Shown here in pieces: positions 1-64,000 of a stretch of DNA of 64,000 bases. Below the pieces are notes generated by a model. It saw only the letters and a program-made list of their open reading frames with translations. It was not told the origin of the DNA and searched no databases. The stretch's first letter is position 1. The number at the start of each line of letters is the position of its first letter. The position numbers were made by a program, and so were the translations under genes. The stretch comes from Desulfobacteraceae bacterium. GTDB taxonomy: Bacteria; Desulfobacterota; Desulfobacteria; Desulfobacterales; Desulfosalsimonadaceae. The DNA lies in the NCBI GenBank assembly GCA_011389935.1, contig JAABTJ010000015.1, positions 1 through 64,000 on the forward strand, written 5' to 3'.

Positions 1-711
1 GGCAAGCTCTGACAGGTAGCGGGTCTTTCCGCCGGGGACCCGGGTATAGGCGTGCACCGGACCCGCATTCACCCGGAACGGCCGGGGGCAGACATACGGG
101 TTGGAAACGCTTTCGGCATGCACCAAAAAGAGCGCCGCACTGGCATTGCCAACAAGCATCCCTTCTCCGGTACCCATTTCCGTGCAGGTATCCACACAGA
201 CCCGGTCCCCCATTCCTATTGGTTTTATTTCTAATATTTCCGAAATTATAAGATCTGTTTGTTCAGGTTTTGATTTAAGTTTTGAAAGGGCTTTTTTCAG
301 GTCGGCTGGATCGGTCGGCACGTACAGGATTCGCTCCACCCCTTTCTCAAGGATGCCGAAGGCAGTTTCCGCATCTGCAAGGCTCCTGGCTTCCACAATG
401 ATATTTTGCGCATTTTTGGCGATCAGGTTTTCAACGGGGATAATGGCCCAGTCGGAAAACCCCAGGATCACCTGCCGGGTCTGGCTCAGTCGCACGATTT
501 CCTCTTCGTCCGTACCGGAAGTGACGTGGAAGTATACCACGTCCTGTCCCATTTGAATATCCCCGTCCTCGGATATGGTTTTTATTACGCCCAACTCCTT
601 CACCTTGTCCGTGTACCCTTCGGGGACCATTATGGCGTCAGCCCCGCCTTCAAGGGCGGTGGTGACCAGGTCCTTGTTCCAGGGATCGACCCTGACCCAG
701 ATCTCTCGCAT
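1..711 (-). CDS. 3-dehydroquinate synthase II (partial, cut by window edge)
   Basis: The first 237 codons of an NAD-dependent, class II (archaeal-type) 3-dehydroquinate synthase are visible; the frame runs off the left edge, and family members are usually about 325-380 residues. The ATG at 709-711 has AAGGAG nine bases upstream. The opening MREIWVRVDPWNK, the block GMGDRVCVDTC (166-176) and RPFRVNAGPVHAYT (210-223) are typical of the family. The enzyme oxidatively deaminates and cyclises 2-amino-3,7-dideoxy-heptulosonate (ADH) to 3-dehydroquinate in the cytoplasm, bypassing the DAHP/AroB route. It sits 40 bases behind the gene for ADH synthase, which makes its substrate, so both probably answer to the upstream attenuator. 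Confidence 0.93.
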   Translation of the reverse strand, partial: MREIWVRVDPWNKDLVTTALEGGADAIMVPEGYTDKVKELGVIKTISEDGDIQMGQDVVYFHVTSGTDEEEIVRLSQTRQVILGFSDWAIIPVENLIAKNAQNIIVEARSLADAETAFGILEKGVERILYVPTDPADLKKALSKLKSKPEQTDLIISEILEIKPIGMGDRVCVDTCTEMGTGEGMLVGNASAALFLVHAESVSNPYVCPRPFRVNAGPVHAYTRVPGGKTRYLSELA

Positions 712-751
712 GGTGTTACGCTCCTTTTTCCGATTTCCGGTAAAAAAATGC

Positions 752-1549
752 CTACTCCAGAATTTTTAATGCTTCATCCACCGGCGAGTCTTTGAAGATG
801 ATTGCGGCCATGGCCCTCACAAGCTTGGTCGGATCCTTGTGCTGGAACACGTTTCTGCCGATGGAGACCCCTGCCCCGCCGGCATCAATGGAACCGCGCA
901 CCATTTCCAGGATATCCCGGTCCGAATCCATCTTGGCGCCCCCTGCGATCACGACCGGGATGGTGGAGCCGTCCACGACCTCGCGGAATGTCTGGGCAGA
1001 ACCGGTGTAGGAAACTTTCACAATATCCGCCCCCATTTCCGATGCCACGCGCGCGGCATGCTTCACCACGGATACGTCGTATTCGTCCTTGATTTTCTCC
1101 CCCCGCGGGTACACCATGGCAAGCAGCGGCATGCCCCAGGTGCGCGCTTCATAGGCCACGCGGCCGAAATCGTTGAGCATTTCCTTTTCCTGGCCGTCGC
1201 CGATATTGACGTGAATGGAAACCGCGTCGGCGCCGAGTTTGAGTGCTTCCTCAACGGAGCAGACCAGGGTCTTGGAGTGGGGGTACGGGGACAGGCTGGT
1301 AGATGCGGAGAGATGGACGATCAGGCCGATGTCCGCCCCTTTTTTCCGGTGGCCGGCCCCAACGAGCCCCTTGTGTTCGATAATGGCGTTTGCCCCGCCC
1401 GCGGCGACCTTGTCAACGGACTCCTTGATGTTGATGATGCCGTCGATGGGGCCGACGGAAACGCCGTGGTCGAGCGGCACCAGAAGCGTCTTGCCGGTGT
1501 TCCTGTCCATGATGCGTTCCATGCGGATGTGCTTGCCGATGATCGTCAT
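752..1549 (-). CDS. 2-amino-3,7-dideoxy-D-threo-hept-6-ulosonate (ADH) synthase, DhnA-type aldolase
   Basis: This 265-residue protein is a DhnA/class I fructose-bisphosphate aldolase-like TIM barrel. [11 protein letters not shown] (about 24-34) is the family signature and the lysine in DIVKVSYTG is the expected Schiff-base residue. Together with the class II dehydroquinate synthase directly downstream, this makes it the enzyme that condenses an aspartate semialdehyde-derived unit with a 6-deoxy-ketohexose phosphate to start aromatic amino acid synthesis. A strong ribosome site (AAGGAAAGGA) lies just before the ATG at 1549. It is the first structural gene behind the leader peptide and terminator at 1637-1788. 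A plain class I aldolase is the alternative, made unlikely by the neighbour and the leader. Confidence 0.92.
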
Positions 1550-1636
1550 GTTGCGGTTCCTTTCCTTGTGGTGTTTTCATGCGCCAGGGATGGTATGATA
1601 CCGCTCCCCGAACTCCCTTTCGGCTTGCTTTCAAAC

Positions 1637-1682
1637 AAAAAAAGCCGCGGGCTTGACTCTTGGTCTGCCCGCGGCTTTTTTT
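1637..1682 (-). terminator. Attenuator terminator of the aro operon leader
   Basis: A perfect 16-base inverted repeat (AAAAAAAGCCGCGGGC and its complement) encloses a 14-base loop and ends in seven T on the minus strand. It stands between the leader peptide stop (1705) and the ADH synthase start (1549), so it acts as the attenuator; the GGC end of its 5' arm is also part of the competing antiterminator. It reads as a terminator on both strands. Confidence 0.9.
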
Positions 1683-1773
1683 GTTTGCTCTTATTTACGA
1701 TTCATCACGCCATAGACAGACCTCTTGGATAGGTATAATAATACACCCAATAAAAATAAAAAAAGCGTCTGTC
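1662..1773 (-). promoter_or_regulatory. Alternative RNA helices of a trp-type attenuator (regions 1, 2, 3)
   Basis: On the minus strand region 1 is GACAGAC (1773-1767, leader codons 6-8), region 2 is GGTCTGTC (1722-1715, codons 23-25) and region 3 is GGCAGACC (1669-1662), overlapping the terminator 5' arm. Region 1 pairs perfectly with region 2 over seven bases. Region 2 pairs with region 3 over eight, with one G-U, and may extend by GGC:GCC past an internal loop. A ribosome stalled at the aromatic codons would cover region 1 and free region 2 to form the antiterminator. A ribosome at the stop codon would cover region 2 and let the terminator form. Confidence 0.82.
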
Positions 1774-1788
1774 GGCGGATGAATTCAT
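1705..1788 (-). CDS. Aromatic-rich leader peptide of the aro operon (attenuation)
   Basis: This 27-codon frame starts with ATG at 1786-1788 and ends TGA at 1705-1707. Codons 9-20 encode FFYFYWVYYYTY: three Phe, six Tyr and one Trp within twelve codons. Such a run in front of an intrinsic terminator and an aromatic biosynthesis gene is the hallmark of a sensing leader peptide. Its stop codon lies just past helix region 2, as in classical attenuators. The ribosome site is weak: AGAGAAAG lies about 15 bases upstream. No other start codon exists in this frame as far up as the proposed promoter. Sensing Phe, Tyr and Trp charging together fits a gene making the common precursor of all three. Confidence 0.85.
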   Translation of the reverse strand: MNSSADRRFFYFYWVYYYTYPRGLSMA

Positions 1789-1857
1789 CGGATGGGTATT
1801 TTTCTTTCTCTTTGTTTTTAAAGCCCGTTTTTGCGGATCATCGTAGCTGTTCTGCCG

Positions 1858-1886
1858 ATGTTGTCTATTTGCAATGACATTGTCAA
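1858..1886 (-). promoter_or_regulatory. Putative sigma70 promoter of the aro leader
   Basis: A perfect TTGACA (1886-1881) is followed after 17 bases by CAACAT (1863-1858), a poor -10 box, on the minus strand. Transcription would begin near 1851 and give about 60 bases of 5' leader before the leader peptide. It sits immediately downstream of the DUF151 gene, which supports an independent operon start here. Confidence 0.5.
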
Positions 1887-1912
1887 GGCTTTTTTTAAAA
1901 AAACCGCACGAA

Positions 1913-2410
1913 TTACACCTTGTATTTTCCGAAATCGTCGGGATCCAGGTTTTTCAGATACTCCTCCCATTGTTTTCCCTGGTCGCTGTCGTCGGCGGCC
2001 TCGTAGTTTCCGTCGGTCGTTTTCAGCTCGTTGACCACGGATTCATCCACGAAAATATCGGCCTTGAGGCGAAGGGCCAGCGCGATGGCATCGCTGGGGC
2101 GGGCGTCCATGATAAAATCCCCGTCCTGGGCATGGCAGTATATCTTGGCATAAAAGGTGTTGTCTTTCAGGTCGCACACCTCGATCCTTGATACCGTCAC
2201 ATTGACCCGGTCGATAAAATTCTTGAACAGGTCATGGGTCATGGGGCGATCAAAATCAATCCCCTGCAGTACGGAAGCGATAGAGGCCGCCTCCATGAGC
2301 CCGATCCATATGGGCACCGTGAATTCGTCGTTTCTGGCGCTTAAAATCAGAATCGGCGCATTGGTGGATGGGTCGATGGCCAGCCCGGTAACCGTCATTT
2401 CATGCAGCAT
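1913..2410 (-). CDS. Bifunctional nuclease family protein (DUF151)
   Basis: This 165-residue protein carries the DUF151 fold, with conserved stretches including IWIGLMEAASI, RPMTHDLFKNFI and ARPSDAIALALRL. Family members are small acidic proteins; plant and thermophile members have been reported to have nuclease activity, but the bacterial role is unsettled. The start at 2410 is chosen because AAAGGAGGG stands seven bases upstream; the alternative internal Met5 lacks such a site. It overlaps the 3' end of miaB by 11 bases, a pairing I believe is common in this phylum, so it is probably co-translated with miaB. Confidence 0.88.
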   Translation of the reverse strand: MLHEMTVTGLAIDPSTNAPILILSARNDEFTVPIWIGLMEAASIASVLQGIDFDRPMTHDLFKNFIDRVNVTVSRIEVCDLKDNTFYAKIYCHAQDGDFIMDARPSDAIALALRLKADIFVDESVVNELKTTDGNYEAADDSDQGKQWEEYLKNLDPDDFGKYKV

Positions 2411-3821
2411 TGGTTTTCCCTCCTTTCATTGACAACGGTGCAGCCGGTTTCAGACCCGCTGTATCCGGCACGAATCGCCCCCACAGGGAATTGGCGCATG
2501 CCCTTTCGATATGAACGTTTACCAGTTGCCCTTCCATGAGATCGGTTTCTTTTTCGAGACCGGATGAAGCGCATACAAAGTTGACAATCCGGTTTTCAGA
2601 CGATCGACCGCTCATTTCAACAATATCCTGCCGTGGTTTTTTGCTTTTCCCCTCCACCAGCACCGTTTGGGTGCTGCCGACCAGGTTGTGGTAGATATCG
2701 GCGGTGACGTCTGCCTGAACATCCAGGATTTTTCGCAGCCTGTGTTTTTTCTCCAGCGAATCGATTTTTCCGTTAAAGCGTGCGGCAGGGGCTTCGGGCC
2801 GGTCGGAGTATTCAAAGGCAAAAAGCGTGTCAAAGCGCACCTTTTGGATCAAATCGATGGTGTCTTCAAAATCGGCCTCGGTCTCTGTCGGGAATCCCGC
2901 GATAAAATCCGTGCTAATGGCGATATCCGGCCTTGCCTCCCGAAGGGCGGCCACCCGCTGCATGTAATGGTCGCGGGTGTATCTCCGGTTCATCTTTGAC
3001 AATATCCGGTTCGCGCCGGACTGTACCGGCAGGTGCACGTGGTTGGCCAGCTTCGGAAGCTTTGCAAACGCATCGATCAGCCCGTCAGACAAATCCTTCG
3101 GGTGCGATGTCACGAACCGGATGCGCAGAAGTCCTTCAATATCGTGTATTTGCCGCAGCAGTTCCGGGAAGCCGCAAAGGGCTTCTTTTTTGCCGTAGCT
3201 GTTGACATTCTGTCCCAGAAGGGTGACTTCCCGCGCGCCCGCCCGGACAAGGGCCTCGACCTCGGCATGGATACGCGAAGGTTCGCGGCTGGTTTCACGG
3301 CCGCGGACGTAGGGGACCACACAGTAGGTGCAGAAATTATCGCACCCCCGCATGATGGTAACGAAACTCGAGATATCGGCATTTTCGATCTTCTCTGCAA
3401 CGTCGTCTGCGGGTGGGTCGATTTCCGTTCTCATGGCGACGTCGATGATCGGACGGTTTTCCGGGCCAAGCTGCTCGAGGTACGGCACGAGCCGCGTGAC
3501 CGCATGCGTGCCCAGAATCAGGTCGACGCCCGCAAACCGCTCGGCAAGCCATTGGCTCTGCTGCTGGGCAACGCAGCCGGTCACGGCCAGAATGATTCCG
3601 GGTTTGTGCCGCTTGATGCCGCAGATGCGGCCGAGAAAGCTGTACACCTTCTGGACGGCCTTTTCCCGTATGGCGCACGTGTTGACAATGACCAGGTCAG
3701 CCCGCCAGAAGGAGTCCGTGGTCGCATATCCGGCGGCCGCCAGCATGTTTTCCATTCGGTGGGTGTCGTAGACGTTCATCTGGCAGCCGAATGTGTTGAT
3801 ATATGCTTTTTTGGTTTTCAT
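2400..3821 (-). CDS. miaB: tRNA-2-methylthio-N6-dimethylallyladenosine synthase MiaB
   Basis: This 473-residue radical SAM methylthiotransferase adds the 2-methylthio group to i6A37 in tRNAs reading UNN codons. The N-terminal UPF0004 domain supplies three cluster cysteines (C13 in FGCQMN, C49 in NTCAIRE, C83 in TGCVAQQ). The radical SAM motif is CDNFCTYC (C160, C164, C167), and a TRAM domain closes the C-terminus. Length and motif spacing are normal for MiaB. Its ATG shares one base with the stop of the DUF4911 gene upstream (TAATG), implying translational coupling. MtaB or RimO are less likely because the MiaB-type start KAYINTFGCQMN and the short N-terminus are present. Confidence 0.96.
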   Translation of the reverse strand: MKTKKAYINTFGCQMNVYDTHRMENMLAAAGYATTDSFWRADLVIVNTCAIREKAVQKVYSFLGRICGIKRHKPGIILAVTGCVAQQQSQWLAERFAGVDLILGTHAVTRLVPYLEQLGPENRPIIDVAMRTEIDPPADDVAEKIENADISSFVTIMRGCDNFCTYCVVPYVRGRETSREPSRIHAEVEALVRAGAREVTLLGQNVNSYGKKEALCGFPELLRQIHDIEGLLRIRFVTSHPKDLSDGLIDAFAKLPKLANHVHLPVQSGANRILSKMNRRYTRDHYMQRVAALREARPDIAISTDFIAGFPTETEADFEDTIDLIQKVRFDTLFAFEYSDRPEAPAARFNGKIDSLEKKHRLRKILDVQADVTADIYHNLVGSTQTVLVEGKSKKPRQDIVEMSGRSSENRIVNFVCASSGLEKETDLMEGQLVNVHIERACANSLWGRFVPDTAGLKPAAPLSMKGGKTNAA

Positions 3822-4069
3822 TATTCCCTTGTTTCCATTTCCTCCACAAGATACTCCCGCGACAGATCGGCGATGATGCCGTCTGCCATATCTTCACACC
3901 CCGGGGCAATATGCAGCGCAATGATGCCGGCTTTTGCATCCAGCGTCTCCAGAATGGCAAGGCCGTCATACCCTTCCAGTATGAACCGGAAAAAACAGAT
4001 CGCCTTTCTTTCGATGCGGTACAGCTGCCTTGTGGTTGTTGCATGCATATGGGGTACGGATGCGTTCAT
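3821..4069 (-). CDS. DUF4911 domain protein
   Basis: This small protein of 82 residues contains the DUF4911 core, recognisable from FFRFILEGYDGLAILETLD and the following APGCE. Function is unknown; I know the family mainly from anaerobic bacteria beside miaB. The open frame extends to 4159, but the start at 4067-4069 (MNASVPHM) is preferred because it matches the usual family length; the ribosome site there is poor (ATAGG close to the ATG). It is the first gene of the DUF4911-miaB-DUF151 operon and is divergent from recJ. Confidence 0.75.
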   Translation of the reverse strand: MNASVPHMHATTTRQLYRIERKAICFFRFILEGYDGLAILETLDAKAGIIALHIAPGCEDMADGIIADLSREYLVEEMETRE

Positions 4070-4227
4070 GCCTATATGAAAACATAACATTTCGGGATTT
4101 TCAATACCAATTGAAAATATCCGCGCCGGATGGTTTTTCGCCGAACAAAACAATGCCATACCGCTTCACCCCGGTAAATGCAATTTTTTATTGTCTGTCT
4201 CCGGCCGATACGGTATACCCTTTTCCC

Positions 4228-5994
4228 ATGGAAAAGACATGGACCATCAAAACGCCCGACCCGGTCCTCGTGAGGCGTGTCTGCCGGAAAATCGGCTGCC
4301 ACCCGGTTACGGCCACCGTGCTGGTCAACCGCGGCCTTTCGTCGGAAGACGAAATCGCCGCTTTTTTGTATCCATCCATTTCAACCATTGATTCCTTTTT
4401 TACCCTGAAGGACATGGACAGGGCGGTCGAGCGCATTGCAGCCGCTCTCACAGGCGGGGAAAAAATTCTCGTTTTCGGCGATTACGACGTGGACGGCATA
4501 ACATCGGCCAGCATTGTCTGGTGGTTTCTCCGGCAGGCAGGCGCGGATGCGGACATTTACATACCCCACCGGATTGAAGAAGGATACGGCCTGAAGCCTT
4601 TTCATGTCGCTGATGTATTTGTCCCGACAAAGATCGATCTCGTGATCACCACCGACTGCGGCGCCGCCAGTCATGAAGCGGTTCTTTGCGCAAAAAATGC
4701 CGGGATCGACGTGGTCATCACCGACCACCACGATATGGAAACCCTGCCTCCTGCCTGCGCCGTGGTCAATCCAAAACGGAAGGACTGCACCGCCGGCCTT
4801 GAACACCTTGCGGGCGTGGGCGTTGCGTTTTACCTGCTGGTCTGCCTGCGCAAACATCTGAGGGGCGTTGGCTTCTGGGATACACGCCGACCCGGTCTGG
4901 CCGAGCCCAACCTGAAGGAAGTCTGCGACCTGGTCGCCCTTGGCACCATTGCGGACGTGGTCCCCCTTGTGCGGGAAAACCGGATTCTGGCCAAAACCGG
5001 CATGGAGGTGTTAAACGCGTCCCCCCGCTGCGGCATCAACGCACTTATCCAGGCATGCGGCATCAACAAGCCGGTACTCGACACGGACGACCTGGCTTTC
5101 CGGCTTTCCCCCCGGCTCAATGCCGCAGGCCGGCTCGATCATGCCATGACTGCGGCAAGGCTTTTGGACGCCGGTGACGATGAAAGCGCCGCCGCCCTCG
5201 CATCGGAGGTAAACCGGCTCAATGCCCGGCGGCAAGGCATTGAACAGGGGATTCAAAAGCAGATCACCGCCTTTCTGTCCCAGGAGGACGATCTGGAACG
5301 GTTCAAAACCATCGTGCTTGCCGACAAGGACTGGCATCCGGGCGTCCTGGGAATTGTTGCATCCCGGCTGGCGGAAACGTTTTTCCGCCCTGTCGTGCTC
5401 TTCGCCGTGGACGGGGATATGGGCGTGGGGTCCGCCCGTTCCATCCCCGGCGTCGATCTGTATAAAAGCCTTTCCCAATGCGCCCATTTCCTGGAAGCCT
5501 TCGGCGGCCACACCATGGCCGCGGGTCTTCGGATAAAAGGGGAAAATTTCAAAAAGTTCAGGCAGGCATTCGACGACTGCATTGCCGGCGTTTACCCGGA
5601 ATCGGTATTCGCCCCGTCCCTGGAAATCGACTGCGCGCTTGATTTCGACAAAATCACCGACGCCCTGGCCGATGAAATACTTTTGCTTGCCCCGTTTGGC
5701 GAAAGCAACCCCGAACCCCTTTTTGTCGCTGAACATATCGAGGTACGGCACGCCCGGATCGTTGGCAAAACGCATCTTCAAATGTCTTTGGCGCAGACCG
5801 GCTCGAAGACCGGAAAAATACTGCCGGCCATTGCGTTTTCGGTAGATCCGGAAAAACCGCTGCCCGCCTTTTTTGAAAAACTCGCCTATCGACTTCGGTG
5901 GAACCATTACAACGGGAAGCGGAAGCTGCAGGCGGTTGTGGAAGCGGTAAGCGGCGAAACCTCGCAACGCACCCGCAAGAGGGCGGAGATTTAA
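4228..5994 (+). CDS. recJ: Single-stranded-DNA-specific exonuclease RecJ
   Basis: This 588-residue 5'-3' single-strand DNA exonuclease serves recombination and mismatch or base-excision repair. The DHH phosphoesterase motifs are visible: GDYDVDG (about 84-90) and TDHHD (about 164-168). The DHHA1 domain carries SARSIPGVDLY and GGHTMAAG (about 425-432), followed by the OB-like C-terminal domain. The ATG at 4228 (MEKTWTIKTPD) is chosen over an upstream in-frame start at 4030, which would add 66 residues without similarity to the family and overlap the divergent DUF4911 gene. Confidence 0.95.
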   Translation: MEKTWTIKTPDPVLVRRVCRKIGCHPVTATVLVNRGLSSEDEIAAFLYPSISTIDSFFTLKDMDRAVERIAAALTGGEKILVFGDYDVDGITSASIVWWFLRQAGADADIYIPHRIEEGYGLKPFHVADVFVPTKIDLVITTDCGAASHEAVLCAKNAGIDVVITDHHDMETLPPACAVVNPKRKDCTAGLEHLAGVGVAFYLLVCLRKHLRGVGFWDTRRPGLAEPNLKEVCDLVALGTIADVVPLVRENRILAKTGMEVLNASPRCGINALIQACGINKPVLDTDDLAFRLSPRLNAAGRLDHAMTAARLLDAGDDESAAALASEVNRLNARRQGIEQGIQKQITAFLSQEDDLERFKTIVLADKDWHPGVLGIVASRLAETFFRPVVLFAVDGDMGVGSARSIPGVDLYKSLSQCAHFLEAFGGHTMAAGLRIKGENFKKFRQAFDDCIAGVYPESVFAPSLEIDCALDFDKITDALADEILLLAPFGESNPEPLFVAEHIEVRHARIVGKTHLQMSLAQTGSKTGKILPAIAFSVDPEKPLPAFFEKLAYRLRWNHYNGKRKLQAVVEAVSGETSQRTRKRAEI

Positions 5995-6015
5995 TTTGCA
6001 GGGCCGTATTTTGAC

Positions 6016-6044
6016 TTGAATTGTGAATTCTTTGTCTTTATGAT
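6016..6044 (+). promoter_or_regulatory. Sigma70 promoter for the 6087 gene
   Basis: TTGAAT (6016-6021), a 17-base spacer and TATGAT (6039-6044) form a good sigma70 promoter in the gap after recJ. Transcription would start near 6051, about 36 bases before the next ATG, so this gene and the hydrolase behind it need not depend on recJ. Confidence 0.6.
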
Positions 6045-6086
6045 GCGACCAAACGCATATCAACTATTGTATAAAGGAATACCAAT

Positions 6087-6506
6087 ATGGCCAAACGATT
6101 CGAAAACACCGGGGAAAGCAGGCTTATTTCCAGGATCGAGTCTTCCAAGGAACTGGAAAGGCGCCGGGCGATACAGGCCGTGGGCGACGTGGTGGAGCCC
6201 CTCAGCAAATCCATCGCAAACAAACTCGTGGAAAACGAACTCGTCGAGACCGCCAACAAGAACTCCCTCGAGGAACAGCTGGCGTACAGCCTGGACAAGC
6301 TCAACCGGGCCGATGATTTTGACATCGACTTCCAGGTCGCGCCCTTCCGGAATGTGGTGAAAGCACCGCACATCGTCAGTCTGTATGTCACCGCTTTCGT
6401 GATCGAGCACCTGATCAAGCACAAGGATATCATCGATATTTACGGTTCCGACGAGGAAATCTACGCGACCATTCACAAACAGGTGGCCAGGCATCTGGTT
6501 GTCTAA
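6087..6506 (+). CDS. Conserved protein of unknown function, 139 aa
   Basis: I do not recognise a named domain. The protein is charged and predicted largely helical (for example SKELERRRAIQAVGDVVEPLSK, in two parts KELERRRAIQAV and GDVVEPLSK), with no signal peptide, membrane segment or cysteine. A second half with hydrophobic stretches (HIVSLYVTAFVIEHLI, about 93-108) suggests a small globular cytosolic protein. AAGGA eight bases upstream of the ATG supports the start, and a good promoter precedes it. It is followed 19 bases later by an MBL-fold hydrolase, probably in one transcript. Similar short proteins occur, as far as I recall, mainly in sulfate reducers; that is from memory and not shown here. 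Confidence 0.75.
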   Translation: MAKRFENTGESRLISRIESSKELERRRAIQAVGDVVEPLSKSIANKLVENELVETANKNSLEEQLAYSLDKLNRADDFDIDFQVAPFRNVVKAPHIVSLYVTAFVIEHLIKHKDIIDIYGSDEEIYATIHKQVARHLVV

Positions 6507-6525
6507 CGCTTCATGACTGTGCACA

Positions 6526-7554
6526 ATGCCGCCGCTGTTCAATCCACGATTGATTAATTCGCCGTTCGGCGACCCGGGTCTTTTCGTCCCGTTTTTCTTC
6601 AACAAACGGGCGCTGCTTTTCGATATGGGCGATATTACGCCCCTCTCCCCCAAAGATATCCTGAAAGTCACCCACTGCTTTGTCTCCCACACCCATATGG
6701 ACCATTTCATCGGGTTTGATTTTCTGCTCCGGATTATGCTCGGCCGTGGAAAAGAGCTGCACCTTTTCGGTCCGGAAGGGTTCCACGACAACGTGGCCGG
6801 AAAGCTCTCCGGGTATACCTGGAACCTGGTGGACAATTACGAGGAATCCATAACACTCGTGGTTACGGAAGTTCTGGAAGGCAAAGCGATCACGAAACGC
6901 TACGACTGCAAAGACCGGTTTATGCCTTCCGATCCGACCTGCACGATGCTGACGGGACCGCTCCTGTACAGCGAAAAGGCCTTTTGCGTGGAAGCCGTCA
7001 CCCTTGAACACAACATCCCCTGCCTCGCCTTTGCGATCAAGGAGCATTTTCACGTCAATATCCGAAAGGAATCCCTGGCGCGTATGGGCCTTGAACCGGG
7101 AAAATGGCTCTACGATTTCAAACAGATGGTTCATGAAGGGCGTCCCCCGGAAACCAGGGTGCCGGTGGTCTACAGCAAATCCGGTGCGCAGGGCGCCATC
7201 CCCCTTGGCGAGCTGGCGGAAGAACTGGCGATTATCAGCAAGGGGAGTAAAATTGCATACATTACCGATGCGGCGGGAACCCGGGAGAATAGCGACCGGA
7301 TCGTTTCACTGGCCAGCGACTGCGACCACCTGTTCATTGAAGCGTCATTTCTGGATAAACATCGCGATCTGGCGAAACGGACGAGGCACCTGACCGCATA
7401 CCAGGCCGGCTGCATTGCGGGGGCTGCCGGGGCCAGGCGGTTTACGCTTTTTCATTTCTCGCCGCGGCATGAAGGGGAAGAGGATGCCATGATGGCCGAG
7501 GCCATGGAAGGGTATCAACAATTTTCCGCTGCCAACATACGTGGTCGGCTATAA
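6526..7554 (+). CDS. MBL-fold metallohydrolase, ribonuclease Z-like
   Basis: This 342-residue protein has the metallo-beta-lactamase motif SHTHMDH (H55, H57, D59, H60), a second-shell TLEHNIP motif (about 163) and a C-terminal HFSPRH, the arrangement of the RNase Z/ElaC branch. RNase Z trims tRNA 3' ends, but this branch also contains hydrolases of other substrates and the protein is longer than standard RNase Z with an altered N-terminus. I therefore call the fold firmly and tRNA processing only as possible. It follows the 6087 gene by 19 bases, and its end overlaps the tail of the convergent tetR gene by six bases. Confidence 0.85.
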   Translation: MPPLFNPRLINSPFGDPGLFVPFFFNKRALLFDMGDITPLSPKDILKVTHCFVSHTHMDHFIGFDFLLRIMLGRGKELHLFGPEGFHDNVAGKLSGYTWNLVDNYEESITLVVTEVLEGKAITKRYDCKDRFMPSDPTCTMLTGPLLYSEKAFCVEAVTLEHNIPCLAFAIKEHFHVNIRKESLARMGLEPGKWLYDFKQMVHEGRPPETRVPVVYSKSGAQGAIPLGELAEELAIISKGSKIAYITDAAGTRENSDRIVSLASDCDHLFIEASFLDKHRDLAKRTRHLTAYQAGCIAGAAGARRFTLFHFSPRHEGEEDAMMAEAMEGYQQFSAANIRGRL

Positions 7555-8154
7555 ATCTTCCAGAGCCCCTTGGCGCATGATCATCAATGCAAGCTTGTGA
7601 ATGGCCTTTCGCTTTTCTTCGGCGGTCCTGCCAGGGTAGTTCCGAAAGGTCAGGACAACGCCGGCAAGGGAAGCAAAAAAGGCCTGGGAATTGAGGTGCA
7701 TTTTCTCCACACCCTGGGCTTTCTGGACGACGGAATCAAACATGTTGAGGAAATAGCGCTGGACGCTGTTGAATTTTTTCAATGCCTGGGGATTGAGTTC
7801 ACCGCGTATCATGAAATGGACCATCATCTGGAAGGTAGCCTCGTTGTCGATGAGGTAATCCACCACTGCAATGGCGAGCTCTTCTATGGAGCTTCCCCGT
7901 TCCACCATCCGGTTCAGCAGTTTTTCGATGAGGTTGATGTCCTGTATCAGGGACTCGACGAAAAGATCATCCCGGCTCGGAAAATACCGGTAAATGGATG
8001 CTGCCGACACACCGGCCTGGAGTGCAATATCCCGCATACCAATTTCATGGAACGATTTTTCCTCGAACAACTCCATGGCGGCCTTGATAATCAACTGCTT
8101 GCGAACTTCTCTTTCATCCTCCCTCAGCTGTTCGAAAGTGGACTTGTCCGGCAT
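7549..8154 (-). CDS. TetR/AcrR family transcriptional regulator
   Basis: This 201-residue protein has an N-terminal TetR helix-turn-helix (about residues 19-65, with AMELFEEKSFHEIGMRDIA and YRYFPSRDDLF) and a helical ligand-binding domain. AAAGGAG lies eight bases upstream of the ATG. The regulated genes are not obvious: it is convergent to the hydrolase and has only a repeat element upstream, so self-regulation or a distant target is likely. No clear operator palindrome is seen in the 50 bases before its start. Confidence 0.9.
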   Translation of the reverse strand: MPDKSTFEQLREDEREVRKQLIIKAAMELFEEKSFHEIGMRDIALQAGVSAASIYRYFPSRDDLFVESLIQDINLIEKLLNRMVERGSSIEELAIAVVDYLIDNEATFQMMVHFMIRGELNPQALKKFNSVQRYFLNMFDSVVQKAQGVEKMHLNSQAFFASLAGVVLTFRNYPGRTAEEKRKAIHKLALMIMRQGALEDL

Positions 8155-8202
8155 CTTCGGTGCTCCTTTGCTTATTTATCAATCACTCCAACTTACAGTA
8201 TT

Positions 8203-8356
8203 GACGGCTTCAAAAAAATCCAATATCTGCGTTGCGCGCAATCTTTGAAGAATCTCATGTACGGATAAGTACAATCAATTCTTCAAAAATTGCACGCGCC
8301 TTGATCGTGAACTTTTTACAAAGCCGCCTGAAAACGACTTTTTTACGACGCCATCA
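8203..8356. repeat. Interspersed repeat, copy 1 (GATGGC-end family)
   Basis: This 154-base element runs from GACGGCTTC to ACGCCATC and shares long blocks with copies near 18.9, 23.6 and 60.9 kb, such as CCAATATCTGCGTTGCGC and the inner palindrome around GAATCTC and AATTCTTC. It contains no ORF of note. It lies 49 bases upstream of the tetR start, so it may carry or separate that gene's promoter. Confidence 0.8.
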
Positions 8357-8639
8357 GTATTGGCCCCATCGCAAAAAAAGGTTTTGCGATTCCTACAGAT
8401 TTGGATTTTTGTTATTTAGGTATCTTACAACAGTTCATTTGGATAAACAACGTTTTTTGATTTAAAAATATTTTTTTCGGCGGACGCCTTGAGAAACCCT
8501 GCATGAGCGGGGACCGCGCACAACGAAACGAAAAAATGTTTTTTTAAAATTAAAATAGTTCAAACTAATAATAATAGCACAATATAATTTTTTTGCAATA
8601 TCAAACTGCAATCGTTTCTGCGCACCTACGAAAGCTGAT
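8357..8639. other. AT-rich gap with one perfect hairpin
   Basis: The stretch between the repeat and the helicase gene is markedly AT-rich and has no credible gene. At 8368-8390 a perfect 9-base inverted repeat (ATCGCAAAA) surrounds a 5-base loop; it lacks a T run on either side, so terminator function is doubtful. The rest, around 8460-8620, consists of A/T tracts without recognisable boxes of good quality. Confidence 0.5.
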
Positions 8640-11591
8640 TTACCACGACACGGGAATCCGAACGGTATTGCCGGCCTTGTTTTTGAACAACAGGTAGCTG
8701 TTCTTCCGGCCGAAAAGATATATGTCCCGGGTGATGTCAACGTCTTTTTTGCAATACGCCGCAATCTCTTCGATCCGCCCCTCCTTCCACCACCTAAGGG
8801 CCACAAGGCCGTCTGCGGATTTGTTCCGTCCGAGGGTGACGCCGGCAAGGTGGTCCAGGGAGAGGCGGTAGCCGAGATGCCGGTGCACTTCTTCCAGGAT
8901 GTCGAGGGTAGGCAGATGCCTGAAGGGGAATTCGATTTGACCGCTGATAACGGCGTAGTCGAATCGCTTGATGTTAAACCCGACCACAAGGTCCAAAGAT
9001 GCCAGGTGTTTGACCAACTCCCCGACAGTCTCCTGGTAGTAGGTGAAATGCCTGTCCCCTGCGGAATCGTATAGCACCGCGCAGCTGATCCCCATCCGGT
9101 GGGCCCGCCCCCATCCGCCGACCTCGTCGGCGGAATACCGGGTTTCAATATCCAGAACACCGTAGTGCGGCAGGTTCTCTTCGCCCGGGATATCCGACAA
9201 TATTTCTTCGCCGGTATTGACTTTTCGCCCCGCCTCTTTTGCCTGGGGGATGGACCGCGCATGTTCCGCGGGTGAATGCAAAAGCTTGTCCAGAATAAAC
9301 AAGGCGGCGTTTTTGTCTAACGGACGGTTCCCGGAGCCGCATTTGGGCGAGTGGACGCACACGGGACAGCCGTTTTCGCACGCGCACTCCTCGATCGTCC
9401 GGCGGGCTGTTTCAAAAAGCGCCCCTGCTTTTTCGCAGGCGCTGCGGCACAGGCCGATGCCTCCGGGGATGGCATCATAGAGAAACACCGCCGCGTTTTG
9501 GACCTGCGCATGCCAGGGGATGGATATACCGCCGAGATCGTTCCGGTCGCAAAGCACAAACAGCGGACAAAGCCCTATGGCCGCATGCTCCATTGCGTGG
9601 ATACCCCCCATGAAGTGCATCTGCCGCTCCTCGGTTGCCTGGCGCACGTGTTCGGGGATCACGATCCAGAGCCCCTCTGTCTCAAAAACCTGCGGGGGGA
9701 AATCCAGCGGCAGAATATTGATCCGCTGGTGATTTTTGATCTGCCACGTTTCATACCCGGTCACCTGGTCGGTCACCTTGAGCCGGCCGAAGCCGACCGT
9801 TGTCGCACCCACGGCTTTTTCGTGAAAGATCTCCAGGATCTCGGTCTGCTTGGTGCTCCGGGAGCGGGTATAAAAATTCGGATTTGCAGGGGCTGCGGTG
9901 ACAGTGCCGGTTTCGATATCCAGGGCGCTAACGAGGTACGTCATGCCGTGATGCAGGTAAACAGCGCCGGGATGCGTCTCCCGAAAGGCCCGGAAACCGT
10001 CGATTTCACCCATTCTTTCGCCGGATTGTTCATTGATGATCGTATACCGGGAGCCCGAACCCCGCAAATCGATTTTTCGCTGGGGGGATTTTTCAGCGGC
10101 AAAATACTTCCTGCCGTCGGCGCTTTTGAGCAGTCTGGCCGAGGCTTCCAGAAGATCAAGGTGTTTTTGGAAGGAAGCGTGATGATACACGGGATCATCG
10201 ATGCCGAGGGGATGCTCCGCAGCGGCGCAGACCAGATGCTTTGTGGCGATTTCCCTGTTGTGCGGGTTGATTGCAGCGGATTCCGGCTCCCGCGCGATGA
10301 AATCGGCGGCATGGCGAAGGATGTACTGATCCAATGCGTCTTCTCCGCCGACCATGACAACGGCCGAATCTTTACCGCTCCGCCCTACCCTTCCGCCGCG
10401 CTGGCGGGTCGCCATGACGGTCCCCGGGTATCCCACCAGGATACACAGGTCCAGGCTGCCGATATCAATGCCCAGCTCCAGGGCGGAGGTGGAAATCACC
10501 GCCAGAAGCTCCCCGGACATGAGTTGCTGCTCGACCTGGCGCCTTTCCTCGGGCAGAAACCCGGCGCGGTAGGCGCTGATCCTGTCCGAATACGGCCCTT
10601 TGCTGCCGGAGGCCCACAGAGCGATCAGTTCGGTCATTTTCCGGGACTGGGAATACACGATGGTGCGAAGCTCCCGGACAAGGGCGGCTTTTAACAGCAG
10701 AATCGCGGTCCGGGCGGCTCCTTCAACGGGATTAATAAACACAAGGTGCCGCCTTCCCTCGGGGGCGCCGGTTTTTTTAATGCATTCGACATCCAGCCCG
10801 GTGAGCGCCCCGGCAAGTTCTGCCGGGTTGGCAATGGTGGCGGAACAGAAGACGAAAACGGGAGCCGCCCCGTAAAGCGCGCATATCCGGCGCAGCCGCC
10901 GGAGCACCTGGGACATGTGGGACCCCAAAACGCCCCGGTATACGTGGATTTCATCGATAACTACGAATTTCAGCTTTGAAAAAAAGTCCGCCCATTTTTC
11001 GTGGTGCGGTAAAAACCCGAGGTGGATCATCTCCGGGTTGGTCATCACCACGTTGGGCGGGTTGGCGCGTATTTTTTTCCGGTGCCACGCGGTGGTGTCG
11101 CCGTCATAAATGGCTGCAGACGGCCGTGGCCCAGGCGGGCAGGCCACGGCCGTCTCGTTGAAGCTGCGCAGCTGGTCCTGCGCCAGGGCTTTTAAGGGAA
11201 ACAGGTAAAGGGCCCTGGTTTCCGGGTCGGCTGCCACCGCCTCCATCACCGGCAGGTTGTAGATCAGCGTCTTGCCGGAAGCCGTGGGGGTGGCCACGAC
11301 CACATGTTTTTGCTCCAGGATCTTTGATATCGCCTCGTGCTGGTGGATGTAAAGCGAATCAATGCCCATGGTTTTCAGCAGCGGCGCAATGATCCCGGGC
11401 CGGGTTCGCCCGCCGGGTGCATGGCCTTCAAATGAAGCGTTTTTCCAGACGGCCGGAATTTTTTCAAGCACCGTGTGGTAGACCACCTGGGCGCCGGGGC
11501 GCCGGGAGGAAAGCAGCGCGGAAATATATTCGCTGATGGATCCCGAAACCGCATCGTCTGTGGAAGCGGATCGGTCGTGGGGTTGCGTCAT
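8640..11591 (-). CDS. MrfA-like DEAD/DEAH helicase fused to MrfB/YprB-like RNase H-fold exonuclease
   Basis: The protein has about 983 residues. The first part is a superfamily 2 helicase of the YprA/MrfA type: ATPTASGKT (motif I), DEIH (motif II), SATIANP (III), then TSALELGIDIG and RQRGGRVGR (V and VI). A DUF1998-type cysteine cluster follows (CACENGCPVCVHSPKC). The last 174 residues form a DEDD exonuclease of the YprB/RNase_H_2 type: LDIET, FNIKRFD and YCKKDVDITRD. In Bacillus the equivalent separate proteins MrfA and MrfB act together in mitomycin-lesion excision repair. The ATG at 11591 is preferred because it follows the holA stop by one base; an in-frame TTG at 11612 would add seven residues. 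Confidence 0.88.
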   Translation of the reverse strand: MTQPHDRSASTDDAVSGSISEYISALLSSRRPGAQVVYHTVLEKIPAVWKNASFEGHAPGGRTRPGIIAPLLKTMGIDSLYIHQHEAISKILEQKHVVVATPTASGKTLIYNLPVMEAVAADPETRALYLFPLKALAQDQLRSFNETAVACPPGPRPSAAIYDGDTTAWHRKKIRANPPNVVMTNPEMIHLGFLPHHEKWADFFSKLKFVVIDEIHVYRGVLGSHMSQVLRRLRRICALYGAAPVFVFCSATIANPAELAGALTGLDVECIKKTGAPEGRRHLVFINPVEGAARTAILLLKAALVRELRTIVYSQSRKMTELIALWASGSKGPYSDRISAYRAGFLPEERRQVEQQLMSGELLAVISTSALELGIDIGSLDLCILVGYPGTVMATRQRGGRVGRSGKDSAVVMVGGEDALDQYILRHAADFIAREPESAAINPHNREIATKHLVCAAAEHPLGIDDPVYHHASFQKHLDLLEASARLLKSADGRKYFAAEKSPQRKIDLRGSGSRYTIINEQSGERMGEIDGFRAFRETHPGAVYLHHGMTYLVSALDIETGTVTAAPANPNFYTRSRSTKQTEILEIFHEKAVGATTVGFGRLKVTDQVTGYETWQIKNHQRINILPLDFPPQVFETEGLWIVIPEHVRQATEERQMHFMGGIHAMEHAAIGLCPLFVLCDRNDLGGISIPWHAQVQNAAVFLYDAIPGGIGLCRSACEKAGALFETARRTIEECACENGCPVCVHSPKCGSGNRPLDKNAALFILDKLLHSPAEHARSIPQAKEAGRKVNTGEEILSDIPGEENLPHYGVLDIETRYSADEVGGWGRAHRMGISCAVLYDSAGDRHFTYYQETVGELVKHLASLDLVVGFNIKRFDYAVISGQIEFPFRHLPTLDILEEVHRHLGYRLSLDHLAGVTLGRNKSADGLVALRWWKEGRIEEIAAYCKKDVDITRDIYLFGRKNSYLLFKNKAGNTVRIPVSW

Positions 11592-11592
11592 G

Positions 11593-13056
11593 TCAGGGCC
11601 GGTCATTTGCAATGCAGATATGAAGAATCATCTCTTCGAGGACGGCTTTGGGGGAGCGCCCCGTGGTTTTCAGGCGGATGTCCGCCTCGTGCAGCCGGAC
11701 CAGGAAATCCTTCAGCCCGTCGGTCCCGAACCGCTCGGCCTGAAGGAAAAGCTGGTATACGGGATAGGGATTGTTGGGATTTTTAACAATGCCCAGATCG
11801 CTTGCCCGCGCCTTCTTTCCGGCAGTTTTTTTCCCTTTTTTACTTTCTGCGCCAAGGGCTTCCCGTCCGTCTTCAGCGGCTGCAAGCTCCTGGTCGTACT
11901 TCACGACAGCGGGCATGACCTGCTTTTTGAATGGATCAAATCCCATACCGGGCTGCCAGGCTTTTCCATGGGGGCTTTCCGTGAAAAACCGGATCATCAA
12001 TAGCTTTCGCACCTGGTTGACAACGGCGTTGAGCAGCTGCATGTAGTGAAAGCCCGAAAACAGAAGCGAGGACAAACACTGGATCGCCTTTGGCGCATTT
12101 TTTTCGAAAAGGGCCCCGGTAAAGACAAACACCGGGTCCTCCCGGGTTTTATCCAGAACCGCCGCCACATCTTCGTTTCTGATATGCGGGGAGGCCCCTG
12201 CATACTGAATGAGCTTTTCAATATTGGCGGAAAAAACGCGGGGCGAAAAACCGGTCAGGTGAAAAACCCGGTCAAACACTTTGCTGTCCGCACTTTTTTG
12301 ATGCGTTGCGAGCAGGTGCTGCATCAGGCCGGTCAGGACCTGTTTCTGCTGGTCCACCTCGGCCTTTCGCGACCCGGTGGGGACACTGCAGTTGATCACC
12401 GTATGGGCCGCATTGATTGCCTTGTAAAGGGCGCTCCTGCGGTCGACGGTGCCCGCCGTCAAAAGCAGAACATGCCCCTTTGGAAAGCCTTTTTGAAGGG
12501 CTTCCTTGAGTATGGCTGCGGCACCGGTCCCCCCTGCCGGTGAAATGCCTTTTTCAATCCCGTAGGCTGCCGCCTGTTTCAGCCAACCGATATCGGTATG
12601 GGGGCGCGGATCCATTTTCAGGACTTTTTCCGGATCTCCTTCGGAAATATCGGCCGTGTCGACCTGGAGCCTTGCCGCAAGCTCGGCAAGGAGACGGGCA
12701 GCAGAGTGAATATCGTTGGAAAGACGCGCCTCTTCGATTCGCTCAAGGTGCTTTTCCGGCTGGAATCCGGACGCAAACAGGATATCCGCCTTCACACGAA
12801 CCACTTTTCTGGGCGCGAAAAAGGAGATCGTGTTGATCTGTTCGATAAGTGCGTATATGGATTCTCCCTCCGCCAGGTCAACGGTTTCCAGGTGAACGGA
12901 TTTATCGGCCGGGTCGGGAAGGAGCCTGTCAACGATGCTGGATGCGGCCTGCTCGACCAGGAATCCATCGCCAAAGACAAGATAGGCGGAATCAACGCCT
13001 TGCGAAGGCGTCCGGTTCAGGTGCGAAATAAGTTGGTTGTAAAGAATTTCCGGCAT
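11593..13056 (-). CDS. holA: DNA polymerase III subunit delta
   Basis: This 487-residue protein is the clamp-loader delta subunit, recognised from the N-terminal fold (LVFGDGFLVEQAASSIVDRLL), the FFAPRKVVRVK strand, the ADSKVFDRVFHLTGFSPRV region and the C-terminal collar domain near FSGFHYMQLLNAVVNQVRKLL. It is about 140 residues longer than typical HolA. Extra segments lie at about 90-160 and around a basic stretch (KKGKKTAGKKARA) near residue 410. It follows lspA by 39 bases and abuts the helicase gene, so ileS-lspA-holA-helicase appear to be one minus-strand run. Confidence 0.85.
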   Translation of the reverse strand: MPEILYNQLISHLNRTPSQGVDSAYLVFGDGFLVEQAASSIVDRLLPDPADKSVHLETVDLAEGESIYALIEQINTISFFAPRKVVRVKADILFASGFQPEKHLERIEEARLSNDIHSAARLLAELAARLQVDTADISEGDPEKVLKMDPRPHTDIGWLKQAAAYGIEKGISPAGGTGAAAILKEALQKGFPKGHVLLLTAGTVDRRSALYKAINAAHTVINCSVPTGSRKAEVDQQKQVLTGLMQHLLATHQKSADSKVFDRVFHLTGFSPRVFSANIEKLIQYAGASPHIRNEDVAAVLDKTREDPVFVFTGALFEKNAPKAIQCLSSLLFSGFHYMQLLNAVVNQVRKLLMIRFFTESPHGKAWQPGMGFDPFKKQVMPAVVKYDQELAAAEDGREALGAESKKGKKTAGKKARASDLGIVKNPNNPYPVYQLFLQAERFGTDGLKDFLVRLHEADIRLKTTGRSPKAVLEEMILHICIANDRP

Positions 13057-13095
13057 AATTGCACTGATTCGTTGGGGAGTTGCATCGGAATGGTT

Positions 13096-13584
13096 TTATT
13101 CCGGAATTTTTTTAACGACCAGGTAATAGGCGAAGATCACCATGCCGATGGAAATGGCGCTGTCCGCGATGTTGAAGGCCGGCCAGTGATACGAACCGAT
13201 GTAGAGGTCGATAAAATCGACGACATTTCCATGGCGAATCCGGTCGATAAGGTTGCCCAGCGCCCCCCCGAAAATCATAGCAAAACCGGCCGTCAGCGGC
13301 CAGTGCCGCGCCGGGGTTCGCCAATGAAGGTACAGCACCAGGCATGCGGCGATAAAGGCCACACCGATAAAGAGAACAATCCGTATGCGAACATCCTGGT
13401 CTGAAAAAAGGCCGAACGCGCCGCCGGGGTTCCGGACATGGACCAGGTTTGCAAATCCCGGAATCACGACTATATGCGAATGCAGGGGCATGTACGCCAT
13501 CAACAGCCACTTGGTAAGCTGATCGAGCACCACGACAATGGCGCACACCGCCCCGAAACCGATATGCTTTTTCCTGTCATCCAT
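13096..13584 (-). CDS. lspA: Lipoprotein signal peptidase (signal peptidase II)
   Basis: This 162-residue inner-membrane aspartyl protease cleaves prolipoproteins after lipid modification. Four transmembrane segments are apparent, and the catalytic aspartates lie in GNLIDRIRHGNVVDF and FNIADS. Length is standard. It begins 28 bases after ileS ends; an ileS-lspA pairing is widespread in bacteria and supports both calls. Confidence 0.95.
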   Translation of the reverse strand: MDDRKKHIGFGAVCAIVVVLDQLTKWLLMAYMPLHSHIVVIPGFANLVHVRNPGGAFGLFSDQDVRIRIVLFIGVAFIAACLVLYLHWRTPARHWPLTAGFAMIFGGALGNLIDRIRHGNVVDFIDLYIGSYHWPAFNIADSAISIGMVIFAYYLVVKKIPE

Positions 13585-13612
13585 TAAACGCTTTTCCGGT
13601 GATGGTGGGGGA

Positions 13613-16408
13613 TTATCCGCCGATATTGGTCAGCACGCTGCGGCAGCGGGCGCACACCGTGGGGTGCTGATCATCCTCGCCCACGGTCTCGTCGTATACC
13701 CAGCACCGCTCGCATTTTTCACCGCCGGACGGCTGAACGCGGATGCGAAGGCCGTCCATGTCCGTGTCCGTAAACGAAGCGTCGCCTTCCTGGTTTTGAA
13801 TGCTGACTGCGGACACGATAAAAAAAGCGCGCAAATCCGCCTCGTAGGCCTTCAACAAATCATACAGCGGCCCGGACGCGCAAAGGGTCACCCAGGCGTC
13901 CAGGGAATGACCGATCACCTTGTCTGCACGGGCTTTCTCCATTGCCCGGGTCACCTCTCCCCGCACTTTCAACAGGTTTTCCCATTTTTCCGCAAGCGCA
14001 TCATCGATCAGTGCCGGATCGAAACGGGGCATTTCCGCAAGGTGGACGCTCCCGTCCGTGCCGGTGTGCGGCAGGAAAGAATGGATCTCCTCGGCCGTAA
14101 ACGGTAGAATCGGCGCCATGAGACGGGTGATGGCGGACAATATGTGCTGCATTCCGGTTTGGGCGCTTCTGCGAAGGAGCGAATCGGGTTCGCTCGTATA
14201 CAGCCGGTCCTTGAGGATGTCCAGGTAAAACGAGGACAAGTCGATGGTGCAGAAATTATACAGCCCGTGATAGATGACGTGGAAATCGTAATTGTCATAG
14301 GCCTGAACAGCGCGCTTGACCAGCCCCTGCAGACGGTGGAGCATGAACCGGTCAAGCTCGCTCATATCCTTGTAGGCGCATGCGTTGGTTTTCGGATCAA
14401 AGTCGCTGAGGTTTCCGATCATGAAGCGGCAGGTGTTTCGAATGCGGCGGTAGGCGTCGCTTAACTGTTTCAGGATGTTATCCGATATCCGGATATCGTC
14501 TTTGTAGTCGGAGGCGGCGACCCACAGGCGCAGGATCTCCGCACCGTACCGGTCGATGACCTTTTTCGGGGCGATCACGTTGCCCACGGACTTGGACATT
14601 TTCTTCCCCTGCCCGTCCACGACGAATCCATGGGTCAACACCGATTTGTACGGGGGCCCCCCTTTAAGCCCTACAGCCGTGAGAAGGGAGCTGTGAAACC
14701 AGCCCCGGTGCTGGTCCGACCCTTCGAGATACAGATCCGCGGGCCATTCCAGGTTGTCCCGGGCTTCCAGCACGGCCGCATGGCTGACGCCCGAGTCGAA
14801 CCAGACATCGAGGATGTCGGTTTCCTTGTCAAAGCTCGTCCCCCCGCATGCCGCGCAGGCGCTGTTTTCAGGCAGGAAAAAGGCCGCGTCCTTTTCAAAC
14901 CAGATATCCGCCCCTTTCTCCCGGAAAATGCCGAAAATTTTGTCCACGATTTCCCGGTTGATGTGCACTTCGCCGCAGGACCGGCAGAAAAACATGGTGA
15001 TGGGAACACCCCACGAACGCTGCCGGGATACGCACCAGTCCGGCCGGTGACGGATCATGCTGTAGATGCGCTCCTTGCCCCATGCGGGAATCCACTGGAC
15101 CGTGTCAATGGCGGCAAGGGATTTTTTCCGCAAATCGTTTTTCTCCATGGAAATGAACCACTGGGGGGTGGCCCGGAATATAACCGGTTTTTTGCAGCGC
15201 CAGCAGTGCGGGTAGGAATGGCTCATATTTTCCCGGGCCATGAGCATGCCTTTTTCTTCCAGGGTTTCAATGATATTCGGATCCGCCTTGAAAACGAACT
15301 GGCCGGCAAATGGACCGGTATCCTCGGTCAGAAGCCCGTTTTCATCCACCGGCGAGTAGACATCGAGCCCGTACGCCTGCCCGGTTTCATAGTCCTCCCG
15401 GCCGTGCCCGGGGGCGGTGTGCACGCATCCGGTGCCGGCCTCGAGGGTGACATGGTCCCCCAGCACGAGCAGCGACTGCCGGTCGTAGAACGGATGACGG
15501 CAGTGTTTGTGCTCGAGCGCTTTGGGATCAACCGGTGCAACAATACGGTAATCGTCAATGCCGAATGATTTCATGCACCCCTGGACAAGGTCTTTGGCAA
15601 GGATCAGAACCCCGTTTTCCGGGGTCTCAACGGCAACGTAGGGCAAATCCGGGTGCAGGGCCACGGCAAGGTTGGCCGGCAGGGTCCAGGGAGTGGTGGT
15701 CCAGATGACCACGGAAACGTCTTTTCCCGCCAGTTTTTCATCGATCGCCTCGGGCGGGTCTGCCAAGGGAAATTTAACGTACACAGAGGGGGAGGTCTCG
15801 TCCGCGTACTCGATTTCGGCTTCGGCCAATGCGGTTTTACAGCTGCAGCACCAGTATATGGGCTTTTTGTGCCGCACCATGCCGCCCTGGAGGGCAAATT
15901 CAGTGCAGAGCTTTGCAATGATGGCTTCGTATTCGTAGTTCATGGTCAGGTACGGATCGTCCCATTGCCCCATGACGCCGAGGCGCTTGAACTCCTCCCG
16001 CTGAATGTCGATATATTTTTCCGCATAGGAACGGCAGTGGCGGCGAATTTCAACAATGGACATTTCTTTTTTCTTCGAACCCAGCTGCTTGTCCACGTTG
16101 TGTTCAATGGGAAGGCCGTGGCAGTCCCATCCGGGGACGTACTGGGCGTCAAACCCCGCCATCTGACGGGAACGGACGATGATATCCTTTAAAATCTTGT
16201 TGAGCGCGGTGCCGATATGGATGTTGCCGTTGGCATACGGCGGGCCGTCATGGAGGACAAACCGTTTTCTGCCTTGTGCGTTTTCGCAGATTTTTTCGTA
16301 GAGCTTTTCGGTATGCCATTTTTCGATCTGGACGGGTTCCCGACCCGCCAGGTTGGCTTTCATGGGAAACCCGGAGTCGGGAAGGTTCAGCGTTTTCTTG
16401 TAATCCAT
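13613..16408 (-). CDS. ileS: Isoleucine--tRNA ligase
   Basis: This 931-residue class I aminoacyl-tRNA synthetase charges tRNA-Ile. [12 protein letters not shown] (55-66) is the HIGH region, KMSKS lies at about 602-606, and CERCW...CARC close to the C-terminus is the zinc site found in bacterial IleS. The start is supported by AAAGGACAATCCCC before the ATG. A likely promoter lies at 16496-16525. Between them a ten-codon frame at 16422-16454 ([10 protein letters not shown]) with AAGGA before it is a possible but weak upstream ORF. No T-box leader is visible. Confidence 0.97.
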
Positions 16409-16495
16409 GGGGATTGTCCTTTCAGAAACGAAATAGTATGCAGTTCAAGGCCATGACGTCCTTGAAAAAAGGTTATCTTTCTAAAGAAATTGTTA

Positions 16496-16525
16496 AATTT
16501 ACGCCACTTGGGGAAACCATGTCAA
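16496..16525 (-). promoter_or_regulatory. Sigma70 promoter for ileS
   Basis: TTGACA (16525-16520) and TAAATT (16501-16496) with an 18-base spacer face ileS on the minus strand, giving a leader of roughly 80 bases. It separates ileS transcription from the structured element at 16561-16757. Confidence 0.6.
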
Positions 16526-16560
16526 GGACTTTGGTTTCATGCAGGGATAAAGGTCAGTTT

Positions 16561-16757
16561 CCGATGAAGGAGGCCTGTGCGCCCACGGCAACTTTCCGGT
16601 CTTGGGATATCTCCTCGCCTTGATAAGCCGCGCCCTGAAAACTCGTCCCGCTAAAGGCGGGACGCAAACAATTCAGGTCGCCTGGCTTATCTGCGACGGG
16701 AGCTATCGCCAATCCCGCCCAATGTTGCCTTAGGGCTGCACCGCCCCCCTCCATCGG
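16561..16757 (-). ncRNA. Rod-folding structured RNA or palindromic element, copy A
   Basis: The 197-base segment folds on itself over almost its whole length. From outside in, read on the minus strand, the pairs include CCGATG:CATCGG, GGAGG:CCTCC, GTGC:GCAC, GGCAAC:GTTGCC, GGGAT:ATCCC, CTCC:GGAG, GATAAGCC:GGCTTATC, CCTGAA:TTCAGG and GTCCCGC:GCGGGAC. In minus sense it aligns with the plus-strand element at 16896-17096, sharing for example GCAACAT, AGCTC, CAGATAA or GAAGATAA, and TTATCAAG. Stems differ by compensatory changes, which points to selection on structure. No known family is recognised; 6S-like RNA or a palindromic mobile element are alternatives. The strand is inferred from the alignment only. 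Confidence 0.55.
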
Positions 16758-16784
16758 ATATTGGTCATTTTATATGCCGGATGC

Positions 16785-16812
16785 TTGACAGGTTTTTTGA
16801 GGAATGTAATAT
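16785..16812 (+). promoter_or_regulatory. Putative promoter reading into structured element B
   Basis: TTGACA (16785-16790), 16 bases, TAATAT (16807-16812) on the plus strand. Transcription would begin near 16819 and run through the structured element at 16896-17096 toward dtd. This is the best promoter in the gap between the two elements. Confidence 0.55.
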
Positions 16813-16895
16813 GATTAGCTTGTACGGGCTAAAATTTTTCATCCGAAAACATCGCAAGCCGAGAACATTGCTGGATTGTGAATTCATCCAATGGA

Positions 16896-17096
16896 AAATT
16901 TTGAAAAAGGGGTGTGGGAGTTGACCGGAGCAACATCGGGAGGGCTTGGCGGCAGCTCTTGGCGAAGATAATCCAGGTACCCTGCATTGTCTGAGCCCGC
17001 AGGGCGATTTTGCAGGGTGCGGATTATCAAGCCATAGAGATGCCCCAAGTTCTCACGGTTGCTACGGCCACCTCCGACACCCCTTTTTCAAAATTT
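16896..17096 (+). ncRNA. Rod-folding structured RNA or palindromic element, copy B
   Basis: The ends pair perfectly over 20 bases (16896-16915 with 17077-17096). Inside follow GGAG:CTCC, CCG:CGG, AGCAAC:GTTGCT, CTTGG:CCAAG, GGC:GCC, CTCT:AGAG, TGGC:GCCA, GATAATCC:GGATTATC, ACCCTGC:GCAGGGT and a GCCC:GGGC tip. The result is a nearly continuous helix of about 80 pairs with small internal loops. It is related to copy A on the other strand; GATAATCC:GGATTATC here replaces GATAAGCC:GGCTTATC there. A T-run (17110-17117) follows 14 bases later. It lies 65 bases before dtd, so it could be a small RNA, the dtd 5' leader or a mobile palindrome. Confidence 0.55.
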
Positions 17097-17161
17097 AACC
17101 TATTTATCCTTTTTTTTCCAATATGGCGTAAATCAAAGATATCCAGGAGGTATTAAAGAAT

Positions 17162-17614
17162 ATGATAGCGGTTGTGCAGCGTGTAAAGAACAGTTCGGTA
17201 GCCGTGGATGACGAAACTATCGGGGCCATTGGGCAGGGGTTGATGGTTCTTCTGGGTGTGGCGGACACGGACGACGTGCCGGAAATCGACTTTCTGGCGG
17301 AAAAAGCGGTCAATCTCCGCATCTTCGAGGATGAAAACGGCAAGATGAACCGGTCCCTTCTGGACATCGGCGGGCAGATGCTGGTGGTCTCGCAGTTCAC
17401 CCTCCTGGGGGATTGCAGCAAGGGACGGCGCCCCTCGTTTATCCATGCAGCCGCGCCGGAAAAGGCCGAGGACTATTACCAGAAATTCGTGGAAAAGGTG
17501 CGCGGCATGGGTGTATCGGTTGAAACCGGCCAGTTCCGGGCCATGATGGACGTCTCCCTTGTAAACCATGGGCCGGTCACCATGATCCTGAAAAGTAAAA
17601 ACCACGCGGAGTAA
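17162..17614 (+). CDS. dtd: D-aminoacyl-tRNA deacylase
   Basis: This 150-residue enzyme hydrolyses D-aminoacyl-tRNAs (and Gly-tRNA-Ala), protecting translation. [13 protein letters not shown], the SQFTLLGD catalytic loop (about 79-86) and the cis-Gly-Pro motif region VNHGPVTM are present. The usual G-F-G-A-x-M block reads GQFRAMM, with Arg replacing the second glycine; the rest is standard. CAGGAGG lies upstream of the ATG. It is followed after four bases by the peptidase gene. Confidence 0.95.
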
Positions 17615-17618
17615 GGAT

Positions 17619-18818
17619 ATGATGCACTTGATGCGACTGTGCTGCCTGCTGGTCTTCCTTGCGCCGGCACCGGGAATTGCGGGGGCTTTCAGCACAGTGG
17701 ATGAAATGATCGGTGATGCGGATGCCGTGGCCGTTGCCACCCCGGACGGCAGGCGCATTTACTCCAAAAATGAAGATGTCATGCTGACGCCGGCATCCAC
17801 GCTCAAAATCCTCACTGCCCTGGTCGCATTTGAACACCTGGGGACGGCGTACCGGTTTCCCACCGATTTTTACGTGGACGAAGAAAACAACCTGATCGTA
17901 AAGGGCTACGGCGACCCCTTTCTGGTCTCGGAAATCGTTGCAACAATCGCCCGGCACATGGCCGGCAGCATCGATTCGGTCAACCACCTGGTGGTGGACG
18001 GCTCCTTTTTTGCCGATGCGTCCATGCCGGGGACGGCTGAAAACTCCATCCGTTCCTATGACGCCCCCAACGGGGCCTTGTGCGTAAATTTCAACACGGT
18101 TTTTTTCAAAACGGAAAAAGACGGGCGGCTTGTCAGCGCCGAGCCGCAAACGCCGCTTCTGCCGACAGCTGTAAAGCGCATCCGGGAGATGCAAATCCCT
18201 GAAGGCCGCGTCCTGTTCTCTTCAACGTCCAATGAGACGGCCCGCTACGCAGGGGAATTGTTCCGGTATTTTCTGGAGGCATCGGGCGTCAATGTTAAAG
18301 GGGATATACGGATGGAGAGCGCGAATGGCGGAAAGGCATCGCTGGTATACCGGCATTATTCCGATCTGGACGTGACCGAATTGGTGCACCGGATGATGGA
18401 ATATTCAAACAACTTCATCGCCAACCAGCTCCTGCTGGCTTCCGGGGCAGCGGCGTATGGTCCGCCTGCAGCGCTTGAAAAAGGGGTTCGGGCGACACTG
18501 GCATATGCCGAAACGCTGTCCATTTCCCCTGAAATCGTTGAAGGATCGGGCATTTCCAGGAAAAACCGGGTTACGGCCGAAATGATGATCGCCATCCTGG
18601 ACGCCTTTGCCCCGCATTCCGAATTGCTGCAGAAGCGGGGGCGGATTTTTTACAAAACCGGAACGCTGAGCGGCATCCAGAGCCGCGCGGGCTATATTGA
18701 AGGAAAAGACGGGGTGTTGTACCGTTTCGTGGTGATGCTCAACACCGACGGGGCGCTTGCGGACCCCATCGTCGACCGGATCGCGGCAGCTCTGGTAAAA
18801 AAAGGGGGACGCCCATGA
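17619..18818 (+). CDS. D-alanyl-D-alanine carboxypeptidase/endopeptidase, PBP4 (S13) family
   Basis: This 399-residue periplasmic penicillin-binding protein trims peptidoglycan side chains. It has an N-terminal signal peptide (about 1-23), the SxxK motif STLK (60-63), SNN (about 263-265) and KTG (about 346-348). It is shorter than E. coli DacB because the inserted domain between the first two motifs is reduced. The last codons (KKGGRP and the TGA) lie inside a 36-base sequence found again at 60776-60812, so the original C-terminus may have been replaced by a repeat. It is co-transcribed with dtd. Confidence 0.88.
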   Translation: MMHLMRLCCLLVFLAPAPGIAGAFSTVDEMIGDADAVAVATPDGRRIYSKNEDVMLTPASTLKILTALVAFEHLGTAYRFPTDFYVDEENNLIVKGYGDPFLVSEIVATIARHMAGSIDSVNHLVVDGSFFADASMPGTAENSIRSYDAPNGALCVNFNTVFFKTEKDGRLVSAEPQTPLLPTAVKRIREMQIPEGRVLFSSTSNETARYAGELFRYFLEASGVNVKGDIRMESANGGKASLVYRHYSDLDVTELVHRMMEYSNNFIANQLLLASGAAAYGPPAALEKGVRATLAYAETLSISPEIVEGSGISRKNRVTAEMMIAILDAFAPHSELLQKRGRIFYKTGTLSGIQSRAGYIEGKDGVLYRFVVMLNTDGALADPIVDRIAAALVKKGGRP

Positions 18819-18832
18819 AATTATGCGTTTCT
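18797..18832 (+). repeat. 36-base sequence shared with 60776-60812
   Basis: From a seven-A run through GGGGGACGCCCATGAAATTA and GCGTTTCT the sequence is the same as at 60776-60812 apart from one extra G there. Here it supplies the last codons and stop of the PBP4 gene; at the other site it is intergenic. In both places a hairpin and then a GATGGC-end repeat follow, so a composite block of about 280 bases seems to have been duplicated and diverged. Confidence 0.75.
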
Positions 18833-18833
18833 A

Positions 18834-18872
18834 CAAGCCATCTCAAAAAAGATTATTTTGAGATGGCTTGTT
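18834..18872 (+). terminator. Perfect 16-base stem hairpin after the PBP4 gene
   Basis: ACAAGCCATCTCAAAA pairs perfectly with its downstream complement around a short loop. No T-run follows, so it may work as a transcript-end stabiliser more than as a classical terminator. A related but imperfect hairpin is at 29141-29187, which suggests a small repeat family. Confidence 0.45.
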
Positions 18873-18920
18873 GTGAAACGTCGGATCAGGCGACTTTGTA
18901 AAAAGCGCAAGACCAAGACG

Positions 18921-19074
18921 GATGAACTCGTAAAAAGTCGGTTTTGGACGGCAAAGTAAAAAGTTCAAGATCAAGGCGCGTGCAATCTTTGAAGAATTGA
19001 GCGTACTTCGCCGTACGTGAGATTCTTCAAAGATTGTGCGCAACGCAGATATTGGACTTTTCCGAAGCTGTCAA
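18921..19074. repeat. Interspersed repeat, copy 2 (inverted relative to copy 1)
   Basis: This 154-base element from GATGAACTCGTAAAAAGTC to CGAAGCTGTCAA is the reverse complement of the type seen at 8203 and 23595, with CGCAACGCAGATATTGGAC and the CGTAC-centred inner palindrome. A degraded partial copy (ACTTTGTAAAAAGCGCAAGA) precedes it at about 18893. Confidence 0.8.
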
Positions 19075-19093
19075 GGTTGAGGAACTCGTAACA

Positions 19094-19220
19094 GATGGCT
19101 ATGTTAAAAGTTCCATATACAAGGCGTAGCAATTTTTCATACGCGAAGGCATACATGTCGTATGTTGAGCGGATGAAAAATGGCTACAACGCAGTAGATG
19201 GGACTTTTAACGACGCCATC
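19094..19220. repeat. Interspersed repeat, divergent subtype ending at the folE2 stop codon
   Basis: This 127-base element starts GATGGCTATGTTAAAAGT and ends ACTTTTAACGACGCCATC; its ends match the other repeats but its middle differs, with ATTTTTCATACGCG and a TCATACG-type inner palindrome. The folE2 stop codon (19219-19221) overlaps its last bases, so the repeat inserted exactly at, or now supplies part of, that stop. Confidence 0.75.
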
Positions 19221-20097
19221 AAATGTTGGGGGGTTCGCCGCTGGTAATGTAGGCATAGGCGTTGTGGTTGTGGATGGATTCGAAGTTTTCAACGCTGACG
19301 TCAAACCAGGTGATATTCTTGTCGGCCTTCAATGAAACGGCAATGTCGCGCACGATGTCTTCCACGAACTTGGGATTGGAAAAACCCCGTTCGGTGACGT
19401 ATTTTTCATCGGCCCTTTTGAGCACCGAATAGACATCGCACGAGGCCGCCCGTTCCACCAGCTCGATCATGTCCTCCATCCAGATGAAGCGCTTGAAGCG
19501 GGTCCGCAGATGTACCATTCCCCGCTGGTTGTGCGCCCCGGAGACGCTGATTTCCCGGGAGCACGGGCATACCGAAGATATGGGGACGCTTACCTCGGAG
19601 ACCAGGTCAAGCTTGCTCGAATTGACGGAGCCGACCAGGCGGCAGGTATAATCCATGAGCCCCACGCACCGGGAAACCGGCGCCTGCTTTTCGATGAAAA
19701 ACGGGAATGTCACCTCGATATGCGCCGATTTGGCATCCAGGTGGGATTTCATCTGCGTGAGGATATCGGAAAATGTTTTGAGGGAGAGTTCAGGGCGGAA
19801 CAGGTGGAGGAGTTCCACAAAGCGGCTCATGTGGGTCCCCTTGCACTCGTGGGGGAGATCCACGTACATGTTGATATATGCAACGGTATGCTGCTTCCCC
19901 TTGTCCCGGTCCAGCACGGTCACCGGATAGCGAAGGTTTTTGATGCCGACCTTGTTGATGGCCATGTTGCGATGATCGGGGAGGCTCTGAACGTCTTTCA
20001 TGGAGGCGGCGTCGAAAACCTTTTCCAGCCGGTATTCTCCGGGACCGTCCTTGCCGTTTTCCCCGTCACCGGGCGTTTTAAAAAGTGTATCTTTCAT
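19219..20097 (-). CDS. folE2: GTP cyclohydrolase FolE2 (type IB)
   Basis: This 292-residue enzyme converts GTP to 7,8-dihydroneopterin triphosphate for folate (and preQ) synthesis. The tunnel-fold signature with the catalytic cysteine is SVCPCSREIS; the GAHNQRGMVH block and SHLDAKSAHIEVTFPFF are also typical of FolE2/COG1469. Since 7-deazaguanine genes (queE, queC) lie at 56.9-58.4 kb, its product may feed both folate and queuosine. It overlaps the ttcA-like gene by four bases (ATGA), and its stop codon coincides with a repeat end. Confidence 0.94.
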   Translation of the reverse strand: MKDTLFKTPGDGENGKDGPGEYRLEKVFDAASMKDVQSLPDHRNMAINKVGIKNLRYPVTVLDRDKGKQHTVAYINMYVDLPHECKGTHMSRFVELLHLFRPELSLKTFSDILTQMKSHLDAKSAHIEVTFPFFIEKQAPVSRCVGLMDYTCRLVGSVNSSKLDLVSEVSVPISSVCPCSREISVSGAHNQRGMVHLRTRFKRFIWMEDMIELVERAASCDVYSVLKRADEKYVTERGFSNPKFVEDIVRDIAVSLKADKNITWFDVSVENFESIHNHNAYAYITSGEPPNI

Positions 20098-20828
20098 TTC
20101 AGCATATAATCCATGTTTACATGGCTCATCGAACGGAAGATGTTGTCCTTGATTTTTTTATTGCCGCTGTAGAGCCGGTTTAAAAAAGCCTTGATTTCCT
20201 TTCGCCTGGAGTTTGTATTCGATGGGCAGGGATTGACGAATTCCGGAAATTTCTGATCATCCACAAACCGGGCAATCCGGTGCTCATCCACAAACGCAAG
20301 CGGTCTGATGATGGTAAAAAGCCCCTCAAACATCCTTTGCGCCGGAAGCATCGTTCCCATGGTGCCCGTGTGGCACATGTTGATAAACAGGGTTTCTATA
20401 ATATCATCCTTGTGATGCCCCAAGGCGATCTTGTTGCATCCGGTTTCTTTGGCGATTTCAAACATCCGGCGTCTGCGTTTTCTCGCGCACAGGAAGCACG
20501 GATTTTCGCGGTTTTCGTCGCTGTGGGCGTATACCCCGAAATCCGTCTTTTCCACCCGAAGCTCATACCCGGTTTCCCGGCACCAGCGGACGAGATCATC
20601 GGCAAAGCCTCCTTCAAAACCAGGGTCCACGTAGACCGGGTGGATGGTGTAGGCCACCGGAATCCGCGCGAGCCTTTCGGCAAGTATCCACAGCAGGCTC
20701 AAAGAGTCCTTCCCGCCGGAAAGGCCCACGAGAATCCGGTCATTGTCCGAAATCATTGCGTACCGATGGAGCGCCCGGCCGACGTCGTGATTGATCGCTT
20801 TATAATTGTTGCTGGTCGGTTGCATCAA
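20094..20828 (-). CDS. TtcA-family tRNA thiolation ATPase (PP-loop)
   Basis: This 244-residue adenine-nucleotide alpha-hydrolase has the PP-loop SGGKDS (37-42) and the cluster cysteines of TtcA-like enzymes, CFLC (C111, C114) and a third in NPCPSN. In E. coli TtcA makes 2-thiocytidine-32 in tRNA; related short proteins in this group may have other tRNA targets. It is shorter than E. coli TtcA (311). It lies between rpoZ and folE2 and is coupled to the latter by an ATGA overlap. Confidence 0.85.
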   Translation of the reverse strand: MMQPTSNNYKAINHDVGRALHRYAMISDNDRILVGLSGGKDSLSLLWILAERLARIPVAYTIHPVYVDPGFEGGFADDLVRWCRETGYELRVEKTDFGVYAHSDENRENPCFLCARKRRRRMFEIAKETGCNKIALGHHKDDIIETLFINMCHTGTMGTMLPAQRMFEGLFTIIRPLAFVDEHRIARFVDDQKFPEFVNPCPSNTNSRRKEIKAFLNRLYSGNKKIKDNIFRSMSHVNMDYMLK

Positions 20829-20851
20829 TACAGGCGCACACGCTGCATCGT

Positions 20852-21196
20852 CTATTGGTCGTCTTCTTCGGCGCCTTCGTCCGCGTCAGCGCCTTCCGCG
20901 GGGGGTTCGGGTGCTGCTTCCGAAGCATCACCGGCATCTTCTGCCGTGCTTTCCGCCATGCTCTCTTCCAGGCCTTCTTCCGAAATCGGATCCTCGTATT
21001 CCGTGTAATGCCGCGTCACAAAAACCTTGCCCGCGGCGATCTCCCGCAGGGCGGTCACGATATCCTCATTGTCCGAGGCTTCGATAAGCCGCTCACTGCC
21101 TTCCCGCAACTGCCGGACGCGCTTTGCCGCCGCATGCACGAGAAAAAACCGGTTCGGTATCCTTTTCAAACAATCTTCTACGGTAACCCTTGCCAT
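20852..21196 (-). CDS. rpoZ: RNA polymerase omega subunit with long acidic tail
   Basis: This 114-residue protein begins [17 protein letters not shown], the omega core (residues 1-65), which helps assemble RNA polymerase. The ATG at 21196 is chosen over an in-frame TTG nine bases upstream. After about residue 70 comes a low-complexity acidic tail rich in Glu, Ala and Asp (for example [15 protein letters not shown] and ending EGAEEDDQ), longer than in most omega proteins. It lies 27 bases behind greA, another transcription factor. Confidence 0.93.
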
Positions 21197-21223
21197 GATC
21201 CGCAATCCCCTATGTTATAATCT

Positions 21224-21691
21224 TTACCTGATTTCCACAAGCTCATACTGCCTTTTGCCGCCGGGGGCGTTTATGGTGATTTCATCACCCAATCTTTTTC
21301 CGATAATGGCTTTTCCAAGCGGCGATCCAACGGAAATCCGCCCTTCCTTGATATCCGATTCATCGGGGCCAACGAGCTGATAGGTCACCTCTTCCCCGGA
21401 ATCAATGTTTTCAAGCATCACGACGCAGCCAAACACGGCCTTTTCCTTGGGCGAATCATCCGTGTCAATGATGTCCGCATTGGAAAGCTTGTACGAGAGC
21501 TCGTTGATCCGCCCCTCGATGTACCCCTGCCTTTCCTTTGCCGCATCGTATTCGGCGTTTTCAGAAAGATCACCGTGGGCCCTTGCTTCTTCGATCGCCC
21601 GTATGTTTTTGGGGCGCTCGATTTTTTTTAATTTTCCAAGCTCTTCTTTTAAGGCGTCGTAACCCTTCCTGGTGATCGGCACCTGTTTCAC
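21224..21691 (-). CDS. greA: Transcription elongation factor GreA
   Basis: This 155-residue protein rescues backtracked RNA polymerase by stimulating transcript cleavage. The N-terminal coiled coil contains the AHGDLSENAEYDAAKE signature with the acidic tip (about 35-50), and the C-terminal FKBP-like domain ends with SPLGKAIIGKRLGDEI. It is preceded by leuB with a 13-base gap and followed by rpoZ. Confidence 0.96.
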   Translation of the reverse strand: MKQVPITRKGYDALKEELGKLKKIERPKNIRAIEEARAHGDLSENAEYDAAKERQGYIEGRINELSYKLSNADIIDTDDSPKEKAVFGCVVMLENIDSGEEVTYQLVGPDESDIKEGRISVGSPLGKAIIGKRLGDEITINAPGGKRQYELVEIR

Positions 21692-21704
21692 GATATTTCT
21701 CCGG

Positions 21705-22772
21705 TTATTCGTTTTTTACGTATGTAACAATAAGATCGCCGACTTCAGCGGTGGTATACCCCATTTTGCCGGCACCAAGGTCCTTTATATCGTTTTTCAG
21801 GGCTTTTTTCACCGCTTTCTCGATGCGGGCGGCCCCTTTTTCCTCGCCTAAAGTTTCCAGCATCAACTGACCGGCACAGATGGCCGCCATGGGATTGATG
21901 ACCTGCTTTCCGGTATAACGCGGCGCTGATCCGCCGATCGGTTCGAACATGGAGACGCCTTCGGGATTGATATTGCCGCCGGCGGCAATGCCCATGCCCC
22001 CCTGGATCATGGCGCCAAGATCCGTAATGATGTCTCCGAACATGTTGTCCGTGACGATGACGTCAAACCATTCCGGGTTTTTCACCATCCACATGCAGAT
22101 GGCATCCACGTGCGCGTAATCGGTTTCAATATCCGGGTATTCTTCGGCGACCTCGTAAAAAGTCCTCTCCCACAGATCAAAGGCATACGTAAGCACGTTG
22201 GTTTTCCCGCAAAGGGTGATCTTCTTGTTCTTGTTGCGATACCGGCAGTACTCGAATGCGTACCGGATGCATCGCTCCACCCCCTTTCGGGTGTTGATGG
22301 ACTCCTGCACGGCCACCTCGTCCGGCGTGCCCCGTTTCAAAACACCGCCCGCACCGGCGTAGAGGCCTTCGCTGTTTTCACGGACAACCACGAAATCAAT
22401 ATCTTCGGGCCCCTTGTTGGCAAGCGGCGTTGTCACGCCTTCGTAAAGCTTTACCGGGCGCAGGTTGATGTACTGGTCCAGATCGAAACGGAGCCTGAGA
22501 AGAAGCCCCTTTTCCAGGATACCGGGCTTTACGTCGGGATGGCCGATAGCGCCCAGGAAAATACTGTCCGCCCCCCGCAGTTCCGCTACCACGTGGTCCG
22601 GCAGAATTTCACCGGTTTTGGTGTAGTGTTCGCCACCCATGTTGTAATATGTGTAGTCAAGACCGAATCCTTCGACACCTGCCGCGGCGTCGAGCACCTT
22701 GATGCCTTCGGCAACCACTTCCGGACCGGTGCCGTCTCCGGGCATAACAGCGATCTGATACGTTTTTCCCAT
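21705..22772 (-). CDS. leuB: 3-isopropylmalate dehydrogenase (isocitrate/isopropylmalate family)
   Basis: This 355-residue NAD-dependent beta-decarboxylating dehydrogenase carries [10 protein letters not shown], the substrate loop [17 protein letters not shown] (about 92-108), [12 protein letters not shown], and [17 protein letters not shown]. The substrate loop with Leu/Arg pattern fits isopropylmalate, placing it in leucine synthesis; close relatives act on homoisocitrate or other malates, so specificity is inferred. AAAGGAG stands nine bases before the ATG. No other leu gene is in the window. Confidence 0.85.
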
Positions 22773-22863
22773 AAAATCACAGCTCCTTTGTTATCAGCGC
22801 ATAGCAGGCATTGCCGTACATACGGCGGTATTTGTTGTTAGGAGGGGTACTGTTGTTTCCTTC

Positions 22864-23559
22864 TTACGGATTTTTTTCCTCCGGCAGATCCGGGAGTCGT
22901 CCGATAATCGAATACCCCGCGCTCACCCTGTCCCCCACCCTGGCGGAAACTTCAGCGTCTTCGGGAAGGTAAAGATCCACCCGGGACCCAAAACAGATCA
23001 TTCCGAAACGCTGCCCCGCTGCCACGGTGTCATTCGGATGCACCCAGGTGATGATTCTCCGGGCGATAAATCCGGCCACCTGGACCACGCCAATGACCCG
23101 GCGATCCTTGGTGGTCACAATCACGGCATTCCGCTCGTTTTCCAGGGAAGCCTTGTCCTTGTCTGCGGAAAAGAATTTCCCGGGATAATGCCGGACGGAC
23201 GTCACGTCGCCGGAAAAAGGAATCCGGTTGACATGGACGTTCAACACCGACATGAAAATGCCGACTTTCATACAAGGCCCTTCCACATAAGGGTTGTCCT
23301 CGACCTTTCCGGTAAACACCACCCGGCCGTCCGCAGGTGCGATCAGGGCGTTTTCGGAAACCGGGGTCGCCCGATCCGGATCCCTGAAAAACAGGCATAT
23401 GGCCACTGTTGCCAGAAGACCGAAAACGGCGATAACCGACCACCCGAGAATTGCAAAAACGACGGTGGCAAATGCGGCGGCATAGATAAATGGATAGCCG
23501 GGCGCCGCAACAGGAAAGGCCGTCCGGCTCGGCGGATCGGCCCATGTATACTGGTCCAT
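22864..23559 (-). CDS. psd: Phosphatidylserine decarboxylase family protein
   Basis: This 231-residue membrane enzyme makes phosphatidylethanolamine. Two hydrophobic segments lie at about 22-57. The proenzyme self-cleaves at the GS pair (G191-S192 in CFGSRVDLY) to create the pyruvoyl group, and APADGRVV, KVGIFMSVLNVHVNR are typical of the short (type II) form. No pssA is adjacent. A GATGGC-end repeat lies directly upstream at 23595-23748. Confidence 0.93.
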   Translation of the reverse strand: MDQYTWADPPSRTAFPVAAPGYPFIYAAAFATVVFAILGWSVIAVFGLLATVAICLFFRDPDRATPVSENALIAPADGRVVFTGKVEDNPYVEGPCMKVGIFMSVLNVHVNRIPFSGDVTSVRHYPGKFFSADKDKASLENERNAVIVTTKDRRVIGVVQVAGFIARRIITWVHPNDTVAAGQRFGMICFGSRVDLYLPEDAEVSARVGDRVSAGYSIIGRLPDLPEEKNP

Positions 23560-23594
23560 AGCGATTTGGCCTTTTCTGGTTCTGTTTTACTGTT

Positions 23595-23748
23595 GATGGC
23601 GCCGTAAAAAGTCCAATATCTGCGTTGCGCACAATCTTTAAAGAATCTCACGTACGGCTAAGTACGCTGCATTCTTCGAAATCACGCAAGCCTTGATCTT
23701 GAACTTTTTACGGCGCCATCTGAAAATCGACTTTTTATGAGCTCATCA
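23595..23748. repeat. Interspersed repeat, copy 3, with perfect 18-base terminal inverted repeats
   Basis: This is the best preserved copy: GATGGCGCCGTAAAAAGT at 23595-23612 is exactly repeated in inverse at 23703-23720, enclosing about 90 bases with the inner AAGAAT/ATTCTT and CGTAC/GTACG palindromes. A further partial repeat end (ACTTTTTATGAGCTCATC) runs to 23748. The form is that of a small non-autonomous palindromic element. It separates lon-tsaB from psd and the following genes. Confidence 0.85.
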
Positions 23749-23843
23749 ATGTTTATGCGTTTATTGTAAAGGTAAAATTATAAACGATTGACATCATAGT
23801 GTCAATAAATAGTCAACAGCCGGCCGGAAGAGCGGCGAAAAAA

Positions 23844-24527
23844 TCATCCCTGCCTGTATTTTTCCGCATCCGGGCGCCGGATATAGAACGGCGTGACATC
23901 ATGAGGCGCCACGCCGGCACCTCGGTGAAGTTGCCGGAAACCGAGACAGGCGACCGCGGAGGAACGAACCAGACTCATCCGGGGCGGCGCAATCACCGCT
24001 TGATCGCCGAGACGTCTCGCTATCAGATCCCGGTAAAGCAAGGCACCGCTTCCCACATAAAAGCATTTTTCCCCGCAGCCCTGCAGAATTTCTTCCGGGC
24101 CGGTCACCTGCGGGCGGCCGACCAATTCCAGATGGTCGCCTACCCACCTGTATGTTGCCGTGTAGACCTCGTTTTTGCGTGCATCGATAAGCGGACAGAT
24201 GAGGGTTTCAACGCCGACGCACTGAAAGGCCAGCACATCCAGGGTCGATACGGGGGCAACCGGTTTGGCGGCGGCAAAAGCAAGCCCTTTGACCGTGGCA
24301 ATGCCGATGCGAAGACCGGTAAAGCTTCCCGGCCCTGTGGTGACGGCAAATCCGACCAGATCACCGACCGAAAAGCCCGAAGCGCCCAGCACCGCGTCGA
24401 TCATGCCGGAAAGCTGCACTGCGTGGGTTCTGCCCGGATCGGCCGTGTACTCATACAGGGGGGTTTCGTTTTCCGTCAGCGCGACGCTGCAGGTGCTGGC
24501 TGACGTGTCAATAGCCAGTATTTTCAT
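23844..24527 (-). CDS. tsaB: tRNA threonylcarbamoyladenosine biosynthesis protein TsaB
   Basis: This 227-residue ASKHA-fold partner of TsaD is needed to make t6A37 in ANN-decoding tRNAs. MKILAIDTSASTCSVAL at the N-terminus, THAVQLSGMIDAVL and the GPGSFTGLRIG loop (about 70-80) are family hallmarks. Its ATG overlaps the lon stop (ATGA), so it is translated together with lon. Confidence 0.93.
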   Translation of the reverse strand: MKILAIDTSASTCSVALTENETPLYEYTADPGRTHAVQLSGMIDAVLGASGFSVGDLVGFAVTTGPGSFTGLRIGIATVKGLAFAAAKPVAPVSTLDVLAFQCVGVETLICPLIDARKNEVYTATYRWVGDHLELVGRPQVTGPEEILQGCGEKCFYVGSGALLYRDLIARRLGDQAVIAPPRMSLVRSSAVACLGFRQLHRGAGVAPHDVTPFYIRRPDAEKYRQG

Positions 24528-26962
24528 GATGTCCGGGCGGGCTTTTTGGCTGTCGCGGGAGCGGCCGGCGCCGGGGCCTTCAGGACATTTTTCCCGATGG
24601 CAATCTCGATGACCTCGTCAATGGTATTCACCGGGGTAAAGGCAATCTTTCGCTTCACGTTTTTGGGAATCTCGGATAACTCCGGCTTGTTTTTCATCGG
24701 AATAATAATGTTCTTGATACCAAAGCGGAGCGCGCCGATGGCCTTTTCCCGCAAGCCGCCGATCGGCAGCACCCTGCCGCGGAGCGATATCTCGCCGGTC
24801 ATGGCAATGGCTTTGTCCACCGGTTTTTTGGTAAGTGCGGAAATCAGGGCCGTTGCCATGGCAATACCGGCGGAAGGCCCGTCCTTTGGAATGGCCCCGG
24901 CCGGAACATGGATGTGGATATCCATGCCTTCGAAAACATTCTTTTTGATGCCGAGTTCCTTGCGATGGGCGCGTGCATAGCTCAAGGCCGCCCTGGCGGA
25001 TTCCTGCATGATTTCACCAAGCTGCCCGGTAATGATCAGTTCCCCCTTGCCTTCCAGCAGCGACACCTCCACATAGAGCACCTCGCCCCCCACCTGCGTC
25101 CATGCAAGTCCGGTGGCAAGCCCCACCTGGCTTTCGTCCTGGTCGAGCTCCGGAAAAAACCGGGCCGGGCCCAGGAAGGTATGCAGGTTGCCCCGGGTGA
25201 TCCGGTAGGGCCCTTTTTCGCCTTCGGCCAGCTTTCGCGCCGTTTTCCGGCACAAGGCACCGATTTCCCGCTCCAGATTGCGAACCCCGGCCTCGCAGGT
25301 GTAGTCCGTAATAATTTGCTCAATGGCAGACCGGCTGAACACCAGGTTCCCCGCTTTCAGCCCGTTGTCCGAAAGCTGCCGTGGCACGAGGTATTTTTCC
25401 GCGATTACGGACTTTTCCTCTTCCGTGTAACCGGGCAGTTGAATGACCTCCATGCGGTCAAGCAGCGCGGACGGTATGGTGTCGGTCATGTTGGCCGTAA
25501 GGATGAAAAGCACCTTGGACAGATCAAAGGTCAGGTTCAGAAAATGATCTGAAAAATCGGTATTCTGTTCCGGGTCGAGGGCCTCGAGCAATGCCGAGGA
25601 CGGGTCACCACGGAAATCCATGCCGATTTTGTCGATCTCATCCATCATGAAGACCGGGTTGTTGCTTTCGCACTGCTTCAACCCCTGGATAATGCGCCCC
25701 GGCATGGCGCCGATATAGGTTCTCCTGTGCCCGCGGATTTCCGCCTCGTCGCGTATCCCGCCCAACGACATCCGGAAGAACTTCCGGTTCATGGCATCGG
25801 CAATGGCCTGGCCGAGGGATGTCTTCCCGACGCCGGGAGGACCCACAAAGCAAAGGATCTGCCCCTTTTTTTTGGGGTTCAGCTTGCGAACACTCAGGTA
25901 CTCCAGAATACGGTCCTTGATTTTCTCCAGGCCGTAATGTTTTTCATCCAGAACGGATTTTGCTTTTGGAATATCAATGACATCCTTTGTGGCGCGGCTC
26001 CATGGCAAATCCACCAGCCAATCCAGGTATGAACGTACGATGGTGGCTTCGGATGAATCCGGATGCATCTGTTCAAGGCGCTTGAGCTGCTTGTCTGCTT
26101 CGTTCAGGGCATGCTTGGGCATCCGGGCTTTTTTGATTCGCTGCGTGAAATCATTGATTTCCGCCAGGCGCTCATCCTGCTCTCCCAGTTCCTTGTGAAT
26201 CGCCCTCACCTGTTCGCGCAGAAAATAGTCCCGCTGGTTTTTGGAGATTTCATCGCGAACCGAAGACTGAATCTTGGCCTGGACCGTGGAGAGTTCGACC
26301 TCCCGGGCCAGGTAATTGTTTACGGCCCGAAGCCTTTCGATGGGCTCATCAATTTCCAGAAGCCCCTGGGCTTCTTCCAGTTTGAGCTTCAGGTTGGAGG
26401 ATACCAGGTCCGCAAGTTTGCCGGGGCTTTCGATTTCCTCCAGGAGCATGCCGATCTCACTGGAATATTCGCCCCGAAGATTGAGTATTTTTTCGCAGTT
26501 CTCCCGGACATTTCGCATCAAAGCCTGCGTTTCAACATTACCTTTTACATCATAACTATCCGGAATTACATCTATTGAAACGTGATAAACAGACTTTTTA
26601 TTGATGTAGCGCTTGATCCGCCCTTTTTCAAGCCCGTGAACCAGCACCTTGAAATGACCGTCGGGAAGTTTCAGCATGCGCAGTATCCGGCATGCGGTTC
26701 CCACGCGGTAGATATCTTTGGGGCCGGGATCTTCGACCATCGGATCCTTCTGGGTGGCGAGGAAAATGATCTGCTCCCTTTTCATCGCCTCTTCCACGGC
26801 GCGCAAGGACTTTTCGCGCCCGATATAAAGCGGCAGGACCATGTCCGTATATACGACCACATCCCTGACCGGCAGCAGGGGAAGTTTTTCCGGAATTTCA
26901 ACGGACTTGCCCCCCTCATCATCAATCAACCGGATCAGATCGTCTTTATCGCTTTCAGCCAT
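24524..26962 (-). CDS. lon: ATP-dependent protease Lon
   Basis: This 812-residue cytosolic AAA+ serine protease degrades damaged and regulatory proteins. It has an N-terminal LON substrate domain (LLPVRDVVVY), Walker A GPPGVGKTSLG, Walker B VFMMDEIDK, and the Ser-Lys dyad with Ser697 in KDGPSAG and a lysine in the LREKAIGAL segment. The ATG at 26962 is chosen because CAGGAG stands six bases upstream; the longer frame begins with TTG at 26992. A short alanine/lysine-rich tail (APAPAAPATAKKPARTS) ends the protein. tsaB overlaps its stop. Confidence 0.97.
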   Translation of the reverse strand: MAESDKDDLIRLIDDEGGKSVEIPEKLPLLPVRDVVVYTDMVLPLYIGREKSLRAVEEAMKREQIIFLATQKDPMVEDPGPKDIYRVGTACRILRMLKLPDGHFKVLVHGLEKGRIKRYINKKSVYHVSIDVIPDSYDVKGNVETQALMRNVRENCEKILNLRGEYSSEIGMLLEEIESPGKLADLVSSNLKLKLEEAQGLLEIDEPIERLRAVNNYLAREVELSTVQAKIQSSVRDEISKNQRDYFLREQVRAIHKELGEQDERLAEINDFTQRIKKARMPKHALNEADKQLKRLEQMHPDSSEATIVRSYLDWLVDLPWSRATKDVIDIPKAKSVLDEKHYGLEKIKDRILEYLSVRKLNPKKKGQILCFVGPPGVGKTSLGQAIADAMNRKFFRMSLGGIRDEAEIRGHRRTYIGAMPGRIIQGLKQCESNNPVFMMDEIDKIGMDFRGDPSSALLEALDPEQNTDFSDHFLNLTFDLSKVLFILTANMTDTIPSALLDRMEVIQLPGYTEEEKSVIAEKYLVPRQLSDNGLKAGNLVFSRSAIEQIITDYTCEAGVRNLEREIGALCRKTARKLAEGEKGPYRITRGNLHTFLGPARFFPELDQDESQVGLATGLAWTQVGGEVLYVEVSLLEGKGELIITGQLGEIMQESARAALSYARAHRKELGIKKNVFEGMDIHIHVPAGAIPKDGPSAGIAMATALISALTKKPVDKAIAMTGEISLRGRVLPIGGLREKAIGALRFGIKNIIIPMKNKPELSEIPKNVKRKIAFTPVNTIDEVIEIAIGKNVLKAPAPAAPATAKKPARTS

Positions 26963-27069
26963 TGTGACTCCTGACATGAACTTTTTCGTCAATTTTATTC
27001 TTCCTTCTCAATCCCTGTTTTTCTGCAGATGACAAACACGGCTTTCGGTGATATGCGTCCAGGGCCCTT

Positions 27070-27098
27070 ACATAATTTATCCCGCAACGAAAGGTCAA
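27070..27098 (-). promoter_or_regulatory. Putative promoter of lon
   Basis: TTGACC (27098-27093), 17 bases, TTATGT (27075-27070) on the minus strand. A CTTGA-type -35 invites a heat-shock sigma reading, but no CCCCAT-like -10 follows at the right distance, so sigma70-like use is the simpler view. Confidence 0.4.
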
Positions 27099-27247
27099 GC
27101 CCCGCGTGAAAAAACATATTCCTTATAGACCTGTTATATGGTAAATACAATACATTCCCACCTGTTTGGGGGCATGACATCGCACGGCCCCGGACCGGTA
27201 TTTTCAGACAACCTTTCGAAATCATTAAAATAAGCACTAATTAACTC

Positions 27248-28027
27248 ATGTCAAACCCGTTTGAAATCACCATCGGTTTTTTATTTGGCCTGTTTATCGG
27301 AAGTTTTCTCAATGTCTGCATCTACCGGATTCCCGAAAACAAATCTATCGTAATGCCTGCATCCAACTGCCCCGGGTGTCATACCCCCATACGGTTTTTC
27401 GATAATATCCCCGTTTTGAGCTACGTTTGGCTCCTGGGCAGATGCCGAAGCTGCCATGCGCCCATCAGCATCCGGTACCCCGTGGTGGAACTGCTTACCG
27501 GGGTTTTTGCCGGCTTGTGCGTGCTGAAATTCGGATTTACCCTTGCGGCCGCCATTTATTTTGCATTTATTGCATCCCTTTTGGTAATCACCTTTATCGA
27601 CATCGATCACCGCATTATTCCCGATGTTATTTCCCTTCCGGCAATCCCGGTATTCTTTGGCGCAACATTCTTTTTACCCGGTATCGGCCCGGTTGAATCG
27701 ATAGCGGGCATTCTCATCGGCGGCGGAAGCCTTTTTCTTGTGGCGTGGGCGTATTACCTTTTCACCGGAAAAGAGGGAATGGGGGGCGGAGATATCAAGC
27801 TGCTTGCCATGATCGGGGCTGTCGTCGGATGGCAGGGCGTCATATTAGCCATTTTTGCGGCTTCCATTACCGGAACCGTTGTGGGCGGCATACTGATGCT
27901 CGCCTCCGGCAAAAACCTGAAATTGGCAATCCCCTTTGGCCCGTTCCTTGCCGTAGGCGCTGTGATTTCAGTATTTTATGGTCCGGAATTGATCCGGTGG
28001 TACATCTATGGCGTCCGCCCGTTTTAG
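27248..28027 (+). CDS. pilD: Prepilin peptidase/N-methyltransferase (A24 family)
   Basis: This 259-residue inner-membrane aspartyl protease processes and methylates type IV pilins and type II secretion pseudopilins. The cytoplasmic zinc loop has two CxxC pairs (CPGC and CRSC, about 39-75). The catalytic aspartates lie in FIDIDHR (about 117-123) and GGGDIKLL, and about eight transmembrane segments are apparent. No pilin genes are adjacent. The ribosome site is weak. The gene is divergent from lon. Confidence 0.93.
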   Translation: MSNPFEITIGFLFGLFIGSFLNVCIYRIPENKSIVMPASNCPGCHTPIRFFDNIPVLSYVWLLGRCRSCHAPISIRYPVVELLTGVFAGLCVLKFGFTLAAAIYFAFIASLLVITFIDIDHRIIPDVISLPAIPVFFGATFFLPGIGPVESIAGILIGGGSLFLVAWAYYLFTGKEGMGGGDIKLLAMIGAVVGWQGVILAIFAASITGTVVGGILMLASGKNLKLAIPFGPFLAVGAVISVFYGPELIRWYIYGVRPF

Positions 28028-28089
28028 ACACGTAGACCAAAAAAGAACATGTGTTTTAACCTAAATCGGCCGACTCCTTAAAAACACTC

Positions 28090-28118
28090 TTGACACAATG
28101 TTTTCATAACCGTATGAA
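28090..28118 (+). promoter_or_regulatory. Sigma70 promoter for the HU gene
   Basis: TTGACA (28090-28095), 17 bases, TATGAA (28113-28118), giving a start near 28125 and a leader of about 180 bases before the GTG at 28305. The 277-base gap before the HU gene holds nothing else recognisable. Confidence 0.6.
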
Positions 28119-28304
28119 TATAGAACAACGGTTCGGTTAACAAAAAATGTTTGAACGACAGAACAGCCTGCGGGTCATTTGCAAAACGTTTTACGCCGAT
28201 GCGATCCGTTTTCCATGTATATATACGATCTGTTGAAGGATCATTTGAATACCCATAACCCCCCCGCAAAAACCAACAACAACCGCAAAGAAAGGAGTAG
28301 TCAA

Positions 28305-28574
28305 GTGAACAAGGCAGATTTAATCAACGAAGTATCAAAAGTCGTAAACACCAAGAAAGAGGCCCAGGCGGCAGTCGATTGCATGGTCCAGGCAATCACG
28401 GATGCACTGTCCAAGGGAGACTCCGTAACCTTGGTTGGATTCGGCACCTTCAAACCCGTTAAAAGAGACGCTCGTACGGGCAGAAACCCCCAAACCGGTG
28501 CGCCGATAAACATCAAGGCGCGCAAAGTGCCGAAATTTACGCCCGGAAAAGCACTCAAAGAAGCGTTGAACTAA
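28305..28574 (+). CDS. hup: HU family DNA-binding protein
   Basis: This 89-residue nucleoid protein bends DNA as a dimer. VNKADLINEVSKVVNTKKEA opens the protein, and the DNA-binding beta arm is marked by GRNPQTGAPINIKA. The GTG at 28305 is the start because AAAGGAG lies nine bases before it and the HU fold begins there; an upstream ATG at 28179 would add 42 unrelated residues. A strong terminator follows directly. Confidence 0.95.
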   Translation: MNKADLINEVSKVVNTKKEAQAAVDCMVQAITDALSKGDSVTLVGFGTFKPVKRDARTGRNPQTGAPINIKARKVPKFTPGKALKEALN

Positions 28575-28612
28575 TTCCGATTTTTTTGCAAGCCCTGGAG
28601 CATTACGAATTC

Positions 28613-28682
28613 AAAAATCCAGGGGCCGGAAAAAAACCGATAACTTTTTGGTTTCTCTCTGTATTCCGGCCCCTGGATTTTT
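28613..28682 (+). terminator. Strong bidirectional terminator after the HU gene
   Basis: A 19-base perfect inverted repeat (AAAAATCCAGGGGCCGGAA and complement) with T5 at the 3' end ends the HU transcript. The loop of about 32 bases contains a second small AAACC:GGTTT hairpin. It can also serve the convergent selenoprotein gene, which ends at 28712. Confidence 0.93.
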
Positions 28683-28711
28683 AATGCCAGTAAAATTGAA
28701 CAGCCTGTGAT

Positions 28712-29029
28712 CTACTCCGCATCCGTTCCGCAACTGGAACCGCATGCGCAGGACCCGTCCCCCAGATCAATATTTGAGCTGATGGCAAACCCCATCCCTT
28801 TATGATCGATTACAATCGGCTTCGCCTTTTCCAGAAAATCCTTGTCGGCGATAAATTCGAATCCCTTTACATCAAACACTTCATCGGTTTCTCTTGGTTC
28901 ATCCAGAACCATGGCCAGTGAAGGCCCGCCTCATCCGCCCGGGTTCAGAAGAACCCGTATGGGGCGCGCTGTTTTGTCCTTGAAAAATTCGGCAATCTCC
29001 TGGTATGCCGTTTCCGTTACCTTGAACAT
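28712..29029 (-). CDS. HesB/IscA-like selenoprotein (Sec encoded by in-frame TGA)
   Basis: From the ATG at 29029, with GGAGGG four bases upstream, the frame reads 32 codons, then TGA at 28933-28931, then continues uninterrupted to TAG at 28712. The join reads NPGG-U-GGPSLAMVLD, where the IscA/HesB fold is continuous on both sides of the TGA. Family members with this Gly-Gly-Sec-Gly-Gly pattern are known as HesB-like selenoproteins in anaerobic deltaproteobacterial lineages. The 105-residue product ends in a cysteine cluster (CACGSSC). A probable SECIS hairpin lies at 28895-28911. Role: Fe-S or metal binding is likely, unproven. Reading the TGA as stop would leave two meaningless fragments. 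Confidence 0.88.
28895..28911 (-). promoter_or_regulatory. Putative bacterial SECIS element
   Basis: TGGTTC (28911-28906) pairs with GAACCA (28900-28895) around a TGGAT loop. The loop begins 25 bases after the Sec TGA and has G in its second position, matching the rule for bacterial SECIS hairpins, which lie within the coding region just after the codon. Confidence 0.6.
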
Positions 29030-29140
29030 GGTACCCTCCGTATAGGAATAAATGAAATAAGTATATATTTTCCACTGCCAACAAGCAACTGACAGCAGAT
29101 AAAACTATACATGAATGGTGCGATTGTCAATGCATTCAAT

Positions 29141-29187
29141 CCATCTCAAAAAATCTTTTGGCCCGATATCTTTTTTTGAGAGGACTT
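29141..29187. repeat. Hairpin related to the one at 18834
   Basis: TCTCAAAAAA near 29144 pairs with TTTTTTTGAGA near 29171-29181; read in reverse the segment resembles the ACAAGCC-ATCTCAAAA hairpin at 18834-18872. It lies between two divergent genes, so it is not acting as a terminator there. Confidence 0.45.
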
Positions 29188-29337
29188 GTCATCAAAAACA
29201 GTATCCGATGCATTCGGCCGGCTCTTCTCCCGTGCCGCACATTTCTTGACTTGCGTCCGACAATCTGCTAACCAGACGCAAACGGAAAACGATTGCGCCA
29301 ATACCTATAACGACACTTATGGAAAGGAAGTCCGTCA

Positions 29338-29754
29338 ATGGAAAGAACCTTGTCAATCATCAAACCCGACGGCGTCAAGCAGGGGCTGATCGGTGAAGTC
29401 GTCCGTCGTTTTGAAAAAAACGGCATCCGGATCATCGCCATGAAAATGATTCGGATGACCAAAAATCAGGCAAAAGGGTTTTACGCGGTTCATGAAAAAC
29501 GCCCCTTTTTTGACAGCCTGACCGATTTCATGTCCTCGGGCCCCGTCGTGGTCATGGTGCTGGAAGCCGATGATGTCATCGCGAAAAACAGGACGCTCAT
29601 GGGGGCGACCAATTTCGAGGAAGCCGCCGAAGGTACCATCCGGCGCGATTTTGCCACCGATATTGAAAAAAATGTCGTCCACGGCTCGGATTCGCCGGAA
29701 ACCGCAGCGTTTGAAATCGGATATTTTTTCAATGCGTTTGAAATTGCCGGGTAG
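29338..29754 (+). CDS. ndk: Nucleoside diphosphate kinase
   Basis: This 138-residue enzyme transfers phosphate between NTPs and NDPs through a phosphohistidine. [20 protein letters not shown] and the active-site [12 protein letters not shown] (His about 118) are diagnostic. AAAGGAAG lies before the ATG. It is convergent with lepA, leaving only eight bases between the stops. Confidence 0.97.
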
Positions 29755-29762
29755 TCGGCGCT

Positions 29763-31556
29763 TTATTCCTTGCTTTTCAGCACCGAGAGAAAGGCGTTCT
29801 GCGGGATCATGACGTTGCCCGCCATCTTCATCCGTTTTTTACCTTTTCTCTGTTTTTCCAGAAGTTTGCGCTTTCGGGAGATGTCCCCGCCATAACATTT
29901 GGCGGTAACGTCCTTCCGGTAGGGATTGATCGTCTCCCGGGCGATCACCTTTCCGCCGATGGCGCCCTGTATGGCAACCTTGAACATGTGCCGGGGGATT
30001 TCCTCCTTGAGCCTATCGCAGGCATTTCTTGCCCTGAACACCGCGTTGTCCCGGTGCACGAGCTGGGACAACGCATCCACTTTTTCCGCATTGATAAGAA
30101 TGTCTACCTTTACGATATCCGTTTCCCGGTAATCGATAATTTCATAGTCAAAAGACCCGTAGCCCTGGGTGACGGTCTTGAGCCGGTCGTAAAAATCATA
30201 CACTACCTCTGATAACGGCAGCTCGAATATCATTTCCAGGCGGTTGCTCGAAAAATACTGGTAATTTTTATTGATCCCCCGGCGCTCCATGCAAAGGGTC
30301 ATGACTGTCCCCATGTATTTGTCCGGCACCATGATCGACGCCCGTATATAGGGTTCCCGCGTGGATGCAATGGTTGCCGGATCCGGAAAGAGCGCTGGAT
30401 TTTCCACCATCAGGGTCGTTCCATCCGTGAGCACGACTTCGTAGCGGACCGAAGGCGCGGTGATAATCAGTGAAAGATCGTATTCCCGCTCAAGGCGCTC
30501 CTGTACCACTTCAAGGTGAAGCAGCCCCAGAAATCCGCACCGGAAGCCAAAACCCAACGCGGAGGACGAATCTTTTTCATACACCAGGGAGGCATCATTG
30601 AGCTTCAGTTTTTCAAGGGCGACAATCAGTTCCGGGTAATCATCGGTGGAAACCGGGTAGATAGAGGAAAAAACAACCGGTTTGGGGTCTTTGAATCCGG
30701 GCATGGCCTGCTCGCAGGGTCGATCTTTGCGCGTAATGGTGTCGCCGGATTTTGTATCGGAAACGGTTTTTATGCCGGCGATGAGGTAGCCCACCCGGCC
30801 GGCGGCGATCTCGTCCTGGATGATCCGCTTGATCTGGAAGATGCCCACCTCTTCCACCGTGTATTCCGCCTTGTTGGACATAAACATGATTTTGTCCTTG
30901 GGCCGGATCCTGCCGTCAAAAACCCTGAAATGAACGATCGTCCCCCTGAAAGGGTCATAATGGGAATCAAAAATCAGGGCCTTGGCCGGTGCGTTCGGCT
31001 CCCCTTTTGGCGGCGGGAGCTTATGGACAATGGCCTCCAGGATCTCCTCAATACCGATGTTGTTTTTTGCCGACGCGAGAATGGCGGTATCCGGATCGAG
31101 TCCCAGATCTTCTTCGATCTGGTTTTTGACCATTTCGATGTTCGCCGAGGGAAGATCGATCTTGTTGATTACCGGGATAATCTCCAGGTCATTTTCCAGG
31201 GCGAGGTAGAGATTGGCGAGCGTCTGGGCCTCGACCCCCTGGCTGGCATCAATGAGCAGCAGGGCGCCTTCGCAGGAAGCAAGGGCGCGGGAGACTTCAT
31301 AGCTGAAATCCACATGCCCCGGGGTATCGATCAGGTTGAGCCAATACAGGTTGCCGTCCTTTGCGGTGTAGGGCAGGCAGATGGTCTGGCTTTTGATGGT
31401 GATGCCCCGCTCCCGCTCTATATCCATGCTGTCGAGGATCTGGTCCTTGAAATCCCTGTCCGAAACGATGTCGGTAGACTGGATCAGGCGGTCCGAGAGG
31501 GTGGACTTGCCATGATCAATATGGGCGATGATGCTGAAATTGCGTATATTTTTCAT
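29763..31556 (-). CDS. lepA: Elongation factor 4 (LepA)
   Basis: This 597-residue ribosome-associated GTPase has GTP-binding motifs AHIDHGKST (about 10-18), DTPGHVDF and NKIDLPSA, with the LepA-specific C-terminal domain (FDYEIIDYRETDIVKVDILIN, as FDYEIIDYRE and DIVKVDILIN). The start at 31556 (MKNIRNFSIIAH) matches all relatives; a longer frame from 31619 has no support. No clear ribosome site is visible before it. Confidence 0.96.
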   Translation of the reverse strand: MKNIRNFSIIAHIDHGKSTLSDRLIQSTDIVSDRDFKDQILDSMDIERERGITIKSQTICLPYTAKDGNLYWLNLIDTPGHVDFSYEVSRALASCEGALLLIDASQGVEAQTLANLYLALENDLEIIPVINKIDLPSANIEMVKNQIEEDLGLDPDTAILASAKNNIGIEEILEAIVHKLPPPKGEPNAPAKALIFDSHYDPFRGTIVHFRVFDGRIRPKDKIMFMSNKAEYTVEEVGIFQIKRIIQDEIAAGRVGYLIAGIKTVSDTKSGDTITRKDRPCEQAMPGFKDPKPVVFSSIYPVSTDDYPELIVALEKLKLNDASLVYEKDSSSALGFGFRCGFLGLLHLEVVQERLEREYDLSLIITAPSVRYEVVLTDGTTLMVENPALFPDPATIASTREPYIRASIMVPDKYMGTVMTLCMERRGINKNYQYFSSNRLEMIFELPLSEVVYDFYDRLKTVTQGYGSFDYEIIDYRETDIVKVDILINAEKVDALSQLVHRDNAVFRARNACDRLKEEIPRHMFKVAIQGAIGGKVIARETINPYRKDVTAKCYGGDISRKRKLLEKQRKGKKRMKMAGNVMIPQNAFLSVLKSKE

Positions 31557-31798
31557 AGGATGTACAATAAAAAACTGTCTTGGAATCGATAAAAGGTTTA
31601 AATGTATTGAAAAAAGCATGAAAAAAAAGCATTATGAGAACAGATCGCGGCAAACAGTCGATTGCGCGCTCGTAAAATGCAGTCCGTTCCCGGAGCCGAT
31701 GAAAGCCGGCAGAAATGGTGATGTCTATCAAGTAACGCCGTCTCTGTCAAGCAATCCATTTTTCACCCATAATTTGCAATGATCATATATCCAAATCC

Positions 31799-32692
31799 AT
31801 GACTCCGCAAATTTTAATTGTAGATGACGACGACTCGATCCGGGACGCCATATCGGAGTACCTTTCCATGTCCGATTACCGGACGGATGTCGCCGGCAAT
31901 GCAAATGAAGCCATCGAACGGCTATCCGAGAAGAACTTCGACGTCGTCATTACGGATATCATAATGAACGGCATGGACGGATTGCAGCTCACGGAGCACA
32001 TCAAGGCCGTCTCCGATGCCTCCGTGGTCATTATTACCGGGTATAGCCGCGACTACACATATGAAACGGCCATTCACAAGGGGGCCGACGATTTTGTATT
32101 CAAACCGTTTCGCCTTGAAGAATTGCTGCTCCGATTAAAAAGAGTGTTGCGGGAGCGCAAAACCGCGCAGGAGCGCAACCATATCCTGGAAGAATTCAAG
32201 ATCCTTTCCATCACCGATCACCTGACCCACCTTTATAATTCAAGGCATTTTCACGCACAGCTGGAAACGGAGATCATCCGCCACGATCGCTACCAGCGCC
32301 CTCTTTCCCTTCTGATGATCGATATCGATCACTTCAAGCGGTTCAATGACGCATACGGACACATGGAAGGCGACCGCGTCCTGCAACGCATCGGCAAGGG
32401 GATCTCCTCGGTTCTTCGCACACCGGATACCGCGTACCGATACGGCGGCGAAGAATTTACCATTCTTTTGCCGGAAACCGACCTGGAAGCCGCAATACGG
32501 GCGGCCGAACGGATTAAAGAGGAGGTCGAGGGGCAAATGGCGGCATTGGAAAGCCCGTACGATCCCATTACGCTCAGCATCGGCGCAACGGAATACCTCA
32601 GGGGGGAAACGGCCGTTTCCTTTATGAAACGCGCCGACAAGGCGATGTACAAGTCCAAAAGCAAAGGGCGAAACTGTATATCGACCCTTTGA
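31799..32692 (+). CDS. Response regulator with GGDEF domain (diguanylate cyclase, PleD-like)
   Basis: This 297-residue protein has a receiver domain (acidic pocket DDDD about 9-12, phospho-acceptor Asp53 in ITDIIMNG, Lys in FVFKPF) joined to a GGDEF domain. The active-site loop is GGEEF (216-220), so it should make c-di-GMP. An RTPD inhibitory site (207-210) five residues upstream predicts product feedback. No histidine kinase is adjacent. The ATG at 31799 lacks a good ribosome site; the protein begins exactly at the receiver fold, so the start is probably right. Confidence 0.93.
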   Translation: MTPQILIVDDDDSIRDAISEYLSMSDYRTDVAGNANEAIERLSEKNFDVVITDIIMNGMDGLQLTEHIKAVSDASVVIITGYSRDYTYETAIHKGADDFVFKPFRLEELLLRLKRVLRERKTAQERNHILEEFKILSITDHLTHLYNSRHFHAQLETEIIRHDRYQRPLSLLMIDIDHFKRFNDAYGHMEGDRVLQRIGKGISSVLRTPDTAYRYGGEEFTILLPETDLEAAIRAAERIKEEVEGQMAALESPYDPITLSIGATEYLRGETAVSFMKRADKAMYKSKSKGRNCISTL

Positions 32693-32696
32693 GCGC

Positions 32697-33683
32697 TTAT
32701 CGGGACGGGTCGATACGCACTTCCAGGTACAGGTCCCCCGACTCGCCGCGGGCATTTTTCCGCCCAAGCCCTTTCAGGCGCAGCAGGCTGCCGTGGGAAA
32801 TGCCCGCCGGAATTTTGACCCTGTACATTCTTTTTTGAAAACCCGATGGAATATTGATGGTTTTGCTGGTTCCGACGGAAGCTTCGTACGGTGTAACTGT
32901 CAGGCTGGCTTTACGATCGATCCCTTCCCCGCCGGAGGTCGGTCGGACAACCTGCAGGTGGCTGCTCTTCCGGCGCCGGGGCCCGTTGAATCGCTTCCGA
33001 TCTGCCCCGGGCGATGACGCGTAAACGTTCTGGACGATCTTTATGGCCGCCACGCCGAATACAAAGCCTCCGATATGCGCCCACCAGGCAATTCCCGGCC
33101 CATCCATACCCGCCGTGCCTGCGGCGTTGAAGACCTGCATCATGAACCAGATGGCCAGAAATATAAAAGCCGGTATTTCGATAAAAAACGGAATAAAGAA
33201 TATCGGAATCAACGTAAGAATCCGGGAGGTGGGATAGAGTATGAAATATGCGCCCATCACTGCGGCAACCGCCCCGCTTGCACCGATAACGGGCGTGGTG
33301 GACGCCAGGTTGAGCGCCATATGCGTCATTGCGGAAAAAAGGCCTCCCCCGATGTAGAACAGGGCAAAACGAAACGAGCCCAGAAAATCTTCCACGTTAT
33401 CCCCGAAAAGATACAGAATCCACATATTGCCGAGTATGTGGAGAAACCCGCCATGGAGGAACATGAAGGAAAAGACTGCAAAGACCTGCTGGCCGGTTGT
33501 AAAATACCTGGCCATTTCTTCCGTCGTATATCTTGCGGGGACCAGGCCATAGGTATATGCGATCTGTTGAAAATCCGGACCATGTGCCGGGTGAAAAAAA
33601 TAGACCAGCACATTGATACTGATCAGGCTGATGGTGACAACCGGATAATGCCTGGATTGGATGGTGTCCCGTAAGGGAATCAT
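32697..33683 (-). CDS. Rhomboid intramembrane protease with C-terminal DnaJ-C-like domain
   Basis: This 328-residue protein starts with a six-helix rhomboid domain. FMFLHGGFLHILGNMW (about 74-88), the catalytic Ser136 in GASG and His203 in AHIGGFVFG are in place. After a basic linker (RRRKS, about 236-240), residues 258-325 match the DnaJ C-terminal peptide-binding domain: VTPYEASVG, VKIPAGISHGSLLRLKGLG and SGDLYLEVRI. Joining a membrane protease to a chaperone substrate-binding module is unusual and suggests delivery of unfolded substrates. It is convergent with the cyclase gene. Confidence 0.88.
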   Translation of the reverse strand: MIPLRDTIQSRHYPVVTISLISINVLVYFFHPAHGPDFQQIAYTYGLVPARYTTEEMARYFTTGQQVFAVFSFMFLHGGFLHILGNMWILYLFGDNVEDFLGSFRFALFYIGGGLFSAMTHMALNLASTTPVIGASGAVAAVMGAYFILYPTSRILTLIPIFFIPFFIEIPAFIFLAIWFMMQVFNAAGTAGMDGPGIAWWAHIGGFVFGVAAIKIVQNVYASSPGADRKRFNGPRRRKSSHLQVVRPTSGGEGIDRKASLTVTPYEASVGTSKTINIPSGFQKRMYRVKIPAGISHGSLLRLKGLGRKNARGESGDLYLEVRIDPSR

Positions 33684-33724
33684 TTAATGAAACGCTCCGC
33701 CTGGTAATTGTCGGCTACAGTGGA

Positions 33725-34570
33725 TTACCCGCCGCCCACATCCATGCTCAAATCCACAAAGCGCGCCGCATGGGTCAGGGCCCCGGAAGAAATGATATCA
33801 ATGCCCGTCGCGGCCAGGTACGCAATACGGTCCCGGTCGACCCTCCCCGAAACCTCCAGCAGGGCCCGGCCATTGACAATGTCCACTGCGGCTGCAATGT
33901 CCGAATCCGTCATATTGTCAAGCATGATGACATCCGCACCTGCGGACAGGGCTTCTTCCACTTCCGAAAGGGTCGATGTTTCCACCTCGACCCGAACCAG
34001 GTGAGAAACCTTTTTCCGTATCCGGGAAACGGCAGAAGAAATGCCGCCGGCAGCGGCGATATGATTGTCCTTGATCAGCACCCCGTCGTAGAGGCCCATC
34101 CGATGATTATACGCGCCACCGACCCGAACCGCATATTTTTCCAGTACCCGCCACCCCGGAACGGTTTTGCGCGTATCCACCAGACGAACCGGGGAATCCG
34201 ACAAAATGTCCGCAAACTGTCTCACATGGGTGGCAATGCCGGAAAGCCGCTGAAGAAAATTCAGCGCCGTTCTTTCCCCGATCAGCAATCCTGCCATGTT
34301 TCCCTTTGCGGTCAGGACGGTCGTTCCTGCCTCCACGATGTCGCCGTCCTCAAAATGGGATTGGGCAACAATTGCCGGATCGATCTTTTGAAACACCCGG
34401 CCGACCATCTCAAGGCCGGCAAGAACGAGCCTCTCTTTGGCGCGGATTTCCGCCCACCCCTGCTGCCCGCCGAAATCGAGACATTCCGTGGTAATGTCGC
34501 CGTGGCCGATATCCTCGTCAATGGCCATGTCAAGGATGCATTCAACCTGCCGGCAAAATGGGAGTCGCAT
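33725..34570 (-). CDS. nadC: Nicotinate-nucleotide pyrophosphorylase (carboxylating)
   Basis: This 281-residue quinolinate phosphoribosyltransferase forms NaMN in NAD synthesis. DIGHGDITTE near the N-terminus, the RTALNFLQRLSGIAT and DTRKTVPGWR blocks (PRPP/quinolinate site) and VEVETSTLSEVEEAL are characteristic. It follows valS by 37 bases and precedes the rhomboid gene; no nadA or nadB is nearby. Confidence 0.96.
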   Translation of the reverse strand: MRLPFCRQVECILDMAIDEDIGHGDITTECLDFGGQQGWAEIRAKERLVLAGLEMVGRVFQKIDPAIVAQSHFEDGDIVEAGTTVLTAKGNMAGLLIGERTALNFLQRLSGIATHVRQFADILSDSPVRLVDTRKTVPGWRVLEKYAVRVGGAYNHRMGLYDGVLIKDNHIAAAGGISSAVSRIRKKVSHLVRVEVETSTLSEVEEALSAGADVIMLDNMTDSDIAAAVDIVNGRALLEVSGRVDRDRIAYLAATGIDIISSGALTHAARFVDLSMDVGGG

Positions 34571-34607
34571 TGTAAGGGATCTTTCTTTTTTTTAAGGTGG
34601 CTTGTAG

Positions 34608-37286
34608 TTAAGACGCGCCGGTCTCTGCTGCCAGCTCCTGTATGGTCTGCCGGTTCTTTTTCAGCTTTTCCATCTTTTCGCTGTTTTCGACATGCTGCAC
34701 CCGAACCTTTTCCACCACGTCTGCCGGTGCCTTTGAGACAAAGCTGTCATTTTCCAGTTTTTTGGCAAGCATGGTGATTTCCTTTTCCAGTTTGGCGATT
34801 TCCTTGTCCAGGCGCGCGGATTCTTTGGATACGTCGATAACGCCTTCCAGCAAGACGGACACGGAGACATCCCGGACAATAGCGGTGGCAGAAGCTTTGG
34901 GCCGCCGTCCGGATTTTGTCGCTTCCATCGTATCGATCCTGGCAAGGTTCCGGATCAGATCCCCCTGCGCCATAATTTTTTCGAGGGTGCCGTTATCGTC
35001 CGCCCCCAGGAAGACCGAAAGGGCGACCGAAGGGGAGATGTTCATCTCCCCCCGGATATTTCGTACCGCGGTAATGATTCCCATGACCAATTCCATGTCC
35101 GCTTCTGCAGCGGGTTCCAGCTCCGGTGCAGGGAAGTCGGGATCTTTTCCGGGAAATCTGGCTTTCATGATGGAGCCTTCGGTGCCCGGAAGTTTCTGCC
35201 ATATTTCTTCGGTGACAAAGGGGATGAAGGGATGAAGCAGTATCAGCGTGTCGTGAAGCACCCGCCACAGGGTATCAAGGCCCGATTGTCTGAATATTTC
35301 ATCGGTCTTGCCGAAAAGCGCCGGTTTGACTGCCTCCAGGTACCAGTCGCAGAACTCATGCCATACGAACTGGTAGAGCGTTCCTGCGGCTTCATTGAAC
35401 CGATAGTCGTCTAATGCCTCGGCAACACTGTCCGTGGTCTGGCGCAGACGGGAAAGTATCCAGCGGTCCGGCAGGGAAAGGTTTTTTCCTATGACCGTTG
35501 TACCGGCATCTTCAATATGCATGAAAGCGAATCGCGCCGAATTCCAGATTTTGTTCACAAAATTGCGGTATCCTTCGATCCGTTTTTCAGAAAGCTTGAT
35601 GTCGCGCCCCTGGGCTGCAAAAGCGGCCAGGGTGAACCGCAGGGCATCCGTTCCGTAATTGTTGATCACGTCGATGGGATCGATCACATTGCCCGTGGAC
35701 TTGCTCATTTTTTTGCCATCTTCATCGCGGACCAGGGCATGAATATACACGTGGCGGAAAGGCACTTCCGCCATGAAGTGGAGTCCCATCATCATCATCC
35801 GGGCCACCCAAAAAAACAGGATGTCAAAAGCGGTGACCAGCACCGAGGTCGGGTAAAACGTTTCCAGAAGCGAGGTTTTATCGGGCCACCCCATCGTGGA
35901 AAAGGGCCAGAGCGCAGAACTGAACCAGGTATCGAGCACGTCGCTGTCACGAACCAGGTTCTCACTTTCGCACTCGGGGCATTGATCCGGATCGGCTTCA
36001 GAAACCACGAGAGAACCGCAGTCTCCGCAGGTCCAGGCCGGAATCTGGTGCCCCCACCAGATCTGCCTGGAAATACACCAGTCGCGAACATTTTCAAGCC
36101 ACAGGAAATAGTCGTTGCGCCATTTTTCAGGTATGATCCGCGTGCGGTCACTCTTCACGGCGGCGATGGCTTTTTCCGCGAGGGGGCGTGTTTTCACAAA
36201 CCACTGCGGGGACAGGTTGGGCTCCACAATCGACTGGCAGCGGTAACAATGGCCGATGCTGTGCGCATGGTCTTCAATTTTGACAAGCAGCCCTTCTTTC
36301 TCCAGCGCCTGCACCACCTGCTTTCTGCATTCAAACCGGTCCAGGCCTTCAAAGGCACCGGCTTCAACGGTCATCAGCCCGTCATCGCCGATCACCTTGA
36401 CGCTGGGCAGCTGGTGCCTTTCCCCCACTGCAAAGTCGTTGGGGTCATGCGCCGGCGTAATTTTCAAGGCGCCGGTACCAAATGCCATATCCACGTAATC
36501 ATCCCGAATGATCGGTATAGTGCGGCCGGTCAGGGGGAGGATGACGTGATCAGCCGGCATTTGCCGGTACCGGTCGTCTTCGGGATTTACGGCAAGGGCC
36601 GTATCCCCCAGCATGGTTTCCGGCCGGGTGGTGGCAACGACGGGGCCCCCCTCTCCCTGGGCATAGGGATACCGGATATGGTAGAGCCGGCCCTCGTGCT
36701 CCGCGTGTTCGACTTCTATGTCCGCAAGGGCGGTCCGGCACCGCGGGCACCAGTTGATGATGTAGCTGCCCCGGTATATCAGCCCTTCTTCATAAAGGGC
36801 GACAAAGACTTTGCGAACCGCGCGGGAAAGCCCCTCGTCCATGGTAAATCGCTCCCGCGACCAGTCGCAGGACGCTCCCAGGTGCTTGAGCTGTTCGATG
36901 ATCGTGGAGCCGTATTTGTGCTTCCACTCCCATACCGCTTCAATAAACGTTTCGCGTCCCATGGCATGGCGATCGACCCCTTTGGCGGCAAGGCTGCGCT
37001 CGACCACATTCTGGGTCGCTATGCCCGCATGATCCGTTCCGGGCAGCCACAGCACGTTTTCGCCCAGAAGCCGGTGGTACCGGCACAAAATGTCCTGAAG
37101 GGTGGTGTTCAGTGCATGCCCCATGTGAAGCACGCCGGTCACATTGGGCGGAGGAATCACGATCGCATAAGGTGCTGCATCGGAAAATTCATCAGCGGCA
37201 AACAGGTTCTCCGATTCCCAGTATTGATACCAGCGCGTTTCAACGGCCTTGGGATCATACCCCTTGTCCAGAAGGTTGTCAGTCAT
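34608..37286 (-). CDS. valS: Valine--tRNA ligase
   Basis: This 892-residue class I synthetase has PPPNVTGVLHMGHAL (the HIGH motif), KKMSKSTGN, an editing domain between them, and the C-terminal tRNA-binding coiled coil from about residue 820 (SARLDKEIAKLEKEI). Length is normal. The upstream 200 bases contain the terminator of the acidic-protein gene and no T-box. Confidence 0.97.
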   Translation of the reverse strand: MTDNLLDKGYDPKAVETRWYQYWESENLFAADEFSDAAPYAIVIPPPNVTGVLHMGHALNTTLQDILCRYHRLLGENVLWLPGTDHAGIATQNVVERSLAAKGVDRHAMGRETFIEAVWEWKHKYGSTIIEQLKHLGASCDWSRERFTMDEGLSRAVRKVFVALYEEGLIYRGSYIINWCPRCRTALADIEVEHAEHEGRLYHIRYPYAQGEGGPVVATTRPETMLGDTALAVNPEDDRYRQMPADHVILPLTGRTIPIIRDDYVDMAFGTGALKITPAHDPNDFAVGERHQLPSVKVIGDDGLMTVEAGAFEGLDRFECRKQVVQALEKEGLLVKIEDHAHSIGHCYRCQSIVEPNLSPQWFVKTRPLAEKAIAAVKSDRTRIIPEKWRNDYFLWLENVRDWCISRQIWWGHQIPAWTCGDCGSLVVSEADPDQCPECESENLVRDSDVLDTWFSSALWPFSTMGWPDKTSLLETFYPTSVLVTAFDILFFWVARMMMMGLHFMAEVPFRHVYIHALVRDEDGKKMSKSTGNVIDPIDVINNYGTDALRFTLAAFAAQGRDIKLSEKRIEGYRNFVNKIWNSARFAFMHIEDAGTTVIGKNLSLPDRWILSRLRQTTDSVAEALDDYRFNEAAGTLYQFVWHEFCDWYLEAVKPALFGKTDEIFRQSGLDTLWRVLHDTLILLHPFIPFVTEEIWQKLPGTEGSIMKARFPGKDPDFPAPELEPAAEADMELVMGIITAVRNIRGEMNISPSVALSVFLGADDNGTLEKIMAQGDLIRNLARIDTMEATKSGRRPKASATAIVRDVSVSVLLEGVIDVSKESARLDKEIAKLEKEITMLAKKLENDSFVSKAPADVVEKVRVQHVENSEKMEKLKKNRQTIQELAAETGAS

Positions 37287-37421
37287 GGTTTTTTTGCTCC
37301 GAAAGAATAACCGTTATGTTGCATCCATCGTTCTCACAGGTCCAGACGGAATTGGCAATCCATGCCGCCTCTGCGGCAATCTTTTTGCATAAAAGCGGCG
37401 CACTTTCAAATGATTTTACAC

Positions 37422-37454
37422 AAAAAAATTGGGGATTGATACCAATCCCCAATT
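37422..37454 (-). terminator. Intrinsic terminator after the acidic-protein gene
   Basis: On the minus strand AATTGGGGATTG and its complement form a 12-base stem around a four-base loop and run into seven T. It separates the acidic-protein transcript from valS. Confidence 0.9.
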
Positions 37455-37503
37455 CCATCATTCATGCAATTCGTCCCGAACCGTATGTTTTGTAACGATT
37501 TTT

Positions 37504-38331
37504 TTATTTACGGGTTTTTATGGAATCCAAAAGGATCGTTTTCAGGGCCTCGATTTCTTCCGAGACCTTCCGCGAGACGGCCTCGCTCAGCAGATGGTCA
37601 ATAGCCGCACCGAATTTTTTTTCAACCAACCGGTCCAGCGCTGCCTCAAGCTGTCCCGGTTCCAATGCCATATCACCCCCAAGGCTTTCCGGGATATTTT
37701 TGGCCGGCCTGGCGGCCACGGCATCAAGGCCCTCGTCTTCGTCTTCATCGCCGAAATAATCGTCCAGCTTCTCCAGCAGTTCATCTTCCATGGAATCATC
37801 GGTTTCCGGAATATCTTCTGCAGCAGGAGTCGGCGCGGCACCGGCGTCATCGATGAAGTCGCCTTGTTCCATATCAAACTCCTCCTCATCGATGTCAAAC
37901 TCCTCTTCCGTCAAATCCAGGCCGGGCTCCCCTTCATCTGCGGTTTCCAGGTCAAAAAAAGACTCATCCTCAAGGGTGTCCGCCAGATCAATTCCCTCTT
38001 CATCCTCGTCGTCTTCCGTGCGGAACGCTGCTGTCAACTCAAGGATGGTATCCCCTTCCACCGCGGCGGTGCTGGTAATCTCCGTTAAATCGAGGATCTC
38101 CCCCTCTTCTTCAATCCCTTCGGCCTCAAGGTCGGCCATGTCAATAACCGTATCCTCCCCTTCCATCTCATCCACCTCCAGGGAGGCAGAATCGATCGTT
38201 TCATCAACAGCATCCCGGGCATCCGCCTCCAGCGCAGACATATCGATGACATCCGACATGCCCTCCGTACCCGGATCTTCTACGTCGTCAGATCGTTCGA
38301 CAGTATTGTTTTTTTCTTGATTTTCGATCAT
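37504..38331 (-). CDS. Acidic, largely disordered protein with C-terminal helical domain (PopZ-like architecture)
   Basis: This 275-residue protein has no enzyme domain I recognise. Residues 1-200 are dominated by Asp and Glu and contain a spaced short motif: VIDMS (28-32), VIDMA (62-66), ILDLT (79-83), ILELT (96-100), IDLA (114-117) and LDLT (138-141). The last 50 residues are predicted helical (LEAALDRLVEKKFGAAIDHLL, in part LDRLVEKKFGA, then EEIEALKTILLDSI). An acidic disordered body plus C-terminal helices resembles PopZ-type polar scaffold proteins, but similarity is architectural and the role is inferred. It has its own terminator. Confidence 0.7.
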   Translation of the reverse strand: MIENQEKNNTVERSDDVEDPGTEGMSDVIDMSALEADARDAVDETIDSASLEVDEMEGEDTVIDMADLEAEGIEEEGEILDLTEITSTAAVEGDTILELTAAFRTEDDEDEEGIDLADTLEDESFFDLETADEGEPGLDLTEEEFDIDEEEFDMEQGDFIDDAGAAPTPAAEDIPETDDSMEDELLEKLDDYFGDEDEDEGLDAVAARPAKNIPESLGGDMALEPGQLEAALDRLVEKKFGAAIDHLLSEAVSRKVSEEIEALKTILLDSIKTRK

Positions 38332-38574
38332 GGATTACGGCTCCTGAAACCAAAAGGGTGAGTTGAAATAAAAATGAAACATATTCAATTTATTATGTTT
38401 TAGAAGTAGCATAACCGTCAGGGGGTGTCAAGCAGTTTGCCCTGCCAACCCGCAAGGATCGTTTTTCTATTATATCATATCAAATCAATTGTTTGCAAAT
38501 AAATCATTTTTGCGGCAATATAGAAAAGCCGATCATACGATTTTCATACCCGAATCCGTGAGGAATAGAATATC

Positions 38575-39315
38575 ATGCGCCGTTTCTACATCGATCCCGC
38601 TGAAATTGGGAAATTCCGACCGAAAATCACCGGCGCGGATGTCCGGCACATGAAAAAAGTGCTGCGTCATGCGCCCGGCGACCGCGTAACACTGATCGAC
38701 GGGTCCGGCTTTGAATACCCGGCCGTTATTGAGACGATAGACAAGGATACGGCCTGGTTTTCAATCATCGAAAAAAAAAGGTCCGATACGGCTTCTCCCC
38801 TGGAACTGGTCGTGGCACAGGGCTTTTTGAAAGAAAAAAAGATGGATATTATCATTCGTCATCTTACAGAGCTGGGATTGGCCCGGTGGATTCCGGTACT
38901 ATCCGAGCGGTCGGTCGCCCGGCCGGACAAACGCAGAATGGCAGAGCGGATGCGCCGCTGGGAGGCCATTGCCATTGAATCGCTCAAGCAATGCGGCCTG
39001 TCGAACCTGCCGGCCATCTCACCGGTGATGACCCTGCAGGAACTGGTCGCCGATCCGGAAGAATTTGACGGGAAAATCGTTTTCTGGGAGGAAGAAACAG
39101 CACCGCTGGACGCGCTTTATCATCAAAAGCCAGACAAGATCCTCGTGCTCATCGGCCCCGAGGGGGGCTTTACTCCCGATGAAATCGAACTGGCGCAAGC
39201 CTCCGGATTTAAAAGCATCTCTTTGGGGCCGCGCATTCTAAGGGCCGAAACTGCCGCCATTTCCGCATGCACCCTGGTGCAATACCTGTACGGCGACATG
39301 AAAAAAAGTCCTTGA
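38575..39315 (+). CDS. rsmE: 16S rRNA (uracil-1498-N3)-methyltransferase RsmE
   Basis: This 246-residue SPOUT methyltransferase modifies U1498 of 16S rRNA. The N-terminal PUA-like domain begins MRRFYIDP, and the knot region shows GPEGGFTPDEI and LGPRILRAETA, which bind S-adenosylmethionine. GAGGAA lies about eight bases before the ATG. The stop codon overlaps the TTGACA of the tRNA-Phe promoter. Confidence 0.95.
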   Translation: MRRFYIDPAEIGKFRPKITGADVRHMKKVLRHAPGDRVTLIDGSGFEYPAVIETIDKDTAWFSIIEKKRSDTASPLELVVAQGFLKEKKMDIIIRHLTELGLARWIPVLSERSVARPDKRRMAERMRRWEAIAIESLKQCGLSNLPAISPVMTLQELVADPEEFDGKIVFWEEETAPLDALYHQKPDKILVLIGPEGGFTPDEIELAQASGFKSISLGPRILRAETAAISACTLVQYLYGDMKKSP

Positions 39316-39341
39316 CACGCCCATGATTTTTTCTTTATACA
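39312..39341 (+). promoter_or_regulatory. Promoter of the tRNA-Phe gene
   Basis: TTGACA (39312-39317) and TATACA (39336-39341), 18 bases apart, stand 13 bases before the tRNA. The -35 box includes the stop codon of rsmE. Confidence 0.75.
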
Positions 39342-39354
39342 CTTGGCAATCAAT

Positions 39355-39430
39355 GCCGAGGTAGCTCAGTCGGTAGAGCAGGTGACTGAAAATCACCGTG
39401 TCGGCAGTTCAATTCTGTCCCTCGGCACCA
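39355..39430 (+). tRNA. tRNA-Phe (anticodon GAA)
   Basis: The acceptor stem GCCGAGG:CCTCGGC, D arm GCTC:GAGC, anticodon stem GGTGA:TCACC with loop CTGAAAA, a five-base variable loop and a T arm GGCAG:CTGTC form a complete cloverleaf. The anticodon GAA reads Phe codons. The CCA end is encoded. Confidence 0.98.
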
Positions 39431-39455
39431 AACAAACCATTGAGATCGCTACATA

Positions 39456-39493
39456 GAAAGAGGTCAGAAAAAGTTTCTGGCCTCTTTTTTTTA
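39456..39493 (+). terminator. Terminator of the tRNA-Phe transcript
   Basis: AAAGAGGTCAGAAA pairs with TTTCTGGCCTCTTT (one G-T), followed by a run of eight T, 26 bases after the tRNA end. Confidence 0.9.
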
Positions 39494-39509
39494 TCTAAGG
39501 AAACCTTTC

Positions 39510-40049
39510 ATGTCCAGCCATATTGATTCCAATTCCGGCAGCAGGAAATTGCAAAAGATCCGGCGTGTCCCCATGGATCAGCTCCAGGCGCTGCCACTGT
39601 ATTACCGAAAAACGATCCCGGAGGACTACATCGATGCCATGGGGCATATGAACGTGCGATGGTACATGGCCCTCTATGATGAGGCCACATGGACCTTTTT
39701 CGAAACCATCGGCATGACGACCGACTATTTGCAAAACAGCCGGGCCGGCGCTTTTGCCCTGAGACATTTTATCAATTACTTCAGCGAAATCCATGCCGGC
39801 CAGACGGTAGCACTGCACAGCCGCGTGCTTGGCCGCACGGACAAGCGTTTCCATTTCATGCATTTTATGATCAATGAGACCGCCGGTCAGGTGGCGTCCA
39901 GTTTTGAATCCCTGGGCACCCATGCGGACCTGGAGCAGCGTCGATCTGCACCGTTTCCCTCCTTTATTGCGGATGCACTCGACATCCGGATCCAACAGGA
40001 CCGTCAGCTTGACTGGGAAGCGCCTGTATGCGGCATTCTAAGCCTTTGA
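39510..40049 (+). CDS. Acyl-CoA thioesterase, hot-dog fold (4HBT family)
   Basis: This 179-residue protein matches 4-hydroxybenzoyl-CoA-type thioesterases: YIDAMGHMNVRWYMALYDEA (about 37-56) is the active-site helix region, and HSRVLGRTDKRFHFMHFMI the following strands. It is somewhat longer than usual because of a 30-residue N-terminal lead. Substrate is unknown. AAGGA eight bases before the ATG supports the start. It stands alone behind the tRNA terminator. Confidence 0.85.
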   Translation: MSSHIDSNSGSRKLQKIRRVPMDQLQALPLYYRKTIPEDYIDAMGHMNVRWYMALYDEATWTFFETIGMTTDYLQNSRAGAFALRHFINYFSEIHAGQTVALHSRVLGRTDKRFHFMHFMINETAGQVASSFESLGTHADLEQRRSAPFPSFIADALDIRIQQDRQLDWEAPVCGILSL

Positions 40050-40102
40050 GCCCTCAATTACAAATCTTTGCATTTATCAATAGATATGATGATCAGGAAG
40101 AC

Positions 40103-40137
40103 CTCGTAGGGGCACCCGCAAGGGGTGCCCCTACGAG
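40103..40137. repeat. Perfect palindrome CTCGTAGGGGCACCC / complement
   Basis: A 15-base stem with a GCAA loop lies in the convergent gap between the thioesterase and DUF748 genes. No T-run follows. The GTAGGGGCACCC-type hairpin looks like a dispersed palindromic unit; here it could still help end both convergent transcripts. Confidence 0.6.
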
Positions 40138-40213
40138 CACATATTCTGTGGGAATATTTACCGCGTCCATACAAAAATTAGCATCTGTTTCTGTCACCGC
40201 TGTGTAGCCGGCT

Positions 40214-43200
40214 TCATTTCAGCCCCAGTTCCACGCGTGCCTCGGCGAAATCTTTGTTTGCCTTTTCGGGCGACAGGGATTCTGCCCTGAGGATAAACAG
40301 GCGTCCGCCGTCGATGCGGCCTTTCATAAGAATATGGTTTCTTACCGCCTGGGCCCGCTGCCGGCTCAAAAGCCCCAATGCAGCATCCGGGATCCGTATC
40401 TGCTGGCGTATGGATTCCGTCATTTCCTCCCGGGTCAGGCTTTCATCCGATAAAGGTTTTGCTTCCGCTTCGGCATCCGTATTGGCCAGGACTTTCATTT
40501 CATAGAGTTTTTGGAGGTAGGCCCCGTATTCTTCCTCCGAAAGGGTCATTTCTGCGGTACCGCCGACGTCATCATCCTTTTCTGCCCCGGTATCGACCCA
40601 TTTCAGGGTTTTCAGCTCGCGCTCAAGGGCCAGCGTTTTAAGCGCCGCCCGGTCTTGCTTCACGTCCACGTAACCGGTCATCTCCAGGTTCAATTCAGGA
40701 CGCTGATACAACAGTTCTTCAACGGCCGAAACCCTCTTTTCGGAATCCTCGTCAAGCATGGCAAGGCCGTGAACAAATTCGATGTATCGAAGCTCCTCTC
40801 CTCCGCCTACCAGGCTGCCGACCAGTGCAAAGGGCGAAGTGGCCGCTTTGGTCATGATGTTCACCAGGGACTGAACGATGATTTTCGCCACGGAAAAACG
40901 GGGGTCATCGGTTCTGCCCGATACCGGGATGTCGAGGTTTATCTCGCCGCGACGGTCTTTTAACAGCGCTATGGCAAGGCCTACCGGAAGGGTAATGGCG
41001 TCCGGGCTGTCGACCCTGCGGCCAAGACTGAATTGGTCGAGCAATATCTGGTTTTTGGCCCGCAGGTTTTTTTCCTCGATACGGTAGGCAAGATTCAGTT
41101 TCAGCTTGCCTTTTTCAATGGCATTGCCGATATAGGCGCCCGAGTAAGGGGACAGGGGGCTGAGCTCCATGTTGTCAAGGGTAAAATCGATATCGACAAG
41201 CGGCTCTGCGAGCAGGGGGTTGATACGGCCCGATATATCGATGGGAGATTGCCGGTCCACGGTCCCCTGGATCTTCAGGTCCGCCCCTTCAAAGGATTCG
41301 GAAGTCAGGCCCTTGACGGAGCCTTCGGTCAAATCGAGACGGGTGGAAAAATTGGGCCTGACATGGTGGTCGGTAAAATTCACGGACGCATCCTGAAGCC
41401 GGATTTCGTTGATGGCCACAGGAAACGGTACCAGCGAAGATGCCGGAGCATCCGTGTCTTTTTTTTCCTCATCGGTTTGTTCAGCGGCAGACGCCTCTTC
41501 GCCTGCTGGTTCTGCGTCACCTGTCGATTCACTGCCGGACGATTCTTTCCCAGCATTTCCACCGAATATCCGGGCCAGGTTGAGACGTCCGTCCTCCTGG
41601 CGCACAAGCTCATGGGACAGACCGTCGATCAGGATTTCATCGATACGGACCGCGGCAGGATTGTGGCTTACATCGATGCCGTCGACAGAAAAAGAGTGCA
41701 GCGTCAGCAGATCCGTCCCATAGTCCCGGTCCAAAACCGAAAGCTCGTCCAGCGAGGCATTGCCGGTAACCGAAGCGGAAAGCGCTCCATCCGCCATTGA
41801 TCCGGCTTTGGCATCCGCTGTCAGATGAAAGGCGCCCCCGGCAATTGCCAGCCGGATGGATTCCGGCACATAGGGCTGCCCCCAGGAAGGGTCGATATCC
41901 CTTGCCTCCAGGTGAATATCCGCGGACAATGGCGAAATACCAAATGTACCGGCCAGTTCAATACCGGCGGTTTGGTTTACGCCGGCGGACAATTCGACCG
42001 AAGCGGTCTGTTCCGGAGCCGAACGGAAATCGTCCACGGATAATGCGATATCGCCTATGACCATTTCCACAGGCGGATCACCGCCGGACGGGGCTGCAAA
42101 GTCCCTGTAATCAACGCGTCCGTTGTTTATCCGGAATTTATCGACAGCGACAATAAAGGGAGAATCCGTCTGCCTTTCAGTGGCTTCTGGACCATCGGAT
42201 ATCTGCATTCCGTTTTCCCGTGTACCAACGTCCAATTCCTGCCCTGCATCCCCCTCTTTTTCGGAGGACGCACCAGCGCCGACGGTCGTCAGGTAAATTG
42301 TGCCCCCGGCATCGCGAATGACGGTCAAGTGCGGGTCGTCCAGAATAACCGACGAAAGACGGATGTCTTTTTGCAACGGCGTTGATGGCGCAAGGACCAT
42401 CTCCAGGCCTGCAAGGGAAAAAAGATGGCCCCCGGTATCGTCAACAAGGAGAAGCTCCGATAAGGAAGCCCGCCCCGACGCTTCAATGGAAAGATCCTGA
42501 TCCGCCCCCCGTTTCAAGGAAACCGATGTTTGGATGTCCAACGAACCGTCGGCAACCTCAAAACCGATGTCTTCCGGCGCATAGGGGAAATAATGGGGCA
42601 GCCGCAGTCCCTTCATATCGATATCGACAATGGTTTCCATGGAATCGATAAAGAGCTTGGTCCGGGTTGCAATGGTAATGTCCGTGTTATTGACGCGTCC
42701 GGTCAGGCGGGGCTGGGAAAAGGTGTCGATGTCGGCCTCAAAGCTGGAGAGTTTGGGCAGATCAAAATTCAGCGGCGCAAAGCGGTGCGTGATATCGACC
42801 ACCTCGTCGTCGAAGACCACCTCCCCTTCTATAATCTGAACCTGGTGCAGGGAAAAGCGCAGCGGTTTCTTCTCCGCATCGGCCTGCTCCGGTTTGGCTT
42901 CTTCCTCCTCGCTTTCCTCGCCTTCCCCAACCAGGTCGGAGAAATTAAAGGTGTTGTCCGATAACCGGGCAAGCCGCAGATACGGCCGCGTCAGCCGGGC
43001 TTCCTTGATTACGGGACCCAGCTTAACGGCCGAACTAATCTGGAGGTTGATATAGAGCTCGTCAAATGCCGCAAAAATTTTCTCTCCGTCCGCTTCACGG
43101 ATCGTGAACCCCTCCACTGCCAGGATAAGCGCAAAAGGGTTGAATGCAATGTTTTCAATGGTTACCGGCCGGTTCAATGCGGCCGAAAGCTTGTCAGGGA

Positions 43201-43300
43201 CAATGGATTTGGCAATCACCGGAATGAGCAGAAATCCGACCAATGCATAGATACCCAGGAAAATGCCAAGGCCCAGGGCAAACTTCTTTTTCCGCTTCAT
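40214..43300 (-). CDS. DUF748 protein (AsmA-like, envelope-spanning)
   Basis: This 1028-residue protein has one N-terminal membrane anchor (about 7-30), then a long beta-rich periplasmic region of the DUF748/AsmA-like type (PVTIENIAFNPFALILAVEGF at the start, in part IAFNPFALILAVEGF). Such proteins are proposed to bridge the periplasm and move lipids toward the outer membrane. Two low-complexity acidic inserts occur (about 128-145 and 605-640). The C-terminal part has an OmpA-like look (LNLEMTGYVDVKQDRAAL). GGGAG before the ATG supports the start. A small exported protein gene lies 64 bases upstream, probably in the same operon. Confidence 0.85.
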   Translation of the reverse strand: MKRKKKFALGLGIFLGIYALVGFLLIPVIAKSIVPDKLSAALNRPVTIENIAFNPFALILAVEGFTIREADGEKIFAAFDELYINLQISSAVKLGPVIKEARLTRPYLRLARLSDNTFNFSDLVGEGEESEEEEAKPEQADAEKKPLRFSLHQVQIIEGEVVFDDEVVDITHRFAPLNFDLPKLSSFEADIDTFSQPRLTGRVNNTDITIATRTKLFIDSMETIVDIDMKGLRLPHYFPYAPEDIGFEVADGSLDIQTSVSLKRGADQDLSIEASGRASLSELLLVDDTGGHLFSLAGLEMVLAPSTPLQKDIRLSSVILDDPHLTVIRDAGGTIYLTTVGAGASSEKEGDAGQELDVGTRENGMQISDGPEATERQTDSPFIVAVDKFRINNGRVDYRDFAAPSGGDPPVEMVIGDIALSVDDFRSAPEQTASVELSAGVNQTAGIELAGTFGISPLSADIHLEARDIDPSWGQPYVPESIRLAIAGGAFHLTADAKAGSMADGALSASVTGNASLDELSVLDRDYGTDLLTLHSFSVDGIDVSHNPAAVRIDEILIDGLSHELVRQEDGRLNLARIFGGNAGKESSGSESTGDAEPAGEEASAAEQTDEEKKDTDAPASSLVPFPVAINEIRLQDASVNFTDHHVRPNFSTRLDLTEGSVKGLTSESFEGADLKIQGTVDRQSPIDISGRINPLLAEPLVDIDFTLDNMELSPLSPYSGAYIGNAIEKGKLKLNLAYRIEEKNLRAKNQILLDQFSLGRRVDSPDAITLPVGLAIALLKDRRGEINLDIPVSGRTDDPRFSVAKIIVQSLVNIMTKAATSPFALVGSLVGGGEELRYIEFVHGLAMLDEDSEKRVSAVEELLYQRPELNLEMTGYVDVKQDRAALKTLALERELKTLKWVDTGAEKDDDVGGTAEMTLSEEEYGAYLQKLYEMKVLANTDAEAEAKPLSDESLTREEMTESIRQQIRIPDAALGLLSRQRAQAVRNHILMKGRIDGGRLFILRAESLSPEKANKDFAEARVELGLK

Positions 43301-43364
43301 GAATCAACTCCCTTGTCATCGCAGCTGTGCCAATCGTACCCACTGTAAAACCTCTGCTTCCAGC

Positions 43365-43949
43365 CTATTCTTCCCCTTCCAGTACCTGGCGCAATTCACC
43401 CATGTGGGGGCGAACCGCATCCACGTCTTCCGAGGGCGCATCCGCCATTGCATCCACGGTGGACATTGCATTTCTCATCATCTGCTTCATTTCCTGCTTC
43501 TGGGCATCGCTCATGTGGGGATTTTCATCGATTTCCCGCAGCGTCCTTTCCATTTCTGAACGCATGGCCGGTTCCTCCTCCTCCAGGAGGATCGAAAAGA
43601 AGGCTTTCAGAACGCGGTCGCCTACCGATGCCCATTGCGTAACGCCTGAAAAGCCATTTTTTTTGGCAATCCCGTCGAGACGGCCATAGATTTCATGCCC
43701 CCGAAGCGCCTTGATACTATCCGACATTGGATTTTCCGGTATTTCCATGTCCTGTTCGGAAAGGTCTTCATCCTCCATAAAATCATCCAGGTCGTCGTAT
43801 TCTTCCTCAATCATCTGGACTTCTTTCATGCTCGATATGAAATTTCTGATATCGGCGTCTTTCAATGATGACGCCTGGACATACCCCCCGGTAACCACCG
43901 TCAAAAAGAACACTGCAAAAAAACATTTCGTAAAAATCCATTTTTTCAT
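43365..43949 (-). CDS. Exported protein of unknown function, 194 aa
   Basis: A signal peptide (MKKWIFTKCFFAVFFLTVV to about residue 26, cleavage near VQA-SS) precedes an acidic helical mature part. It contains EEEYDDLDDFMEDEDLSEQD and several methionine-rich helices (for example KQEMKQMMRNAM). I do not recognise a domain. It precedes the DUF748 gene on the same strand, which suggests a periplasmic accessory role; that is inference. Confidence 0.75.
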   Translation of the reverse strand: MKKWIFTKCFFAVFFLTVVTGGYVQASSLKDADIRNFISSMKEVQMIEEEYDDLDDFMEDEDLSEQDMEIPENPMSDSIKALRGHEIYGRLDGIAKKNGFSGVTQWASVGDRVLKAFFSILLEEEEPAMRSEMERTLREIDENPHMSDAQKQEMKQMMRNAMSTVDAMADAPSEDVDAVRPHMGELRQVLEGEE

Positions 43950-44280
43950 GGGGACACACCTTTTTTTTGGTTGTTAGAAATCTGCTGGAGAATGCAATGC
44001 CTATCAAAATAAATTTATCATAAAACGTGGCATGCGGTTATGCAACACCAATGTTTGTATTCTGCCGGATTCGTATAACACCGATGCATCGACCGGAATT
44101 GCCGGGGGCAACGCGATCTGCTGTCAATAACCCCTCCATGCGAATTTGCTTTTATTCGCGTATGCAAATTGCTAAATAGTATCGACAGGGTTCTCCAGAA
44201 AAGACAACGCCGTTTTCTGGTTTTCAGGAAAGCGCACCATGTTCAAAACGTCCGGAAGTTTCAATATATTCGGAGACAAT
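43950..44280. other. Divergent intergenic region with one operator-like palindrome
   Basis: The 331 bases between the exported protein and the efflux operon contain no gene. At about 44150-44176 AATTTGC is repeated in inverse (GCAAATT) across 14 bases, a possible regulator site in front of the RND operon. No convincing -35/-10 pair was found. Confidence 0.4.
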
Positions 44281-45453
44281 ATGAAAAACAAGATCCTTGC
44301 CGTTATCCTGATTGCCGCTGCCGGATTTTTCGGATGGCGCTTTTTTGCGTCAACCCCGCAGGGAACCGGGTCCGGAAGCGCGCGGGAATCAAGGGGAATA
44401 CCTGTTGAAGTCACGGATATCAAGCAGGAAACGATCAGGAAAATCTCCCAGTTCACCGGGACGCTGAAACCATCGACCCGGTTCGTCATTTCACCCAAAA
44501 TCCCGGGGCGCCTGGAAAAAATCCTGGTCAATATCGGCGATGCAGTTGAAAACGGTTCATTGATCGCCGTTCTGGACGGAGAAGAATATTCCCTTGCCGT
44601 CGCCCAGGCGCAGGCCGAACGGGAAGTCTCCAGGGCCAATCGACAGGACTCGGAAAGCGCCATGGAAACGGCAAGACGGGAACTGGATCGCGTAAAAGAG
44701 CTCCGTTTACAGAAAATTGCGTCCGAGGCGGAACTCGATGCCGCAGAGGCCAGATACAACACGGCCCGGGCAGCCTACGAGGTTGCCCGAGCGCAGATCC
44801 AGCAGCGGGAAGCCGCGTTGGAGGCTGCAAGGGTGAGGCTCTCCTATACCCGCATCCATGCCGGCTGGACGAATGGAGATGAAAAGCGGATCGTATCGGA
44901 ACGGTTTATTGATGCGGGAAACATGCTCCGGGCAAACGATCCCATCGTTGCCATCGTGGATATCGATCCGGTGGTTGCCCGGATAAACATCATAGAGAGC
45001 GACTTCCCCGAGATCCGGATCGGCCAGCGAGCCATTATATCCACGGACGCCTATCCGAACCGTACATTTGAAGGACATGTTGTCAGGCGGGCGCCGGTGA
45101 TCGCGGAAGAGTCCCGGCAGGCGGTGGTGGAAATTGAAGTTGCCAACAACGAGCTCCTTTTGGCCCCCGGAATGTATGTCCGCTCCCGCATTGAATTTGA
45201 AAGAAAGCACGATGCGATTGTCATCCCCGCGTCATCGGTTGTCCGGCGGGAAGGGGTACGGGGAATTTTCATTGCGGATACAAACACCCAAGCCGCTTCC
45301 TTTGTTCCGGTTGAAACGGGGATTGTCGAGGGGGAGCGAATGGAGATTACGAGTCCGGATATACAAGGCCTGGTTGTCACCCTTGGGCAGCATCTCCTGG
45401 TGGACGGATCCCCTGTTCGAATCACGGAAAAAACGACGGGGCCGGAAAATTGA
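44281..45453 (+). CDS. RND efflux periplasmic adaptor (membrane fusion protein)
   Basis: This 390-residue HlyD/AcrA-type adaptor has an N-terminal anchor (about 4-20), the lipoyl domain (IPGRLEKILVNIGDAVENGSLIA, in part GRLEKILVNIGDAVENG), a coiled-coil hairpin rich in Ala, Glu and Arg (about 95-185), and beta-barrel and membrane-proximal domains. CGGAG upstream of the ATG at 44281 supports this start against 44239. It overlaps the pump gene (TTGA), so adaptor and pump are co-translated. Confidence 0.93.
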   Translation: MKNKILAVILIAAAGFFGWRFFASTPQGTGSGSARESRGIPVEVTDIKQETIRKISQFTGTLKPSTRFVISPKIPGRLEKILVNIGDAVENGSLIAVLDGEEYSLAVAQAQAEREVSRANRQDSESAMETARRELDRVKELRLQKIASEAELDAAEARYNTARAAYEVARAQIQQREAALEAARVRLSYTRIHAGWTNGDEKRIVSERFIDAGNMLRANDPIVAIVDIDPVVARINIIESDFPEIRIGQRAIISTDAYPNRTFEGHVVRRAPVIAEESRQAVVEIEVANNELLLAPGMYVRSRIEFERKHDAIVIPASSVVRREGVRGIFIADTNTQAASFVPVETGIVEGERMEITSPDIQGLVVTLGQHLLVDGSPVRITEKTTGPEN

Positions 45454-48400
45454 AAACAGCGGCTTTTTCCGTGAAACGCCCGATCTTCACCACCATGGCA
45501 ACCCTCTGTGTCATCATCATTGGCGGCATGGCCTTGTCCCGTCTGCCGGTGGATCTGTTGCCGGATATCACCTACCCCACACTGAGCATTTCGACCGGAT
45601 ACGAACAGGCAAACCCGGAGATCATCGAAGAACTGATCACCCGGCCCATCGAGGAGGCCATGAGCGCGGTCCCCGGCGTCGAAGAGGTTTCATCGGTATC
45701 CACGGAGGGGCAAAGCAGTGTCCGGGTGACCTTTGCATGGGGGACCGACCTGGATGCTGCAGCCAACGATGTGAGAGACCGGCTGGACCGGGTAATCCCC
45801 CGGCTCCCCGAAGATGTGGACCGCCCTTCCCTTCGCAAGTTCGACCCGGCGAGCTTCCCCATCCTGGTGCTGGGGGCATCAAGCAAGCTGGACCCGGTAG
45901 AAGCAAGGCGCATTATCGATGATGACATAAAATACCGCATTGAAAGGGTACCCGGCGTTGCGGCAATGGACGTATGGGGCGGTTTGAACCGGGAAATCCA
46001 TGTTGATCTGAGCCCGGACCGGATAAAGGCCCTGGGGTTGTCCACTGCCAATATCATCACCGCCATAAGAAGCGCCAATATTACGCTGCCCGCCGGGTCC
46101 ATCGAATCCGGCACATGGGAGCTGACGCTTCGCACCGCCGGTGAATTCAGTAACCTGGACGAAATCCGGAAGACCACCGTCGCCGTTCGGAACAATGCTC
46201 CCGTTCATCTCGAGCAGGTAGCATCGGTTACGGACAGCTATGAAAAGATCCGCCGAATCATTCGCGTAAACGGCCAACCCGGACTGCGATTGTCCGTGAA
46301 CAAGCAGTCCGGCACCAACACCGTTGAGGTAGCCAGGCGGGTGCTTGCGGAAATCGAGCGGATCAACGCGGAGATTCCCCAGGTTCGGATCTCCCCGATT
46401 ATCGATACCTCCGAATACATTCAACGCTCCATTACCAACGTGGGCTTGGCAGCCCTCTACGGCGGCATATTCGCCATCCTGATCCTCATGGTGTTTTTGA
46501 GAAACATCCGCAGCACGGCCATTATCTCCGTTGCCATACCGGTTTCGATCATCGGGACGTTTGCCATGATATACATGGGGGGATTTACCCTGAACCTCAT
46601 GACACTGGGCGGCCTGGCCCTTGGCGTGGGCATGCTGGTGGACAACGCCATTGTTGTGCTTGAAAACATATACCGGATACGCGAACAGGGTATTGATGCC
46701 GAGACCTCCGCCATAACCGGAACCAGTGAGGTGTCATCGGCCATCATCGCCAGCACCGTCACTACCCTGACTGTTTTTTTCCCCCTTATTTTTGTCCGCG
46801 GAATGGCGGGTATCATGTTTTACCAGCTCGCCCTGGTGGTCGCTTTTGCGCTTTTGTGTTCACTGGCCGTGGCGCTGACGCTGATTCCCATGCTCTCTTC
46901 GCGATTTCTTTCTCCACCGGAAAAATACGGAAAAAGCCGGTTCCGAACCGTCGAACGCCTCTTTAACATCTTCTCCGATCTTAACCGCGCTCTTGAAAAT
47001 GCCTATCAACGGCTGCTTTCCTTCTCTCTTGACCACCGGTTGGCCGTCCTTGGCATCACCATGCTGATTCTTGCATCCAGCCTGATGGTCATTCCCAGGA
47101 TCGGGAGCGAACTGATGCCGCAGACCGATGAAAGCGAAGTACGCGTCAACGCGGAAATGGCCGTGGGTATCCGGCTGGACATTACGGACCGCATGATCCG
47201 AAACATAGAAGAAATCGTCTTTGCGGAGGTTCCTGAAATCAAAAATGTGGTAGCCAGCGTCGGCGGCTCTCGCTGGCGAGGGGGCGGCGCCAACGAGGGG
47301 CAGCTCCGGATCGCGCTGGTTCCCCGGTCCGAAAGGGAACGCTCCAGCGCGCAAATCGCTGCCGCTCTCAGGCCCAGGCTGGCGGATATTCCCGGCGCCG
47401 TCATACGAACGCGCGAAGGACAGGGCCTGTTTCTGATCCGGCGCGCCACAGGGGGGACCGAGCGCATTGAAGTGGAAATCCGGGGGTACGACCTGGACAC
47501 GGCTGACGCCCTTGCCGAACGGATAAGCAGCATCATTGAAACCATCGACGGAGTAACCGATACCATTGTCAGCCGCACTACCGGGGCTCCCGAACGACTG
47601 ATTTCCGTGGACCGATTAAAGGCCGAGAGCATGGGAATTTCCGTGAGGGACGTCTCTGAAATCCTTCAGACCGTCATCGCAGGCAGCCGGGCCGGCAATT
47701 TCCGGGAAGGTGGCAAGGAATACCCCATTCGGGTATTGGTGGAGGATGCCGAATATTTTACCGTGCGTGACATTCTGGATACCGTAATCGTCAATTCCGC
47801 GGGCATACCAATATCCATCCGGAATATCGTGGCCGTTGAACCCAAAACCGGCCCGATCCAGATCGAACGGAAAAACCAGGAAAGGATCGTATCCATCCGC
47901 GCCAACATCGCGGGGCGGGATATGGGCTCCATCCTCTCGGATATCCGCAGAGAAATTGACACCGTTGCCTTGCCCGCCGGTTTCGCCATCAATTACGGAG
48001 GTGATTACGAGGAGCAGCAGGAAGCCTTTCAGGAACTGATGATCGGTCTGATACTGGCCCTTGTACTCGTATACATGGTACTCGCAAGCCTTTACGAATC
48101 CCTGCGCAATCCGTTTGTGGTAATGTTTTCGGTCCCGCTTGCCGTCATCGGGGCGATCTGGATGCTCTACATCACTGGCACCACGTTCAATCTTCAGTCC
48201 TACATCGGCTTTATCATGCTGGGAGGGATTGTGGTCAACAACGCGATCCTGCTGGTGGATTACACGAACCTCCTGCGGAAGGAAGAAAAAATGGCGCTGC
48301 ACCACGCCATTCAGGAAGCGGGGCGGAGGCGTCTTCGTCCCATATTGATGACCGCGCTCACAACCATATTCGCCCTTATCCCTCTTGCCATCGGATTCGG

Positions 48401-48557
48401 TGAAGGCGGAGAGGCCCAGGCGCCCATGGCCAGGGCGGTTATCGGCGGTCTCATGAGTTCCACGCTGATCACCCTGATTTTTGTCCCGGTCATGTATTCA
48501 TATATAACGAAAAAAACCGGATCCATAACCAACCCGACACCGGAAACGGCAAAATGA
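45450..48557 (+). CDS. RND efflux pump, HAE1/AcrB-MdtB family
   Basis: This 1035-residue inner-membrane proton antiporter has twelve predicted transmembrane segments and two large periplasmic loops. The N-terminus [14 protein letters not shown], the TM4 region [24 protein letters not shown] (in part [16 protein letters not shown]) with its proton-relay Asp, and [16 protein letters not shown] in the second half are typical. Translation starts at a TTG overlapping the adaptor's stop. Hydrophobic drug or envelope substrates are likely; the exact substrate cannot be read. Confidence 0.95.
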
Positions 48558-50047
48558 CCTTTTCAACCCGAACAACCGCAATCCTCCTTGTATGCGCGGC
48601 AATTCTTTCCGGCATCCTTTATCGTTTTGCCGATGCCGCGGAGATGTCCCCGATCCTTGCCAGTGGTCGAATCACCATCGAGGAAGCGGTTCTCATGGCT
48701 CTGGAAAACAACCGCGCCCTGCATGTGCAGCGACTGGAACCGGAAATACGGGCCACGTTTATCGATCAGGAGCGGGGCGTATTCGATCCGATGTTGTCCG
48801 GAGAAATACGTGCCGGCAAAGAGCGTTATGAAGGGACGGGCTTTTTCGGCTCGCGTACCAGCACAACAACCGGTGCGGAGGCCGGCATTTCCGGATTTCT
48901 GCCAACAGGGACCCTGTTGGAGGCCGACTTGTCCGCCACACGGCGCGAAAACGAGGAAGCGGAAAAAATCCATGAAGCCCGGCTTGGCATGTCCGTGACC
49001 CAGGCGATTTTACGGGGCCGGGGAGTTGCGGTAAACCTTGCCTCCTTTCGCCAGGCGTCCCTGGACGAACGCATGTCCCGATACGAACTGGCCGGATTTA
49101 CCCAATCACTTGTGGCGGAAGTGGAGACCGTTTACTGGGAATACGTCCTGGCACGCCAGGAAGTGCAAATTGTTGAACAGTCTCTTTCGCTTGCCGGGAA
49201 GCAGCTTGAAGAAACCCGCCAGCGGGTTCGCGTGGGCGGCATTGCGGAAACCGAAATGGCCGCGGCAAAAGCGGAAGTGGCGTTGCGGAAAGAATCATTG
49301 ATCAATGCAAAAAGCCGCGTGAATCGATTAAAAATAAGGCTGCTTCGGCTTATCGCACCGTATCGGCACACATCCCATGACCGGGAAATACTTCCCGAAA
49401 GCCGTCCGGAAATTCCTCCGGACCCGCTTGAAGCGCTCTCCGACCACATTGAAACCGCCCTTCATATCCGCCCGGATATCCAGCAGGCAAAGATACTGAT
49501 CGAGCGCGGGGCGCTTGAGATTGTCAAGACGAAAAACGGGCTGCTACCCGAGATGAACCTGTTTATCCGCCTTGGGAAAACGGGCTACGCTGATTCTTTT
49601 TCCGGCGCTGTAAAAGATATGGACGGCGATTCCTATGACGTGCTCGCCGGCATAGGGCTGTCAAGGGGCGCCTCCCGCGTGCAGGCCGATGCCCGGCACC
49701 GCCGCTCGCAGCTTTTACGCGGGCAGCGGGAAATATCCCTTGAAAACCTGAAGGACCTGGTCTGCGAAGATGTTTCACTGGCATACATTGATGTCAGGCG
49801 AACACTACAACAGGTTCATGCCACCGAGACCACGCGTAAATTCCAGGAGGAAAAACTGCGCGCAGAAAGCGCCAAGTTTGCCGTGGGCAAATCCACCGCC
49901 CTGCTTGTGGCCCAGGCGCAGCGCGACCTTCTGGAAAGCCAGGTGTCGGAAGTCGCGGCGATTACCAATTACCTCAAGGCAAGAATCCATTTCTACCTGA
50001 TGGAAGGCTCCCTCCTGCAAAGGCGGGGGATCGATTACGGCGTATAA
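48554..50047 (+). CDS. TolC-family outer membrane efflux protein
   Basis: This 497-residue protein has a signal peptide (about 1-28) and the two OEP repeats of outer-membrane channel proteins ([38 protein letters not shown], in part [17 protein letters not shown]; later [19 protein letters not shown]). Its ATG overlaps the pump stop (ATGA), completing a three-gene tripartite efflux operon. It is convergent with the metalloprotease gene. Confidence 0.92.
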
Positions 50048-50052
50048 AAAAA

Positions 50053-51654
50053 TCAAGGGGAGAGGACGTCGATGAAACACCCGCCGTCGCTGTCCCCGCT
50101 GACGGGAAGAACGTCTTTTTCCTCTGACGAGGGATCAACGGTTATCGAAAGCGACTCCGCATCTTCACCGTACGCATTGGATGCCGTAAGGGTATACGTC
50201 GTATCTTCTTCAGGCGCCACTGTACGCTCTCCCGACGGACCTACATAACCGATATCCGCCCCGGTATCCGCCCCGATATATACTTCATCTGCATTTTTCA
50301 CCCCCCACTCCAGGGTGACGGTCTCCCCGATGTCAAAAGAAGCGGGTTGGGCCGTAAATTTCAGGATAGCCGGCGCTTGGGGCGCATCCTCCCTGTATGC
50401 GGCAATGACATGCCGGACGGCCCGCAGGGTGCGGGCATTGTCTCCGTCCCGGAAATCTCCGGTCGGCTTTCCTTCGTAATATATATCCGGATTGGAGAAA
50501 TGCGGCACGTTGATGCTTTTGATTTCATCCGCAAAATACTCCTTCTGCGGGTAGGTCATGATGCTGCTGTACAGCTTGCCGTCCGGTCCCCTCCATCGCC
50601 ACCCCGCGGAATAATCGAACAAGCCGCCATCCGCCTCCGATTCGGGCAGCTGCTCCTTGTGATGCCCCATGCCCAGATTGTGACCGATCTCATGGGCAAA
50701 GGTATACGTTGTGGCCGTCTGCTGCACCCTTGTCAATGAAAATGCGTATTCCGAATCTCCGGAGGCCTTTTCCAGCTGATAGGAAATACCGCCGACATCG
50801 TCTACGCTTGCAAGCAGGGCAACCAGATCGGCCCCATACCGGTCGCGCCAGCGATGAACACCATCCATGTACCCGTCGCCGATCCCTTGAAGGCGTCTCA
50901 AATCCCTTGATGAAGATCCGCTTTCCCGGTAGTCCAACTCATCGGCATGCACGAGCGCAAGGGTCGTTTGGGTCTCGCTGTTGTCCAGGGCCAACTGCGT
51001 CTCTTCCAGAGCCTGGGCGATAATGTTTTCAATACCGCCTTCATTTTCGGCCCAGTTTTTTGCCTCGGGTGTGTAGACCACCATGACGGCAATGACCGCC
51101 TTCGTATCACCCTCGTAGCTCCCATACAATTGCACCGGAAAACCTTCGGTCGCGGGGGCACCATCATCGATAGAAAAAAGGGCCGGAGCGCTTTTTTCCG
51201 GCAACAGGGGGGGGCCCTTTTTCAACCGGTCTTTTTTCGCCGGGTCGACTTTTTCCATAAACAGGGCTTGTACCTTCGCATCGTATTGAATCCGGTATTC
51301 CCGGTTTTTTTCCGGAATACGGATAAACCCCAGGCTTTTGCTGCCGGTCACCGAAAGGGTAAAACAACCCCCGGGAAAAGCGTCAAGGCGCCCCCGGATG
51401 GTACGGGTGCCCAGCCGATTCACCGTGTTTTTGTCGATGACCACCCTGATCCGTGTATCGAAAAGATCCGCGTTAAACGTGTCCCCTGGTACAATATTTT
51501 CAATGCCTCCAAAGCCGTGCAGAACCAACGGTTCCTGCCCCCGGCCGAGCGCGGCTCCAGGAAACAGATACAAACAAATGATCAACAGGCAGAAAGCAGA
51601 GGATGCGCCATATGGTGCAAAATATAAAACAAGGAAATTTTGGATATTCTTCAT
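50053..51654 (-). CDS. Secreted zinc metalloprotease, M12B/reprolysin-like, with Ig-like C-terminal domain
   Basis: This 533-residue exported protein has a signal segment (about 1-38), a propeptide-like domain (about 45-150), a metzincin catalytic domain with HEIGHNLGMGHH and the Met-turn SIMTYP, then an Ig-like beta domain (from about 425) and a short tail ending GGCFIDVLSP. The zinc ligands and glutamate are intact, so it should be active. The propeptide-like part is homologous to the neighbouring 180-residue protein. The GGCFI tail resembles the C-terminal cysteine tails of many exported deltaproteobacterial proteins. Confidence 0.88.
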   Translation of the reverse strand: MKNIQNFLVLYFAPYGASSAFCLLIICLYLFPGAALGRGQEPLVLHGFGGIENIVPGDTFNADLFDTRIRVVIDKNTVNRLGTRTIRGRLDAFPGGCFTLSVTGSKSLGFIRIPEKNREYRIQYDAKVQALFMEKVDPAKKDRLKKGPPLLPEKSAPALFSIDDGAPATEGFPVQLYGSYEGDTKAVIAVMVVYTPEAKNWAENEGGIENIIAQALEETQLALDNSETQTTLALVHADELDYRESGSSSRDLRRLQGIGDGYMDGVHRWRDRYGADLVALLASVDDVGGISYQLEKASGDSEYAFSLTRVQQTATTYTFAHEIGHNLGMGHHKEQLPESEADGGLFDYSAGWRWRGPDGKLYSSIMTYPQKEYFADEIKSINVPHFSNPDIYYEGKPTGDFRDGDNARTLRAVRHVIAAYREDAPQAPAILKFTAQPASFDIGETVTLEWGVKNADEVYIGADTGADIGYVGPSGERTVAPEEDTTYTLTASNAYGEDAESLSITVDPSSEEKDVLPVSGDSDGGCFIDVLSP

Positions 51655-51680
51655 TCGATTATACGATTATAAGACGGGTT

Positions 51681-52223
51681 CTATTCGCGCTCCGGATGCA
51701 ACGGCAACGCTCCGGGCAGCACTTCTTTTTCTGCGGGATCGATATCTATAAGATAATGCGCCTTGGTTTCAGAATCATACAAAATAATGTATTCCCGGTT
51801 TTCTTCCGGAATACGGATATGGACCAGGCTTCGCCCTGCACTGCTCGAAATCACAACATATGCGGAGGGAAAAGACGCCAGGCGACCCCGGATGGAAAGG
51901 GTGCCCTGAACGTTTCTGGAAATGCGCTCAACATAGGCCTTGTACTGTGCGTTGTCAAAGAGGTTGAGGACAAGCACGTCATCGGCGGAAATCATATCTT
52001 CGGCCGACAGCCGATCCACCAGATCCACTTTCACGATCCGTTTTGCGGCGCGAAATATACCCTTATCCGCCCTGATCCTTTCCGCGATTTCAGGCGGCAC
52101 GCTTTGACGCCCTGTGATCAGGGGGTACTGTCCGGCGGCCGCGCATGCAGCACAGGCAAAGGCCACGCAGCAGACCATCGTCGCCAGAAGATATTGGCTG
52201 TTCACAAAAGAATCCAATCTCAT
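51681..52223 (-). CDS. Stand-alone protein homologous to the propeptide region of the adjacent metalloprotease
   Basis: This 180-residue exported protein (hydrophobic segment about 12-31) has no protease domain. Residues about 82-170 align with about 57-145 of the metalloprotease 27 bases downstream: here IRGRLASFPSAYVVISSS, IRIPEENREYIILYDS and IDPAEKE; there IRGRLDAFPGGCFTLSVT, IRIPEKNREYRIQYDA and VDPAKKD. It could be a chaperone or inhibitor acting in trans, or a protease gene that lost its catalytic part. The stop codon is clean and no protease remnants follow it before the next gene. Confidence 0.8.
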   Translation of the reverse strand: MRLDSFVNSQYLLATMVCCVAFACAACAAAGQYPLITGRQSVPPEIAERIRADKGIFRAAKRIVKVDLVDRLSAEDMISADDVLVLNLFDNAQYKAYVERISRNVQGTLSIRGRLASFPSAYVVISSSAGRSLVHIRIPEENREYIILYDSETKAHYLIDIDPAEKEVLPGALPLHPERE

Positions 52224-52377
52224 ATTTTTTTATTTACATTTAGCGAATTTTTTGAAAATGAAATCGTTTACAAGGGGTTGCATACAATTGAAACGCTCTT
52301 GCCGACCGGGAAAAAGATCCGCCCGGTTTTTCACCCGATTTCAATGATAAGAACACATTTTCTGCAATGGCGATATT

Positions 52378-53112
52378 ATGCGCTTAGCCGTGGTTTCCGA
52401 TATACACGGAAACGCAACTGCGTTCCGGGAAGTCCTGCGTGATATTGACGAATGCCGGATCGATGCAGTTGTCTGCCTTGGAGACAATATCGGGTACGGT
52501 CCCGAACCGGAAGCGGTCATCAACATGCTTCGGCAGCGGAATTTCGCCTCGGTTATGGGCAATCATGAAATGGTCATCCGCAACCCTGATTTTCTTGAGT
52601 GGTTCAACCCCGCTGCACGGCTCTCCCTGGAAAAAACCATGGCTGCCATTTCCATTGCCAATATCGAATATCTCTCGGGCCTGCCGGATTATATCATCGC
52701 TCACGGCTGCCGGTTCGTCCATGGATTCCCCCCGGATTCGCCCACGAGTTACATGTTTGAAATATACCCGGCGGAAATGGAAAAGACAATGGCTGAAATG
52801 ACCGAACCGATTTGCTTTATCGGCCACACACACGAGCTTGCCCTGATTGCGTATCAGGAAAAATCGATAAACAGGATCAGCCTAGACGGCGGCGCACAGT
52901 CCCATTTTCTGGATCCGGAAGCAAAATACATCGTCAATGCGGGAAGCGTCGGACAACCGCGAGACGGCACCAGCGAGGCCAAATACGTAATCTTCGACGA
53001 TGAATCGCAGAGCCTGGAAATACGCTACGTCCCCTATGACGTCAACGACACCATAAAAAAAATTCACGCCGCAGGTCTGCCCCGGCAGCATGCATTACGC
53101 CTTTCCTGGTAA
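52378..53112 (+). CDS. Metallophosphoesterase (calcineurin-like)
   Basis: This 244-residue protein shows the five metallophosphoesterase motifs: VSDIHGN (5-11), GDNIGYGPEP (about 38-47), GNHE (about 61-64), a histidine near AHGCRFVHGF and GHTHE (about 143-147). It belongs to the MJ0936/YfcE-like group of small phosphodiesterases; the substrate is unknown. It is transcribed alone, away from the protease pair. Confidence 0.9.
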   Translation: MRLAVVSDIHGNATAFREVLRDIDECRIDAVVCLGDNIGYGPEPEAVINMLRQRNFASVMGNHEMVIRNPDFLEWFNPAARLSLEKTMAAISIANIEYLSGLPDYIIAHGCRFVHGFPPDSPTSYMFEIYPAEMEKTMAEMTEPICFIGHTHELALIAYQEKSINRISLDGGAQSHFLDPEAKYIVNAGSVGQPRDGTSEAKYVIFDDESQSLEIRYVPYDVNDTIKKIHAAGLPRQHALRLSW

Positions 53113-53182
53113 TGCATTTTTCTCCCAGGCCTCCGGGTCGGTTTTTCTCCCGGGCACCCGGTTCGCAGCTACCCCCCGGCCG

Positions 53183-53839
53183 CTATTTCGGGATAACCAG
53201 CCGGTCCCCGGGCTGTATAACCGAGTCCCGGCGAAGGTTGTTCTGCTCCAGAAGCTTCTGCAGGGATATTCCGTTCGCCCTGGCAATGCTGTACAGGGTA
53301 TCTCCTTTCCGCACCTCGTGATAACGGACCTCTCCGGAGCCGGCCGTGCTTTTCGGGGCTGGGGCCGGCGCCGCCTGCTTTTGGGAGAGTTCCTTTGAAA
53401 TCGATTCCTGGCGGCTTTTCAGCTGCCGGGTCTCCTCCTGGATCTCCTTGATACGCGTATCCAGTCTCTCCAGTCGCGCAAGCACCTGGTCTGCCTGACC
53501 GGTACTGCCGCCGGTATCCATGGTTTCAACCTGGTGGATCAATGCCGGAAGGCGCGTCAACTGAATTTCAACCGCGTCGATCCGCTCCTCAAGCCTTTCA
53601 AATCGGGCGTTCAGCCTCTCTACGGCATCATAAGAAGGCGTCTGCACCTGGCTTTCAACCGTCTTATCCTCATCGCGCGAAAAAACAGCTGTCATCAACA
53701 GAATGATCAAAAGTGCGACCACTCCTCCTAAAATGAAGTGCTTTCTGGAGGCCGTTTGCCACAAGCCGCCGGAATTGCTTAAAAGGCTTCTGGGGCTTTC
53801 TTCCTCGTCATCATAGCGGTCTTCGTTTTCTCTTTCCAT
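53183..53839 (-). CDS. Membrane-anchored LysM-domain protein
   Basis: This 218-residue protein has an acidic cytoplasmic N-terminus, one transmembrane segment (about 35-55), a periplasmic coiled coil (about 70-150), a Pro-Ala linker (PAPAPK) and a C-terminal LysM domain (YHEVRKGDTLYSIARANG, about 172-216) that should bind peptidoglycan. A structural or anchoring role at the wall is likely. The ATG at 53839 is used in place of a TTG two codons upstream. Confidence 0.88.
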   Translation of the reverse strand: MERENEDRYDDEEESPRSLLSNSGGLWQTASRKHFILGGVVALLIILLMTAVFSRDEDKTVESQVQTPSYDAVERLNARFERLEERIDAVEIQLTRLPALIHQVETMDTGGSTGQADQVLARLERLDTRIKEIQEETRQLKSRQESISKELSQKQAAPAPAPKSTAGSGEVRYHEVRKGDTLYSIARANGISLQKLLEQNNLRRDSVIQPGDRLVIPK

Positions 53840-54068
53840 GTGCAATACCTGCTTTCTTAAGTGTCCTGTTTGTTGTAACCGGGTTTATGGGAGACTCTTT
53901 TCCTTCCATTTTATGAATACTTGCAAACCGGCGCCGGATCAGGTACATTTCAGGTGCCCTGACCAACGGATAGCATCAACGGATAACATCGCCTGATGGA
54001 CATGACGCTGTTGCTGTGAACGCAGGCTTTGTTTGTGCAACTTTATCACTATTTGGTGTCTGGACAAA

Positions 54069-54326
54069 ATGAAAAAATACAACCATGATTTTGTGGAAGG
54101 CTACGATGGATTCCTCGGGTTCGGATGGGACCGGGAAACCGATGAAAATACGGTGATCTGCTACCTCCAGATGTTTTCCGACGACGAGGTCGCCGCCCGG
54201 ATGACCAAGCGGATGACAGACGATGAACTGGCGGAAGTTCATCATCTTATCAACCGCCTCTTGAAAAACTATTTTGACGAAAGCGAATATCACGGGTTGT
54301 TTTTGAAAGACGATACCCATCAATAA
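54069..54326 (+). CDS. Small conserved protein of unknown function, 85 aa
   Basis: No domain is recognised. The protein is acidic and soluble (MKKYNHDFVEGYDGFLGFGW at the start, then helical segments), with one cysteine and no signal peptide. The ATG at 54069 is chosen because the longer frame from 54033 adds an odd Cys-rich lead; the ribosome site is weak. It precedes the aminopeptidase gene by 60 bases and is divergent from the LysM gene. Confidence 0.65.
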   Translation: MKKYNHDFVEGYDGFLGFGWDRETDENTVICYLQMFSDDEVAARMTKRMTDDELAEVHHLINRLLKNYFDESEYHGLFLKDDTHQ

Positions 54327-54386
54327 CCTGAACCTGCCAACCCGACAGGAATATGCAAAAAATTTCAGACACGGGGAAACCGAAAC

Positions 54387-55589
54387 ATGCTTGACGACAC
54401 CCAATTGGACCGGTATGCGGATATTCTTTTGTGGGGGCTGAAAATCGCCCGCAGAAACAGAATAAAAACCAGCGATACGGTTATGATCCGTTATGACCTG
54501 GGAGCGCTGAAACTTGCGGAAAAACTCTATGAAAAACTTCTCATCAGCGGCAGGAATCCGGTCCAGCGGATCCTCCAGACACCGTTCATGGAGAAGAAAA
54601 CGTACGAGATTTCCAGCAACCGGCAACTGACATTCATCCCCCCCGGTGATGAGGAGCTCTACCGAAACCTGAACGGGAGTATCGTCTTGCTTGCGCCAGA
54701 ATCATTAACCCACCTGGCGCATATTGCGCCGGCAACCATTGCAAAATCGCTCAAAGCCCGCAAATTCCTTCGCGACATCCTGGACAAGCGGGAAGAAGAC
54801 GGCGCTTTCAGCTGGACGCTGGGGATTTACCCGACAGCGGCGCTTGCCAGGCACGCGGGCATGGCGGCCGAACAATACACCGGCCAGATCGTGAAGGCCT
54901 GTTTTCTGGACAGGGAAAATCCGCTGGAAAAATGGGATACCGTGTTCCAAAAGGCCGCGTCCATAAAAAAACGACTCAACCGCCTGGGAATCAGTGCTCT
55001 CCATGTGGAATCCGACAAGGTGGACCTTGTTGTCAAACAGGGGGAAAAGCGACGCTGGATCGGGGTCTCCGGACACAATATCCCCAGTTTTGAACTGTTT
55101 GTCTCTCCGGACTGGCGCGGCACAAAGGGTGTGTTTCACGCTGACCAGCCGTCGTACCGAAGCGGAAACCGCATCGAAAATATCCGGGTGGCATTCAAAA
55201 ACGGAAAAGTGGTGGAGGCCTCTGCGGAGAAAGGGGAGGAATTTTTACTCAAACAGCTTGAAATGGATGCCGGTGCAAGGCGGATCGGTGAATTTTCCCT
55301 GACCGACAAAACATTTTCAAAAATCGACCGCTTCATGGCCAATACGCTATACGATGAAAATTACGGCGGCACATACGGCAACTGCCATATCGCCCTTGGG
55401 TCTTCCTATTCGGACACGTATGCGGGGGACCCCCACGATCTGACCCGGGAAATGAAAAAAAAGCTTGGTTTTAACGATTCCGCGCTTCACTGGGATATCG
55501 TCAACACCGAAAAAAAGCGCGTCACTGCCAATCTTTCAGGCGGCGGAAAAGCCCTTATTTACGAAGACGGCCAATTTGTCTACGGATAG
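54387..55589 (+). CDS. Aminopeptidase, M29 family
   Basis: This 400-residue metallo-aminopeptidase of the AmpS/aminopeptidase T type carries the di-metal ligands in order: the glutamate of RRIGEFSL (about 296), His and Tyr in GNCHIALGSSY, and HWDIV with His and Asp (about 370-374). Length (about 400) is standard. It is a cytosolic broad-specificity peptidase in known relatives. GGGGAAA precedes the ATG. It is followed by manA after 73 bases. Confidence 0.92.
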   Translation: MLDDTQLDRYADILLWGLKIARRNRIKTSDTVMIRYDLGALKLAEKLYEKLLISGRNPVQRILQTPFMEKKTYEISSNRQLTFIPPGDEELYRNLNGSIVLLAPESLTHLAHIAPATIAKSLKARKFLRDILDKREEDGAFSWTLGIYPTAALARHAGMAAEQYTGQIVKACFLDRENPLEKWDTVFQKAASIKKRLNRLGISALHVESDKVDLVVKQGEKRRWIGVSGHNIPSFELFVSPDWRGTKGVFHADQPSYRSGNRIENIRVAFKNGKVVEASAEKGEEFLLKQLEMDAGARRIGEFSLTDKTFSKIDRFMANTLYDENYGGTYGNCHIALGSSYSDTYAGDPHDLTREMKKKLGFNDSALHWDIVNTEKKRVTANLSGGGKALIYEDGQFVYG

Positions 55590-55662
55590 TGCGTCATGAT
55601 TGCCGGTGACAAGTCACCGTCACCAACTACTTGCAACCTGCAACTTCGAACGTATACCCCCT

Positions 55663-56877
55663 ATGATTGAAACACCATTGCTTCTTGAAAACCAGATACA
55701 GGACTATGCATGGGGATCCAAAACGGCCATTCAGGAACTGCTGGGCGTTGAAGGAAACGACACCCCCTGGGCGGAGCTGTGGATGGGCGCCCACCCGAAA
55801 GCCCCGTCCAGCGTCGTCATTAACGGTGAAAAAACACCTCTTGACGATCTGGTGCGCCGATTCCCCGATACGATCCTCGGGGCGAATGCCGCTGTCAAGT
55901 TCAACAATACGCTGCCCTTTCTTTTCAAGGTCCTGGCGGCAGAGAAGCCCTTGTCCATCCAGGCGCACCCGGACAGGTTCACGGCAGAGGCCGGTTTTGA
56001 AATGGAAAACCAACGCGATATTCCCATCGATGCCCCCCATCGCAATTACCGCGACCCGTGGCCGAAACCGGAAATTATCTGCGCCCTGGAGCCCTTTGTC
56101 GCCGTAAACGGATTCCGGCCGGCGGAATCGATCGTAAAATGGTTTGAAACGCTCTGCCCGGGGATGCTTGCTTCGCAAATCACCATGCTGAAGGAAGACT
56201 CCGATGAGGCCGGGATAAAAAAAATGTTCGAATCCCTCATCCGGATGCCGGCGGATTCAAAAAGATCGGCGGTCGACGAGGCGGCGGCCAGGGCCGCTAA
56301 AACGGATGCCATGGAAGCCGAGTGGGTGGTTCGGCTCTCCCGGCGCTATCCCGATGATATCGGCGTGCTATGCCCGCTGTTTTTGAACCTGGTACGCCTT
56401 GAACCCTGCACGGCCATGTTTCTCCCCCCCGGCCGGATGCATGCATACCTGGAAGGCGTCGGCATCGAACTCATGGCCAATTCAGACAATGTGCTCCGGG
56501 GAGGGCTGACGGACAAACATGTGGACGCAGAAGCGCTTCTGGAGGTTGTCCGGTTTGATTCGCCGCCGGTGGACCTCTTGCGCCCTGTCGCCAAAAATGA
56601 GTGCGAAAGCCGGTATCAAACGGACGCGGAAGAATTTTTCCTCTCCGTGGTGCAAACGGAGAAAAAAGACAAGTGCCGGTTTGCCGAAGATCATGGCCTT
56701 GAAATCCTGCTGTGCGTCAACGGGACGGCTGAAATTACCGCCGGACAGGATACCTCCCCCCTGATAGTTGAAAAAGGCGCATCCGTGATGATACCCGCAA
56801 GTGTCGGTTCGTATGAAATCAAGGGGGAAGCCGTCTTTTACAAGGCTGCTATACCCAATATTACGCCTGCCAGATAG
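55663..56877 (+). CDS. manA: Mannose-6-phosphate isomerase, class I
   Basis: This 404-residue cupin enzyme interconverts fructose-6-phosphate and mannose-6-phosphate for GDP-sugar synthesis. Zinc ligands are recognisable in SIQAHPDR (about 103-110), the KPEIICALEPF segment and the PGRMHAYLEGVGIELMANSD region (about 256-275). The ATG at 55663 (MIETPLLLENQIQDYAWG) fits the family; an in-frame TTG at 55600 would add 21 residues from low-quality sequence. A good ribosome site is lacking at either. Confidence 0.93.
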   Translation: MIETPLLLENQIQDYAWGSKTAIQELLGVEGNDTPWAELWMGAHPKAPSSVVINGEKTPLDDLVRRFPDTILGANAAVKFNNTLPFLFKVLAAEKPLSIQAHPDRFTAEAGFEMENQRDIPIDAPHRNYRDPWPKPEIICALEPFVAVNGFRPAESIVKWFETLCPGMLASQITMLKEDSDEAGIKKMFESLIRMPADSKRSAVDEAAARAAKTDAMEAEWVVRLSRRYPDDIGVLCPLFLNLVRLEPCTAMFLPPGRMHAYLEGVGIELMANSDNVLRGGLTDKHVDAEALLEVVRFDSPPVDLLRPVAKNECESRYQTDAEEFFLSVVQTEKKDKCRFAEDHGLEILLCVNGTAEITAGQDTSPLIVEKGASVMIPASVGSYEIKGEAVFYKAAIPNITPAR

Positions 56878-56921
56878 ATGCAGAAAGAACCTTTATCTTT
56901 TATAAAACATCCGGGGCATGC

Positions 56922-57566
56922 ATGGGACTCCTGGTAAACGAAATTTTTTTTTCCATACAGGGGGAATCCACCATGGCCGGACGGCCGTGCGTTTTCGTGA
57001 GACTTACCGGATGCAACCTCCAGTGCCGATACTGCGACACGGAATACGCCCGCGACCATGGCGTACATATGGCAATGGAGGACATCCTGGAAAAGGTGCG
57101 TTCATACGGCTGCCGCATCGTTGAAATTACAGGAGGGGAGCCCCTGCTGCAAAAGGAAACACCGCTGCTTGTAAAGCATCTTCTGTCCGACGGCTTTACC
57201 GTGATGATGGAAACCAACGGCTCCATGGACATCGGCATGGTCGATTCCGGTTGCATCCGGGTTGTCGACATCAAATGCCCGGCAAGCGGGCAGAGCCAAT
57301 ACATGGATATGGAAAATGTTCACCGGATGGATGCAAAAGACGAATTGAAATTCGTCCTGTCCGACCGGGGGGATTATGAATATGCAAAAGACGTTTTGGA
57401 AACAGCGCGGAAGGGAAACTTTCAAAGCCCGGTGCTCTTTTCTCCGGTTGCCGGAAAGCTCGATCCACAGGCGCTTGCTTCATGGATCCTGGCGGACCGC
57501 ATCGATGTCCGCCTGCAGCTCCAGCTTCATAAAATTCTCTGGCCGGAAATCGCCCGGGGGGTGTAA
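56922..57566 (+). CDS. queE: 7-carboxy-7-deazaguanine synthase QueE
   Basis: This 214-residue radical SAM enzyme contracts 6-carboxytetrahydropterin to CDG in queuosine synthesis. The cluster motif is GCNLQCRYCDTE (C-x3-C-x2-C, about 31-39), with the preceding FFSIQGEST loop and EITGGEPLLQ glycine-rich motif. It starts the queE-queC-glycosyltransferase-HAD run. No preQ1 riboswitch fits in the 44 bases before it. Confidence 0.95.
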   Translation: MGLLVNEIFFSIQGESTMAGRPCVFVRLTGCNLQCRYCDTEYARDHGVHMAMEDILEKVRSYGCRIVEITGGEPLLQKETPLLVKHLLSDGFTVMMETNGSMDIGMVDSGCIRVVDIKCPASGQSQYMDMENVHRMDAKDELKFVLSDRGDYEYAKDVLETARKGNFQSPVLFSPVAGKLDPQALASWILADRIDVRLQLQLHKILWPEIARGV

Positions 57567-57669
57567 TGGTGAAAAACCGACTTCATAAAAACAGATACGG
57601 GGATGGCTTGCACCGCCGACCTTTGCGAGGGAAAAAACACGGGCGTGCACGCCATTTACGGAGATGAAT

Positions 57670-58359
57670 ATGAGCAACCCAAAAAAAGCGATCGTTCTGC
57701 TCAGCGGGGGACTGGACTCTGCCACGACGCTTGCCGTTGCCCTGGACAAAGGGTATGAATGCCACACCCTTTCCTTTGACTACGGCCAGCGGCACCGGCA
57801 TGAACTGGCAGCCGCCGCACGGATCGCCGATGATGCCGGCACTTTCCACCACGTTGTTACCATCGATCTTCGTGCCGCCGGCGGTTCGGCCCTGACCGGC
57901 GACATTGCTGTGCCCAAAAACAGGGGAGACGGACCGATACCGGTTACCTATGTCCCGGCAAGAAACACGATCTTCCTTGCCCATGCACTGGGATGGGCGG
58001 AAGTATTGGAGATCGGAGACATCTTTATCGGCGTCAATGCCGTCGACTACAGCGGCTACCCGGACTGCCGGCCCGAATTCACCGCCGCGTTCGAAACCAT
58101 GGCCAATCTTGCCACAAAGGCCGCCGTGGAAAAGACCCTTCGTATCCGCATACAAACCCCCCTGATTCATATGAGCAAAAAAGAGATCATTCAGAAAGGC
58201 ATCTCCCTCGGCGTGGATTACGGCAGGACCCACAGCTGCTATGACCCCCTGCCGGACGGCGGTGCCTGCGGCGCCTGCGACAGCTGCCGCCTCAGGAAGA
58301 AAGGCTTTGCAGACGCCGGTATCCCAGATCCTGCTCTATACGCCCCGGAAAAACCATGA
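57670..58359 (+). CDS. queC: 7-cyano-7-deazaguanine synthase QueC
   Basis: This 229-residue PP-loop ligase converts CDG to preQ0 using ammonia and ATP. The loop is [11 protein letters not shown] (about 9-19), FDYGQRH follows at about 37-43, and the zinc cysteines are near the C-terminus (CYDP... CGACDSC). The ATG at 57670 has GGAG five bases upstream; the ATG two codons earlier would be too close to it. Its stop overlaps the next start (ATGA). queD and queF are not in the window. Confidence 0.95.
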
Positions 58360-59777
58360 ACATCGTTTACATGCACATGCACCTCAAGTCCGGCGGCGTC
58401 TCCACCGTTATTTCCCAACAGGCTGGCGCAGTCTCCGATTATTGCCGGGTCCTGGTGGCTACGGGGGATGATCCGCCAATGGATTTTTCCATGCCCCACG
58501 TGAAAATCGAGGGTCTCGGCTACGATGACCCGGATTTTCCGGAAAGGGATCCCGCCCCGTACCAGACCGCAAAAGCGGTTGCCGATGCCATATACGACCG
58601 GTGGCCGGAGGGCTGCGACATCATCCACGTCCATAACCCCCTGATCGGAAAAAACAGCCGCCTGATTGCCATTCTCGATCATTTGAAAGCAATGGGGTTT
58701 ACCCTCTTTTTGCAGATCCATGATTTTCCCGAAGACGGCCGGCCCGGTTCATACCACCAGACGCGTGAATACCCGTCGGACTGCCATTACGGTGCCATCA
58801 ACGCCAGGGACTGCCGGTTCCTTGAAATATCCGGCCTTACGCCCGAGGGCGTCCACGAGCTTTTCAACATGGTCGCCCCCATCGATACCAGTAACCTGCA
58901 GGGGGAAGCCATACCCAGCGTGCTCTATCCGGTGCGGGGCATCCGCCGGAAAAACATCGGGGAAGCCCTGTTGCTTTCCTTGTATTTCCCGGACGACACG
59001 CCCCTTGCGATCACGCTGCCCCCCAACAGCCCTTTGGATTGGACCGTGTACAAGGAATGGATCACCTATGCCGGAAAAAAGGGGCTGAATGTTCTTTTCG
59101 AAGCATCCTCACTCTACGATTTCAGGGCGCTGGTAGCCAATGCGCGCTATCTGATCACCACCAGCATTACCGAGGGCTTCGGGTTTGCATTCCTGGAACC
59201 ATGGACCGCCGGCAAAATCCTCATGGGACGGAAGCTTCCGGATATATGCAGGGACTTCGAGGAAAGAGGTATTGCGCTGGACCACCTGTATGAATCACTT
59301 CCGGTGCCCGAGGGGTGGATCGATCGCGGAGAATTTGAGCAACAGTGGAAACAATGCCTCCGTGACACGTTTGCCCGCTACGGCGCAGATATTGATGAAT
59401 CCAGTGTTTCCGAAGGATTTGAGCGCATCATTCAAAAAGGGGCGGTTGACTTTTCCGTGCTGAACGAACCGCTTCAACAAAAGGTATTGGACCGCCTGAT
59501 CGGCGATCGGTCCGCATACCGCAGCTTTGAACGGTTCAACCCGGTATTGTCGCGCTTCCGGACCCTTCCCGCATTCCCGCGCGTTGTTTCATCCAACTGC
59601 AGCGCCATACAGAACCAGTACAACCGGAAAGCATACCGGGACCGCCTCATGGACACCTATAAAAAGGTGCTGCGCGAGGCTGTGCGGCACAAAATCGACA
59701 AATCTGTGCTGCTGCGGCAATTTCTGCGCCCCGACAATTTCAGTTTGATGAAGTGGTGCGACCTTGACCTTTCATGA
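58356..59777 (+). CDS. Glycosyltransferase, GT4-like
   Basis: This 473-residue protein has a Rossmann-like N-terminus ([20 protein letters not shown]), DIIHVHNPL in the acceptor domain, and [20 protein letters not shown] (about 265-285), the donor-site E-x7-E-like segment of GT-B glycosyltransferases. The C-terminal 150 residues are helical and not typical. It is translationally coupled to queC (ATGA) and to the HAD gene (14-base overlap), so a shared pathway is likely; whether it acts on queuosine, a sugar phosphate or something else cannot be told from the sequence. Confidence 0.75.
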
Positions 59778-60639
59778 TATTTTTGACCGGCATAGCAAAC
59801 CCCTTGAACCGGTTCCGGCGGGCCTGGCGCCTTCCGGATCCTGCAGGCGTCCGGTCAAAGCGCTTCTTTTTGATGTCTACGGTACGCTTTTTATCAGCGC
59901 GTCCGGCGACCTGGGCGGGATTCGGGATACCAGCGCATCCGATGATGTGAATGATTTCCCGGAGAGTTGGAAGGCCATTGAAAACCTTGCCGCCGATTGG
60001 GTCCTCTCCTTGTCACCGGACAAGCTGTTGCGGGCCTATGCCAGGGCCGTTGAAAACGAACAGGACCATCTTGTCCGTCAGGGAATCGACTATCCCGAGA
60101 TACAAATCGACCAGATATGGCAACGGATCCTGAAATTGGGCGACATCGAACGCAGCCGCCGTTTTGCGCTACACTTTGAACTTATCATCAACCCGGTATA
60201 CCCGATGCCGAACGCAGGCCGGATGCTTTTACGAATCCACAGGTCCGGGCTGAAAACCGGCATTATTTCCAACGCGCAGTTTTATACGCCCCTGATGTTT
60301 GAATATTTCCTTGGAAATCTGCCGGAAAACATGGGCTTTGATCCGGCACTGCTCATCTATTCTTATCGCCATGGCCGGGCAAAACCTTCACCCCTGCTTT
60401 TTGGCGCTGCTGCGCAAACGCTTCGCAAATACGGCATCCTTCCTGAAAATGCGCTTTTCCTGGGAAATGACATGCGTAACGATATCCTTCCCGCACAACG
60501 GACGGGATTTCAAACCGCCCTTTTCGCCGGAGACCGCCGCTCTCTCCGGCTGCACCGGGATGATCCCTGCTGCCGGGGCGTTCGCCCGGACATTATCATC
60601 ACCGACCTTTCCCGGCTCCCGGAGATGGTTGGGGCCTGA
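59764..60639 (+). CDS. HAD superfamily hydrolase
   Basis: This 291-residue protein carries HAD motif I LLFDVYGTLF (about 34-43), motif II in GIISNAQ, a lysine in GRAKPSP and motif IV in FLGNDMRNDI. The Asp-x-Tyr pattern replaces the common D-x-D, which is tolerated in dehalogenase-type and some phosphatase members. Start is a TTG at 59764 inside the end of the glycosyltransferase gene; no better start exists before motif I. A phosphatase acting with the glycosyltransferase is the simplest inference. Confidence 0.8.
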   Translation: MTFHDIFDRHSKPLEPVPAGLAPSGSCRRPVKALLFDVYGTLFISASGDLGGIRDTSASDDVNDFPESWKAIENLAADWVLSLSPDKLLRAYARAVENEQDHLVRQGIDYPEIQIDQIWQRILKLGDIERSRRFALHFELIINPVYPMPNAGRMLLRIHRSGLKTGIISNAQFYTPLMFEYFLGNLPENMGFDPALLIYSYRHGRAKPSPLLFGAAAQTLRKYGILPENALFLGNDMRNDILPAQRTGFQTALFAGDRRSLRLHRDDPCCRGVRPDIIITDLSRLPEMVGA

Positions 60640-60924
60640 ACGGATAGCGCAAAGCAGGGAATACAATCCACAATCCATCGCAAAAAAATAATCAAGTAAG
60701 GCAGAAAATGCGGGGAAGGTGGGTTTTACCACAGAGAGCACAGAGGAGACACAGAGATTCACAGAGAAAAGCAAGAAAAAAAGGGGGGACGCCCATGAAA
60801 TTATGCGTTTCTGGCAATCCTCTAAAAAAGAGATATTTTTGAGGTGAGTTGCAAAAAAGCGGATTCGAATTTGACAAATCTCTATCAAAACCGCTATTAT
60901 AAAAAGTTATATCATAACAAAAAT
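60640..60924. other. Intergenic region with a shared 36-base block and junk-like tandem motifs
   Basis: The first part contains ACCACAGAGAGCACAGAGG-type purine-rich text common as dispersed non-coding sequence. At 60776-60812 lies the block shared with 18797-18832, then an imperfect hairpin (CCTCTAAAAAAGAGATATTT...) and an AT-rich stretch. No gene is seen. Confidence 0.6.
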
Positions 60925-61078
60925 GATGAATTCGTAAAAAGTCGTTTTCAGACGGCTTTGTAAAATGTTCAAGATCAAGGCGCGTGAAATTTTTGAAGAA
61001 TCGATAGTACTTCGCCGTACGTGAGATTCTTCAAAAATTTTGCGCAACGCAGATATTGGACTTTTTACGAAGCCGTCA
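60925..61078. repeat. Interspersed repeat, copy 5
   Basis: This 154-base element runs from GATGAATTCGTAAAAAGTC to ACGAAGCCGTCAAA in the same orientation as copy 2, sharing CGCAACGCAGATATTGGAC and the CTTCGCCGTACGTGAGATTC palindrome. It ends 22 bases before the FmdB ATG and so may form part of that gene's leader. Confidence 0.8.
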
Positions 61079-61100
61079 AAAATCGTACAGGGAGAAACCA

Positions 61101-61346
61101 ATGCCAATATATGAATTTCGTTGTCTGAAATGCGGAAATGTTCAGGAAGTCATCGTGACCAAAAGCGAATCCGATAGCGTGGAAATGAAGTGCAACGCCT
61201 GTGAGAGCAGCGACCTGGAACGGGTGTTGAGCGCGGCCAGCTATACCATGGGGGCTTCCGGAAGCGGGCCCCAACCCAGTGTTTCAACCAAGACCTGCGG
61301 GGAAAACACCTGCGGAACCCTCAACATTCCCGGTCCGACCCGATAG
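61101..61346 (+). CDS. FmdB-family zinc ribbon protein
   Basis: This 81-residue protein begins MPIYEFRCLKCGNVQEV, the FmdB/CxxC_CXXC regulatory-protein signature, with the zinc cysteines CLKC and CNAC. After residue 50 the tail is Gly/Ser-rich with two further cysteines (TCGENTCG). GGGAG seven bases before the ATG fixes the start; a longer frame begins inside the repeat. Function is unsettled; some relatives sit with amidase or formamidase genes, but not here. Confidence 0.9.
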   Translation: MPIYEFRCLKCGNVQEVIVTKSESDSVEMKCNACESSDLERVLSAASYTMGASGSGPQPSVSTKTCGENTCGTLNIPGPTR

Positions 61347-61388
61347 GGCAACAACAGGATAACACGACCTGCAACATCTGTATCCGAT

Positions 61389-62045
61389 TCAGATCGACCG
61401 GATTTCGACTTCCGCACGGCTGTTTTCAATCTCGGCGTACGCATACCGCCCGCTTCCCAGTTGTCCCGGGTTGACAATCCGCGTTTTTCCGATACGATCC
61501 GTGGCAACGGCTTCATGAATATGTCCGGTAAAACATACCAGGGGCTGATATTCCTCAATGAACGCATGCAGCGCATGGCTTCCCACGTGATGGCCTGAAT
61601 TCAGCCTGTCACAGGCCGTGTTAGCCGGCGGCTGGTGGGAAACCAGCACCATGGTAGATTCAGGCTGCAGCATCGTCTTTGCCTGATCGAGAAAGCGGCG
61701 CAAGTCCGCCTCGGCATACTCGATGGGCGTATGAAAAGGGGTTTCAAGAGATCCGCCAAGCCCCAGAAATCCGATGCCGTCTATGGTTTGCGCCCGGGCG
61801 TGCAGGTTGATGCCCTTCTCATCCAGGTAGTCCACCACTTCCGGGGTATCGCAGTTTCCGTGCACCGCCAGTACCCGCGGCGCATACCGGCAGACCGACT
61901 CGACCACCTGTCCGGCTTCCCGGGCCCCGCCAAAATGCGTAATATCGCCGGTAATGCATGCAACATCGGATTCTTGCAGTTGTCTGCTTATTTTTTCAAT
62001 TGATTCCACCATACCGTGAATATCGCTTACCGCGAGTATGATCAT
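61389..62045 (-). CDS. YfcE-like metallophosphoesterase
   Basis: This 218-residue protein shows VSDIHGM (6-12), GDITHFGG, GNCDTPE (about 66-72), SHQPP and GHIHE in order, the calcineurin-like phosphoesterase signature. Small YfcE-type enzymes hydrolyse phosphodiesters in vitro with manganese; the cellular substrate is unknown. It is convergent with the FmdB gene and divergent from the AMMECR1 gene. Confidence 0.9.
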   Translation of the reverse strand: MIILAVSDIHGMVESIEKISRQLQESDVACITGDITHFGGAREAGQVVESVCRYAPRVLAVHGNCDTPEVVDYLDEKGINLHARAQTIDGIGFLGLGGSLETPFHTPIEYAEADLRRFLDQAKTMLQPESTMVLVSHQPPANTACDRLNSGHHVGSHALHAFIEEYQPLVCFTGHIHEAVATDRIGKTRIVNPGQLGSGRYAYAEIENSRAEVEIRSI

Positions 62046-62168
62046 CCGTTGCCACCTTTGCTATTTTGCTCGTCACGAAGACAATGGGTTCAAAAATCAT
62101 TCTTTTCTATGGGCCAATAATATAATATTATACGTGAAACAACAATAACGGTTTTATGGGGTGAAACG

Positions 62169-62762
62169 ATGAATACCAATCGCAGCGGCAGCCTTCCCGG
62201 GGAAAAAGGTCAACTCCTTCTTGCGCTGGCCAGAAAAACCATCGCCGGGCGACTGGGCCTGGCGTACGAAGGATTGCCCGGGCTGGAAGGCAAATTGACG
62301 GATGAGACCTTTGATGACAGACGGGGGACGTTTGTCACGCTGAAAAGCGGCGGACAGTTGAGAGGGTGTATTGGGAATCTGTCGCCGGAGCATACAATCC
62401 GGCAAAGCGTTACGGAAAATTCTGTCAATGCGGCATTCAACGATCCTCGCTTCCCTCCCCTCCGCAAGGAAGAGTTTCATTCGATCCAGTTGGAAATCAG
62501 CCTCCTCACCGAACCCGCATCGCTGGATTACAACGGACCGGAGGATCTCCTGGCAAAACTGACGCCGGGTGTGGACGGCGTGATTATCCGCAAGGGGATG
62601 CACAGCGCCACCTTTTTGCCCCAGGTGTGGGATCAGCTCCCGGACAAGGAGGCGTTTCTAAGCCACCTCTGCCTTAAAGCGGGCCTTTCAGCCGATGAGT
62701 GGAAAAAAGGGGATCTGCTGGTCTACACTTACCGCGTGCAGTATTTCGAGGAAAAACCGTAA
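62169..62762 (+). CDS. AMMECR1 domain protein (AmmeMemoRadiSam system protein A)
   Basis: This 197-residue protein is an AMMECR1-domain protein, identified by the conserved GQLRGCIGNL (about 59-68), RFPPLRKEEF and GVIIRKGMHSATFLPQVW. In many anaerobes it forms a set with a Memo-like protein and a radical SAM enzyme. Here only the A component is present, with a different radical SAM protein on the other strand nearby. Biochemical role is unknown. Confidence 0.9.
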   Translation: MNTNRSGSLPGEKGQLLLALARKTIAGRLGLAYEGLPGLEGKLTDETFDDRRGTFVTLKSGGQLRGCIGNLSPEHTIRQSVTENSVNAAFNDPRFPPLRKEEFHSIQLEISLLTEPASLDYNGPEDLLAKLTPGVDGVIIRKGMHSATFLPQVWDQLPDKEAFLSHLCLKAGLSADEWKKGDLLVYTYRVQYFEEKP

Positions 62763-62832
62763 CCCATGGGGCATGGTTTATTTATGAATCCTGACAGTCC
62801 GGTATACATCTCTGTCTGCCGGGGGCTGCTGC

Positions 62833-62853
62833 TCCTGGCGGCTGCCGCCAGGA
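62833..62853. terminator. Hairpin between convergent genes
   Basis: TCCTGGCGG and CCGCCAGGA form a perfect nine-base stem with a CTG loop between the AMMECR1 and radical SAM genes. No T-run adjoins it, so terminator function is possible but not shown. The rest of the 193-base gap holds nothing recognisable. Confidence 0.35.
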
Positions 62854-62955
62854 TTGCCGGCGCAGGCCTTTCCCTTTCCGGCTGCGCCACTAAGGCTCGA
62901 AGTCACGATCTACAGGGACTGACAGGAACCCTTGTTCGTAAATGTGACCGCGTTG

Positions 62956-63906
62956 TCATTGGGAAAAATCCGATTCCTCTTTGCATACATAATACAGCCG
63001 GGAACCGGAGGACGTGATCGTCACGCGCCCCCTTGCAACGAGTTGGTCAAGGAGCTTTACTGCCAGCGAAGGGTTGACATGTAAAGCCGTTGCAATATCG
63101 TTGAGCGTGCATGGGCGCCGGAGAAGCATATCCACGAGCGCCTCTTCAGGCAGTTCCGCCTCAACAGCGTCATCCGGATTTTCTTTAAATTCTGCAATCA
63201 CCGAAGTGCTGTCGCCGATTGATTCTGCAATGGCGCAAAGGGTGTTTCTGTCAACGGCGGTGGCAAAGGCTTCCGCAGGAGGGCGTACGGCGGTATTCAG
63301 ATGAACCTTGTCCGGACCGATACGCTGCACCAGGCGCTTCAGTTTTTCCACATGCGCAGCGGAGGTGTTGATGTTTTCGATAAAAAATATTTCCAGCCAG
63401 ATTTTTCCTGAATACTCCGTTGAAAACGATAGGATCCCGTCAAGCAGACGCTCAAAAGAGATGTCCGGATGGGGGCGGTTGATTTTTTTAAACGTTTCTT
63501 CGTCCCCGGCATCCAGGGACGGCAGTACGATATCGGCTGCACACAGATCCTGCCTGACCTTTTGATCCCACAGCATCGACCCGTTTGTCAAAACGGCCAC
63601 CGGGATATCCGTGAGCGTTTTTATGCCTCGTATGATATCGCCGGTTTCCAGGTTAAGGGTAGGCTCTCCGGAACCGCCGAGGGTAATGTGATCCGCCCTT
63701 GCACCGGCTTCCAGTTTTTGTTGTATCGCTTTTACAATATTGTCTGCAAAACCGAAATTCCTTCTTTCCACGGAAGGATTTTTTGTTGGACCGATCTGGC
63801 AGTAGATGCAGTCAAAGCTGCATACCTTGTACGGCACCATGTCAACGCCCAGGGACAACCCCAGCCGACGTGACGTTACGGGTCCATAAATCGGAGATTT
63901 TCCCAT
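62956..63906 (-). CDS. Radical SAM protein with C-terminal winged-helix domain
   Basis: This 316-residue protein has the cluster motif CSFDCIYCQIG (C29, C33, C36), the GGSGEPTLN motif (about 77-85) and TNGSM. After about residue 245 a winged-helix domain follows (RRPCTLNDIATALHVNPSLA). It belongs to the COG0731-like radical SAM group of unknown substrate. The ATG at 63906 has GAGG eight bases upstream and is preferred to an in-frame ATG at 63924. Confidence 0.87.
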   Translation of the reverse strand: MGKSPIYGPVTSRRLGLSLGVDMVPYKVCSFDCIYCQIGPTKNPSVERRNFGFADNIVKAIQQKLEAGARADHITLGGSGEPTLNLETGDIIRGIKTLTDIPVAVLTNGSMLWDQKVRQDLCAADIVLPSLDAGDEETFKKINRPHPDISFERLLDGILSFSTEYSGKIWLEIFFIENINTSAAHVEKLKRLVQRIGPDKVHLNTAVRPPAEAFATAVDRNTLCAIAESIGDSTSVIAEFKENPDDAVEAELPEEALVDMLLRRPCTLNDIATALHVNPSLAVKLLDQLVARGRVTITSSGSRLYYVCKEESDFSQ

Positions 63907-64000
63907 GGTATTGCCTCTTTGCATTCCGTATGCGGACCCGCCGCCGGACCCTTGGGGGCCGCCGAAAGCGGACCGGGACTTCCCGGGCGCCTTATGTCGT
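63907..64000. other. Upstream sequence at the right edge
   Basis: The last 94 bases are GC-rich, hold no recognisable gene and presumably contain part of the 5' region of the radical SAM gene on the minus strand. Confidence 0.4.

Follow-up and report, generated by a model that had tools for sequence, protein, structure and literature searches.

The window, by which we mean the whole 64,000-nucleotide stretch of DNA analyzed here, opens with two minus-strand genes, ADH synthase and, downstream of it, DHQ synthase II; the latter is incomplete because the contig begins at window base 1. Matches to TIGR01949 and NF002627 bear out the identity assigned to these genes in a preliminary description of the locus. 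An intrinsic terminator lies 89 nt before the start of ADH synthase, and upstream of it is a short leader ORF. Farther upstream come an ORF of 165 codons that NCBIfam does not name, and miaB. The elements of the locus, in window coordinates, are as follows:

1..711, minus strand: DHQ synthase II (NF002627, E 2.2e-94), first 237 codons only
752..1549, minus strand: ADH synthase (2-amino-3,7-dideoxy-D-threo-hept-6-ulosonate synthase), predicted first regulated gene (TIGR01949, 360 bits; equivalog cut-off 299.45)
1632..1687, minus strand: 3:4 intrinsic terminator hairpin, with a 21-bp outer stem and a U-run at 1643-1637
1644..1652, minus strand: region 4, GCCCGCGGC, 3' arm of the terminator; 3:4 covariation in relatives
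1662..1675, minus strand: region 3, GCCGCGGGCAGACC, 5' arm of the terminator; pairs with region 2 in the antiterminator
1697..1726, minus strand: region 2, 3' strand of the 1:2 hairpin in the minimum-energy fold, core GTCTGTC at 1721-1715
1722-1709, minus strand: antiterminator strand GGTCTGTCTATGGC inside region 2
1729..1764, minus strand: control codons 9-20 (three Phe TTT, six Tyr TAT and one Trp TGG, plus Val and Thr)
1705..1788, minus strand: leader peptide ORF MNSSADRRFFYFYWVYYYTYPRGLSMA, ATG to TGA, 27 codons plus TGA; kept in relatives
1761..1788, minus strand: region 1, 5' strand of the 1:2 hairpin in the minimum-energy fold, core GACAGAC at 1773-1767
1858..1863, minus strand: candidate -10 element CAACAT, at 17-nt spacing from TTGACA; weak, three of six positions
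1881..1886, minus strand: -35 element TTGACA of the probable leader promoter, exact; present at 70 of 76 loci

The preliminary description had proposed a 27-codon minus-strand leader ORF with an aromatic run at codons 9-20, and the sequence contains exactly this: ten of these twelve codons are aromatic (F9 F10 Y11 F12 Y13 W14 V15 Y16 Y17 Y18 T19 Y20). The 1:2 pairing of GACAGAC with GTCTGTC is likewise present, but as the core of a longer hairpin that joins 1788-1761 with 1726-1697. The 2:3 helix, given earlier as 8 bp, extends to 13 pairs over 14 positions (GGUCUGUCUAUGGC at 1722-1709 with GCCGCGGGCAGACC at 1675-1662), so that region 2 occupies the entire GC-rich 5' arm of the terminator. The 3:4 terminator itself was correctly recognized, with its 21-bp outer stem and U-run, and 2:3 and 3:4 are mutually exclusive because both use the terminator 5' arm. 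The leader stop codon had been placed just past region 2, which is true of the 1:2 core; relative to the full hairpin, the stop lies within the 3' half. As for the promoter, the TTGACA at 1886-1881 is exact, whereas the -10 element is weak, CAACAT matching at three of six positions. The leader start has a near-absent Shine-Dalgarno match (-0.9 kcal/mol).

These features depart strongly from chance. The whole leader region folds at -80.8 kcal/mol, compared with -45.8 +/- 4.5 for shuffles (z -7.7); no ORF with 10 of 12 aromatic codons arose in 1,000 dinucleotide shuffles of the 400 upstream bases, and the 2:3 duplex (-23.2 kcal/mol) was equaled by none of 200 shuffles. When the full leader, its 5' ends masked, was folded at equilibrium, the terminator always resulted, as in other attenuators; the logic of such an element therefore requires kinetic folding, and because equilibrium folding of the full leader was uninformative, we folded the nascent RNA up to region 3, that is, to the terminator loop and prior to region 4. 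The ribosome was modeled as a 16-nt mask beginning at the P-site codon, and pairing upstream of the ribosome was disallowed. In the absence of a ribosome, region 3 had a mean probability of 0.00 of pairing with region 2; this rose to 0.92 for an A site at codon 9, 13, 14 or 18, was 0.62 for codon 20, and fell back to 0.00 when the ribosome stood on the stop codon. Almost the entire aromatic run is thus placed for antitermination. Thermodynamic folding had been put forward as a check in the preliminary description, and its outcome agrees with that account, 2:3 forming solely with the ribosome at aromatic codons.

The reading we favor, at a probability of about 0.92, is a predicted transcription attenuator of the trp/phe type, operated by the translating ribosome. 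It would respond to how far tRNA-Phe and tRNA-Tyr and, to a lesser degree, tRNA-Trp are charged, and would control ADH synthase and DHQ synthase II. The locus holds the ORF and the mutually exclusive helices, the folding model depends on ribosome position, and the arrangement is conserved with compensatory changes. Very probably, the leader serves to switch on aromatic amino acid synthesis when Phe, Tyr and Trp are scarce. When aromatics are plentiful, the ribosome would reach the stop codon and cover region 2, and 3:4 would terminate transcription; if the leader is not translated, 1:2 would form and 3:4 would terminate again. A ribosome stalled at codons 9-18 would cover or block region 1, 2:3 would then pair, no terminator would form, and the operon would be transcribed. 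What we infer within this scheme is that the leader is translated, that transcription terminates and that starvation brings read-through.

For comparison, ADH synthase was used to collect 80 loci from named genomes and as the query against 36 genomes of the window's family; leader counts refer to the 78 loci having at least 400 nt upstream. A leader ORF with at least seven aromatic residues per 12 codons is present at 70 of 78 loci (1.2% of shuffles), and one with at least five at 74 of 78 (18% of shuffles), with a median length of 27 codons and a median distance from stop to terminator of 24 nt. Cultured species that carry the leader include Desulfatibacillum alkenivorans (L074), Desulfonema magnum (L048) and Desulfobotulus alkaliphilus (L065). 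Phe, Tyr and Trp account for 14.0%, 18.4% and 3.1% of the codons in leaders but for 1.4%, 1.8% and 0.38% of those in the ADH synthase genes, each being some 8-10 times commoner in the leaders. The aromatic reading frame (F, Y, W) is kept across many families, and the remainder of the peptide varies. TTGACA occurs within 130 nt upstream of the leader at 70 of 76 loci (shuffles 4.2%), and the Shine-Dalgarno energy falls below -5 in 53% of the relatives' leaders, as against 11% of shuffled sequences and -0.9 in the window. ADH synthase is present at L033, L038 and L047 with no recognizable leader of the aromatic type upstream, and three of four weaker ADH synthase-like paralogues (~55% identity, L107-L110) lack a convincing leader. 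Leaders also favor particular codons, TTT accounting for 93% of Phe and TAT for 82% of Tyr (62% and 67% in ADH synthase genes); this bias may serve isoacceptor sensitivity or an unstructured loop.

The preliminary description had envisaged sensing of all three aromatic amino acids. The predicted sensing of Trp is supported at the level of the family (3.1% versus 0.38%) but is minor in each leader, a Trp codon occurring in only 59 of 76 leaders, which are also the number holding F, Y and W together, and just once in the window. It had further pointed to homologous upstream regions as the place to look for aromatic leader ORFs and covarying helices; with leaders at 70 of 78 loci and covariation found, its interpretation of the locus as an attenuator is supported by comparative sequence evidence.

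Helix conservation was examined over the same loci. The 2:3 pairing beats 95% of shuffles at 71 of 76 loci, and the 1:2 pairing reaches p<0.05 against shuffles at 51 of 76. In the covariation alignment (A1, 58 sequences), 95.3% of cells are paired in 3:4 together with the second hairpin described below (slid registers at most 61%), with 84 double-change cells against a shuffled mean of 22; for 2:3 the values are 78.6% of cells paired (slid registers at most 42%) and 31 double-change cells against 15.4. The clearest single evidence comes from a second lineage of seven loci (L069-L072, L076, L078 and L079). Region 2 (GGTCTGCC) is translated into the conserved GLP near the end of the peptide, whose C-terminus reads GLPxVR in one lineage and ASTFKRL or VRLDF in the second. 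There, region 2 is GCGCCTCGACTTTTAAAAG and region 3 is altered to match (CTTTTAAAAGCCGTGGCGC), so that pairing is retained: both strands of 2:3 have been replaced, which indicates that selection has preserved the pairing of the RNA and not the peptide. The 1:2 pairing was not found in these seven loci.

The window's genome (G000) carries further aromatic leaders. Upstream of trpE (L195, contig C12, 22398-23792, minus strand) is a Trp peptide, ..MQYADQQNWWWQYRNRD.., containing NWWWQ and followed by two serial terminators, and the trpE loci of the order mostly share this layout. A Phe leader, MVPDYASSMFFFSFRRFFFIFRSVHPVILL (FFF), with two terminators precedes a DAHP synthase-prephenate dehydratase fusion (L241, contig C24, 8988-9695, minus strand); leaders of the same type stand before this fusion in G005, G007, G011 and G023. 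At the DAHP synthase-aroB locus (L249, contig C32, 3575-4294, plus strand), where canonical aroB comes after DAHP synthase, the Phe/Trp leader MHKIDRKGIAFIAEGFWWRKTETSGCAPWPVPL contains FWW and its terminator lies immediately before DAHP synthase; the corresponding leaders of relatives contain WYWW, FFWRWW and WFWYWW. That the codons of these same-genome leaders match the product of each operon provides independent support for the window leader as a joint aromatic sensor. GCCGTGG...CCACGGC was considered as the genome's usual terminator and rejected, the exact pattern occurring at two places only, one of which is the trpE leader.

Several other explanations deserve consideration. The hairpin could be a constitutive intrinsic terminator, belonging to the upstream transcript or acting partially before the operon, with a spurious AT-rich ORF and no sensing at all; a T-rich spacer could yield Phe codons by chance, and the ribosome binding site of the window leader is indeed poor. 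However, shuffles that keep dinucleotides fail to yield such ORFs, the F/Y/W frame is kept over many families while other parts of the peptide change, and the element stands after a conserved TTGACA rather than immediately after the upstream gene. Moreover, 1:2 and 2:3 are both conserved and neither is needed by a bare terminator, so that this explanation, rejected on the shuffles and on helix conservation, is very improbable. We attach the same slight probability to a riboswitch or to an antiterminator that depends on a TRAP-like or other protein; the ORF would then be incidental, and an aromatic ligand or protein would choose between 2:3 and 3:4. Here, the codon content is what is conserved, not an RNA pocket; no Rfam family reaches its gathering score in the window or the tested relatives; and specificity-matched leaders precede trpE (WWW) and the DAHP synthase-prephenate dehydratase fusion (FFF) in the same genome.

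Least probable of all is that the leader peptide acts in trans, or that the stalled ribosome controls translation instead of termination. A trans-acting peptide has a precedent in peTrpL of Sinorhizobium meliloti (PMC7298713); yet the leader has no Pfam or NCBIfam match, and its sequence outside the aromatic run tracks RNA pairing (GLPxVR versus ASTFKRL/VRLDF), not a protein family. The ADH synthase start, moreover, is located 89 nt past the terminator.

Most relatives have more than the window does. A second hairpin with a U-run (T2) is present at 62 of 76 loci, usually 23-40 nt before ADH synthase; it is absent from the window, from L002 and L004, and from the second lineage. Region 4, the 3' arm of the first terminator (T1), is complementary to region 5, the 5' arm of T2: 91.7% of cells are paired (slid registers at most 59%) over columns 114-124 with 145-155 of alignment A1 (58 relatives, for example L060:2846-2982), with 20 double-change cells against 8.4 shuffled, and 4:5 appears in the fold of the region 4-to-region 5 segment at all 61 loci tested. 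Own-locus 4:5 duplexes are stronger than cross-locus ones (n=50, Wilcoxon p 6e-6), a preference that recurs in an independent set, the trpE leaders (n=23, p 0.01, permutation p 0.0008). The possibility that 4:5 arises merely from one terminator copying the other was tested with a control pairing, 3:6 (the T1 5' arm with the T2 3' arm), and rejected: 3:6 showed no own-versus-other preference (p 0.45 and 0.52), in contrast to the clear preference for 4:5, although the control is imperfect in that G-U asymmetry weakens 3:6 generally. On the ADH synthase gene tree, three branches (L024, L037 and L066) carry joint changes in columns 115/154 (P 0.0095). For 117/152 there are four such branches, with compensatory changes on three (P 0.03), and for 116/153 there are two, with a compensatory change on one (P 0.017). 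At L037, L056 and L066, region 5 fits region 4 while region 3 is unchanged; L003, L006, L021, L046 and L077 are counter-examples, in which 5:6 is kept and one 4:5 pair is lost.

The two-terminator layout also precedes trpE and the DAHP synthase-prephenate dehydratase fusion in this lineage, the window's genome included. We judge the chances to be even that most relatives possess a six-region relay with one leader ORF and two serial terminators, T1 (3:4) and T2 (5:6), and that the window's genome holds at least four attenuators of graded specificity. In such a relay, stalling would form 2:3 and free region 4, which would capture region 5 and so disarm T2 too; once T1 had formed, T2 would be left free as a second barrier. 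The alternative is that T2 is a plain second barrier without 4:5 coupling. Should the 4:5 relay hold, this would be a layout in which one stalled ribosome turns off two terminators in chain.

The operon downstream varies in content. G026 has ADH synthase, DHQ synthase II, chorismate mutase-prephenate dehydratase, aroA and aroC in one operon; in the nearest relative, L002 (ADH synthase 91% identical), the gene run consists of ADH synthase and DHQ synthase II only, followed by an opposite-strand ORF, and the window ends too early for comparison. The window's genome also encodes a complete canonical DAHP synthase and AroB, so ADH synthase and DHQ synthase II need not be the sole entry to the pathway and may instead constitute a second one. 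Neither of the two genes was found in five genomes of the same genus (G001-G005), four of which have canonical aroB; gene gain or loss among members of the genus may account for this absence, as may incompleteness of the assemblies.

A survey of the phylum drew 296 genomes, 77 of them with a close ADH synthase. Leader and terminator were found in families f2, f3, f4, f6, f8, f9, f12, f13 and f14, and also in f24, f26, f44, f46, f56 and f66; the leader is missing in families f34, f37, f41, f72, f85 and f93 and in most of f55. The same predicted switch thus precedes ADH synthase in many, though not all, families of the phylum. In family f46, some genomes have two ADH synthase paralogues (L162/L169 and L166/L168), each with its own leader, and these differ in aromatic pattern (..FYFWYWFSHARGRGRGAV and ..YYYYGYACARGPAG..). 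Most f34 genomes (L172, L173, L178, L181, L182, L183, L185 and L187) have, in place of an aromatic leader, a conserved 50-codon ORF, MQTNVEELVSIDWTLAELVASGKVKYEEALKYAD..YLNELLKVRG, directly before ADH synthase.

Searches of Rfam, Pfam and NCBIfam for a named leader family returned nothing at threshold; the Rfam models Phe_leader (RF01859) and Thr_leader (RF00506) scored 26.2 and 26.7 bits in the window, below the gathering score of 55. The preliminary description had regarded the locus as a case not yet described. This has to be qualified: a 2005 paper (PMC1173090, Table 7) marks an attenuator, taken from Merino's database, before Desulfovibrio vulgaris aroA'>aroB'>aroQ-pheA>aroF>tyrA>[trp operon], and states that the depth of such attenuators requires substantial further work. 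Attenuation of the same genes in a related lineage was accordingly proposed in 2005, but as a table marker in a text without the word 'leader'; the leader peptide, the regions, their conservation and the specificity are not in that paper. In a broad premature-terminator screen from 2010 (PMC2965389), the words 'aromatic' and 'desulfo' appear nowhere in the main text. A literature search, with most subscription papers outside its reach, returned nothing further on attenuators in the phylum, and an earlier description is possible. We consider the window element a new, well-supported case of leader-peptide attenuation, as judged from its sequence and that of its relatives. It assigns a predicted regulator to the bacterial ADH synthase/DHQ synthase II pathway, suggests that leader-peptide attenuation of amino acid genes has been kept over much of the phylum (Desulfobacterota-type sulfate reducers), predicts leader peptides missed by genome annotation, and offers, in the leader, an explanation for the database-predicted attenuator of 2005.

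The closest analogy is to E. coli trpL, with which the window element shares four regions with 1:2, 2:3 and 3:4 alternatives, an ORF over region 1, an intrinsic terminator and the overall logic. However, trpL has two Trp control codons, whereas the window leader has ten control codons for three amino acids, placed within the loop that separates region 1 from region 2, with the stop inside region 2; the operon and the phylum differ as well. Enterobacterial pheL (RF01859) resembles it in its run of aromatic codons and in the sub-threshold structural match (26 bits), but reads Phe only and governs chorismate mutase-prephenate dehydratase rather than the initial steps of the pathway. Reading of several end products of a branched pathway by one attenuator is familiar from the ilvGMEDA (Ile, Val, Leu) and thr (Thr, Ile) leaders, which differ in serving the branched-chain or aspartate family where the window leader would serve the aromatic one. 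With regard to the relatives, the tandem attenuators of Salmonella mgtCBR (PMC3641672) likewise have a short-ORF leader that controls premature termination before an operon; two separate ORFs are used there, whereas here a single ORF precedes two terminators apparently coupled by 4:5, making the tandem-terminator layout a candidate new variant of attenuator.
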